DNA from: a virus
Strand: one strand, 5' to 3'
DNA: 38,554 nucleotides
Virus record (IMG/VR): IMGVR_UViG_3300028423_000702
Location: 1 to 38,554 of that record
This document shows positions 1-38,554 of this stretch, piece by piece. The translations under genes were made by a program, and so were the position numbers. The notes below the pieces were generated by a model. The model saw only the letters and a program-made list of their open reading frames with translations, was not told where the DNA came from and searched no databases. Numbering within the stretch: position 1 is the stretch's first letter; each line of letters starts with the position of its first letter.

Positions 1-161
1 GGTCCAATATCCGAAAAGTGCCAGAGAGGGTTGCACTGAGACTGGTGGCTGAGTCGGAAGAATCTGAGATCAAGCGTATCCTGAGAGAAGAAATTGATGC
101 CGCACTGGAGGCTCTAACAAGTCATGCCGCGTACAAAGAAGACGACCATAGCCTCAACTGA
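1..161 (+). CDS. Terminase small subunit, C-terminal fragment
   Basis: The reading frame that starts at base 3 is open to the stop at 159-161 and gives 52 residues; the N-terminal DNA-binding part lies outside the window. The visible part (NIRKVPERVALRLVAES, then LREEIDAALEAL) has the helical, charged look of the C-termini of Nu1-type small terminase subunits, which bind TerL after recognising the packaging site. It overlaps the start of the large subunit gene by 38 bases, as small and large terminase genes often do. Identity rests on position plus this short sequence, so it is likely but not certain. Confidence 0.65.
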   Translation, partial: SNIRKVPERVALRLVAESEESEIKRILREEIDAALEALTSHAAYKEDDHSLN

Positions 162-2004
162 TTACTCGAACCCGGAGGGCTTTGAGAAAGCCTGGGGGCG
201 AGCCATCAAGTACCTTCAGCCTCCACCGGACTACACCCCGGCTGAGTGGGCAGAGGCGCATGTACGAATTCCTTTGGGCAATGCTATTCCTGGGCCTCTA
301 AGATTTGATAATGCGCCCTATCAAGTAGAGCCGCTTAATTGCATGGCTGACCCGAGCGTTCAAAAGGTAACGCTTATGTGGGGAGCGCAATTAGGCAAGA
401 CGTTAATGATCAACTGTGCTATCGGCTACTATATCTCACACAACCCTCAGTCTCAAATGATGATGCAGCCTTCCCAAGGCGACCTTCACACATGGCTTGA
501 GACAAAACTGAACCCCATGGTGGACACGACTCCGGCACTGAAGAATGCCATTGCCAAGCCTCGCGGACGTGAAGGCGTCAACAACCAGTCCATGAAGTCT
601 TACCCTGGCGGTTTCCTCATGTTTGCGTGGTCTGGCTCATCCAAGACCATGCGAGGCCGATCTGCACCCATCATTTTGACGGACGAGGTGGATGGTTACG
701 ACCGGACCACTGAAGGTCATCCGGTCAACCTGCTATGGCAACGTGCAGCTACTTTCGGGGATCAAAGGAAGCTGTTAATTACCTCTACTCCGACCATCAA
801 GAATGCTTCGTTTGTTGAGGATTCGTATCTAGCAGGCGATCAAAGAAGGTACAAAATCCCGTGTCCTCACTGCGAGGAGTACATCGAGCTAAAGTGGAGT
901 CAGGTGGTTTGGGACAAGACGGAAGCCGGAAAACACCTTCCTGAAACGGCCAGATACTCATGCCAAGAGTGTGGAGGAGTCATTACTGATGCCGACAAGC
1001 GAAAGGCACTCAAGCTCGGTCGCTGGGAAGCTACTGAGAAGTTTCGCGGTCATGCTTCGTTCCACCTGTCAGAGATGTACTCAGCATTCAGAAAGTGGAG
1101 TGACCTTGCTCAAAGTTTCTTGGAAAAGAAAGCCACTAATGACATCCAGACCTTTGTCAACGTGTCTCTGGCCGAAACCTACGAAGAAGACGGTGAGAAG
1201 ATCGACGATGAAAGCCTGGAGGCTCGCATTGAGGATTGGGGCGGGATGGTGCCGGAGGAAGTTGTCTTCATGACGGCTGGTGTGGACGTGCAGGACAACC
1301 GGCTAGAAATCTCGATCATCGGATGGGGTCGTGATGATGAGAGCTATGTCATCAAACATGAAGTGCTCTATGGTGACCCAAGCACTCCCCACTTATGGAC
1401 CAACCTGTCATCTATCCTTTTTTCGACCTACCCCACGACCGATGGGCGAGAAATGCCCATCAGAGCAACGGCCATTGACTCTGGCGGACACTTCACGAAC
1501 AGCGTCTACAAGTATGCCAAGGCGAATTACGGGCGCAGGGTGTTTGCCATCAAGGGCCAAGGTGGAGATGGAAAGGCACTGACAGGCAAGCCGTCCAAGA
1601 ACAACACGGTGAGATGCCACCTCTTCCCGGTTGGCGTCGACACGGCCAAGGATTTGGTGTTCAAAAGGCTCAAAATCACCGATCCCGGCCCTGGCTACGT
1701 CCACTTTTCAGCCGATCTGGCCAGCGATTACTTCCTTCAACTGACGGCTGAGCAGGCTGTGACTCGCTTCCACAAGGGGTTCAAACGGCGAGAATATGTA
1801 AAAATTCGGGCCAGAAATGAGGCTTTGGACTGCATGGTGTATGCTATTGCGGCATACTCTATACTCAACCTGAATGTCAACGCACTGGCAGACAGGCGAG
1901 AGAAGACCCCAGCCCCGATGCCTGAGCCGGAGGCACCGAAGCCAGTGAGAAAACGTCCTTTTGTTCCTAGAGTGAACAAGAACTTCATTAACGGGTGGCG
2001 ATAA
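124..2004 (+). CDS. terL: Terminase large subunit, lambda GpA family
   Basis: This 626-residue protein is the packaging motor ATPase and nuclease that cuts concatemeric DNA and pumps it into the prohead. A P-loop-like GAQLGKT lies at residues 87-93 and a Walker B-like IILTDEVD at 183-190. LITSTPT at 218-224 fits the coupling motif. A four-cysteine zinc site (C247, C250, C280, C283) is typical of the GpA group. The nuclease domain follows, with TAGVDVQDNRLEIS near 384-397 providing the first acidic residue and AIDSGG further on. Length is close to lambda gpA (641). It starts inside the small subunit gene and its stop overlaps the next ATG (TAATG). Confidence 0.96.
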   Translation: MPRTKKTTIASTDYSNPEGFEKAWGRAIKYLQPPPDYTPAEWAEAHVRIPLGNAIPGPLRFDNAPYQVEPLNCMADPSVQKVTLMWGAQLGKTLMINCAIGYYISHNPQSQMMMQPSQGDLHTWLETKLNPMVDTTPALKNAIAKPRGREGVNNQSMKSYPGGFLMFAWSGSSKTMRGRSAPIILTDEVDGYDRTTEGHPVNLLWQRAATFGDQRKLLITSTPTIKNASFVEDSYLAGDQRRYKIPCPHCEEYIELKWSQVVWDKTEAGKHLPETARYSCQECGGVITDADKRKALKLGRWEATEKFRGHASFHLSEMYSAFRKWSDLAQSFLEKKATNDIQTFVNVSLAETYEEDGEKIDDESLEARIEDWGGMVPEEVVFMTAGVDVQDNRLEISIIGWGRDDESYVIKHEVLYGDPSTPHLWTNLSSILFSTYPTTDGREMPIRATAIDSGGHFTNSVYKYAKANYGRRVFAIKGQGGDGKALTGKPSKNNTVRCHLFPVGVDTAKDLVFKRLKITDPGPGYVHFSADLASDYFLQLTAEQAVTRFHKGFKRREYVKIRARNEALDCMVYAIAAYSILNLNVNALADRREKTPAPMPEPEAPKPVRKRPFVPRVNKNFINGWR

Positions 2005-2594
2005 TGGCTAACTTGTTTGATCCTGACCAAGCCCCCGAAGGCGAACCGACAGAAGTAGTCCCTGGCGACTACATCCAGTGGAAACGATCTGATCTGGTTG
2101 CGGACTATCCAACTGATGAGTATACGGCAGAGTATGTAGCCCGGATTACAGGTGGTGGCGAAGACGAGATTAAGCTGTCTCAGGCTGCTGGGACTACTAC
2201 TGATTACTATCTTTTTGTAGTTGACTCATCAACATCGGCTGACTTCAACCCAGGCACATATCACTGGCAACTTGAAATCACTCAAACGTCATCCGGCAAC
2301 AGGGTTGTTGTTGATATTGGTGAGTTTGAGTCGCTGCAAGACCTTGACTCTAATCAGGCTGACCCCCGAAGCCATGCGTCTATCATGCTGGCTAAGATCA
2401 ATAGTCTGCTCGAAGGCAAGGCCGACTCCGATGTGTCTACCTATCAGATCAACGGGCGCTCACTGACTAAGATGTCGTTTGCTCAGCTAATGGATGCGCG
2501 TGACTACTACAGGCGGGAAGTGACAAAAGAGCATACAGAAGCTCTGATTAAGCGAGGAAAAGGCAATGGTTCCACGATTAAGGTGCGATTCTGA
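2004..2594 (+). CDS. Putative head-tail connector protein between terL and portal
   Basis: The 196-residue product sits where lambda has gpW. I do not recognise a full-length family. The N-terminal two thirds (PGDYIQWKRSDL, TDYYLFVVDSST, GTYHWQLEIT) looks like a beta-sandwich. The last 55 residues (INGRSLTKMSFAQLMDARDYYRREV, then KRGKGNGSTIKVRF) are helical and basic, with the appearance of gpW-like connector tails. I chose the ATG that overlaps the terL stop; a GTG nine bases upstream in frame is an alternative. The gene ends in an ATGA overlap with the portal gene. A head completion role is inferred from position. Confidence 0.6.
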   Translation: MANLFDPDQAPEGEPTEVVPGDYIQWKRSDLVADYPTDEYTAEYVARITGGGEDEIKLSQAAGTTTDYYLFVVDSSTSADFNPGTYHWQLEITQTSSGNRVVVDIGEFESLQDLDSNQADPRSHASIMLAKINSLLEGKADSDVSTYQINGRSLTKMSFAQLMDARDYYRREVTKEHTEALIKRGKGNGSTIKVRF

Positions 2595-4031
2595 TGGCAA
2601 TTCTTGACCTTTTCCGGCCCAAGCCAGCCCCAAAAAAGGTGAAACGGTCGTATGCGGCTGCTTCTGCCGGTCGTCTGTATAGCGATTTTGAGGCATCTCT
2701 GAGGGGCCAGAAATAACGAGTATGTGCGCAAGTATCTGGACCTGTTGAAGTCAAATGTCGTTGGAAATGGCTTCAATCTTCAAGTCAAGGCTGTAGATAC
2801 GGTCGGAAAGCTCGATCTGAGTGGAAATCAGGCGATTGAGAGCGGTTTTCGACGATGGGGACGGCTAGGCAACCCGACCGTAGATGCCAAGATGTCTTGG
2901 GCCGACATTCAGAAGTTTGTCATTGAATCATTGGCCCGCGATGGCGAAGTCATTGTTATCAAACATCGAGGTGCACGATTCAAAGACGGTTATGCCATTG
3001 AGTTTCTTGAGCCTGACCAGTTAGACGAGGAAAAGAACGAGAAACTTGATAACGGAAATGAAGTCCGCATGGGTGTAGAGCTTGATAAGTTCCGCAAGCC
3101 TATTGCCTATCACTTTTTGACCTATCATCCTGGTGACTACGACTACACCACCAAAACAGTCAGCCCGAAGCATCTGAGACTCCCGGCAGACAGGGTGATT
3201 CACATCTTCAAGCCTCTTCGGGCAGGCCAGACACGAGGTGAGCCGTGGATGGCAGCCGCAATCCCTTCACTGAAACAGCTCGGCGCTCTCCGAGAAGCAG
3301 CCATCATCAATGCTCGCATCGGTGCTTCCAAGATGGGGTTCTTTGTCTCCCCTGGTGGCGACGGGTTTGTGCCTGATGACATGGATGATGCAGTTCCGAT
3401 TATGACGGCAGAGCCGGGCACTTTCCATCAGTTGCCTCAAGGCGTGGACTTCAAGTCCTTTGAGCCGAAGTATCCGAGCACGGAGTTCGATGCTTTCCAC
3501 ACTGCTATACTGCGAGGCATCGCATCGGCTTTGAGCGTTTCGTATGCTTCGATTTCGAACGATCTGGAGAGGACTTCATATTCCTCCGTGCGCCAAGGCG
3601 CGTTGGAGGAACGGGAAGCGTATCGAGAAATGCAGACGTTCATGATCGACCATTTTGTTAGGCCCACCTTCGAAGGGTGGCTTGAGTCGGCCATGGAGCT
3701 TGGCACTATTGGTCTTCCGATCCGTCAGTTTGAGCGATTCTCGGATGCCTCACACTGGCAAGGCCGAGGCTGGAACTGGGTTGATCCGCTTAAAGAAAGT
3801 CGTGCTATCATTGATGCACTAGAAGCAGGCATTATTAGCCTTCAGGATGCTGCTAATCACTACGGAAAGGATGCTGAAGACCTGTTGAGCCAGTTGGCAA
3901 AGGACAAAGAGCTGGCTGAGCAATTCGGCATCCAGTATGCCTATGAGCCATTTGGGGCGCAGAAATACCCCGTCATTGCAGAAGGGCAAGAAGATGATCG
4001 ACCTGAAACCATCTCAAGCTATGGCCAATGA
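2594..4031 (+). CDS. Portal protein, lambda B family, interrupted by a +1 frameshift
   Basis: The portal forms the dodecameric ring at the capsid vertex through which DNA enters. The ATG at 2594 begins MAILDLFRPKPAPKKVKRSYAA, a typical lambda-portal N-terminus, but this frame stops at 2714-2716. The rest of the protein continues in the next frame up to 4031 (YVRKYLDLLKSNVVGNGF, then GEVIVIKHRGARF, RGIASALSVSYASISNDLE, YSSVRQGALEERE). Removing one G from the run at 2703-2706 fuses the parts as SLRARNNEYVRKYL, exactly the expected portal motif, and gives about 479 residues. Either the gene is broken or the sequence carries a one-base error. A 38-base overlap joins it to the capsid gene. Confidence 0.88.
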
Positions 4032-6324
4032 AGCCAAGAAGGGGCTTGAATGGCGAGAAGAGTATGGTCGGGGCGGTACTGAGGTCGGTGTAGCCAGAGC
4101 GCGAGACATCTCTAACCGGAAGAACTTGTCTGAAGAGACTGTCGGACGCATGGTGAGCTATTTTGCTCGACATGAGGTAGACAAGAAGGGGAAGGGCTGG
4201 AGTCCCGGCGAAGAAGGCTATCCAAGTGCAGGGCGCATAGCTTGGGCACTTTGGGGTGGCGACCCTGGTAGATCATGGGCCAATGCCAAAAAGAAGCAGA
4301 TCGACGGTGAGCGCCCCTATCCGAATGAACATGCAGCCCGTCTTCGTGACCCTGGTCAATACGACGACTTCAGGCGTGTCAACGATGAATTTGGCGAAGG
4401 CATTGACGCAATCTATGGCCTGAAGGATGATACATCAGAACTTCAAGCGATCCGATTTGATAAGACCAAGTTTAGTGCAGACGAAGCACGAAACTGGCTA
4501 TCAGATAACGACTATGATCCGATAGAATTTGAGGCTGCTATGGAAGAGAAAAGTGAAAATGCAGTGCAACATAGATCCATGTCTATGGAACTTGAGCCTG
4601 TGGACACCGAATCTCGCCGTGTTCGCATGGCTATTTCGTCTGAAGAGCCTGTTGAAAGGTATTTCGGAAAAGAAGTCCTGAAGCACTCGGCAGATGCTGT
4701 AAACCTAGATTTCCTGAAGAGTGGTCGAGCACCACTTCTTCTTGACCATGACCCCGAGAAGCAGATTGGGGTTGTGGAAGATGTCAACCTCGATGATGAC
4801 CGGCGACTCCGGGCAACAGTGCGCTTTGGAAAAGGGGCATTGGCCAGCGAGGTGTTTGAAGATGTGGTCGATGGGATTCGTGGAAACGTGTCTATTGGCT
4901 ATATCGTGAATCAGCTAGAAGATGATCGTTCTAGCGGTGCAAAAGTCGCTACTGACTGGCGCATCTTGGAAGCAAGCATTGTTTCGATTCCCGCTGATGT
5001 GACAGTTGGCGTGGGCCGGGCTGCTGAAATTCCGCAACCTGAAATCATTACCGAAGAGGTGAAGAACATGTCTGATGTAGACATCCAGGCGGTCGAAGCA
5101 GATGCTCGCAAGGCCGCACAGAAAAACGCCGCACAGATCGTGGAGCTGGGTGCTCGCCACAATCGCTCTGATCTGGCCCAGGCTGCTATCCGTGAAGGCA
5201 AGTCCATCGAAGAGTTCCGTGGCGAACTGCTGGAAGCTGTTGGCTCTCAACGTGCGCTTGAGAACCAGGACATTGGCATGACCAAAGATGAGGTCAAGCA
5301 CTTCTCGATGGTCCGCGCCATTCATGCTCTGGCCAATCCGACTGACCGTCGTGCTCAGGAGAATGCAAAGTTCGAGTTTGAATGCTCCCGTGCTGCTGCT
5401 GAGCAGTATGGTCGTGCTGCTCAAGGCATCATGCTCCCGGCTGAGATTATGCGGAACTGGTCGCGTGACATGATCAAGCGTGATCTCAACTCGTCTGATG
5501 AAGCCAGTTTGTTCACCGATGACTTCCGTGGCGGCGACTTCATCGACGTGCTGCGGAATGCGTCGTCTGTCATGCGGGCTGGTGCTCGGATGTTGAACGG
5601 TCTGTCGGGTGATGTGAAAATCCCGAAGAAGCTGACCGCTGCATCGGCTGCATGGATCGCTACTGAAGGTGGTGATGCTGCCGAGAGCGAAATGACGGTC
5701 GGTTCGGTGAGCATGGTGCCGAAAACCCTCGGTGCCTTCACCGATGTCACCCGTCAGCTCTTGATCCAGTCCAGCCTGGACGTGGAAGCCCTGATCCGTG
5801 AAGACCTGACCACGGCTCTGGCTCTGGCCATTGATGCAGCCGCACTGTCTGGTGATGGCTCCTCGGGTGCACCGACCGGCATCAAGTCTACCTCTGGTAT
5901 CAATACCGTGGACTTTGGTACGGCTCCTGACGTGGTGCCCACCTTTGCTCAGGTGGTCGAGATGGAAACCAAGCTCGGTGAAGACAATGCTCTGATGGGC
6001 AACTTGGCCTACATCGCACCTGCTTCCATGTATGGCGCTCTGAAAGCTGTTGAGAAGGCTTCTGGCACTGCTCAGTTCGTCATCGAGCCGGGTGGCACCA
6101 TGAATGGATACCGGACTATTGTCTCCAACCAGTGTGCTGCTGGTGACCTGTACTTCGGCAACTTCGCTGATTTGCTGGTTGGCTTCTTCGGTGGTCTGGA
6201 CCTAACGGTCGATCCGTATACGCACAGCCGGTCTGGCACGATTCGAGTGGTTGCACTCCAGTCGTGTGACGTGGCAGTGCGGCATGCGGTATCCTTCTGC
6301 TTGGGCAACGATGGTGGCTCCTAA
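3994..6324 (+). CDS. Prohead protease / major capsid protein fusion, HK97 fold
   Basis: One 776-residue protein carries several parts. Residues about 15-100 form a domain recurrent in phage structural proteins (KGLEWREEYGRGGTEVGVAR, HEVDK, GYPSAGRIAWALWGGDPG). Residues 150-185 resemble the XkdF family. Residues 195-345 are an HK97-type S78 prohead protease, with catalytic H252 in LLLDHDPEKQIG and S300 in GNVSIGY. A linker or scaffold region begins near residue 360, followed by a HK97-fold capsid protein to the end. In most phages protease and capsid are separate genes, so the protease must release itself after assembly. The ATG at 3994 was preferred to one 57 bases upstream because it has a purine-rich leader and starts the conserved domain. 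An internal ATG near MSDVDIQ (about 5068) could allow separate capsid synthesis. Confidence 0.9.
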   Translation: MIDLKPSQAMANEAKKGLEWREEYGRGGTEVGVARARDISNRKNLSEETVGRMVSYFARHEVDKKGKGWSPGEEGYPSAGRIAWALWGGDPGRSWANAKKKQIDGERPYPNEHAARLRDPGQYDDFRRVNDEFGEGIDAIYGLKDDTSELQAIRFDKTKFSADEARNWLSDNDYDPIEFEAAMEEKSENAVQHRSMSMELEPVDTESRRVRMAISSEEPVERYFGKEVLKHSADAVNLDFLKSGRAPLLLDHDPEKQIGVVEDVNLDDDRRLRATVRFGKGALASEVFEDVVDGIRGNVSIGYIVNQLEDDRSSGAKVATDWRILEASIVSIPADVTVGVGRAAEIPQPEIITEEVKNMSDVDIQAVEADARKAAQKNAAQIVELGARHNRSDLAQAAIREGKSIEEFRGELLEAVGSQRALENQDIGMTKDEVKHFSMVRAIHALANPTDRRAQENAKFEFECSRAAAEQYGRAAQGIMLPAEIMRNWSRDMIKRDLNSSDEASLFTDDFRGGDFIDVLRNASSVMRAGARMLNGLSGDVKIPKKLTAASAAWIATEGGDAAESEMTVGSVSMVPKTLGAFTDVTRQLLIQSSLDVEALIREDLTTALALAIDAAALSGDGSSGAPTGIKSTSGINTVDFGTAPDVVPTFAQVVEMETKLGEDNALMGNLAYIAPASMYGALKAVEKASGTAQFVIEPGGTMNGYRTIVSNQCAAGDLYFGNFADLLVGFFGGLDLTVDPYTHSRSGTIRVVALQSCDVAVRHAVSFCLGNDGGS

Positions 6325-6362
6325 GTAGCCCATAGGGTTCCAGCTAGACTGGTCGCCCATAG

Positions 6363-6384
6363 GGGGGGCTTCGGCCCCCCTTTT
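6363..6384 (+). terminator. Rho-independent terminator after the capsid gene
   Basis: A perfect 7-bp G/C stem (6363-6369 with 6374-6380) closes a TTCG tetraloop and is followed directly by TTTT. It lies 39 bases after the capsid stop and just before a strong AGGAGG at 6386-6391. It probably limits read-through from the heavily expressed capsid gene, or stabilises that mRNA, rather than ending the whole late transcript. Confidence 0.8.
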
Positions 6385-6396
6385 CAGGAGGTTCAC

Positions 6397-6690
6397 ATGG
6401 TCTATGACGTACTCAAAGATGTTGTTATCGACGGTCACAAGTATCTGGCCGGATCGACCGTAGACATCAAGCATGACAAGACTCACCGACTGGTCAATCT
6501 CGGCTATATCAAAGTGCATGAAGAAGCCGTAACCAATCGTGCCGTGAGCACCATTTCCCGCAAGCGTCGTCATGACGTGACAGGCATAGCCTTTGCCGAC
6601 AGCATTACGGTCAATGGAGAGGCTTACAAAGTCTCTGAGATCATGCCTGACGGCACCGGACTGACCAGTATCGGTCTTGAAGTCGCATGA
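6397..6690 (+). CDS. Putative head completion / head-tail attachment protein
   Basis: The 97-residue protein lies between capsid and tail terminator genes, the place of lambda FI/FII. The first half (VYDVLKDVVIDGHKYLAGSTVDI) is a small beta domain. The second half (ITVNGEAYKVSEIMPDGTGL) resembles gpFII-like stoppers, which bind the connector and seal the filled head. A strong AGGAGG Shine-Dalgarno precedes the ATG. It overlaps the next gene by four bases. The role is inferred from position and weak similarity. Confidence 0.55.
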   Translation: MVYDVLKDVVIDGHKYLAGSTVDIKHDKTHRLVNLGYIKVHEEAVTNRAVSTISRKRRHDVTGIAFADSITVNGEAYKVSEIMPDGTGLTSIGLEVA

Positions 6691-7139
6691 GCCACGCAAG
6701 ACAACAGATCCGATCCGCTTTCTTGGCTGCTTTGGTCAATGCCACTGAGGCAAACGCCAATGTCTTCTCTGGCCGGGTCTACCCGCTTCAATCAGCCATC
6801 ACCAAGGCTATCGTGGTGTACACTTCAAACGAAGGTATAGACATAGCCACTATTGGAAGCCTGGGTACTGCCAGATCATACATGCGTGACTTGAGTGTGG
6901 TGGTCGAAGCGTACGTCAAAACCTCTATTGAGATTGACAATGCGCTCGATGCACTTAGCACAGAGATCGAAGAAGCCATCGACCTTGATGCTGGCATCAG
7001 GAATTTGGTCGAAGACTACTTCTTGTCTAATGTCGAAGTTCAGCTAGAAACTAACGAGACTCCTGTTGGGGTGTCTCGCATGACGTATACTGTTCGTTAT
7101 CGCACCCGCCCTGGTGCGCCCCAAACCATCATTTCGTAG
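6687..7139 (+). CDS. Tail terminator, lambda gpU-like minor tail protein
   Basis: The 150-residue product has the gpU-like pattern: an N-terminal helix (ARQQIRSAFLAALVN), NVFSGRVYPLQ, then an alternating strand region AIVVYT, MRDLSVVVEAYVK, and a C-terminal strand MTYTVRYRTRPG. gpU-type proteins cap the tail tube when it reaches full length and form the interface to the head. Its neighbours are the head-completion gene (ATGA overlap) and the tail tube gene ten bases downstream. A second, frameshifted relative occurs at 16245-16743. Confidence 0.8.
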   Translation: MSHARQQIRSAFLAALVNATEANANVFSGRVYPLQSAITKAIVVYTSNEGIDIATIGSLGTARSYMRDLSVVVEAYVKTSIEIDNALDALSTEIEEAIDLDAGIRNLVEDYFLSNVEVQLETNETPVGVSRMTYTVRYRTRPGAPQTIIS

Positions 7140-7148
7140 GAGAATGAT

Positions 7149-7538
7149 ATGGCTACTGAAACTTCCGCCAGCGGCGTTATCAAAAGCGGCGCAAATGCGA
7201 TTGCTGAGGTAACTGGCTACACGCTGAACCAGACCTCGGACACCACTGAAGATACGGTCATTGGTGATACTTGGCGAACCCACAAAGCAACGCTGAAATC
7301 GTACACGGTTTCGATTGATTGTATGTGGGATCAGTCGGATACCAATGGCCAAGGCACTCTCAGTGTCGGCTCTGAGATCACTTTCAGTCTGTATCCGAGT
7401 GGTGAAGACACTAGCGATACTTATTACACCGGCACCGGCATTGTAACTGCCTTCAACGTCACCACCAGCGTCGGTGAGATGATTACGGCTACGATTGAAG
7501 TGCAGGGTACTGGTGCGTTGACTGAATCCACGGTGTGA
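7149..7538 (+). CDS. Major tail tube protein
   Basis: The 129-residue protein is the expected hexameric tube subunit. It shows the pattern of tail tube proteins: short N-terminus, IAEVTGYTLNQTSDTTEDTV, a loop GDTWRTHKATLKSYTVSI, and a beta-rich C-terminal half ending in EMITATIEVQGTGAL. An AGGAG (7138-7142) precedes the ATG at ideal spacing. It lies between the tail terminator and the chaperone pair, the invariant order of siphophage tail modules. Confidence 0.85.
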   Translation: MATETSASGVIKSGANAIAEVTGYTLNQTSDTTEDTVIGDTWRTHKATLKSYTVSIDCMWDQSDTNGQGTLSVGSEITFSLYPSGEDTSDTYYTGTGIVTAFNVTTSVGEMITATIEVQGTGALTESTV

Positions 7539-7540
7539 TA

Positions 7541-7870
7541 ATGAGTGTTATTGACAAGATCAAGTCTCGCATCAGCTCACAACCGGCGAGCTTTTATGTA
7601 GATGAGTGGGAAACCACCATCTACTGCCGCCCCCTGACGTGTGGCGAGATGTCTGACCTGCAACGCAAGCACCCGAAGTTTCCAAGTGAAATGACGGGCG
7701 ATGCTATGGTTGACTTGTTGATTCGAAAAGCCAGGGACAAGGATGACAACAAGATGTTCACGCTGGAGGACAAGCCTATTCTTCTGCGTGAGTCTACGAC
7801 GACTGTCTCAAGCATTGTCTCTCGCATCTTGTCGGCTCAGATCAGTGTCGAGGAAGCTGAAAAAAACTGA
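7541..7870 (+). CDS. Tail assembly chaperone, gpG-like (zero-frame product)
   Basis: The 109-residue protein begins two bases after the tail tube stop. It has the look of a gpG-type chaperone: WETTIYCRPLTCGEMSDLQRK, then helical segments. Such chaperones coat the tape measure during tail tube assembly and are absent from the virion. The frame ends at a TGA directly after a slippery A-run, and most ribosomes should stop here to give the short form. Confidence 0.85.
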   Translation: MSVIDKIKSRISSQPASFYVDEWETTIYCRPLTCGEMSDLQRKHPKFPSEMTGDAMVDLLIRKARDKDDNKMFTLEDKPILLRESTTTVSSIVSRILSAQISVEEAEKN

Positions 7871-8028
7871 AGCAAGACTCGTTCAGGGCTTGGATGTTTG
7901 CTCTGGCGAGTCATCTTCATAGACCAGTCTACGAACTGGAAGATATGCCATACTCAGAACTGATTGAGTGGATGGCATACTTCAGCATACAGAATGCTGA
8001 AACCAAGAAAGCACTGCGGAGAAAATAG
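7541..8028 (+). CDS. Tail assembly chaperone G-T fusion made by -1 frameshift
   Basis: After slipping at 7861-7867 the frame continues as LKQDSFRAWMFALASHLH and then MPYSELIEWMAYFSI to a TAG at 8026-8028. That sequence is typical of gpT-type C-terminal extensions (tryptophan- and helix-rich, with the MPxSELxEWMAYF pattern). The fusion is about 162 residues. The T part has no start of its own, so it can only be made as a fusion. The T domain is thought to recruit tail tube subunits to the tape measure. The TAG overlaps the GTG start of the tape measure gene. Confidence 0.85.
7861..7867 (+). promoter_or_regulatory. Programmed -1 ribosomal frameshift site (A AAA AAC)
   Basis: The heptamer A AAA AAC is placed in zero-frame phase (gaA AAA AAC TGA), one codon before the stop of the gpG-like gene. 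Tandem slippage by one base puts ribosomes into an open frame that runs 53 codons to 8028. X XXY YYZ sites at the G/T junction are conserved across long-tailed phages and set the ratio of the short to the long chaperone. Confidence 0.85.
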
Positions 8029-10061
8029 TGGCGACTGAAGACTTCATTGTCAGAATCAGAGGTGTCGATGCCACCCGCGCTGCTTTTGAGGAGGCACAAC
8101 GGAATGCTCGACGGCTGACCGATTCAGTTGGTCGCGCGAATGCCTCAATCAGTGGCATGAGCCGTACTGCAAGGGCACAGATCCAGCAGACGGGCTATCA
8201 GCTACAAGACATCGCCGTTCAGCTCCAAGCGGGCCAGAACCCTTTCATCATCCTCTCCCAACAAGGATCGCAGATCGCTTCGGCCTTTGGCCCTATCGGT
8301 GCCATCATCGGTACTGCCTTGGCCATTGGTGGTGCTGCGGCTACAGCTCTTGGAAGTGACTTGTTCACCGTTACTTCGGCCATGGATGAGTTAGAGGAGG
8401 CATCAGGGAAAGTTGATGACGCCATGGTGCGGATAGATGCCAGTACCACGGCTGCGTCTGATGAGCTTCAGAGGTTGGCTGAGATTAGTCAGGTGCTGGC
8501 ACAGATCAAACTGTCAGCTGCCTTGTATGACGCTGAAGATGCAGCTAATGCAGCTATCACAGGCATTCAGGAAGAACTGGATGGATTGACCAATGGAATG
8601 ATGAGAATGATTGGGGTTGCCCCAGAGATAGGGACTTCTCTTGGCGCATTGTCCAAGATGGAAGATCCAGTTAATGCACTTACGTCGGCCTTGAGTCGAT
8701 ATGAAGAAGCACAGAATGCTTTGAAAACACAAGGAATGCGAGTGTTTACCGATCCCGATATTGCTGCTGCTTTGGAGTATGGTCGAGCAGTAGATGCTTT
8801 GGCAGAAGAGCTGAATCTGAGCACAGACCGAGCAGCCGAATTTGCCACAACTATTGCTCAGTTCAAGGTCGGCTTGCCTAAAGATGTATTAGAAGGTTTA
8901 ATCAGTAATCTATATGAAGTAACAGAAGGTGCGCCTGAAGCAAGACGGAAGGTGTCAGATTTTGTTTTGGCATTTGAGGCACTGCTTGTTCAGAGCGAAC
9001 GGGCCAATCAAGATTTCTCCGTCCCCACCCTCCTCAAAAACGCCCAAGAAGACTCAAAAGACGCCACCACTGAACTGGAGCGGTTCAACGAAGAGTTAGA
9101 AAGGCTCAGAAAAACTCAAGGGATGCTTCCCGATCAGATCGAATTATTTGATCTTCAGCAACTGAACGCAGACCCTGATGAGATTACTGAATATCTGAAC
9201 TTGAAGGCGGCTCAAGAGGAGCTTGAAAACACCAGGGATGCCTATGTGAAGGTGCGAGATGAATTGCTTGCACCGACACGGCCAGAGGGTATGTCGAAAG
9301 AGATGTTTGACTTGGAGTCTGAGTTCTCTGAGCAAATGGCTGTTCTGGAAGCCTATAAAGATCTTGTGCCTGACTCGTATGAAGAAGTGGAACGGCTCAA
9401 GACTCAGATCATGCAGGAATACTCGAATGAGCGTGTCCGAATTCTGACTGAAGAACAAGCCAAACTCGCCCAGGCTCAAATCAAGATGCTCAATGATGCC
9501 AGTTCTGGTTATGGCCAGATGGCTGAAGGCTTGAAGGCGGCAGCAGGAGAGCAATCAGCAGCCTATAAGGCCATGTTTGCTGTGAGCAAAGGGTTTGCCA
9601 TTGCTAGTGCTACGCTAGACATGAGTGTTGCTTTGGCAAAAGCTATGACGCTAACCTTTCCGCTGAATATAGTTGAGTACGCTCGTGTAGCAGCATCTAT
9701 GGGCAGCATCATGTCCAACATCCATGCTGTATCTGCAAACTTCGAAGGTGGCGGATATACTGGCATGGGACCAAGAACAGGGGGCGTTGACGGTCGAGGC
9801 GGATTTGCTGCTATTGTTCATCCGAACGAGATCATCATTGACCGCGAACAGGCTCAGGCCAGCATGAGCATGGCAGCACCGCAGAACGACATCACCGTCA
9901 ACCTCATCGAAGACAACACCCGAGCAGGCCAAGTGACGCAACGACGCGACCAAGATGACCGGCAGATCGTTGATGTGGTGGTTGCTTCCATTCGTGGCGG
10001 TGGGCCTGTCAGGAGCGCCATACAGCAGACGTATCGAGGTCTTGAGGTGATGGGACGATGA
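8028..10061 (+). CDS. Tail tape measure protein
   Basis: The 677-residue protein sets tail length and is later ejected into the host envelope. The N-terminus (FIVRIRGVDATRAAFEEAQ, then QQTGYQLQDIAVQLQAGQNP and ILSQQGSQIASAFGP) is the recurring head of lambda-like tape measures. A hydrophobic segment (GAIIGTALAIGGAAATALG, about residues 95-113) may span the membrane. Long coiled-coil stretches (for example ELERFNEELERLRKTQ) fill the middle. The C-terminus has glycine-rich FEGGGYTGMGPRTGGVDG. By the usual rule of about 1.5 angstrom per residue the tail would be near 100 nm. Translation starts at GTG, overlapping the chaperone stop. Confidence 0.93.
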   Translation: MATEDFIVRIRGVDATRAAFEEAQRNARRLTDSVGRANASISGMSRTARAQIQQTGYQLQDIAVQLQAGQNPFIILSQQGSQIASAFGPIGAIIGTALAIGGAAATALGSDLFTVTSAMDELEEASGKVDDAMVRIDASTTAASDELQRLAEISQVLAQIKLSAALYDAEDAANAAITGIQEELDGLTNGMMRMIGVAPEIGTSLGALSKMEDPVNALTSALSRYEEAQNALKTQGMRVFTDPDIAAALEYGRAVDALAEELNLSTDRAAEFATTIAQFKVGLPKDVLEGLISNLYEVTEGAPEARRKVSDFVLAFEALLVQSERANQDFSVPTLLKNAQEDSKDATTELERFNEELERLRKTQGMLPDQIELFDLQQLNADPDEITEYLNLKAAQEELENTRDAYVKVRDELLAPTRPEGMSKEMFDLESEFSEQMAVLEAYKDLVPDSYEEVERLKTQIMQEYSNERVRILTEEQAKLAQAQIKMLNDASSGYGQMAEGLKAAAGEQSAAYKAMFAVSKGFAIASATLDMSVALAKAMTLTFPLNIVEYARVAASMGSIMSNIHAVSANFEGGGYTGMGPRTGGVDGRGGFAAIVHPNEIIIDREQAQASMSMAAPQNDITVNLIEDNTRAGQVTQRRDQDDRQIVDVVVASIRGGGPVRSAIQQTYRGLEVMGR

Positions 10062-10546
10062 GCACTCTAGTCTATCCAGAGAGCTTCCTGAAGCCTCAGT
10101 TGGCAGGGTATGCACTGGAGCCTGTCAATAGTCTAGTTCAGACTGAACTTGCCAGTGGTTTGATGGTGCAGAGGGAGATCGCTCCAAACGCACCTTGGAG
10201 ATCAACCCTGGTCTGGCTGGGCACGGCAGACCGAATAGCTGAAGTGCATGGCTGGCTAGTGCATTTCGCTAAGTATGGGTTTTTCACCGTCAAGCTATTA
10301 ACCCCGAACGGTGGGCTGACTGACCACAATGCTCGCATGATTTCAAGGCTAGGCCAGATCCGAGCCAATGGGGCCTTGTTTGAATTGAGTGCTCAATTCG
10401 AGATCAAAGAGATTAGCACTTTGGGTGAAGAGGCAATGTTGGCCGCAGGCACTTATGGCTCTGATGAGATTTTTGCCGCTGACGATCTTGCAGAATCGCT
10501 GTCCAATTACATGACCGACTATCCCGTGGAGAACGCTTGCTCATGA
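10058..10546 (+). CDS. Putative distal tail protein after the tape measure
   Basis: The 162-residue protein follows the tape measure with a four-base overlap, the position of lambda gpM. The middle (WRSTLVWLGTADRIAEVHGW, then FAKYGFFTVKLLTPNGG) suggests a beta-rich fold, and NARMISRLGQIRANGALFELSAQFEIKEI is consistent with a minor tail or baseplate component. I do not recognise a family with certainty, so the tail tip role is inferred from location. Confidence 0.6.
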   Translation: MSTLVYPESFLKPQLAGYALEPVNSLVQTELASGLMVQREIAPNAPWRSTLVWLGTADRIAEVHGWLVHFAKYGFFTVKLLTPNGGLTDHNARMISRLGQIRANGALFELSAQFEIKEISTLGEEAMLAAGTYGSDEIFAADDLAESLSNYMTDYPVENACS

Positions 10547-11403
10547 CCACTTTGACTCAACGCATCGAGGATGCAACGGACCTGATCGAAACCAGTGCAA
10601 GTGAGATTGCAGCAAGCGCAGCTACTCTCAGGGCTTTTACGCCACGCGGTGATTGGGCTACTGGCACCACCTACAGTCTTCGAGATTTGGTGGTTGATGC
10701 TGGCAACGATTTTGGCCAAGGTGAAGATATTATTTATGTATTGACTTGCAACAGCCTGACATCGACGAACCCGGCGGCTGAACTAGCGTCTGGTAATTGG
10801 GCAATACATCAGCCTACATCTGCGCTCAAACTAGAGAAAAATCCAGACGATTCTGGTCCTCTTAAGCTAGAGTCAGCAAACAATATTTTGCTTGCTCCTG
10901 AAGGGGCAATTTCATGTTCAAATAAGCGCATATCTTCTGTGGCAAACGGAGTTGCGCCGACTGATGCAGCAACTGTTCAGCAGCTAATTTCTCAGGTTCC
11001 TATTCTAACTGGAACATGGGAGCCAGAGATTCAAACTACTAACAATGATGGAACTGTATCTTACACTACAAGAGAAGGCTATTATTATGTAATAGGCGAT
11101 TTAGTATTTCTGAGGGGTGTTGTTGATTTTTCCATTTCTGGTGGGACAGGGTATCCAAGGATTGTTAATCCGCCATTTACAGGATTAGTTGGCAATCAAA
11201 ATTACCCAATTAGTACGGTCGTTGGTGGTTTTGGAACTGGCGCTGCAAAAAATCTTAATGTAGATTTCGCAGATTATCAATATTATTGGTCTATACAAGG
11301 CAATATCATAACTCTTGTTGTTATCAATGACGATGGGATTGGGTCTAATCCTGATGACCAAGAAATGTCATGGGACTTTTCTTTAGTGTATCAAAAGCAG
11401 TGA
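10543..11403 (+). CDS. Tail fibre-like protein with carbohydrate-binding-type N-terminal repeat
   Basis: A 286-residue protein. Residues about 30-80 (RGDWATGTTYSLRDLV, then IIYVLTCNSLTSTNPA, GNWAI) match the short tryptophan/tyrosine beta domain frequent in phage fibres and related to chitin-binding modules. Near residue 130, NKRISSVANGVAPTDAATVQQL is the fibre-shaft motif found in trimeric fibres and YadA-like stalks. The C-terminal 130 residues are aromatic- and asparagine-rich and visibly AT-rich in codon use, as expected for a fast-evolving receptor-binding head. The ATG at 10543 overlaps the preceding stop (ATGA). Confidence 0.65.
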   Translation: MTTLTQRIEDATDLIETSASEIAASAATLRAFTPRGDWATGTTYSLRDLVVDAGNDFGQGEDIIYVLTCNSLTSTNPAAELASGNWAIHQPTSALKLEKNPDDSGPLKLESANNILLAPEGAISCSNKRISSVANGVAPTDAATVQQLISQVPILTGTWEPEIQTTNNDGTVSYTTREGYYYVIGDLVFLRGVVDFSISGGTGYPRIVNPPFTGLVGNQNYPISTVVGGFGTGAAKNLNVDFADYQYYWSIQGNIITLVVINDDGIGSNPDDQEMSWDFSLVYQKQ

Positions 11404-11418
11404 CTTGGAGCGAATAAA

Positions 11419-12927
11419 ATGAAATATTACGTTATTGCTAAACATTCAAAATATAAAAAAGATTTGTTAGCAAACTTTTCTGGTATTGTATCAGACGCAA
11501 AACCACTTTCGAAAAAATTGTTTGTTATTGAGACTAGTGAATGTCCAATAGAAGACAATAGGTTTACTTGTGAGCCTTTGCCAGAAAACATAGTTGTGTC
11601 TCAAGACATTGTACAGACAGGCTTGATGTCTGCAACCTCCTCTAGTATTGATTCAAATGAAATTAACCATGGTCTTGGTGTTTCATCTTTTGTATCCGGG
11701 ATTAATTCTTCACTAGAATCTCAAAGTTTTTATAGGACATTGACTGGTTACGGTGTAGACATTGTTGTTATTGATTCTGGAGTATTAAAAGATCATCCTG
11801 AATTTTTAGACAGCCAAGGAACATCAAGAGTGGTAGAACTAGATTGGCCAGCAGTAACTGGATTTACTGCTGAATTTCCTAATTTTTCTACTGCTGAGCA
11901 TTACGACCAGCGCTATCCTAAGATGAACAGTCATGGGACGTGTATGGCTGGACTTGCGGCTGGAAACAGAACTGGCTGGGCTTACAATGCAAAAATTTAC
12001 CCTATCAGAAATCAAGGGTCTGATGGTAGCTCTATATCTACACCAGATGCTGTTGGACTTGTGACGGCTTGGCACGAACAAAAAAAAATTAGTGGAAACT
12101 ATCGTCCTACAATAATAACAATATCTACATCAGTAAGATATAATGCACCATCCATAGATGTTGCAGCTGTTGACGGAATAGTTGGTGTTAACTACCAAGG
12201 TACTTTGTATGAGGTTCCTATTGGGTCTTCTGATGCAGTAAAAGCACAATACAAAATAACTGAGCAGTTTGCATTGGGTTTTCCTTTTCCTGCAAGGTCG
12301 GCAGAATATGTTACAGCTTATAGTGAGGCCATAGAAGCTGGTGTTGTTATTGTTAATTCAGCAGGCAACCACGGAGCGTATGTTGCAGCATTTGAAGATG
12401 AAGACTGGGATAACAATATAGTAAATATTGGTTATTATAATCGTGGCGGATGTCCGGGACCGGATGTTGGTGTTATCCCTGCTGGCAACATCAAAGAAAC
12501 TCTCTCTTCTGGCAAGTGGGTCATTCAGGAAAACAGTAATCGTGGACCGGGGATTGGCGGATATGTCTCTGGTCAAAACACAGCAACCGCTTGCACGTCT
12601 GGTACAGACTACTCATTGCCTGGATTTACAGTGTATTCTCCAATACTCAAAACAAATTATTTGTCTGAAACAAACTCCGACTATTTGCTTGGCAGATTTG
12701 GTGGGACATCCGCAGCTTCTCCTCAACTTGCAGGCATTGTAGCAACATGGGCTGAAGCTAATCCTTGCATGACAGGATGGGATGCTTTGGCTTTAATATC
12801 AGAACATGAAGACGCTTTAGTGTACGAACCAACAGTGTCATTTACTGATGCTCAGTCCTTATGGGGTGATACAAGTCGATTAGTCATGAACTACTCTGCC
12901 AACAACAAAGTGCGTGGAATTTCTTGA
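11419..12927 (+). CDS. Subtilisin-like serine protease (peptidase S8) in the tail cluster
   Basis: The 502-residue protein has the full S8 triad: D119 in IVVIDSGVLKDHPEFLD, H172 in NSHGTCMAGLAAG and S431 in GGTSAASPQLAGIVATW, with oxyanion N317 in VNSAGNHG. Residues 1-105 may be a propeptide or virion-attachment part; no signal peptide is seen. The gene lies between a fibre gene and tip genes, so it may be a virion-bound protease that cuts host surface proteins or processes a fibre. Its coding is clearly more AT-rich than the packaging genes, suggesting recent acquisition together with the preceding fibre's C-terminal half. It has only a poor Shine-Dalgarno (ggagcg, 11 bases upstream). Confidence 0.9.
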   Translation: MKYYVIAKHSKYKKDLLANFSGIVSDAKPLSKKLFVIETSECPIEDNRFTCEPLPENIVVSQDIVQTGLMSATSSSIDSNEINHGLGVSSFVSGINSSLESQSFYRTLTGYGVDIVVIDSGVLKDHPEFLDSQGTSRVVELDWPAVTGFTAEFPNFSTAEHYDQRYPKMNSHGTCMAGLAAGNRTGWAYNAKIYPIRNQGSDGSSISTPDAVGLVTAWHEQKKISGNYRPTIITISTSVRYNAPSIDVAAVDGIVGVNYQGTLYEVPIGSSDAVKAQYKITEQFALGFPFPARSAEYVTAYSEAIEAGVVIVNSAGNHGAYVAAFEDEDWDNNIVNIGYYNRGGCPGPDVGVIPAGNIKETLSSGKWVIQENSNRGPGIGGYVSGQNTATACTSGTDYSLPGFTVYSPILKTNYLSETNSDYLLGRFGGTSAASPQLAGIVATWAEANPCMTGWDALALISEHEDALVYEPTVSFTDAQSLWGDTSRLVMNYSANNKVRGIS

Positions 12928-13435
12928 CGTGATCCTCCTCCAAGAAATCTACGCCTCCGCCCCTCCAGGCGAGGACTTGTGCCTGACGCTGACACTGACC
13001 AGCAGCACCAATGCCTTTTCTGGCCTACCTAATGCGTCTGATGATGGAGCGATCCGTTTGGCTAGATCGTTCGAGGAGGTGGTTACGCCAGAAGGAACGT
13101 ACCAGCCCTCAGGCATCGGCATTCAACGCCCAGAGAAAGCCGTCCAAGGTCGACAAAACCTGTCATTCCAGCTCGACAACGTATCAGGCGAGGTCTTGCA
13201 AGCCATCCAGAACGCACAAGCAGCCGGAGGCACTGTCTATGCCACGGTCAGGGTGTACCGCTGGAATGCGCTTTCCTCTGGCCCTGTAGAGACACCTATC
13301 ACTCTTCGCATGGTCGGGGCCAGGGTTAACCGACTGTCAGCCAGGATTGACTGCGCCTTTGGTGACTTGGCCAATGTCACATGGAACCGCACTCGATACA
13401 GTACAACTATTGCCCCAGGCTTGAGGTACTGGTGA
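12914..13435 (+). CDS. DUF1833-like minor tail protein
   Basis: The 173-residue protein starts at GTG 12914, overlapping the protease end by 14 bases. It resembles DUF1833-type proteins (here a strand-rich LCLTLTLTSSTNAF, ASDDGAIRLARSFEEVVTPEG, PSGIGIQRPEKAVQGRQNLSFQ), which regularly precede the NlpC/P60 protein in lambda-like tail tip operons, in the place of gpL. It probably forms part of the tail tip. Composition returns to that of the head genes here, so the AT-rich insert ends at this border. GTGA coupling joins it to the next gene. Confidence 0.65.
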   Translation: MEFLDVILLQEIYASAPPGEDLCLTLTLTSSTNAFSGLPNASDDGAIRLARSFEEVVTPEGTYQPSGIGIQRPEKAVQGRQNLSFQLDNVSGEVLQAIQNAQAAGGTVYATVRVYRWNALSSGPVETPITLRMVGARVNRLSARIDCAFGDLANVTWNRTRYSTTIAPGLRYW

Positions 13436-13827
13436 GCCATTGGGCCGATCATTATCTCGCTTGTCCGTACAAGCATGGTGCTCGTGGACCTGACAAGTAC
13501 GATTGCTGGGGCTTTGTGTGGGCAGCACTCAAAGACCACTATCAGATTGAACTGCCTCCGTTTGGTAGACTGACCAGCAAGGATGGCGTCAAGCTCCAAC
13601 ATGCTCATGACGTTTTGTATCAAAGGGTCAGACTATGTAGGCCGCAAGATGGAGCCATTGCAGCCGTCTATCACGGCGTTAGGTTTGTCCATGTAGGGCT
13701 AGCCATTGAGATTGATGGTCGCATCTGGGTTCAGCACACCGGGAGCGAGCACGGCCCGGAAAGGGTAAGATTGGAAGAGTGGCTACGTCGTCACATCACC
13801 CCGAGATTCTATTATGTGGTCGATTGA
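13432..13827 (+). CDS. NlpC/P60 family tail protein (gpK-like)
   Basis: I use the GTG at 13432, which overlaps the previous stop, because the conserved domain begins there (HWADHYLACPYKHGARGPDK). The product is 131 residues. The NlpC/P60 cysteine is C25 in KYDCWGF, and candidate histidines are H87 in FVHVGLAI and H102 in WVQHTG. Lambda gpK-type proteins are tail tip components that can cut peptidoglycan cross-links during genome entry or act in tip assembly. It overlaps the tip gene by 14 bases. An upstream in-frame ATG at 13381 lies inside the previous gene and is less likely. Confidence 0.85.
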   Translation: MSHWADHYLACPYKHGARGPDKYDCWGFVWAALKDHYQIELPPFGRLTSKDGVKLQHAHDVLYQRVRLCRPQDGAIAAVYHGVRFVHVGLAIEIDGRIWVQHTGSEHGPERVRLEEWLRRHITPRFYYVVD

Positions 13828-16255
13828 AGTCTTTGCCGACAAATTAGCAGCCAAGCCGGTCGAGACTTATTATCGAGATCGAGGGTCTATTGGCGACTGG
13901 CTCAAGATGGTTGCGCCAAGGTATCGGCCTGGGCCTGACCAGCCGATCTCGATTGAGTTGAATGGGGTCGTACTTGATCCTTCTCAATGGGAGAGGGTTG
14001 TCCCTGAGTTTAATGATCGGGTGGCGGTGGTTGTTGAGCCAAAAGGATTTGAGACCTTCCTATATGTCGCCATCGGACTAGCCGTTGTCAGTGCAGCCTA
14101 CACGCTGTACATGCTCAACAACCTGCCAGAGCCTCCGACTGACCCTGGTGCGTCAACCTCGATCTATGATCCGAATGCTCAGGGCAACAAAGCTCGGTTG
14201 AATGATGTTGTCGAAGAACACTTTGGCTTCTTCCCTTGCTTTCCGTCATATCTCAACCAGCCTCGACGTATCTACATTGATGACGAAATCTGGCTGTATC
14301 TCTGTCTGTCTCGTGGTGTTGGAAAGTACAATGTTTCTGAGGTACTGATCGGAAATACCCCAATCTCTGACGGTGGCGACATTGACATGTTGCTGGCCGA
14401 TCCTGATGCAGACATCACCAGCCATCTTGCTTATCTGAACATCTATACCTCTCCAGAGGTAGGTGCTACATCTGGAACTGCTGGCATTGAATTGGCTGGT
14501 GCTGTTGAGACTGTAGAGGCTGACGACAATACTTACGTCACATTCTCTAACGATGACATTGCTATTTATAGCAATTCAACAGGCTCTATTGTGAGGCAAA
14601 CATTTCCGTATGCTGTTGGAGCACAGTTTTCTGTTTCCTCTGCTGGCGGCAATAACGGGACGTATGAGGTCCAGTCGATTACAAATGATGTAGCAGAAGT
14701 CACCAAAGTTGGTGATGCAACATGGACCTCATGGGATACGCCAGGGAACGACTATGATGCAGTCTTGACGTTTGTCGGTGGGGTGTCATCTGGCGAGTGG
14801 GCTGGCCCCTACTACGCCTGCCCAGAAAATGAAACGACCGACAAGATATGGCTGAACTTTGCACTAAACTCTGGTCTCGTTGAATACAGCAATGACGGTG
14901 CAGCAGGAAACAGGACAGTCGAAGTAGAGTACGAGTACAGCCTGAATGATGGGTCGACTTGGACAAGCGGGACATTTAGTCGGACAGAAGCCACGGCTGA
15001 TGCGCTAGGAAACACCGTCGAGGTGTCGCTGTCATCTTCAGGTCGCCCACTGGTGAGGGTCCGCCGCACAACTGCGGAAACTGACAGTAGCCGCATCAGA
15101 GATACAATCGAATGGGTTGGTCTTCAATCTGAACTGTCTTCCAAGACCAGCTATCCGTTTAGCACTCTGCTTCTTGGCATTCGAGGAACCAATAACCTCG
15201 CCCAGACTGCCGAGAACAAAATTCGTGTAGATCAGACTCGGTATCTTATGGATTACCGAAATGGCACATGGATCGGCCCCGCAGCCACCGAGTCCATCAC
15301 AGCAGCAGCCTTGTATGTCATCAAGCAAGCAGGCTACACGGATGCCGAGATCGACTTGGCCGAGTTTGATCGACTTGGCCAGCTCTGGGATTCCAGAGGT
15401 GACTACTTCGCTGCTGCCGTAGACCGAGATCAGGTGACCTGGGAGACTCTGAGAGAGATTCTGGCTGTAGGCTACTCAGAGCCGACCATTGATGCCGGTC
15501 TGATCTCTCCTGTCCGTGACGAGGCTCGGAGCGCCATTGAGACACTGTATCCGGTCGAGGTTCAAGTGGGTGATGGGCTAGAGCGAGAAATCATCCTCTG
15601 GGACCCCTCTGACGTGACTGATGGTGTCGAAGTTGAATATTTTGATCGAGACACGGCAAAGCCAGCGACTGTGCTTTACACACTAGGCGCTGAAGCCGGT
15701 GAAAGGCCAGAAAAGGTCAAAGCCTTTGGCATCTGTGATAAGACAAGGGCCTGGAGATTCGGAGCCAGGAAACGGCGACAGAGGGTCTACCAGACGACTA
15801 AGTTCAACTTCACCACTGAACAATCGGCACTTGTGAGCAGATATGGGAGCTATATCGGAATTACCGATGGCATTCCTTCTCAGCCACAATCAGGGCTGGT
15901 CGAGGCTGTCAGCGGCAATCTGGTGACGCTGGATAAAGAAGTGAACTGGAGTTCTGGGACGCATTACATCGGGTTCAGATTGCCTTCTGGGGCACTCTCC
16001 GGGCCTTTTGTGGCTACTCAAGTGTCTGACACTCAGGTCAGTGTCACGGGAACTCTCCCAGCCTTGTACACCCGACTGGACGGCACCTATCAGATCCCGA
16101 CCGTCTGGTTGTTCGGCCCAAGTTCAGATTGGGTGGTGCAGGCACTGGTCACGTCTATCCGGCCTGGACCAGAGGCAGACGGGTCACCTACGGTGGACAT
16201 CGAGGCTGTGAACTACGATTCTCGCGTTTATTTGGATGATGACAATGAGCCTTGA
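13814..16255 (+). CDS. Tail tip / host specificity protein, TipJ (gpJ-like) family
   Basis: The 813-residue protein begins with a small domain (MWSIEVFADKLAAKP, GSIGDWLKMVAPRYRPG) of the gpI type and a hydrophobic segment at about 82-100 (FLYVAIGLAVVSAAYTLYM). These lead into the TipJ signature IYDPNAQGNKARLNDVVEEH, IYIDDEIWLYLCLSRGVG and SEVLIGNTPI. Beta-rich hub and fibronectin-like parts follow. This protein forms the central tail tip that contacts the outer membrane and opens for DNA release. It is shorter than lambda gpJ (1132), in line with separate fibre genes downstream. Confidence 0.88.
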   Translation: MWSIEVFADKLAAKPVETYYRDRGSIGDWLKMVAPRYRPGPDQPISIELNGVVLDPSQWERVVPEFNDRVAVVVEPKGFETFLYVAIGLAVVSAAYTLYMLNNLPEPPTDPGASTSIYDPNAQGNKARLNDVVEEHFGFFPCFPSYLNQPRRIYIDDEIWLYLCLSRGVGKYNVSEVLIGNTPISDGGDIDMLLADPDADITSHLAYLNIYTSPEVGATSGTAGIELAGAVETVEADDNTYVTFSNDDIAIYSNSTGSIVRQTFPYAVGAQFSVSSAGGNNGTYEVQSITNDVAEVTKVGDATWTSWDTPGNDYDAVLTFVGGVSSGEWAGPYYACPENETTDKIWLNFALNSGLVEYSNDGAAGNRTVEVEYEYSLNDGSTWTSGTFSRTEATADALGNTVEVSLSSSGRPLVRVRRTTAETDSSRIRDTIEWVGLQSELSSKTSYPFSTLLLGIRGTNNLAQTAENKIRVDQTRYLMDYRNGTWIGPAATESITAAALYVIKQAGYTDAEIDLAEFDRLGQLWDSRGDYFAAAVDRDQVTWETLREILAVGYSEPTIDAGLISPVRDEARSAIETLYPVEVQVGDGLEREIILWDPSDVTDGVEVEYFDRDTAKPATVLYTLGAEAGERPEKVKAFGICDKTRAWRFGARKRRQRVYQTTKFNFTTEQSALVSRYGSYIGITDGIPSQPQSGLVEAVSGNLVTLDKEVNWSSGTHYIGFRLPSGALSGPFVATQVSDTQVSVTGTLPALYTRLDGTYQIPTVWLFGPSSDWVVQALVTSIRPGPEADGSPTVDIEAVNYDSRVYLDDDNEP

Positions 16256-16743
16256 TTTAATTGTGGCTACGAGGCAAGTCCGCGATGGGTTCAAGTCTGC
16301 TCTTGCAGGCAATACTTCTGTTGGCGACAACGTGTTTGCCAGTCGAGTGTTTCCAATACAGTCAGATCTTGACTCTGCCATCATGCTTAGTGCTCAGTCG
16401 TTTAATGTCGAGCGAGATGCACTGTATTTTCTCAATCGCACTACTGAGTATCTGAGAACACTTCGCGTCAGAATTGATGGATATGTTAAGCATGGGTTGA
16501 CTTTGCTAGACAAGTTAGACCTATGACGTGTTGTTTAGGTTTGTTGCAGAGCCAGCTGGCTACGAGATAATCAACCCATTGCTGACTACTACGCTGACCA
16601 AAGACTTTGTGTCTCGATCCCTCATCAACACTCAAGCATTGCGCCCAGACTTAAATACTATCAAGTGGTCTACGCTACTCAGTACGCGCTATGATGTCAG
16701 CGAAGAAACCTCTGCATCAGCCACCACCATCCAAGTGATATGA
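16245..16743 (+). pseudogene. Second gpU-like tail terminator gene, frameshifted
   Basis: The frame from ATG 16245 (VATRQVRDGFKSALAG, NVFASRVFPIQSDLD, then YLRTLRVRIDGYVK) matches the layout of the gpU-like protein at 6687. It stops at 16524-16526. The next frame is open from 16519 to 16743 (LFRFVAEPAGYEIINPLL, then IKWSTLLSTRYDVSEETS) and supplies the expected C-terminal strands. A single frame change between 16516 and 16526 would join them into one protein of about 165 residues. Position after the tip gene is unusual for a tail terminator. It could be a decayed duplicate, a second-function paralogue with a sequence error, or two small genes (a GTG at 16528 could start the second). Confidence 0.6.
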
Positions 16744-19010
16744 CTACCTTATACGTCGTCGTCTACCCGTCGAGCCTATCCATCCCAAGTGCTGCACAGA
16801 TCATCGCTGGCCAGGACAGCACCGGCAGTCCTGCGGCATTCTCAGATAGCGTCAACGCGCCCACTGACAGCACCTACACCTTTCCAACTAATGACCTGAA
16901 TGTCGGAGAAACCTATCAGGCATCATTTGTCTGGAGCGGGACAGACTATACCTCGGCAGTGGCTACGTCCGATCCACTGGTTATCGGTATCCCCCAAGGC
17001 GGGTTGGCTGCCTACTCCTTGCGTGACATTTGGAATGGTGGTGGGAATGTTGTTCGGTTGAGAAGAAGCGGTGATGATGCTGAAAGGGATTTTACTGCGG
17101 CTGAGTTGGTTGATGGAACTTTGGAGAGTTGGGCAGGCGCTCTTTTAAGTCCGATTGCATACTGGAAATGCAATGAAGTAAGTGGTACAACTTTTAATGA
17201 TACTGCAGGGACATATCAAGGTTCATTAACATCGACTGGCATTTTATATCGGCAGCCAGATCCTTTTGGTAACAACTCTGCTATGGGATTCCGTGGCGGC
17301 TCGGCTACTATTGCATTTAGTAGTAGCTTGATTTTTGGTACGGGTACTTTATCGTTTTGGGTTAAACGAAACGGTTCTGTGCAAGAGAGCTTTGCCCCAA
17401 TTTTTTGGTGGGACGGGAATAACACTATAATGAAGTACTTCACAACAAGTCATATATACTGGGACGGCTATAAAATTGCAGACTCCGCGCTAGATGGTAG
17501 CTGGCACCATGTTTTAGTTACTATTGACGGCATTCAATTTACTTCTTATGTTGATGGAGCTTTGGCAGAAAGTTTTTCTAAAGACCTTGAGATAGATACT
17601 ACATTGAGAATTGGATATTCCGCGATAGATGAACTACATTTTGATATATGTGAAATAGCAGCTTTTAACGAGGTTTTAACATTAGACCAGATTCAATCTA
17701 TTTATAACTCCTCTCAAATTAGTAGTACTCAAGCCACCACCCTCTACGACCAATCCGGCAACGGAAAACACGCAGTACAAAACGATGCAGATAAGCAGCC
17801 TCAGTTAGTTGTGGTGGACGACAAACCCAGATTACGCTTCGATGGAGTAGATGATTATTTGGACTGTGGGTTGGTAAACGATGGAACTAAACCAGCTAAT
17901 TTCTCTGCATATATGGTTGGAAAGTTTAATAGTGATGGGGTTGGGGTTGGTAGTACAGAAAGTGCAGCAATAGCAAACTATGATGATTATATACTAGCGC
18001 TGAACCCAATTCTGTACTGGAAAATGGATGAAACATCTGGGACAACTATCTTTGATGCTGGAACATCTCAATATAATGCAAATATTGGTGGAGGAGCAAT
18101 TACCAGCGAAGACGGGCTACATTTTTCTTCACCTAAGTCAATTAGATTTAATACATCTACTTGGGCCAGCGCTGGGAATAAGCCTGAGTTTAGCTCAAGT
18201 ACTTTATCGATAGAGCTGTGGGTAAAAGTTGGAGCAAGCAGAACAGGCAAAGATATACTGCGCTATGGCAGAACAAACAACCTAACTTTTAGATGGAGAT
18301 TAGGGGATAATGGAGCTTTTTATCTTTATGATAATTCTGGGTCAAGATATGATATAAGTGTTGGATATTTAAGTACAGACATTTTGTATCACATAGTTAT
18401 TACTATGCAGTTTAGCTCAAGCAGCGGCTTAAAGGGATATAAAAATGGAATACTTGTAGATTCAAAAGATATATACTTTGGTCCAGGGGGAATTACCTTC
18501 CCAACATTTCTAATAAATAGGGACCCATATTCGTCAACTGATTTTACGCTAGACGGAGTAGCTTTATACAATCGCATTTTAACACCAGAAGAGATTGAAG
18601 AGCATTATAACTTTGGCTTAGAAGAGATAAGTAGTAAAAATAGTTATTCTATAATATATAGACAATCAAGCAAACTACAAACAGCATTTGGCGACGGAAC
18701 AAATGCCACAGAGGCTGTAGCGAACAACACGTTACCAACTACCCAGTCCATATATGGCATCTACTACGATGGCGGAAACACCATTGATGCTTATGTAAAT
18801 GGTACACAACAGTCACTAACTTACATCACTCAAGATGCTTCGTCTTCTTCAGGTACAGAATACAAGATGAGTATTGGTAGGCCAGGGGAGTTTGATGGGT
18901 TGTACTTTGAAGGTGACGTATCTGAAGTTCTTGTGTATGCCCTTGACCTGACGCCCAAGCGAACCGGCATCGAGTCTGAGCTTGACTTATACTATTCTGT
19001 GCTACCATAG
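16740..19010 (+). CDS. Large tail fibre with two LamG domains nested inside a third ConA-like domain
   Basis: 756 residues. Residues 90-133 (AYSLRDIWNGGGNVVRLRRS, then DFTAAELVDGTLESWAG) and 331-410 (TTLYDQSGNGKHAVQNDADK, QPQLV) are the two halves of a ConA-like domain related to arabinofuranosidase-type domains of phage fibres; residues 635-756 complete it. Between them sit two LamG-like domains, about 134-330 (PIAYWKCNEVSGTTFNDTAG, WHHVLVTIDG) and 411-634 (PILYWKMDETSGTTIFDAGT, ILTPEEIEEHYN). The inserts are clearly more AT-rich than the flanks. LamG folds bind sugars, so this is probably a receptor-binding fibre. The ATG overlaps the previous stop. Confidence 0.8.
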   Translation: MTTLYVVVYPSSLSIPSAAQIIAGQDSTGSPAAFSDSVNAPTDSTYTFPTNDLNVGETYQASFVWSGTDYTSAVATSDPLVIGIPQGGLAAYSLRDIWNGGGNVVRLRRSGDDAERDFTAAELVDGTLESWAGALLSPIAYWKCNEVSGTTFNDTAGTYQGSLTSTGILYRQPDPFGNNSAMGFRGGSATIAFSSSLIFGTGTLSFWVKRNGSVQESFAPIFWWDGNNTIMKYFTTSHIYWDGYKIADSALDGSWHHVLVTIDGIQFTSYVDGALAESFSKDLEIDTTLRIGYSAIDELHFDICEIAAFNEVLTLDQIQSIYNSSQISSTQATTLYDQSGNGKHAVQNDADKQPQLVVVDDKPRLRFDGVDDYLDCGLVNDGTKPANFSAYMVGKFNSDGVGVGSTESAAIANYDDYILALNPILYWKMDETSGTTIFDAGTSQYNANIGGGAITSEDGLHFSSPKSIRFNTSTWASAGNKPEFSSSTLSIELWVKVGASRTGKDILRYGRTNNLTFRWRLGDNGAFYLYDNSGSRYDISVGYLSTDILYHIVITMQFSSSSGLKGYKNGILVDSKDIYFGPGGITFPTFLINRDPYSSTDFTLDGVALYNRILTPEEIEEHYNFGLEEISSKNSYSIIYRQSSKLQTAFGDGTNATEAVANNTLPTTQSIYGIYYDGGNTIDAYVNGTQQSLTYITQDASSSSGTEYKMSIGRPGEFDGLYFEGDVSEVLVYALDLTPKRTGIESELDLYYSVLP

Positions 19011-19032
19011 CCGCATCTGACAGGAGAGCCAC

Positions 19033-19299
19033 ATGGCAACTACCAACCCCTCCCTGACCTCCTCTTGGGCCAAAGTGGTCGAAGCAGGCGATGAATTCAC
19101 AATCGGTATCCAGCCAGGATCGACGACGGTGATTGCCATTGCAGCAGTTGCTACCGATACCAGCCCCGCTGTTGCTGGTCACTTCCTGATGGGGCCGGGT
19201 GAGAGTATCAATCGCGCCCTGACTGGTCCTGGGTACATCTATGCTCGGTCAGTAGATGCTGCTGCTGCCTCTGCTTGGCTTCATGCCTGGACACCCTGA
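19033..19299 (+). CDS. Small fibre-associated protein, unknown
   Basis: The 88-residue protein (VEAGDEFTIGIQPGSTTVIA, then ESINRALTGPGYIYAR) looks like a compact all-beta domain. An AGGAGAG lies at good spacing before the ATG. Placed between two fibre genes and coupled to the next by an ATGA overlap, it is probably a virion decoration or fibre connector protein. No family is recognised. Confidence 0.6.
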   Translation: MATTNPSLTSSWAKVVEAGDEFTIGIQPGSTTVIAIAAVATDTSPAVAGHFLMGPGESINRALTGPGYIYARSVDAAAASAWLHAWTP

Positions 19300-19469
19300 T
19301 GATCCTTCAACTTACTCGCTTGACTCGATTGCTTCGTCTATCATCGACGGATAGGCGTCATGAGCAGACTGAAGCTGGAGAGTTACTTCTGGAATCGAGT
19401 GATGCCTTGCTCCTTGAGTCCAGCCCCGACGACGCGGGCAACCCCGAATACATCCGCCTGGAGTCCTAA
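19299..19469 (+). CDS. Small LLLES-repeat protein, unknown
   Basis: A 56-residue product from the ATG that overlaps the previous stop. Its C-terminal half has a repeated acidic-leucine pattern (GELLLESSDALLLESS, then YIRLES), a motif common in short virion-associated proteins beside tail fibres. It ends three bases before the lectin-fold gene. Coding changes to GC-rich from about 19,420, inside this gene, suggesting that the border of the following cassette falls here. Confidence 0.55.
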   Translation: MILQLTRLTRLLRLSSTDRRHEQTEAGELLLESSDALLLESSPDDAGNPEYIRLES

Positions 19470-19472
19470 CCG

Positions 19473-21050
19473 ATGGCCGACAAGAAAATCTCCGAACTCA
19501 CTGCCGCGTCGGCCCTCACCGGCTCCGAGGCTGTCCCCGTCGTCCAGTCCGGCGCCAACAAGCGCACCACGCCGGACGCCCTGGCCGCCCGCGTCAGCGA
19601 TGCGCTCGGCCTCGGCACCGCCGCCACCGCAGAAGTGATGACCTCCGCCGCCGACCGCACCGCCGGGCGCATCGTCATCGTCGATTACATCGACCAGCTC
19701 ATCACCGCCCCGCAAAACGACATCGGCACCCCCGGCCAGCCCGGCTTCGGCGTCGGCATCTACCCCGGCATCCTGCCCGCCGGCTTTAGCGAAATGGACG
19801 GCACCACCACACCCGTCGCCGCCAACTACGGCAACTATCGCTACTCCGACGGCTCGATCTGCTGCTACATCCCCAAGTGCTACATCCGTATCGGCCACGC
19901 CAGCAACCCGACCTACGCCACCTACGGGGTCAACTCGGTCGATGTCCAGCCCGCCAGCGCCTTCGCCGACGAAGCCGCCGCCAACACCGCCGGCTACATG
20001 CTGCCCCGCGCGTTCAAGGATGGCGGCCAGACCCTCCAGGGCTTCTGGATCGACAAGTACCTGGCCAGCCCGAACGGCGCCGGCGATGCCGCGATCAGCG
20101 TGCCGCTCGGCAAGCCGCTCAGCCTGACCACCGACGGCAACTACACCAACACCCAAGACAGTCTGTCGCTCGGCCTCAGCGGCCAGCTGCACGACGCCGT
20201 GACCCTGGCCCGCGCACGCGGCACCGGCTGGCATTGCACCGCGATCTGGCAACAGTGGCTGTTAGCGATTTTGAGCCTTGCCCACGGCCAGGCCGCCACC
20301 ACCAGCACTTACTGCGCCTGGTACGACAGCAACGGCACGACCAACTTCCCCAAAGGCTGCAACAACAACGCCCTCGGTGACACCAACGACAACACCATCC
20401 TGTATATCACCGCCGGCGACGCCGGCAATGCCAACAAGCCGCTGACCGGCAGCGCCAATTTCCCCGCCAAGGTCGCGCACAACGGCCAACTGTGCGGCGT
20501 CATGGACCTCAACGGCACGCTCTGGGAAGTGCAGCTCGGCATCACCAGCCCCGGCAGCAGCGCCACATCGTCCACCCAGATCACCAATGGCGATACCTAT
20601 GTCTTGAAAGAGTCCGTCGCCCTGCACGACCTGCTCAGCGGCTGGACGGAAGGCGGCGTCTCCGGCGATGCCAATAACGCCTGGGGTGACGCCACCCACC
20701 TCGCCACCCTGTACGACGCCAAGACCGGCTTTTTACCCTGGGGCAGCGCCCAGGGCAGTTACTACTACTTTGGCAATGGCGCCGCGCAAGTGTTTGCCGC
20801 CGACACCAGTGGCGACGCCTATCTACAAACCAACGCCGGGATCGGGCAGGAGGCCGGCATGAGCGGCAGCGGCACCAACCTGTTCGGCAACGACGGCGCC
20901 TATCGCTACAACCGGCACAATATGTTCCCGCTCTCCGGTGGCAATTGGAACACTGCGGCCACTGCGGGTGTGTTCGCCCGCAGTTGGGGCGGCACCCGCA
21001 CGAACTCGAGCAACCCCTTTGGGTTCCGCGCGGCCGCCCCCGCCCTTTGA
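19473..21050 (+). CDS. C-type-lectin/FGE-fold tail protein, probable DGR target
   Basis: 525 residues, strongly GC-rich. The N-terminus (KKISELTAASALTGSEAVPV, then RTTPDALAARV) is a standard fibre-attachment segment. The rest has the formylglycine-generating-enzyme/C-type lectin pattern: GFWIDKYLASPN, the DMNGxxWE-like MDLNGTLWEVQLG, and a C-terminal end FPLSGGNWNTAATAGVFARS, then RTNSS and GFRAA. That end matches the variable region of DGR-diversified lectins such as Bordetella phage Mtd, where residues in the final strands are randomised to change receptor binding. The next two elements (hairpin, Avd-like gene) support this. Most likely a receptor-binding tip protein. Confidence 0.8.
   Translation: MADKKISELTAASALTGSEAVPVVQSGANKRTTPDALAARVSDALGLGTAATAEVMTSAADRTAGRIVIVDYIDQLITAPQNDIGTPGQPGFGVGIYPGILPAGFSEMDGTTTPVAANYGNYRYSDGSICCYIPKCYIRIGHASNPTYATYGVNSVDVQPASAFADEAAANTAGYMLPRAFKDGGQTLQGFWIDKYLASPNGAGDAAISVPLGKPLSLTTDGNYTNTQDSLSLGLSGQLHDAVTLARARGTGWHCTAIWQQWLLAILSLAHGQAATTSTYCAWYDSNGTTNFPKGCNNNALGDTNDNTILYITAGDAGNANKPLTGSANFPAKVAHNGQLCGVMDLNGTLWEVQLGITSPGSSATSSTQITNGDTYVLKESVALHDLLSGWTEGGVSGDANNAWGDATHLATLYDAKTGFLPWGSAQGSYYYFGNGAAQVFAADTSGDAYLQTNAGIGQEAGMSGSGTNLFGNDGAYRYNRHNMFPLSGGNWNTAATAGVFARSWGGTRTNSSNPFGFRAAAPAL
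20880..21050 (+). other. Candidate DGR variable repeat (VR)
   Basis: The last ~170 bases of the lectin-fold gene encode the segment that is diversified in known DGR targets (GGNWNTAATAGVFARSW, RTNSSNPFGFRAA). The end is a GC-only-like stretch (about 21020-21044), as at the fixed 3' edge (IMH) of known variable repeats. Limits are approximate because no template repeat is visible in the window to align with. Confidence 0.55.
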
Positions 21051-21064
21051 CCGGGTTAATGACT

Positions 21065-21084
21065 GCCCGCGCGGTAGCGCGGGC
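21065..21084. other. DNA hairpin/cruciform with 8-bp stem and GRNA tetraloop (DGR target feature)
   Basis: GCCCGCGC (21065-21072) pairs perfectly with GCGCGGGC (21077-21084) around the loop GGTA, which fits GRNA. It begins 14 bases after the end of the VR-bearing gene. Known DGRs need an 8-bp-stem, 4-base GRNA-loop hairpin just downstream of the VR for efficient retrohoming. There is no T-run, so a terminator is unlikely. Confidence 0.7.
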
Positions 21085-21092
21085 CTAAGCCA

Positions 21093-21290
21093 ATGAGCAA
21101 ACTCGACACCAACGCACCGCTGATCCAAAAAACGCGCGAGATGATAAAATTGCTCAACATTTACTTGAACCACTTCCCGCGTCACGAAAAATACGGGCTG
21201 TGCCAACAGGTGCGCCACTACTGTCGCCGGATCCGCGCCGAACAACCCGCCCTGATCCCGCACCTACCCCAATACCAGGAGGCCGCATGA
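21093..21290 (+). CDS. Avd-like four-helix-bundle protein (short)
   Basis: The 65-residue product (LIQKTREMIKLLNIYLNHFP, RHEKYGLCQQVRHYCRRIR) carries the signature start of the DGR accessory protein Avd and related four-helix-bundle proteins (LIQKTxE, HFPRxxKYxLxQxxR). Avd is a pentamer that binds the DGR reverse transcriptase and template RNA. Usual length is about 110-130 residues; here only helices one and part of two are present, so it is truncated or a minimal form. It sits in the canonical place right after the VR and hairpin, but the usual template repeat and reverse transcriptase do not follow. Confidence 0.7.
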   Translation: MSKLDTNAPLIQKTREMIKLLNIYLNHFPRHEKYGLCQQVRHYCRRIRAEQPALIPHLPQYQEAA

Positions 21291-21691
21291 GCGCCACCCT
21301 CTACACCTACACCCCGCAAGCCACCCCCGGGCCGATCGGCACAGATCCGCGCCCCAGCGCCGGCGAGGACGCCCTCACCGAGCTGTGCGAGCTGGACGGC
21401 CTGCGCTACGTCAGCGTGCCGGACTTCGCTACCGTCAGCGTGCCCGAGCAGATCACAGACTGGCAGCCCGCCAGCCTGACCGACGCCCTGCGCGCCCAGA
21501 TCAAGACCGCCAGCCCGCATTGCCGGCGGATCGACGAGCAGGTGGTCGCACAGATCCGGTCGCGCTACAGCGTCGACGACGAGATCAAGCTGCTACGCCT
21601 CGCCCCCAGCCCCGAAACCGACGCCTGGAACGCCTGGGCCGAAGACTGCCGCGCCTGGGGTGCCGCGCAAAAGACCGCCCTCGGTCTGTAA
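21287..21691 (+). CDS. Hypothetical protein after the DGR-like cassette (possible fibre chaperone)
   Basis: 134 residues, GC-rich like its two upstream neighbours, coupled to the Avd-like gene by an ATGA overlap with AGGAGG ahead. The C-terminal part (RYSVDDEIKLLRLAPSPETD, then CRAWGAAQKTALGL) has the helical, tryptophan-containing look of small proteins that follow phage tail fibres and may help fold them. No enzymatic motif is seen. The name is inferred. Confidence 0.6.
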   Translation: MSATLYTYTPQATPGPIGTDPRPSAGEDALTELCELDGLRYVSVPDFATVSVPEQITDWQPASLTDALRAQIKTASPHCRRIDEQVVAQIRSRYSVDDEIKLLRLAPSPETDAWNAWAEDCRAWGAAQKTALGL

Positions 21692-21712
21692 CCCGCGCCC
21701 GGAGCCCGCGCC

Positions 21713-22042
21713 ATGACCGACGACACCGCCACCGCCCGCCTCGACGCCCGCCTCGACCGCTTCGAATCGAAGATCGACGAATCCATCAGCGGTGTACACC
21801 AGCGCCTGGATCGCCTTGCCGATGCCCTGGCGACGATCAAACTACTCGAAGAGCGCGTCGGTCAGAATTCCCGCAGCCTTGAACGCGCTTTTGAGAAGAT
21901 CGACACTCACGATAAAGACATCAATCAACTCAAACACCGCAATGCTGGCGCTGATAAGACTTTGGCCTTTGCAGAGCGATTTCTCTGGATGCTGGCAACA
22001 GCCGCCGTCGGTTACTACTTCTACGCCCAAGGAGGCGCATAA
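21713..22042 (+). CDS. Coiled-coil protein with C-terminal membrane anchor, lysis-region (XhlA-like)
   Basis: 109 residues. Residues 8-80 are charged heptad-like (ARLDARLDRFESKIDESISG, IDTHDKDINQLKHRN). Residues about 89-104 (RFLWMLATAAVGYYFYA) form one membrane segment near the end. This resembles XhlA/holin-accessory proteins found beside endolysins. It may be a holin partner or spanin-like protein. The first half is GC-rich and the second half is not, so the GC-rich cassette ends inside this gene near 21,850. Confidence 0.6.
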   Translation: MTDDTATARLDARLDRFESKIDESISGVHQRLDRLADALATIKLLEERVGQNSRSLERAFEKIDTHDKDINQLKHRNAGADKTLAFAERFLWMLATAAVGYYFYAQGGA

Positions 22043-22242
22043 TGAAAGCAATGCTTATTCAACAACTGGTCAGTGTTCTCCTTTCCATGCTCACCGAAGA
22101 AGTTATGAAGAAGGCGATTGATGCACTACTCGACATTGCTGAAGACGCTGCAAAGAAAAGCGACAACAAAATTGACGACGCTATTGTCCTCCCTCTTTGC
22201 GCAAAAATCCGACAAACCTTCGATGTCCCAGACAATGACTGA
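22042..22242 (+). CDS. Small lysis-region protein, unknown
   Basis: 66 residues: an amphipathic or hydrophobic helix at the start (AMLIQQLVSVLLSMLTEEVM) and a conserved-looking end (DDAIVLPLCAKIRQTFDVPD). It lies between the coiled-coil membrane protein and the endolysin with overlaps on both sides. A holin-like role is possible, but the helix is short of a convincing membrane segment. Confidence 0.6.
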   Translation: MKAMLIQQLVSVLLSMLTEEVMKKAIDALLDIAEDAAKKSDNKIDDAIVLPLCAKIRQTFDVPDND

Positions 22243-22588
22243 TTACATCACGCCAAACTTTAAGCGATCAGAATTTGCCTGCCAATGTAACTGCGGGTTT
22301 GATGATATTGACAAGCGAGTGCCGTACATCTTGCAGCAGGTGCGGGATCACTTTGGAGTGCCGATCCGCATAACCAGCGGCTGCCGGTGTGAGAAACACA
22401 ATGCAGCCATTGGCGGCAGTCCGCGCAGCCAGCACATGCTAGGGAAGGCAGCGGATTTTGTGGTGCGCGGTGTCGATCCTGGCGAGGTTGCCCGCTACAT
22501 TGATGAGCAATGGCCGAATACCCTAGGGCTGGGCAGGTACGGCACTTTTACTCACGTCGATGTGCGGCGTGGGAAGGCTAGGTGGTAA
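22235..22588 (+). CDS. Endolysin, peptidase M15 (VanY/M15A-type)
   Basis: 117 residues. Zinc ligands fit the M15 pattern: H67 and D74 in SQHMLGKAAD and H107 in THVDVR, with D109 nearby. TPNFKRSEFACQCNCG at the N-terminus and SGCRCEKHNAAIGGS complete the family signature. M15 endolysins cut peptide links in peptidoglycan. There is no signal peptide, so export would depend on a holin. I prefer ATG 22235 (ATGACTGA overlap with the previous stop); ATG 22223 is an alternative. Cysteines C16, C18, C20, C50, C52 are numerous for the size. The gene converges with the leftward operon and overlaps its end by 11 bases. Confidence 0.9.
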   Translation: MTDYITPNFKRSEFACQCNCGFDDIDKRVPYILQQVRDHFGVPIRITSGCRCEKHNAAIGGSPRSQHMLGKAADFVVRGVDPGEVARYIDEQWPNTLGLGRYGTFTHVDVRRGKARW

Positions 22589-22805
22589 GCTCTCGCTCGC
22601 GCTCGGGTGTGACGTAGCACCCGATATTTTGGTCAAGGCTATTGTGAATGCACCGCTGCACAATAAACGACGCGGCATCGCCCCTCGCTACCAAATCCCT
22701 ACCTGCTTCGACTCCTTCTAAGTAGCTTGTAACCGACGCCTTTTGCACCTGTTGGTTGTTGTTGTCGAACGTCACTATTGTGTAGCCGCCGTCTTCGTAG
22801 TTCAT
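22578..22805 (-). CDS. Hypothetical early protein
   Basis: 75 residues (EDGGYTIVTFDNNNQQVQKA, then CIHNSLDQNIGCYVTPERER). No family is recognised. It is the last gene of the leftward operon, with an ATGA overlap to its upstream neighbour. Confidence 0.55.
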   Translation of the reverse strand: MNYEDGGYTIVTFDNNNQQVQKASVTSYLEGVEAGRDLVARGDAASFIVQRCIHNSLDQNIGCYVTPERERELTT

Positions 22806-22984
22806 AGCTCCACCTCAAAGCCAAACTCATCAGTGACGGTGATGTTCTTGGCTCCATGCTCTTCGAGATCCGTCACCCTTTGTATTAGAGATTTCTTTGA
22901 ACATGTGACTTCTTCTTCGTGCGGGGAGTTGTCCATTCCTTCCCAGTAGATAGCGTAGGTATTGTCAAAAGATCTGTTGCTCAT
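22802..22984 (-). CDS. Small hypothetical early protein
   Basis: 60 acidic residues (TYAIYWEGMDNSPHEEEVTC, then NITVTDEFGFEVEL) with no recognised family. It overlaps both neighbours by four bases, which supports it as a real gene of the operon. Confidence 0.55.
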   Translation of the reverse strand: MSNRSFDNTYAIYWEGMDNSPHEEEVTCSKKSLIQRVTDLEEHGAKNITVTDEFGFEVEL

Positions 22985-23361
22985 TGGCGGTTGTACTGTG
23001 CTGAATTAACAATAAAATTCTGATGTCCAGACTCTACTCCATGAGTTGATAAATACGGCTTAGAGAAATCTGCTTCTAGCTGTAAGCCAAACAGATCTTT
23101 AATTTTGCCTTCTGTTGCTGGCGAATACAAAATGATTTCTTCTCCTCTCTGTGCTTTTACAGTCGTGCTAAGCTGTTCCCAGCCTTTGCCACGATTGACA
23201 TAACACGACAATGTAAACTTGCCGTCGCCTGGCGCAATCGTTGACAGTTTGAGTGTCTTATCGTCAGCAAGATCTTCTAACGCTTTTGCTAGCGTAGTTG
23301 GTGCAACTGCTGCTGCAGCTGTTGCTCCTCCAAGGAGCTTAAGAAATTGTCTTCTGTTCAT
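22981..23361 (-). CDS. Tat-signal-bearing exported protein, unknown function
   Basis: 126 residues. The N-terminus NRRQFLKLLGGATAAAAVAP has a twin-arginine motif followed by a hydrophobic stretch and a likely cleavage site after TTLA (about residue 25). The mature part (FTLSCYVNRGKGWEQLSTTV, GEEIILYSPATEG) looks beta-rich and is not recognised. Tat substrates are folded in the cytoplasm before export, so a phage-encoded periplasmic protein is implied, perhaps for superinfection exclusion or host alteration. It sits among cytoplasmic early genes with four-base and one-base junctions. Confidence 0.75.
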   Translation of the reverse strand: MNRRQFLKLLGGATAAAAVAPTTLAKALEDLADDKTLKLSTIAPGDGKFTLSCYVNRGKGWEQLSTTVKAQRGEEIILYSPATEGKIKDLFGLQLEADFSKPYLSTHGVESGHQNFIVNSAQYNRQ

Positions 23362-23648
23362 TATTCACCTCTAGCTTTGTCAGCGATTGCTTCCATTTTT
23401 TCTACCCAAAAAAAATCTACATCGTAGCCATAATATGACTCATCGACTGCTTTGATAGCTTGTAAGCAAATGTCGAGCAAGTCAGGCGCAGCGGCAATCA
23501 ACCGAGCATTCGCCACCACTTCTGATTCCTCTGGTGTAGCCCACTCCTTGCCTACCATTGCTATGCCATAGCTCGGCACTTTTGGGGCGTCTATAAGGCA
23601 ACAGTTTTCCCTAAAACTGTACTCCCAGGGGCCAGGCGTGTGCTTCAT
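23361..23648 (-). CDS. HTPGPW-family small phage protein (copy 1)
   Basis: 95 residues beginning KHTPGPWEYSF and containing ANARLIAAAPDLLDICLQAI. These two motifs define a widespread family of small phage and prophage early proteins of unknown function. Related copies lie at 23645-23968 and 24415-24720. It overlaps the preceding gene by four bases. Confidence 0.75.
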   Translation of the reverse strand: MKHTPGPWEYSFRENCCLIDAPKVPSYGIAMVGKEWATPEESEVVANARLIAAAPDLLDICLQAIKAVDESYYGYDVDFFWVEKMEAIADKARGE

Positions 23649-23968
23649 GGTGTAGTTCCCTTTGCTTTTGCAATAGCGGCTCGGACTTTTCTCTGAAGAT
23701 TTAGAGTAAACAGGCGCTCGCCATCATAGGCATCGTCGATCAGATGAAACAGCTCCTCCAGCGCCTCCAACAAATCAGGCGCAGCGGCCATAAGCCGAGC
23801 ATTGGCCTCTGCTTTTTTTAACCCAAGTTCTGGATCGCCATCGCATCCGTGAATGACGGCCATCGCTGACCAGAGAGTCAAATTGAGATCTTGGTCGGGT
23901 CCGGTGTCAATCTGCCAGTCACCTTCTTGGGTCGGCTTGGCAGTCCAAGGTCCAGGTGTGTGCTTCAT
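23645..23968 (-). CDS. HTPGPW-family small phage protein (copy 2)
   Basis: 107 residues with KHTPGPWTAKPTQEGDWQID and ANARLMAAAPDLLEALEEL. Function is unknown. It is closer to copy 1 than to the divergent copy at 24415-24720. The ATG overlaps the stop of the DUF3310 gene. Confidence 0.78.
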   Translation of the reverse strand: MKHTPGPWTAKPTQEGDWQIDTGPDQDLNLTLWSAMAVIHGCDGDPELGLKKAEANARLMAAAPDLLEALEELFHLIDDAYDGERLFTLNLQRKVRAAIAKAKGTTP

Positions 23969-24207
23969 TCTCTATTCTCCCGCTCGGCCACAACCTCAAT
24001 CATCCGCCGGATGTAGTGCTCAGCCTTTTTGAGGTCTTGCAGCATGTCTCCTTTGTGGCCTGCTCGCATGATGTATTTCAACGCATTGCCCCGCAGGACC
24101 GCCAAGTGCTCGCCAATGGGCCAAGTCGCATAGATGTCCCAAGGCTCGATGCTCATCTGGCGGTAGTGATCCCCGCCGACTTGGTATTTTTTAGTTTCTT
24201 CAGTCAT
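23965..24207 (-). CDS. DUF3310 (SaV-like) protein
   Basis: 80 residues from the ATG at 24207, chosen because the conserved domain begins there (QVGGDHYRQMSIEPWDIY, then HLAVLRGNALKYIMRAGHKG and DLKKAEHYIRRMIE). The family is common in phage early regions and has been described as distantly related to nucleotide kinases, without proven activity. A longer in-frame extension upstream overlaps another coding frame and is unlikely. Confidence 0.88.
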   Translation of the reverse strand: MTEETKKYQVGGDHYRQMSIEPWDIYATWPIGEHLAVLRGNALKYIMRAGHKGDMLQDLKKAEHYIRRMIEVVAERENRE

Positions 24208-24428
24208 CTTCGGCCTCGTTGATGATGTGCTGTTGCAGCATGGCCAGCACGCCGACAGCAGCGACCGTGGGGATGCCTTCGTATGCGTCGATAGCAGCAC
24301 GAAGACAGTCATACAGATCCTGAAATCGGTTGTAGTCGGTGCGTTCTTCCAGCTCTTTGATCTTCCTGCGCAACGCTAAACTCTCGTCGTTAGTGACTGC
24401 GGCTTTGCTTCTTGTTAGGCGTACTCAT
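24200..24428 (-). pseudogene. Small early protein, probable frameshift near the N-terminus
   Basis: From 24370 down to the stop at 24200-24202 one frame encodes LRRKIKELEERTDYNRFQDL and then CLRAAIDAYEGIPTVAAVGV, a helical sequence typical of small phage early proteins. It has no ATG. A TTG at 24373 could start a 57-residue product with GAGAG upstream. The ATG at 24428, which overlaps the upstream gene's stop, opens MSTPNKKQSRSH and then stops. Dropping one base near 24405 would join MSTPNKK to KAVTNDESLALRRK. A real frameshift, a sequence error or a TTG start are all possible. Confidence 0.5.
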
Positions 24429-24720
24429 CTTCATATGCGTCCATCTGCTTCAATATCGAAACAGCTATGGAAACCGACACATTGCCAGAATGATCGCCGT
24501 TATTTTTTGCCTCCACAGTAGTAACTAAATCCTTTAGCGCGTCTGCCAAGTCTGGCGCAAGGCTGATAAGTTTGGCGTTTGCTCTCTCCTCGAATACCGT
24601 CTTGCCCGGCAGCATCCCGCAGGATGCTACTAGATGTCCTTCGTTATCCACTACTGACGTTCCGCCTTCGTGCAGTCTCCAAGGCGCATCAGAAGTGTCT
24701 CTTAATCTCAGCTTATCCAT
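24415..24720 (-). CDS. Divergent HTPGPW-family protein (copy 3)
   Basis: 101 residues. The start SDAPWRLHEGGTSVVDNEG replaces the canonical HTPGPW, but ERANAKLISLAPDLADALKD matches the second family motif (ANAxLIxxAPxLxxAL). Function is unknown. It is part of a three-copy family within 1.4 kb. It is followed within 13 bases by the ATG of the small frameshifted gene. Confidence 0.7.
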   Translation of the reverse strand: MDKLRLRDTSDAPWRLHEGGTSVVDNEGHLVASCGMLPGKTVFEERANAKLISLAPDLADALKDLVTTVEAKNNGDHSGNVSVSIAVSILKQMDAYEDEYA

Positions 24721-24733
24721 TTGAATCTCCCGC

Positions 24734-24877
24734 CTAACAAGGCAAATTAAGTCGGACTTGTTTCACTCGCCGCTTATTTGCGGCGTTGGGTCGTGCAATA
24801 TCTTTGCAACCTTTCTGCTCGTGATAGTGACCGCAGCCACCATCGCAGTGGATTGGTCTGGTGATGTCGTAGGTCAT
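24734..24877 (-). CDS. Small zinc-finger-like protein (47 aa)
   Basis: A 47-residue gene preceded by a strong AGGAGGG five bases before its ATG and overlapping the upstream stop (ATGA). Four cysteines and two histidines cluster in HCDGGCGHYHEQKGC plus the final cysteine, likely a metal site; the tail is basic (NKRRVKQVRLN). It fills what would otherwise be a gap in the operon. Function is unknown. Confidence 0.65.
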   Translation of the reverse strand: MTYDITRPIHCDGGCGHYHEQKGCKDIARPNAANKRRVKQVRLNLPC

Positions 24878-25149
24878 GACACCCTCCTGGCCGCCCTCTC
24901 CGCGTCCCTAGCAGCCTGCTCGACCTCGGTGCTTACGATGATGCTGGCCGTGTCCAGTAGCCGCGCCACGGCTCGCAGATCGCCTTTGGCGAGTGCTTCC
25001 CTGGCCATGTCGATAGATGCCGCGATTTGTTCACGGCGGAGTTCGTATTCAGTCATGCGTTCCCCCAACTCTATGATTTGTGATAGTAGCGCCAGCTCTT
25101 TTTCGGTGTGAGCTTGGCGCTGGCGGGCTATGCGGGTGGATTTAGGCAT
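24874..25149 (-). CDS. Helical hypothetical early protein
   Basis: 91 residues, almost entirely helical and charged (KELALLSQIIELGERMTEYE, then AREALAKGDLRAVARLLDTA). No family is recognised. It overlaps both neighbours by a few bases. Confidence 0.6.
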   Translation of the reverse strand: MPKSTRIARQRQAHTEKELALLSQIIELGERMTEYELRREQIAASIDMAREALAKGDLRAVARLLDTASIIVSTEVEQAARDAERAARRVS

Positions 25150-25333
25150 CCTCCTCTCCGCACTCGCAATACCCCTGACATTTCGGACAGTCGCACTCTA
25201 AATACACTGACATTCCACAACTGTAGTGGCTGAAGAATTCACGACAGTATTTGCAAGGTTGGTTGCGCTGCACCTTATCTTCTAGGTCTTGTGATTGTTT
25301 ATGCTCATTGCACATGAGTCGCTTCCTAAACAT
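25142..25333 (-). CDS. Cysteine-rich small protein, probable zinc-binding
   Basis: 63 residues with nine cysteines, arranged CNEH, CKYC, SCG, CDCPKC and CECG. The spacing suggests one or two zinc ribbons. The start could be the first methionine or the ATG at residue 7 (MCNEHKQ). It overlaps the end of the ThyX-like gene by eight bases. Role unknown. Confidence 0.6.
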   Translation of the reverse strand: MFRKRLMCNEHKQSQDLEDKVQRNQPCKYCREFFSHYSCGMSVYLECDCPKCQGYCECGEEDA

Positions 25334-26213
25334 CCAATATTTGCCGGTTCTGAATCCAGCCGCGAAAGTTGCCGGACCACAAATCGGTGGGCTTGTACTT
25401 GTTGCCTTTGGCGAAGACGTGCGTCACACCTGGATACGAATATGCCGCGGTGCTCAAATTGATTGGCGTTCCCTGATGCTCGAAAGGTGACCAGTGACCG
25501 GACTCAGCCAGCCTTTCAGCCAGTGCCAGATCTTTTCCAATGTCCGGCTCTGATTGATCGTGGTTGAGATAGCTCACCCTGGCGCAGCGGGCGGCGGAGA
25601 TGAGTTTTAGGTCTTCCAGATTGACGCAAAACGGCTTGCCCTCACCGACTTGTCCCATCGTGATGTCCTGCTCCCGAATGTACGGCAGGTGCCACTCATC
25701 CGGCTGTAGCGGCGTCGGATCGCTCTCATCCATCGCAGCCTTCATCACCCTGGCCAGCTTCTGGATCTCCGGCTGCGCGTCTGGGTGAAGCCTGAGCTTG
25801 AAGAAGTTGTCCCATTCTGTTGCCGTGACCAGAACGCTGATGTGCTGAAACGGCTCAGTCAGTCGATTGACTACTTGCTTGTGGACATTGAGTTTGCTCA
25901 GTACCTCAGCATATCGAGCCACCATGTCAGAGGCATGCATCCAATGCTTTTGGGCTTGCCATTTGTCCTTGACCTCTCCCTTGGCCTGCATCCCTGGTTG
26001 ATTCTTACCCCAATGGATCGGCATGGCTGGTCCAGATCGGACGGCTTCGATCATTTTGGATGCTGGTATTGCCCGGCTGCTTGACGCGTTCCGGCTGAAA
26101 ACCCTATGGGTCATCATTTCCGAGTGAATGAAGCGAGGATACTTGAGTTGAAGTGTAGTAAGCCGAACACCAGACTGACTGATGGAATCGGCTATGATTT
26201 TTGCACTAATCAT
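25326..26213 (-). CDS. thyX: ThyX-like flavin-dependent thymidylate synthase family protein
   Basis: 295 residues. The ThyX signature is present in altered form as THRVFSRNASSSRAIP (residues 35-50), where the usual first arginine of RHRxxSxNxxSxR is threonine. AESGHWSPFEHQ near residue 235 is the second conserved block. ThyX makes dTMP from dUMP with FAD, NADPH and methylene-tetrahydrofolate. The protein is longer than typical ThyX (about 220-250). GGAGCC lies upstream of the ATG. A terminator stands 14 bases before the start, so expression likely needs read-through or antitermination. Activity on dUMP or a modified substrate is open. Confidence 0.85.
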   Translation of the reverse strand: MISAKIIADSISQSGVRLTTLQLKYPRFIHSEMMTHRVFSRNASSSRAIPASKMIEAVRSGPAMPIHWGKNQPGMQAKGEVKDKWQAQKHWMHASDMVARYAEVLSKLNVHKQVVNRLTEPFQHISVLVTATEWDNFFKLRLHPDAQPEIQKLARVMKAAMDESDPTPLQPDEWHLPYIREQDITMGQVGEGKPFCVNLEDLKLISAARCARVSYLNHDQSEPDIGKDLALAERLAESGHWSPFEHQGTPINLSTAAYSYPGVTHVFAKGNKYKPTDLWSGNFRGWIQNRQILDV

Positions 26214-26227
26214 CGGTGGCTCCGAAG

Positions 26228-26255
26228 AAAAAAAAGCCCGGATGAGGGTCCGGGC
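26228..26255 (-). terminator. Rho-independent terminator on the leftward strand, upstream of the ThyX-like gene
   Basis: Read on the minus strand, a 7-bp stem (26249-26255 with 26236-26242) with a six-base loop is followed by eight U residues (A-run 26228-26235). It sits between the 85-residue gene and the ThyX-like gene, so it should attenuate transcription of the distal part of the operon. Confidence 0.82.
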
Positions 26256-26267
26256 AAAGGAGGGAGG

Positions 26268-26525
26268 TCAGCCAGCGGCGGCGCTCTTGGCAGGGGCGGG
26301 AGCCAGTTCGCCAGTTTCAACCCAAGTCAGATACTTTCGCACATGACCCGTGATGAGGCCGCTGGCGCGGTCATTGTAGCCTGCTGCCGTCAGGGCGTCA
26401 CGGTATGCTCGGACATCCGACTCCAGTTCTTTGGCTCCTGCATTGGCCTCCTCATAGGCCGCGCACTCTGCTTCCGAGCTAAACAGTTTTCCATCAAATG
26501 CTTCAAATTTAGTCACAGGGTTCAT
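26268..26525 (-). CDS. Hypothetical early protein (85 aa)
   Basis: 85 residues: KFEAFDGKLFSSEAECAAYE, then helical sequence and a C-terminal Ala/Pro tail. The opening (xFEAFDGxxFxxxxECxxYE) recurs in small phage early proteins of unknown function. GGAG stands eleven bases before the ATG. It ends 13 bases before the terminator. Confidence 0.65.
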   Translation of the reverse strand: MNPVTKFEAFDGKLFSSEAECAAYEEANAGAKELESDVRAYRDALTAAGYNDRASGLITGHVRKYLTWVETGELAPAPAKSAAAG

Positions 26526-26863
26526 AGGGGTTCTCCAGAAAAAAGTTGAGTTACCTGCTCACAAGCATCATCGTAACCGTGGCAGACCATAGTATGGTGC
26601 CCTATGTCTCTCAAGTATGCAAGCCAGTCTTTTTGGTGCTTGCTTAGCGACCCGCCGTTCTTCCGCTTCATCTCGATCCACAAGCAAACCTCTGGAACAA
26701 ACAGGTCTGGTACGCCTGGGGACATGCCTTCGGCTTTCATTCGGGACGCAACCACTTTGTTCCGTAGGCCCCCGTTTGGTATGGAGATTATTCGCATACC
26801 TGGGTAATTGCGTCTAAACCATGACACAAACCTGATCTGTTCTAAGGATTCGCTCATTTCCAC
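26522..26863 (-). CDS. VRR-NUC domain nuclease
   Basis: 113 residues covering a stand-alone VRR-NUC fold of the PD-(D/E)XK superfamily: IPNGGLRNK, the GVPDLFVP motif with D53, E64 and K66 in WIEMKRK, then GGSLSKHQKDWL. Such small phage nucleases act on branched DNA or flaps during replication and recombination. It overlaps the helicase stop by ten bases, in line with joint action. A start at the second methionine (residue 3) is equally possible. Confidence 0.9.
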   Translation of the reverse strand: MEMSESLEQIRFVSWFRRNYPGMRIISIPNGGLRNKVVASRMKAEGMSPGVPDLFVPEVCLWIEMKRKNGGSLSKHQKDWLAYLRDIGHHTMVCHGYDDACEQVTQLFSGEPL

Positions 26864-28395
26864 TCCCGCTCTGTCACTCGGTAATACTTGCCGTCCATTT
26901 TATACCGGATTAGTGACGGAGGTGAAGCCTTTCCTGTAATGGCTGCTGCATAGTCGGTGCCAGCATCAATGAGCAGCTTTGCCATCTTCTTGCGCCCCAT
27001 CTGGCCAGCCGCTCCAGGGTGGTTAACTGTAAAGTATTCCTTGACAGTCGGATCGAACAGGCTGCCTTCATAGGTAACAACGATCATTTCATGGCCAGAC
27101 TTCGATTTTTTGATCGCCCATTTCCAGCTCTTGACCTCCATCTCTTCCGGCGTCAGCCCCATGATGTCGTCATGGTGAAGGGTCGGTGGTGCCTTCTCCT
27201 TCTCGGGCCAATGATAGCCACAGGACGGGCAGTCAGTAGCGAAGGACAAAACGATCTCATCGCACTCAGGACAAGCCTTCACTGGTGCTTCTCCGCCCTC
27301 TTTCTTGGCTCTTGGTGGCTGTATGGCTGTGATCGGCCCGTGCTTCCTGACCACGCCTGCAAAGTCGAGGACAAGGCAGTCTTCCTTGGAGGGGGCTACC
27401 CTCATGCCTCTGACAGCCATCTGAAGGTATAGTCCAGGTGATGTAGTAGCCCGAAGAAATGCAATCAGGTCCAGTTCAGGGAAATCATAACCAGTGGTCA
27501 GAATTCCTACGTTGCACAGAGCCTTGATTTCCCCTTCTTCAAAGGCTTTCAACTTGGCTTCTCTTACTTTCTTCGGGTCTTTACCTGTCACAGCATCGGC
27601 TGCTACTCCCTGCCTCCTGAATTCTTTTGCCACGTCATGAGCGTGTTGGACACCGGAGCAAAATATCAGCCAATGATCTCGGTTCTTTCCCTTCTGGATG
27701 ATCTCATTCACCACCGGGCCATTGTGGTCCTCGGTGTTCCAGTGGCGCTCCATATCCTTGGCCACATAGTCACCTCTGGATTTCCGTATCCCGTCTGTCT
27801 CTAGAACGTGATCGGTGATTTTGGACTTGAGGGGTGAAAGGTGTCCTGCCTTCAGCAACTCTTCAATGGTGACCGGCTCGATGATGTCAGAGAAGATTGC
27901 CTCATCACCGTCAGTCACCATCCCCTGCCCGAGTCGATAGGGTGAGGCAGTCAGACCGACAACCGTGCAATCCAACTCCTTTAGTATCCTTCGATACGTT
28001 CCACTCTCGGTGCTCGATATAGCATGTGCCTCATCTACAATGCACAAGTCTATCTTCCCAAGCCTATCAACAACATTTGCAACTGATTGCACAGAACCAT
28101 ATATAACAGGTTCATCAAGTTCCTTTCTACCAATGCTGGCGCTGTATATTCCAACAGGCGCATTAGGCCAAATGGCCCTCAGTTTATTATAGTTCTGCTG
28201 CACCAGTTCTTTACTATGCACCAGCATGAGCACTCTCATCTTCGGCCATTTGGTCATCACGTCTTGAACTATTTTGGCAATGACCAGACTCTTCCCTGAG
28301 CCTCCAGGCATACACAGGCATGGATGACCTTCGTGCGTCTTGAACCAGTCGTAGAGCATGTCTACGGCTTTGGTTTGGTAGGGGCGGAGGATCAT
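26854..28395 (-). CDS. SF2 DEAH-box helicase with C-terminal zinc finger
   Basis: 513 residues. Q-motif-like LRPYQTKAVDML, Walker A PGGSGKS at 30-36, DEAH at 121-124, motif III-like GLTASPYRLGQG, and the second RecA fold with ILTTGYDFPELD and QMAVRGMRVAP (motif VI). A four-cysteine finger (CPECDEIVLSFATDCPSCGY) follows. It resembles phage helicases of the UvsW/RadD-like type, which remodel branched DNA. It is flanked by two nucleases with overlapping ends. Confidence 0.93.
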   Translation of the reverse strand: MILRPYQTKAVDMLYDWFKTHEGHPCLCMPGGSGKSLVIAKIVQDVMTKWPKMRVLMLVHSKELVQQNYNKLRAIWPNAPVGIYSASIGRKELDEPVIYGSVQSVANVVDRLGKIDLCIVDEAHAISSTESGTYRRILKELDCTVVGLTASPYRLGQGMVTDGDEAIFSDIIEPVTIEELLKAGHLSPLKSKITDHVLETDGIRKSRGDYVAKDMERHWNTEDHNGPVVNEIIQKGKNRDHWLIFCSGVQHAHDVAKEFRRQGVAADAVTGKDPKKVREAKLKAFEEGEIKALCNVGILTTGYDFPELDLIAFLRATTSPGLYLQMAVRGMRVAPSKEDCLVLDFAGVVRKHGPITAIQPPRAKKEGGEAPVKACPECDEIVLSFATDCPSCGYHWPEKEKAPPTLHHDDIMGLTPEEMEVKSWKWAIKKSKSGHEMIVVTYEGSLFDPTVKEYFTVNHPGAAGQMGRKKMAKLLIDAGTDYAAAITGKASPPSLIRYKMDGKYYRVTEREWK

Positions 28396-29372
28396 CCCAC
28401 CACCTCCGCATCCGCCTTCTCACGAAGCATCTCAACAAAACCGTCAGTCGTACCGAATGCCTTTGGATTGGCTACGATCTCTTTTGAGGGAATCCCCTCT
28501 GGACCATTCATGACCACCTGATCTCCGACTTTGTAGGCCGCAGTGTCCTCGGTGGATTTGTCAGGTAGGTGCTTCCAAGGCACAAGATCAGGATGGAGCA
28601 CATGCTTTGGGCAGCCTGTCCTTTGGTGCTTAAGAGGCACCAGATAGTCCCACGATGAGCAATGGAAACCATCGGCTACAAACGCGCCGTGGGCACATGT
28701 CCGGCAGTTGACCTCTTTTGTATGTGCACCTTCGTGGCAAAGTGCTGACGCTGCACACATTTTGCACTGATACCAAGTCGGGTCAGTTGATACCGGCTCG
28801 GGGATGTGATCCGAGTTGATAATACGTCTGGCCCGTTCCAGTAATTTATTGGCCAGATCATCATCGTAATCTACAATCTCAGTGTAGATTCGATCATCAT
28901 CCTTGCATACTGAAAAGTAAAGTGCCTTCTTGGCATGAATACCTTTCATGTAGAGCAACATCTGAGCATAGTGAAGAGGTTTTGACTTCCTCACACCCTT
29001 CTTCTCTACATCGTCAAATGACTTCTTGGAGTGCGTCTTCATCTCAAGGACAATCTGCTCTCCATCCTGATAAATCACACCATCGAGGCTGCCACCAAAG
29101 TGAGGGAAGAACTCTACTCGGCGTTGCTCGCCTGACACCTTGAGTCCAATCGCCTTCAGGTCATCAATGATGTATTCCTCTTCCTGTTGACCTCGGCGGA
29201 ATAGGCGCAGGACACGACCAGGGAACTTCTCGATGACTGCCCAATGTAGCTTGAGCCACAACCACCGCTCGCAGGGGTGACCGATCTCGCTCGGGCCAAT
29301 GCTGGCGCGTGGTGGCTCGGCTTTGGATTCAAGGGCGGCATATATCCGATCCCCGACTTCACTTATCCCCAT
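28392..29372 (-). CDS. PD-(D/E)XK nuclease, Cas4/RecB-like, with cysteine cluster
   Basis: 326 residues. The RecB-family core is GGSLDGVI (D97) and IVLEMKTHS (E110, K112), then a QMLLYM helix motif (HYAQMLLYMKG). C34 in IGHPCERWLW and a later cluster (CKMCAASALCHEG, then CRTCAHGAF, HCSSW) could hold an iron-sulphur cluster or zinc. Phage members of this group act as exonucleases in recombination with single-strand annealing proteins. Four-base overlap with the helicase gene. Confidence 0.88.
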   Translation of the reverse strand: MGISEVGDRIYAALESKAEPPRASIGPSEIGHPCERWLWLKLHWAVIEKFPGRVLRLFRRGQQEEEYIIDDLKAIGLKVSGEQRRVEFFPHFGGSLDGVIYQDGEQIVLEMKTHSKKSFDDVEKKGVRKSKPLHYAQMLLYMKGIHAKKALYFSVCKDDDRIYTEIVDYDDDLANKLLERARRIINSDHIPEPVSTDPTWYQCKMCAASALCHEGAHTKEVNCRTCAHGAFVADGFHCSSWDYLVPLKHQRTGCPKHVLHPDLVPWKHLPDKSTEDTAAYKVGDQVVMNGPEGIPSKEIVANPKAFGTTDGFVEMLREKADAEVVG

Positions 29373-30058
29373 TGTTCCCCCATGGCATCAGCAATGCCTT
29401 GATAAGTTGTGCTTCGTATCTTCCAGCGGTCCTTACTTGGCCCGAGTTTGTTTTGTCCGCTAGGCGTCTGATTTGATCGTCTTGTTTTGTCATCCCCTGG
29501 CAGTCGATTCGTTTCCTTCAGTGGAGGTAGATTTTTCAACCACAGGCAAGTCTTCTTGCTGGCATCATGGCCAAACCACCAAGGTTGCACGATCTGATCT
29601 GGCTTCCTTATCCTGGAGCTGATGCAGCTCACTGGATTCTCGATGGCTATTTTGTGGATCGGTGCATTCATCAGCGCCCACACAAATTCTAGTGCCTGCT
29701 CGGTCTTTTCTGCGCGGCCAGGTATGCGCTTGTTCCAATGCAGCCCAGAAACTGCAAGGTAAGTGCAAGGTGGATGAGCAATCATAATGTCCCAATGATG
29801 AAATTGTGCATCAGATTCACCGAGACAATTAGGACAACCGTACTTGCCAAGACTAACCTCAAACTGGTGGCCACAGTCGCACCAATACATGCCATCCAAT
29901 ATCTTCAGAACATCGCCTTGGTAGTGTGGCCCTGGCTTGTCTGTTGGCAATAGGTCACACGACATAGCATCGTGACCTCTGGCTATAAAAGCATCACGCA
30001 CAGTGCCAGAGTATTCGCAGGCAACAAGAACCTTACTTGAACATAGGGAGTTCATCAT
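29363..30058 (-). CDS. C5-cytosine methyltransferase-like protein
   Basis: 231 residues. VLVACEYSGTVRDAFIARGH with CDLLPTD suggests an S-adenosylmethionine-binding start. AHPPCTYLA at 95-103 resembles motif IV of C5 methyltransferases with its catalytic cysteine, and AIENPV (138-143) resembles motif VI. A zinc-ribbon-like insert (CDCG, CPNC, residues 60-78) lies before motif IV. Such short phage proteins are often annotated as cytosine methyltransferases, but the target recognition domain is small and activity is unproven. It could protect phage DNA. It overlaps both neighbours by 10 and 26 bases. Confidence 0.75.
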   Translation of the reverse strand: MMNSLCSSKVLVACEYSGTVRDAFIARGHDAMSCDLLPTDKPGPHYQGDVLKILDGMYWCDCGHQFEVSLGKYGCPNCLGESDAQFHHWDIMIAHPPCTYLAVSGLHWNKRIPGRAEKTEQALEFVWALMNAPIHKIAIENPVSCISSRIRKPDQIVQPWWFGHDASKKTCLWLKNLPPLKETNRLPGDDKTRRSNQTPSGQNKLGPSKDRWKIRSTTYQGIADAMGEQWG

Positions 30059-30461
30059 CCCAATACTCCTCTGAAGTTAAAGGCTTGATCCGAGCATAAG
30101 CATTCTGAACCCTGTTGACTCCATAAAGTTCGTAACCACCATCCTCCAGCGGCATCCAGCCAAAGGTGGTTTCAGGGTGCGAGCAGGTGCCTCTCTCCAT
30201 GTGCTTTCGTTGATAGGAAGGAGTGCAATCCTGGCAGAACCTAATGCCTGCATGTTTGAAGCCTGGGATTGCCTCCATCCACGCAATGAAGTCCTCTTTT
30301 GAGCAGCATTTCGGCAGTGGCTGTGTCTGACAGAACCGCTTAGCCTTTAGGATCGTCTGTACCTCGGCCTGGGTGATGTCAACGTGAGTCTTGATATAAC
30401 TGGCAGCCAGTCCTTTGGCATCCAGTTCCAAGACCTTATCGATGGTCTTGTGTATGCTCAT
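30033..30461 (-). CDS. Hypothetical early protein with cysteine pairs
   Basis: 142 residues. The N-terminal part (HKTIDKVLELDAKGLAASYI, VQTILKAKRF) is helical and could be a helix-turn-helix-like domain. FCQDCTPSYQRKH with later CSH may bind zinc. The last part (MPLEDGGYELYGVNRVQNAY) is strand-like. No family recognised. Confidence 0.6.
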   Translation of the reverse strand: MSIHKTIDKVLELDAKGLAASYIKTHVDITQAEVQTILKAKRFCQTQPLPKCCSKEDFIAWMEAIPGFKHAGIRFCQDCTPSYQRKHMERGTCSHPETTFGWMPLEDGGYELYGVNRVQNAYARIKPLTSEEYWDDELPMFK

Positions 30462-30462
30462 G

Positions 30463-30912
30463 TCACTTCAGCCAGGGCGGGGTATCGTCAGAGGATTCCT
30501 GCTTAGGCGGTGCTGCTCCCTCGATCTTCTTGAAAGCCTTGATGACGTTCTGGGGGCCGTACTGAGGATCATCCTTGATGTCCACTTTGATCTCACACGA
30601 GTGACCAATCATGTCGTCCGGGCCTTTGAGCCGACCAGCACCGCAGGCTGCCATCCACTGACCGAGTTGCTGCTTACCGATCTCCTCTGCTTGGGTATTC
30701 GGATTCTTGATGTTGAAGTTGTTGAAGATTCCACGACCACCATCAATCACAAAGCGAGCCTTGATGTACTGACCAGTGCCAGCCTTGGTGTCCTTCAGTT
30801 CCGAAGACACAATCCGACCGACATACCAACCCGGCTTGACCGGGCTGTAATCAGGGGTGGATACCTCGATGTTCTGTCCCAATACAAACTCTTCTTCAAA
30901 AAAGCTACTCAT
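30463..30912 (-). CDS. DUF669 protein, probable single-strand-binding OB-fold
   Basis: 149 residues. Family features: PGWYVGRIVSSELKDTKAGT, GQYIKARFVI, NNFNIKNPNTQAEEIGKQQL, and IDIKDDPQYGPQNVIKAF-like strands. It ends with an acidic-hydrophobic tip (SSDDTPPWLK) like the SSB C-terminus that recruits partners. DUF669 genes commonly lie beside the annealing ATPase in phages. Probable role: coating single-stranded DNA in recombination and replication. Confidence 0.85.
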   Translation of the reverse strand: MSSFFEEEFVLGQNIEVSTPDYSPVKPGWYVGRIVSSELKDTKAGTGQYIKARFVIDGGRGIFNNFNIKNPNTQAEEIGKQQLGQWMAACGAGRLKGPDDMIGHSCEIKVDIKDDPQYGPQNVIKAFKKIEGAAPPKQESSDDTPPWLK

Positions 30913-31265
30913 TTCTTGTCCTCGATGGTGATTGCCAGCCGTGCTGGCTTGGTGGTGATGGCCGACTCAAATGCCGGGTTCATCTTTTCCTTCGATACGA
31001 TCTCTGCTTTCCAGCGGAAACAGCGTTGAGCCTCATCCTGAAGCCCGCCCTTGACTGCGATCTCAGCCAGCTTGTCGGCATCGACCCTCTTGGTCATCTT
31101 GCCGACGATCTTGACCGGGCCTACTCGCTTTGTGCCGGTGAAAGTCTCGGGGACTTCCAGGAGGGCGGCAATGCGGTCCTCGATGTTGCGGCGAGCGTAG
31201 ACCGCGTCTTTCTCTCTGGCCTTCTGGACTGACCACTCTAGGGCCAATTTTTCAAGATCAGTCAT
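30909..31265 (-). CDS. Hypothetical protein between DUF669 and Sak4-like genes
   Basis: 118 residues from the ATG at 31265, which has GGAGGT seven bases upstream; a longer start 15 bases away is less likely. LEKLALEWSVQKAREKDAVY followed by RRNIEDRIAALLEVPE and a strand-rich end. It probably works with its neighbours in recombination; no activity motif is visible. Confidence 0.65.
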   Translation of the reverse strand: MTDLEKLALEWSVQKAREKDAVYARRNIEDRIAALLEVPETFTGTKRVGPVKIVGKMTKRVDADKLAEIAVKGGLQDEAQRCFRWKAEIVSKEKMNPAFESAITTKPARLAITIEDKK

Positions 31266-31303
31266 TGTGGTTACCTCCACTCACGAAAGGGTGTTGATTG
31301 GGG

Positions 31304-31978
31304 TCACTTGTTGCCGCCACCAATCTTCTTAATGATGTGACCGAGATCAGCCTTCTCCCACCGATCAAGTCGGCCAGAGCGATCCTTGGCAGTCCAGCTA
31401 CCGTCAGGGTCACAAAGAAGCGCACGTTGGGGATTTCCCTCGGAGTCGGCTTCGACCCTGAGTGCCAGCACTTCATCAAAGAAGTAGGGCATCCCCTGGC
31501 CGAGTTTGGTGCCGGGCATCATGGGCTGGTAGAGCAGCCGACCGTTCTCATCGGGTGACTTCTCCATCTTGGCACTGACGTACACGTTCTTCCCTGGCAG
31601 GTCGCGGAATGCCCGGATCAGGTCTGCCATCTGGTCCTGCATGGCTCCGTATGCCTGCCTGGGGTCTTTCGACTCTTTCTTTTCCTTTGCCAGGATCACC
31701 TCGGCAATCTCACTGATGGAATCGAGGCAAACAGTCTCGAAAGGCTTGGCTTCATCGGACGACACTAACCACTGGTAGGCATCGCGCAGGACGAAGAGGT
31801 CGGACACCTCGATGTACGGAATGTCGGCGTCACTAATGGAGAGCAAGCCTCCCTCGGCTGACAGGACGAGAGGGGAAGGAGCGGTCTTGACCAAGGTGGT
31901 CTTGCCTGCACCTGCGCCTCCGTAGACGAGGGTCTTGACGCCTCTTGAGGCGTATGACCGGGTGTTGTTGAGTTTCAT
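31304..31978 (-). CDS. Sak4-like RecA-fold ATPase (single-strand annealing)
   Basis: 224 residues. Walker A GGAGAGKTT at 20-28, Walker B VCLDS at 83-87, and MMPGTKLGQGMPYFFDEVLA typical of the phage AAA_24/Sak4 group. Sak4 proteins promote annealing and strand exchange with an SSB partner, here the DUF669 protein. It is the first gene of the leftward operon, with AGGAGCC ahead of the ATG, and the divergent promoter region lies immediately upstream. Confidence 0.85.
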   Translation of the reverse strand: MKLNNTRSYASRGVKTLVYGGAGAGKTTLVKTAPSPLVLSAEGGLLSISDADIPYIEVSDLFVLRDAYQWLVSSDEAKPFETVCLDSISEIAEVILAKEKKESKDPRQAYGAMQDQMADLIRAFRDLPGKNVYVSAKMEKSPDENGRLLYQPMMPGTKLGQGMPYFFDEVLALRVEADSEGNPQRALLCDPDGSWTAKDRSGRLDRWEKADLGHIIKKIGGGNK

Positions 31979-32076
31979 CTGTGGCTCCTGATTCCGGTCT
32001 TGGGTGACCGTGAGTTGAAGGTTAGACCATTCCGGTGTAGGCTGTCAACTCCCAATCGTTCACCGGAGACAGTCTA
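31979..32076. promoter_or_regulatory. Divergent early promoter region
   Basis: This 98-bp gap separates the leftward recombination operon from the rightward regulator gene. On the minus strand TTGACA (32043-32048) with TCTAAC (32021-32026) 16 bp away fits a sigma-70 promoter for the leftward operon. On the plus strand TTGAAG (32015-32020) and TAGGCT (32038-32043), 17 bp apart, is a weak candidate for the regulator. No other space for promoters exists here. Confidence 0.6.
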
Positions 32077-32077
32077 A
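32022..32077. promoter_or_regulatory. Inverted-repeat operator candidate
   Basis: TTAGAC-N4-CCGGTG (32022-32037) is mirrored by CACCGG-N5-GTCTAA (32061-32077). The left arm covers the candidate leftward -10 box and the right arm covers the Shine-Dalgarno of the Cro-like gene. The two arms, about 39 bp apart centre to centre, are suited to binding by the Cro-like protein encoded next to them. Confidence 0.6.
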
Positions 32078-32250
32078 TGATGACCTTGGAAAAAATCGTT
32101 GCATCCCTTCAGGATCGACGGCTCGACATCGTGGCTCAGGCCACTGGTGTTCACCCCAATACGCTGAGAGCCATCCGCCAGGGGAAGCAGACTAACCCCA
32201 CTTATTCTGTGCTTAAAGCAATCAACGACTATCTGGAGAACAAAGAATGA
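32077..32250 (+). CDS. Cro/CI-type helix-turn-helix regulator (57 aa)
   Basis: 57 residues (or 56 from the second ATG). LDIVAQATGVHPNTLRAIRQ is a clear helix-turn-helix, followed by YSVLKAINDYL. It is the size of phage Cro proteins and sits first in the rightward operon, opposite the leftward operon, with a dyad operator upstream. It probably represses one or both promoters. The stop overlaps the ATG of the next gene. Confidence 0.82.
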   Translation: MMTLEKIVASLQDRRLDIVAQATGVHPNTLRAIRQGKQTNPTYSVLKAINDYLENKE

Positions 32251-32950
32251 ATCTGACCACCACAACCACCCCAACGATGACCAGTCGTGAGATTGCGGAG
32301 TTGACGGGGAAGGAGCATTTTCACGTCAAGCGAGACATCCAAAAGACGCTTGATCTGGCAGGAATCGACGCATCCAGATTTGGATGCACCTACCTCGATG
32401 CTCAGAATAGGGAGCAGACTGAGTACCGACTGCCTCGACGCGAGTGCGATCTGGTCATTAGCGGCTACTCGGTCCCGTACCGGCTGGCTATCATTGATCG
32501 TTGGCATGAGCTGGAAAAGCAGTCGGCCCAGCCAGCCATCCCCTCAACCCCGTCCATCCAAGTTGCCTCAGAATGGCTTGGCATGGCTCAGCTACTCGGA
32601 GTTCCGACCCATTTGGCTCAGGCTGAGGCAGTCAAGCAGGTTGAGTTGAAAACAGGCATCGACTTTCGTCCACTTTTGGCCTCATCGCCTGCTCAGGATG
32701 CCATTGAGGACGATCAGATGATGCTTGAGCCTGCTGACATTGCAAAAAAGGCAGGCTTCACTCGGGCAAGATCGTCAACGAACTGCTGGCGCACTACGGT
32801 TTCCAGACCAAGGTCAATCGCTCTTGGGAGCCGACCGAGGCAGGCAAGAAGTATTCCCAAAGGCACCATTGGGTGCGTGGCAGCAAGTCTGGCTACAACT
32901 ACAAGTGGAAGTACGATCTTGTGTTGGCTCTTGTAGGAGAGGACCAATGA
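32247..32950 (+). CDS. Rha-family / antirepressor-type regulator, frameshifted near position 32764
   Basis: The N-terminal 90 residues (MTSREIAELTGKEHFHVKRD, EYRLPRRECDLVISGYSVPY, RLAIIDRWHELE) are the Rha phage-regulator domain. Up to about residue 170 (LEPADIAKKAGFT) the frame is good, then it loses sense. From 32765 the next frame gives GKIVNELLAHYGFQTKVNRS, then WEPTEAGKKYSQRHHWVRGS and a stop at 32948-32950, the expected antirepressor-type C-terminal domain. One missing base in the GGG run at 32764-32766 accounts for it. Full length would be about 234 residues. It is either inactivated or a sequence error. Confidence 0.8.
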
Positions 32951-33120
32951 CCTTCACCGACCCCTTAAACGCCGTCCGCTACGCTTCAGACCGGGCAAAT
33001 CAGTCCGGTATGACCTATACCATCGTGTATTACAGAGGAGAACTAAAAGTAGTACCACTGGTGAATGCCATAGAGGAACAGGTACTAGAGGTAATTCACA
33101 GTGTTGCCCCCATTATTTGA
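32947..33120 (+). CDS. Small hypothetical protein
   Basis: 57 residues (DPLNAVRYASDRANQSGMTY, TIVYYRGELKVVPL). The ATG overlaps the corrected stop of the antirepressor-type gene (ATGA) and the end overlaps the primase start by 20 bases. That tight packing itself supports the corrected frame of its upstream neighbour. No function known. Confidence 0.65.
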   Translation: MTFTDPLNAVRYASDRANQSGMTYTIVYYRGELKVVPLVNAIEEQVLEVIHSVAPII

Positions 33121-35014
33121 TCAGATGCCGGAAGAGCTAAAGCCAGTCGCTATATGGCTGGTTTGGAAGCTCACCGAAAGAGGCAAGGTTCCCTTCTGTG
33201 CAACGATGCTCAATCAGTTGGCCTCATCGACTGATCCTGACACCTGGAGTGACTTTGAGTCGGCCCAAACAGCATACGAGGAGGGCGGCTACGACGGGGT
33301 AGGGATCGCACTCGATGGCAAGGGGCTGGCTGCTGTGGACCTCGATCATTGCGTTGTGAACGGAGAGATCAGGGAAGACGCACTCAAGTTCCTTCGGTAC
33401 ATCAAAGCCGGGTACGTCGAGTATTCCCCCTCTGGCCAGGGGATCAGGGCTGTGGGTCTGGCAGAGAACATCGAGAGGGGTGTGAATGGAGAGGTCCATG
33501 GGCTTCACGTAGAGATGTACACCTCCGGTCGGTACGTCACTCTGACGGGTCATACGTTGTGGAACAATGGGATTAAGGCATTCGAGAACTTTGACAAAGC
33601 AGCAGCCAGTGTCACCCGACCCAAGGAGACAGGGGCTAAGGGCGACATCTTCCCGGAGGGCTATCGTAATCAGGGGCTGACCTCTATTGCTGGTTCGATG
33701 AGGCACATTGGGTTGAGCTTTGAAGCCATCCTGTCGGCCCTTTTTGCAGTCAACGAGGAGCGGTGCGACCCACCACTCTTCGATGATGAGGTCGAGCAGA
33801 TCGCCCGATCAGTCTCCCGGTATGAGCCAGAGGGAGATGTCGGGATTGAGGCTGCGTTGGGGGAGCAGGCTGCTGATGACCTGACCAGGGGTGACCAAGA
33901 CTACGGTCTTGTATGGGCTGATGAGCTGGACGACGACTATCAGCCGATACAGGAGGTTGTTGAGGGTCTGATTGCTGCTGAACAGGTGGCTCTGATCTAT
34001 GGAGCTTCAAACAGTGGCAAGACCTTCTGGGCGCTTTATATGGCTGCTTGTATAGCAGAGGGCGAGATTTTTCATGGAAGACGCACTGACCCAGGTCTGG
34101 TCATCTATGTGGCTGCTGAAGCCCCTGAGTCCATCAAGAAGAGAGTGCAGGCACTGAAGAAGCACACCGGCTGGAAGCTGGAGAATCTGGCTATCCTCCC
34201 CTACCCGCTGGACTTCTACCAGTCTGACGCAGCCGCCCTGGGACTGGTGAGGGCGGTGCAGGGCGTCGAGGGCGCAAGAGGGCGCAAGGCCAAAATGATC
34301 TACGGTGACACCATGGCCAGGATGGCACCGGGAGCCAATGAGAACTCTGGCGAGGACATGGGTCCGGTTCTCAAGCGATTTGACATGGTTGTTAGGGAGA
34401 CAAAGGCAGCTCTCGGGCTGGTCCACCATGAGGGCAAGGACGCCACCAGAGGGGCCAGAGGATGGTCAGGGATACGGGCGCATGTCGATACGGAGATTCA
34501 GGTGACGCATGAGAAAGGTGTCCGTATGGCTACTGTCACCAAGCAGCGTGATCTTCCGTCCAATGGGGCCACCCTTGGGTTCCGCCTTGAGGTGGTCAAG
34601 ATGGGCATTAACCAGTGGGGGACCGATGACACGACCTGTGTGGCTCTCCCTGATGAGAATGCCAAGCCAGCAAAGACCAAGCTCCAAGAGCACACCGACT
34701 TCTTCATCGAGGCTTGGGAATGGGCAGGCAGCGACTACCAAGACAACCACCCTCACATCACCAGATCGGCACTTAAGGACTACATTCGTTCTGTCATGGA
34801 GCGCCCTAAAGCGCCCCAGGGCGGCGAGGGCGCAGGGAGGGCGGAGAACGTAAGTGAACGGACGATTGAGAATAAATTACGGCCCTCACGGAAGGGGGAA
34901 CTGATCTCCGACCTTCTGGCCAATGGGATCATTGAGATAGTCGGGCATGGGTATATCGTTATAGATCATGCAGTTATGGCTCACATTGAAACCAAAAACT
35001 GGTCAACGCCCTAA
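33101..35014 (+). CDS. Primase-helicase: PrimPol domain, PriCT-1 and RepA-like ATPase
   Basis: 637 residues. The bifunctional primase-polymerase domain has GVGIALDGKGLAAVDLDHC (D80, D82), YSPSGQGIRAVG and HVEMYTSGRYVTLTGH. PriCT-1 follows at about 188-242 (YRNQGLTSIAGSMRHIG, DDEVEQIARSVSRYEP). A RecA/RepA-type ATPase has Walker A GASNSGKT at 301-308 and IYVAAEAPESIKKRV. This single protein could prime and unwind at the phage origin. It starts at GTG with AGAGGT upstream; ATG at 33125 is an alternative. Its 3' third contains many AGGGCG motifs that continue in the following gap. Confidence 0.92.
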   Translation: MLPPLFDQMPEELKPVAIWLVWKLTERGKVPFCATMLNQLASSTDPDTWSDFESAQTAYEEGGYDGVGIALDGKGLAAVDLDHCVVNGEIREDALKFLRYIKAGYVEYSPSGQGIRAVGLAENIERGVNGEVHGLHVEMYTSGRYVTLTGHTLWNNGIKAFENFDKAAASVTRPKETGAKGDIFPEGYRNQGLTSIAGSMRHIGLSFEAILSALFAVNEERCDPPLFDDEVEQIARSVSRYEPEGDVGIEAALGEQAADDLTRGDQDYGLVWADELDDDYQPIQEVVEGLIAAEQVALIYGASNSGKTFWALYMAACIAEGEIFHGRRTDPGLVIYVAAEAPESIKKRVQALKKHTGWKLENLAILPYPLDFYQSDAAALGLVRAVQGVEGARGRKAKMIYGDTMARMAPGANENSGEDMGPVLKRFDMVVRETKAALGLVHHEGKDATRGARGWSGIRAHVDTEIQVTHEKGVRMATVTKQRDLPSNGATLGFRLEVVKMGINQWGTDDTTCVALPDENAKPAKTKLQEHTDFFIEAWEWAGSDYQDNHPHITRSALKDYIRSVMERPKAPQGGEGAGRAENVSERTIENKLRPSRKGELISDLLANGIIEIVGHGYIVIDHAVMAHIETKNWSTP

Positions 35015-35134
35015 CGCCCTCAAGCGCCCTAGGGCGGTATAGGGCGCTCAGGGCGGAGAATGGCACCACAAACGCCCGCCCTCGCCCTCTCCCCTCTGGG
35101 AGGGCGAAAGGGCGTGTGTCATTCCGTGAGGGCG
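35007..35134. repeat. AGGGCG/CGCCCT repeat cluster, candidate replication origin
   Basis: Within 128 bp there are eleven copies of AGGGCG or its complement: CGCCCT at 35007, 35015, 35025, 35077, 35083 and AGGGCG at 35031, 35041, 35050, 35101, 35109, 35129. Some flank each other as hairpins (35025-35036). An AT-rich stretch (gattaaataaaac, 35148-35160) follows. Four more copies lie at 34250-34284 and four at 34802-34843 in the primase gene, and three downstream. Position right after the primase-helicase suits iterons of an origin. Confidence 0.6.
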
Positions 35135-35174
35135 AGGGAGGGAGTAAGATTAAATAAAACCGGAGTATTTCCCA

Positions 35175-35939
35175 GTGATTGAAATTGAAACTAATATTAG
35201 TAATGCCATGAGGGCGCTACGTTCTGCTGCTGGAAGGCAGGTGCGCTTTGCTACCAAGCAAGCATTGAACGATGTTGCTTACAAGGCTAAAGAAGAGCTG
35301 GGAAGAGAAGCCCGAGATGTTTTCCATAAACCAACGCCTGCAACTATTAAGGCTGGTTATGTCACACCTGCCAAACAGAGTGACCTGACGGCTAAGGTCT
35401 GGTTGAAAAATCAGATGCCCAAAGGGACTGCGCCTAACAGGTGGTTGGCACCCCACATCAAGGGCGGCAAAAGGGCGGACAAAAGATCGGAGAGATTATT
35501 GAGGATCAAAAGTGTAGGCGGCAAATACGCCGGTCAGCCGATTCTTCCGCATGGTTATCAAACCTTTATTCATCGGGACTACCAGAACAAGTACGGGAAT
35601 ATCACCGGGCCAAGGATGGTGCAGATATTGTCTGAGCTACAGGCTTTCCAAGAAGTCGGGTTTAGTTCCAACCGGACATTTAGACGAGGGGCTTATAGTC
35701 GGGTTGGTAGTGCAAAACCGAAATACTTTGTCATTCCGGTCCAGAGCGGGGCCAGACACCCAGGCATCTATGAGCGAAGAGGAAAGAAGTTGAAGATGGT
35801 GGTTGGGTTCATTAGGCTGCCGACTTATGAAGCAGAAGTGTACGACTTCTTCTTTACCGTCAAGAATACGGCGGCGAAGAATTACGGGAGCTTCTTTAGG
35901 CGCAGATACCAGCGAGCACTAGAAACGATCAGAATTTAA
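35175..35939 (+). CDS. Unknown protein, possibly tail/head-completion-like
   Basis: 254 residues from a GTG with GGAG upstream. Basic: IETNISNAMRALRSAAGRQV, RFATKQALNDVAYKAKEEL, FHKPTPATIKAGYV, then LTAKVWLKN and ALETIRI at the end. The N-terminal pattern (helical segment, then a KPTPxTI turn and strands) recalls phage tail-completion or minor tail proteins, but the gene stands far from the structural region, after the primase. I cannot assign a function. A basic surface (RRRYQRA, GKKLKMV) would fit nucleic-acid binding too. Confidence 0.6.
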   Translation: MIEIETNISNAMRALRSAAGRQVRFATKQALNDVAYKAKEELGREARDVFHKPTPATIKAGYVTPAKQSDLTAKVWLKNQMPKGTAPNRWLAPHIKGGKRADKRSERLLRIKSVGGKYAGQPILPHGYQTFIHRDYQNKYGNITGPRMVQILSELQAFQEVGFSSNRTFRRGAYSRVGSAKPKYFVIPVQSGARHPGIYERRGKKLKMVVGFIRLPTYEAEVYDFFFTVKNTAAKNYGSFFRRRYQRALETIRI

Positions 35940-36465
35940 CCCCCCCTTTACTTTTCAAAAAGGGGTTACTCAAAAAATGACCCCCCCTCTCAATTTTGGG
36001 CTTGACCCTGGTTGGAGCAGAGAAAGGCCAGGGGTGCCGCCCGGTACGGTACGCCAGAGGGGCTGAGAGCGATTCTGAGGGGTTTTTGAGGGTGGGGCAG
36101 TACGTTGGTATGGTTTGGAGTCTTGAGGGGCTTAGAGAGGCTGTGAGGGGGTCTTAGGGTTTTGAGCGGGGCGGGAGAGGAGTGAATAGGAGGGACCATG
36201 GTTATGGCCGCATCTTGTCTCTCCACCTGTGGGATTCTGTCTATGAGTAGATACCTATAGGCAAAAACCCATAGGTGAACTCCAGGTCTGCTCCAGATGT
36301 GACTTTCCCGTAAGTGACTGACAAGACAAGGAAATTTTGGAGCGAGAGAAGATTCAAGGCTCCCGAATTTTTTTTTTAAAGTCTGTTTCCCATGGCATCC
36401 CCCACCCTGGTGTCCATAAGTGTTTTCTAATATAGACCAAGGGAGAACCAGAACGAACCGAGAAC
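35940..36465. other. Non-coding G-rich stretch, no gene
   Basis: No convincing reading frame in either strand. It holds C and G runs (cccccc at 35940, 35984), an imperfect AACCCC...GGGGTT inversion at its start, and a stretch at 36070-36190 with many TGAGGGG-like repeats (GGGG about every 15 bases) that could form G-quadruplex structures. Similarity to an origin or regulatory leader is possible but not shown. Confidence 0.5.
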
Positions 36466-36548
36466 GATAATGAGAATCATTCTCACTTGCAAGCGCGAAT
36501 CATTCGCATTTGCATTTGCGAAAGGTAATGCAAATCATTCTCGTTTGC
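36466..36548. repeat. Left hexamer array (Fur-box-like)
   Basis: The array reads as GATAAT GAGAAT C ATTCTC, then GCGAAT C ATTCGC ATTTGC ATTTGC, then GCAAAT C ATTCTC GTTTGC. The first 19 bases (36466-36484) match the Fur box consensus at 17 of 19 positions. A 15-base piece at 36507-36521 recurs inverted at 38513-38527 in the right array. It could be a Fur operator, an iteron set or an element end. Confidence 0.6.
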
Positions 36549-36822
36549 CATTCGTTCAAAGTATCCGACCAACTATATGACCGCGTGTGCGTTCGTTTGA
36601 TGCGGGATGCCAGCTGGCGAGTGATGGGTGCGGGTCGGGTGAGAGCACCTTGGCCCATTGGGTGCGGCGAGGGATGCCAGCTGGACGGCGAGGGACGGTG
36701 CGGTGCCACCTGGACACCTGGACCAATAAGGTCATCTTATGCGGGTATATGGGGAATTCTATTGGGCGCAGACGGCGCTATTTGAGAGTATTGGGGTTCC
36801 AATAACACGATAGGAAACGATT
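36549..36822. other. Non-coding region upstream of the terminal operon
   Basis: No reliable gene. GGGATGCCAGCTGG occurs at 36602 and again at 36672, and ATGCCAGCTGG appears once more at 37388. A small palindrome TATTGG-GGTT-CCAATA (36789-36804) lies just before the AGGAAA of the first operon gene and could be an operator. A long spurious frame (36510-36785) was rejected because it runs through the repeats and has no family resemblance. Confidence 0.45.
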
Positions 36823-36963
36823 ATGATACACGATTATGCAAAACCCATAGCTGCCAGACGGTCTATCTTTGCCCGCATTGCTCGGGCATTCCGTCGGTTT
36901 ATCGTGCGACGGAATCGGGCACGCCAGGTCCCGGTAACCAACCCGATTAAGGTGGCAAAATGA
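36823..36963 (+). CDS. Small very basic protein, first gene of the terminal operon
   Basis: 46 residues with AGGAAA upstream. The middle (ARRSIFARIARAFRRFIVRR, NRARQ) is an arginine-rich amphipathic helix that may bind nucleic acid or membrane. The stop overlaps the next ATG (ATGA). Unknown function. Confidence 0.5.
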   Translation: MIHDYAKPIAARRSIFARIARAFRRFIVRRNRARQVPVTNPIKVAK

Positions 36964-37181
36964 AATTAACGCAAACAACGATGTATTGCATTGTGACGCG
37001 GCATAACGAATGCTCGCCATTGTACGAAAGCCTCGAGCGGTTATTAGTTGATGCCAAGCGCTTGCAGTTGGGTAGAGTAATCATTCCTGCTGCAAATACC
37101 GATCTTCCATATTTTCTAGACATGAAAAACGGCGAGATTGCCGGGTTTGTCATGTGCAATAAGACTAAGGGGGCATTTTGA
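36960..37181 (+). CDS. Small hypothetical protein in terminal operon
   Basis: 73 residues: MYCIVTRHNECSPLYESLER, LLVDAKRLQLGRVIIPAANT, EIAGFVMCNKTKG. Appears to be a small alpha/beta protein. Coupled to both neighbours by ATGA overlaps. No family recognised. Confidence 0.6.
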   Translation: MKLTQTTMYCIVTRHNECSPLYESLERLLVDAKRLQLGRVIIPAANTDLPYFLDMKNGEIAGFVMCNKTKGAF

Positions 37182-37864
37182 TGATTGTACACTTATCCAT
37201 ATCCAGCAGGAACAGCAAAACCGGACCTATCCCGGTATCAACTACCGAACCCCGCTCATGCCCAAAATCATGCCCCTTGCTCGGCAAGGGATGTTATGCG
37301 AATGCAGGACCGCTCGCGCTTCACTGGCGGAAAGTAGGAAAGGAAAGGGGGCAGGATTGGAATTCGTTTTGCGAGTCTGTCGCATCCATGCCAGCTGGCC
37401 AGGTTTGGCGACACAATCAGGCTGGCGACCTACCTCATCAACGCGGTCGGATTGACGCGGAAAAGTTGATGCAATTGGTTATGGCCAATAAAGGCCGCCA
37501 AGGCTTCACATACACTCATCATCGCGTTTCTTTTAAGACTGACGCGCATCGCCACAATGCCGCTGAAATCTTTCTAGCAAACCGGCTGGGTTTCACGGTT
37601 AATATTTCGGCCAATAGTCCATCGCATGCCGACGAACTAATTGACCTAAAAATTGCCCCGGTTGTTACTGTTTTGCCGATGGACAACCCGCCAGGGGAAA
37701 CGCCAGTAGGTCGGCGGATTCTTCGTTGTCCAGCTGAATATAAAGACACCGATTGTGCGCGTTGCAAGCTATGTGCGCATAGTGACCGTAAATACGTTAT
37801 TGGTTTTACCGCTCACGGTACACAAAAGAAAGCCGCTGATTTGATCGCAAGGGGTGAAAAATGA
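37181..37864 (+). CDS. GP88/DUF7227-like protein of phages and plasmids
   Basis: 227 residues from the ATG at 37181 (AAGGGGG upstream; overlaps the previous stop). Conserved start VHLSISSRNSKTGPIPVSTT, SCPKSCPLLGKGCYA (C28, C32, C39), GPLALHWRKVGKERG, WRHNQAGDLPH and GFTYTHHRVSF. The C-terminal CPAEYKDTDCARCKLCAHSD adds a second cysteine group, suggesting an iron-sulphur or zinc site. The family is widespread in plasmids and phages; its function is unknown to me. A possible role in DNA or host-defence interplay would be guesswork. Confidence 0.8.
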   Translation: MIVHLSISSRNSKTGPIPVSTTEPRSCPKSCPLLGKGCYANAGPLALHWRKVGKERGQDWNSFCESVASMPAGQVWRHNQAGDLPHQRGRIDAEKLMQLVMANKGRQGFTYTHHRVSFKTDAHRHNAAEIFLANRLGFTVNISANSPSHADELIDLKIAPVVTVLPMDNPPGETPVGRRILRCPAEYKDTDCARCKLCAHSDRKYVIGFTAHGTQKKAADLIARGEK

Positions 37865-38076
37865 TGCTCACAATCAAAAGCCGCAAAATCGGCCAATCTT
37901 TCACTTTCCGCATGCCAGACACTGGCGGGTACATAACGCTTGGCATCACCGGGCAGCAATTGCGCCAACCTTGCAAAGGTGGCGTATTCTTTGGTTCAAC
38001 CCTTATGGCGACTCCCGATACTTTCGAGGCGGAATGTCGTCGCTGGTATCGGGCATATATGCGGGGTACGGACTAA
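37861..38076 (+). CDS. Small hypothetical protein in terminal operon
   Basis: 71 residues, strand-rich (LTIKSRKIGQSFTFRMPDTG, GYITLGITGQQLRQPCKGG) with a helical tail (ECRRWYRAYMRG). The motif GYITLGITG recalls small carbon-storage-regulator-like folds, but similarity is weak, so I leave it as unknown. Overlaps both neighbours. Confidence 0.6.
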   Translation: MMLTIKSRKIGQSFTFRMPDTGGYITLGITGQQLRQPCKGGVFFGSTLMATPDTFEAECRRWYRAYMRGTD

Positions 38077-38165
38077 TGCCCGCGTATGGATACGATTATC
38101 CAAGCTGGCTCGCGATGGCCATTGCCGTAGCAGTTTGGTTTGCGGTTTACCTGTACCACCGATGA
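38076..38165 (+). CDS. Tiny single-pass membrane protein (29 aa)
   Basis: 29 residues: PAYGYDYPSWLAMAIAVAVW and FAVYLYHR, one clear membrane helix. The ATG overlaps the previous stop (TAATG). A role in a membrane complex is plausible, but at this length the gene itself is not certain. Confidence 0.5.
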   Translation: MPAYGYDYPSWLAMAIAVAVWFAVYLYHR

Positions 38166-38191
38166 TCCATTAACCCTTTCGCCTAACCCTT

Positions 38192-38215
38192 AACCCGCCA
38201 TGTGCGGGTTTTTTT
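38192..38215 (+). terminator. Rho-independent terminator of the terminal operon
   Basis: AACCCGC (38192-38198) pairs with GCGGGTT (38204-38210) around a five-base loop, followed by a run of T to 38215. It ends the five-gene operon that began at 36823. Confidence 0.85.
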
Positions 38216-38435
38216 GTGCCTGCTGAAACAGTCCAGGCGCATCAATCCGTCCAGGTGACACACGGGCCACAGTCCAGGCGGACACACTCGGCCATATCTC
38301 ACCGCGTCCTGTAGTCCATTCTGAGCCGCTGTCAGTCCAACCCGGTACACTCGCATACCCTGCTACTTTGGCGCGGTCATAGCGGGTTACAGACTGTCGG
38401 GTGATGCTGGCACCACGCGCCACCAACCCGAACCC
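38216..38435. other. Non-coding region with GTCCAGG repeats
   Basis: ACAGTCCAGGCG occurs exactly twice (38229-38240 and 38269-38280), with CCGTCCAGGTG between them, and AGTCCA recurs near 38312 and 38333. A minus-strand frame (38190-38450) spans this region but runs into the terminator stem and was not accepted. No gene is seen. Confidence 0.5.
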
Positions 38436-38538
38436 ATTATCATTGATCATTGATAATCGTTATCACTACTAGGTGCAAATGATTGTCATTATCTAATGCG
38501 AATGAGAATTGGTCGCAAATGCAAATGATTATCATTAG
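38436..38538. repeat. Right hexamer array (Fur-box-like)
   Basis: ATTATC, GATAAT-C-GTTATC (38451-38463), GCAAAT-GATTGTC-ATTATC, GCGAAT-GAGAAT, and GCAAAT-GCAAAT-GATTATCATTA follow each other. The elements are the same hexamers as in the left array, partly in the opposite orientation. The 15-base stretch at 38513-38527 is the exact complement of 36507-36521. Confidence 0.6.
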
Positions 38539-38554
38539 CCAATGGGTCCTATTC

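Follow-up and report, generated by a model that had tools for sequence, protein, structure and literature searches.

The window analysed here is a whole virus record of 38,554 bases that encodes a lambda-like tailed phage with a portal, a tape measure, and tip J-like proteins. The phage has a GC content of about 50%, and the DGR module at 19470-22000 forms a GC island of 63-69% within it. Tail genes near the module (11000-12500 and 17500-19000) are AT-rich, with a GC content of 36-41%. A GC island beside AT-rich tail genes suggests a mosaic tail region, probably assembled from modules acquired by horizontal exchange. A subtilase-family gene (11419-12927; Peptidase_S8, E 9e-19) lies in one of the AT-rich parts of the tail gene region, and a 756-amino-acid protein with three LamG-type lectin stretches (16740-19010; Laminin_G_3, E 5e-34) is encoded directly upstream of the module. 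Two tail proteins of the window have no relatives in IMG/VR. The features of the module are listed in Table 1.

The first gene of the module encodes a 525-amino-acid protein that was originally predicted to be a tail protein of the lectin/FGE fold ending in a DGR-type variable region (VR). With 59 relatives as input, AF2 models residues 79-525 with a pLDDT of 91.2 and a pTM of 0.93, and this model was used in place of one made from 16 sequences, which gave a pLDDT of only 54.5. The top Foldseek matches of the lectin model are three chains of 5vf4 (E 1.6e-14), which is the DGR variable protein TaqVP (PMC6328139). These are followed by five Mtd variants of phage BPP-1 (1yu0-1yu4; E about 2e-3, with 1yu4 at 1.5e-3). 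The sequence profile of the protein also retrieves 5vf4 (E 2.2e-5). The C-type lectin fold of the variable protein is thus common to TaqVP, Mtd, and the window protein, although the carriers differ and the aligned identity is 13-15%. The fold on which the prediction hinged is that of a C-type lectin, and the protein carries its VR at the C-terminus, as is expected at a DGR target locus.

All 12 of the AAC/AAT positions in the template repeat (TR) of a related intact locus, L145, correspond to an NNC or NNT codon in the window VR; in the rest of the gene, 76% of codons end in C or T. Against this TR, which was chosen post hoc as the best match, the window VR differs at 17 of 31 adenine sites and at 19 of 80 other sites (p 0.003). 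This indirect comparison of sequences is at most suggestive of an adenine-patterned difference.

A hairpin begins 14 nucleotides past the stop codon of the target gene and has a predicted DNA folding energy of -12.9 kcal/mol (z -2.5). Hairpins of phage DGRs have been described with a stem of 7-10 bp and a GRNA loop at a distance of 4-34 bp from the VR (PMC3240598). The window hairpin, with its perfect 8-bp stem and GGTA loop, fits this consensus for a DGR target locus, and the GRNA hairpin anticipated after the lectin gene is therefore real.

The hairpin is followed by a 65-amino-acid open reading frame (ORF) that was at first taken for an Avd-like gene in canonical order. Its position and its similarity to Avd are both upheld (PHROG 3206, 2e-7; custom Avd HMM, 2.5e-16, positions 2-39 of 120), but the match is confined to the N-terminal third. 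Full-length Avd has about 134 residues in about 70 of 80 relatives from the first scan, and residues 1-41 are all that is left in the window. The ORF was consequently rejected as a full accessory gene, and the window has no complete Avd such as a DGR that functions in cis would need. The remainder of the ORF comes from the other end of the DGR. Over its final 24 residues, the ORF aligns with the C-terminal end of the DGR reverse transcriptase (RT) of two relatives, L081 (68%, E 3.7e-11) and L093 (67%), in searches of a small database. The RT of L081 ends in ...HRHYCRRIRAERPDLIDSLPLYEDST and the window ORF ends in HYCRRIRAEQPALIPHLPQYQEAA; at the DNA level this remnant is 79.5% identical to L081 over 44 bp. 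The 65-amino-acid ORF is thus an avd::RT fusion in which the start of avd is joined in frame to the end of the RT gene.

Table 1. Features of the DGR module (nucleotide positions in the window unless residues are given)
Feature	Position	Strand	Basis
DGR-type variable receptor-binding (tail) protein, 525 aa	19473..21050	+	AF2 model, Foldseek, profile
C-type lectin domain of the 525-aa protein	about residues 79-525		AF2 model and Foldseek
VR, C-terminal end of the target gene, MFPLSGGNWNTAATAGVFARSWGGTRTNSSNPFGFRAAAPAL	20922..21047	+	gap-free alignment to template repeats of intact L145, L108, L081
Target-recognition hairpin/cruciform, 8-bp stem GCCCGCGC, loop GGTA (GRNA)	21065..21084	+	stem perfect, GC
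avd remnant, start codon and residues 1-41	21093..21215	+	85% identity to L081 Avd residues 1-41
Deletion junction, CGC common to both sides	21213..21215	+	blastn against L081, codon comparison
DGR RT remnant, last 24 codons and stop, HYCRRIRAEQPALIPHLPQYQEAA	21216..21290	+	match to L081/L093 RT C-terminus
Downstream gene of the DGR operon, 134 aa, possibly tail-fibre assembly	21287..21691	+	homologs after the RT in L081, L154, L160-L171

In L081 (IMGVR 3300028388_002647) the genes lie in the order VR gene, hairpin, avd, TR, RT, and a homolog of the downstream gene of the window. By blastn, window position 21215 corresponds to L081 position 2095 (inside avd) and window position 21213 to L081 position 3551 (inside the end of the RT gene). 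Relative to L081, about 1455 bp (485 codons) are absent from the window, and these comprise most of avd, the TR, and nearly all of the RT gene. The avd and RT remnants flank the deletion in their ancestral order, as is expected of a decayed DGR. Because Avd residues 1-41 run directly into the 24 C-terminal RT residues within this one ORF, the RT and the TR appear to have been lost by deletion at this locus. The relatives found include no phage that is near-identical to the window and has an intact DGR, and so the deletion is inferred from L081, to which the locus has about 69% DNA identity. The locus is best explained as a decayed DGR that lost its core through one internal deletion and whose variable protein is frozen, a reading to which we assign a probability of roughly 0.88.

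As originally proposed, the record holds neither an RT gene nor a second copy of the VR. Neither RVT_1 nor a DGR-RT HMM has a match in the 38,554-bp virus contig, which may be incomplete, and the 24 C-terminal codons are all that is found of the RT gene; a second VR copy is lacking on both strands of the same contig. The record therefore contains neither the RT nor the TR of a DGR that functions in cis. The original prediction left a choice between a target served in trans by a distant RT and a decayed system. In the first case, the RT, Avd, and TR transcript would come from the DGR of a host, of a prophage in the same cell, or of a co-infecting phage, and the VR and hairpin would act as the recipient site. 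All known cis requirements of a recipient (the VR end and the GRNA hairpin) are intact in the window, and distal targets near a mutated RT in Pseudogulbenkiania have been interpreted as being served by a distant RT (PMC3521204). A serving TR, however, would need to match the window VR closely. The proposed search of related genomes for such a TR and its RT yielded none that fits the VR: a strict TR pattern compatible with the window VR, with adenines allowed at most mutable positions, has 0 matches over IMG/VR, and a DNA search with the VR region finds no match among phages or plasmids. A query for the RT returned L081 and four relatives at about 37% identity and no others. The genome scan for a related lectin found only two genomes, L176 and L175. 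The first has its own intact DGR beside the related lectin, and the sole RTs of the second score far lower against the DGR-RT profile (70-106 bits versus 472-502). Service in trans is thus unsupported and unlikely, whereas the deletion scar is physical evidence for the alternative of decay.

The relatives of the locus indicate that it belongs to a genuine DGR family, because 1211 of 1347 TR-VR mismatches fall on TR adenines in the 86 loci that have avd and a recognizable TR-VR pair. L081 and some 90 further relatives retain avd, TR, and RT in the canonical order. Two of the loci with an intact DGR have additional elements: the minus strand of L144 has a further RT match, which is split (L144:5560-6567), and L106 encodes a second protein that resembles a lectin target (L106:11374-12552). 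Loss of the RT is not confined to the window. Two scans with different Avd N-termini gave 90 intact loci after removal of duplicates, and RT-loss lesions are found in 11 other IMG/VR loci compared with these approximately 90 (about 11%). The RT-loss loci remaining after duplicate removal are L082, L086, L098, L104, L117/L118, L124, L134, and L245/L249; L142 and L149 (set aside by the duplicate filter) and L234 (first taken as a contig end) were added to the list. Frameshifted RTs in L083 and L091 were left out of the count because sequencing error is possible; L091 is 99.8% identical to the intact locus L093. RVT_1 has no match in any of the eight RT-loss records tested.

One RT-loss locus, L082, has kept its TR (L082:8390-8524). 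Its 22 TR-VR mismatches fall on 10 adenines and 12 other bases and are no longer adenine-specific, as expected after mutagenic homing has stopped. The TR-VR differences of L082 may provide a clock of the time since RT loss.

A recent event is seen in a pair of loci, the intact L145 and L149, whose avd genes and VR flanks are identical. L149 has a 1080-bp deletion that starts within the TR and reaches the end of the RT gene. The join lies at an exact 4-bp match (ACTG), with seven of eight bases matching around it. The VRs of the pair differ at 25 of 114 sites, and 20 of these are template adenines. This pair indicates that RT loss occurs in populations with a formerly active DGR.

Recognizable RT C-terminal tails survive in the window and in L098, L104, L134, L245/L249, L234, L149, and L086. 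The arrangement of the downstream gene, whose 134-amino-acid product matches no Pfam family, probably explains their survival. The stop codon of the window fusion overlaps the start codon of the downstream gene as ATGA, and in 69 of 74 intact loci the 3' end of the RT gene overlaps the next ORF, by 4-89 bases. Deletions would spare the RT tail since a deletion through it would damage the next gene, and a shared right-hand deletion boundary would then need no special mechanism.

The avd::RT fusion could itself be a selected small protein, such as an Avd-like RNA-binding or regulatory fragment. It has an open frame and the start of avd, and in-frame fusions like it occur in L098, L104, and L245/L249. 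On the other hand, the equivalents in L134 and L234 are out of frame (the frame of L117 is unclear), the break points vary, and Avd is reduced to its N-terminal third. In-frame joining was tested as a sign of selection and rejected as such, with four of six clear fusions in frame against an expected one-third (P = 0.10, not significant), and the overlap with the downstream gene suffices to explain the open frame. A selected function for the fusion is therefore improbable. Even so, a join that is in frame and a hairpin that is still perfect might point to some remaining function, and they count against a reading of plain decay.

It is less probable still that an intact DGR was collapsed or misjoined during assembly. 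VR-TR repeats can generally confuse assemblers, but the junction in the window joins avd to the RT gene, which share no repeat beyond a few bases, and not VR to TR. Similar lesions are present in unrelated assemblies, including the avd-identical sibling pair L149 and L145. Finally, a lectin that merely resembles DGR targets and was never diversified is hardly credible: Marinobacterium litorale (L175:9557-11749) has a related lectin immediately before the downstream gene and neither avd nor an RT in the vicinity, but the window gene is flanked by avd and RT remnants and a hairpin in the exact order of an intact DGR.

Decay of the DGR by deletion would have started from an ancestral locus organized as in L081, with a lectin target (VR), hairpin, avd, TR, RT, and downstream gene. 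A single deletion would have linked the first 41 codons of avd to the final 24 codons of the RT gene, at a cost of about 93 Avd codons, all of the TR, and more than 90% of the RT. Illegitimate recombination between copies of a very short sequence (CGC in the window and the 4-bp match in L149) is the probable origin of the deletion. The VR gene would have survived, as would the hairpin and the translational overlap that leads into the downstream gene. With diversification in cis lost, the binding specificity of the target is probably fixed at the last template-derived variant, and the frozen target would now be altered only by ordinary mutation or recombination.

The window resembles intact phage-type DGRs (L081 and the prototype BPP-1 mtd/avd/TR/brt) in its target fold, VR form, GRNA hairpin, and gene order, and L081 also shares its downstream gene. 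It differs from them in that the TR is gone and 41 codons of avd are fused in frame to 24 codons of the RT gene. Inactivation of RTs in DGRs is already known. The DiGReF survey of 2012 described DGR RTs inactivated by a nonsense mutation, an insertion element, or a frameshift (PMC3521204). Those loci likewise lost RT function and kept the target, but their VR and TR are present and the RT is broken, whereas in the window the TR and RT are physically deleted. Recurrent avd::RT scars appear to be undescribed; the literature searched on RT-less and degenerate DGRs, which was covered in part, contains no description of them. A large DGR survey anchors on the RT and states that remote targets are missed (Roux et al. 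2021, PMC8144416). Since DGR surveys start from the RT, loci in which it has been deleted are invisible to them.

About one in ten of the sampled avd-bearing loci has lost its RT, usually with avd or the TR joined to the last RT codons and with the target (and in some loci the hairpin) intact. It is a tentative and rather doubtful proposal that deletion of the TR-RT core is a recurrent route by which phages lock in a successful receptor-binding variant, and that frozen targets might be re-awakened in trans by the DGR of another phage. The scar that joins the start of avd to the end of the RT gene is a sequence signature for finding fossil DGRs, and it could be used to measure how often phages abandon targeted hypermutation. 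The intact L145 and the deleted L149 offer a natural test of whether loss of the RT fixes the receptor-binding protein.
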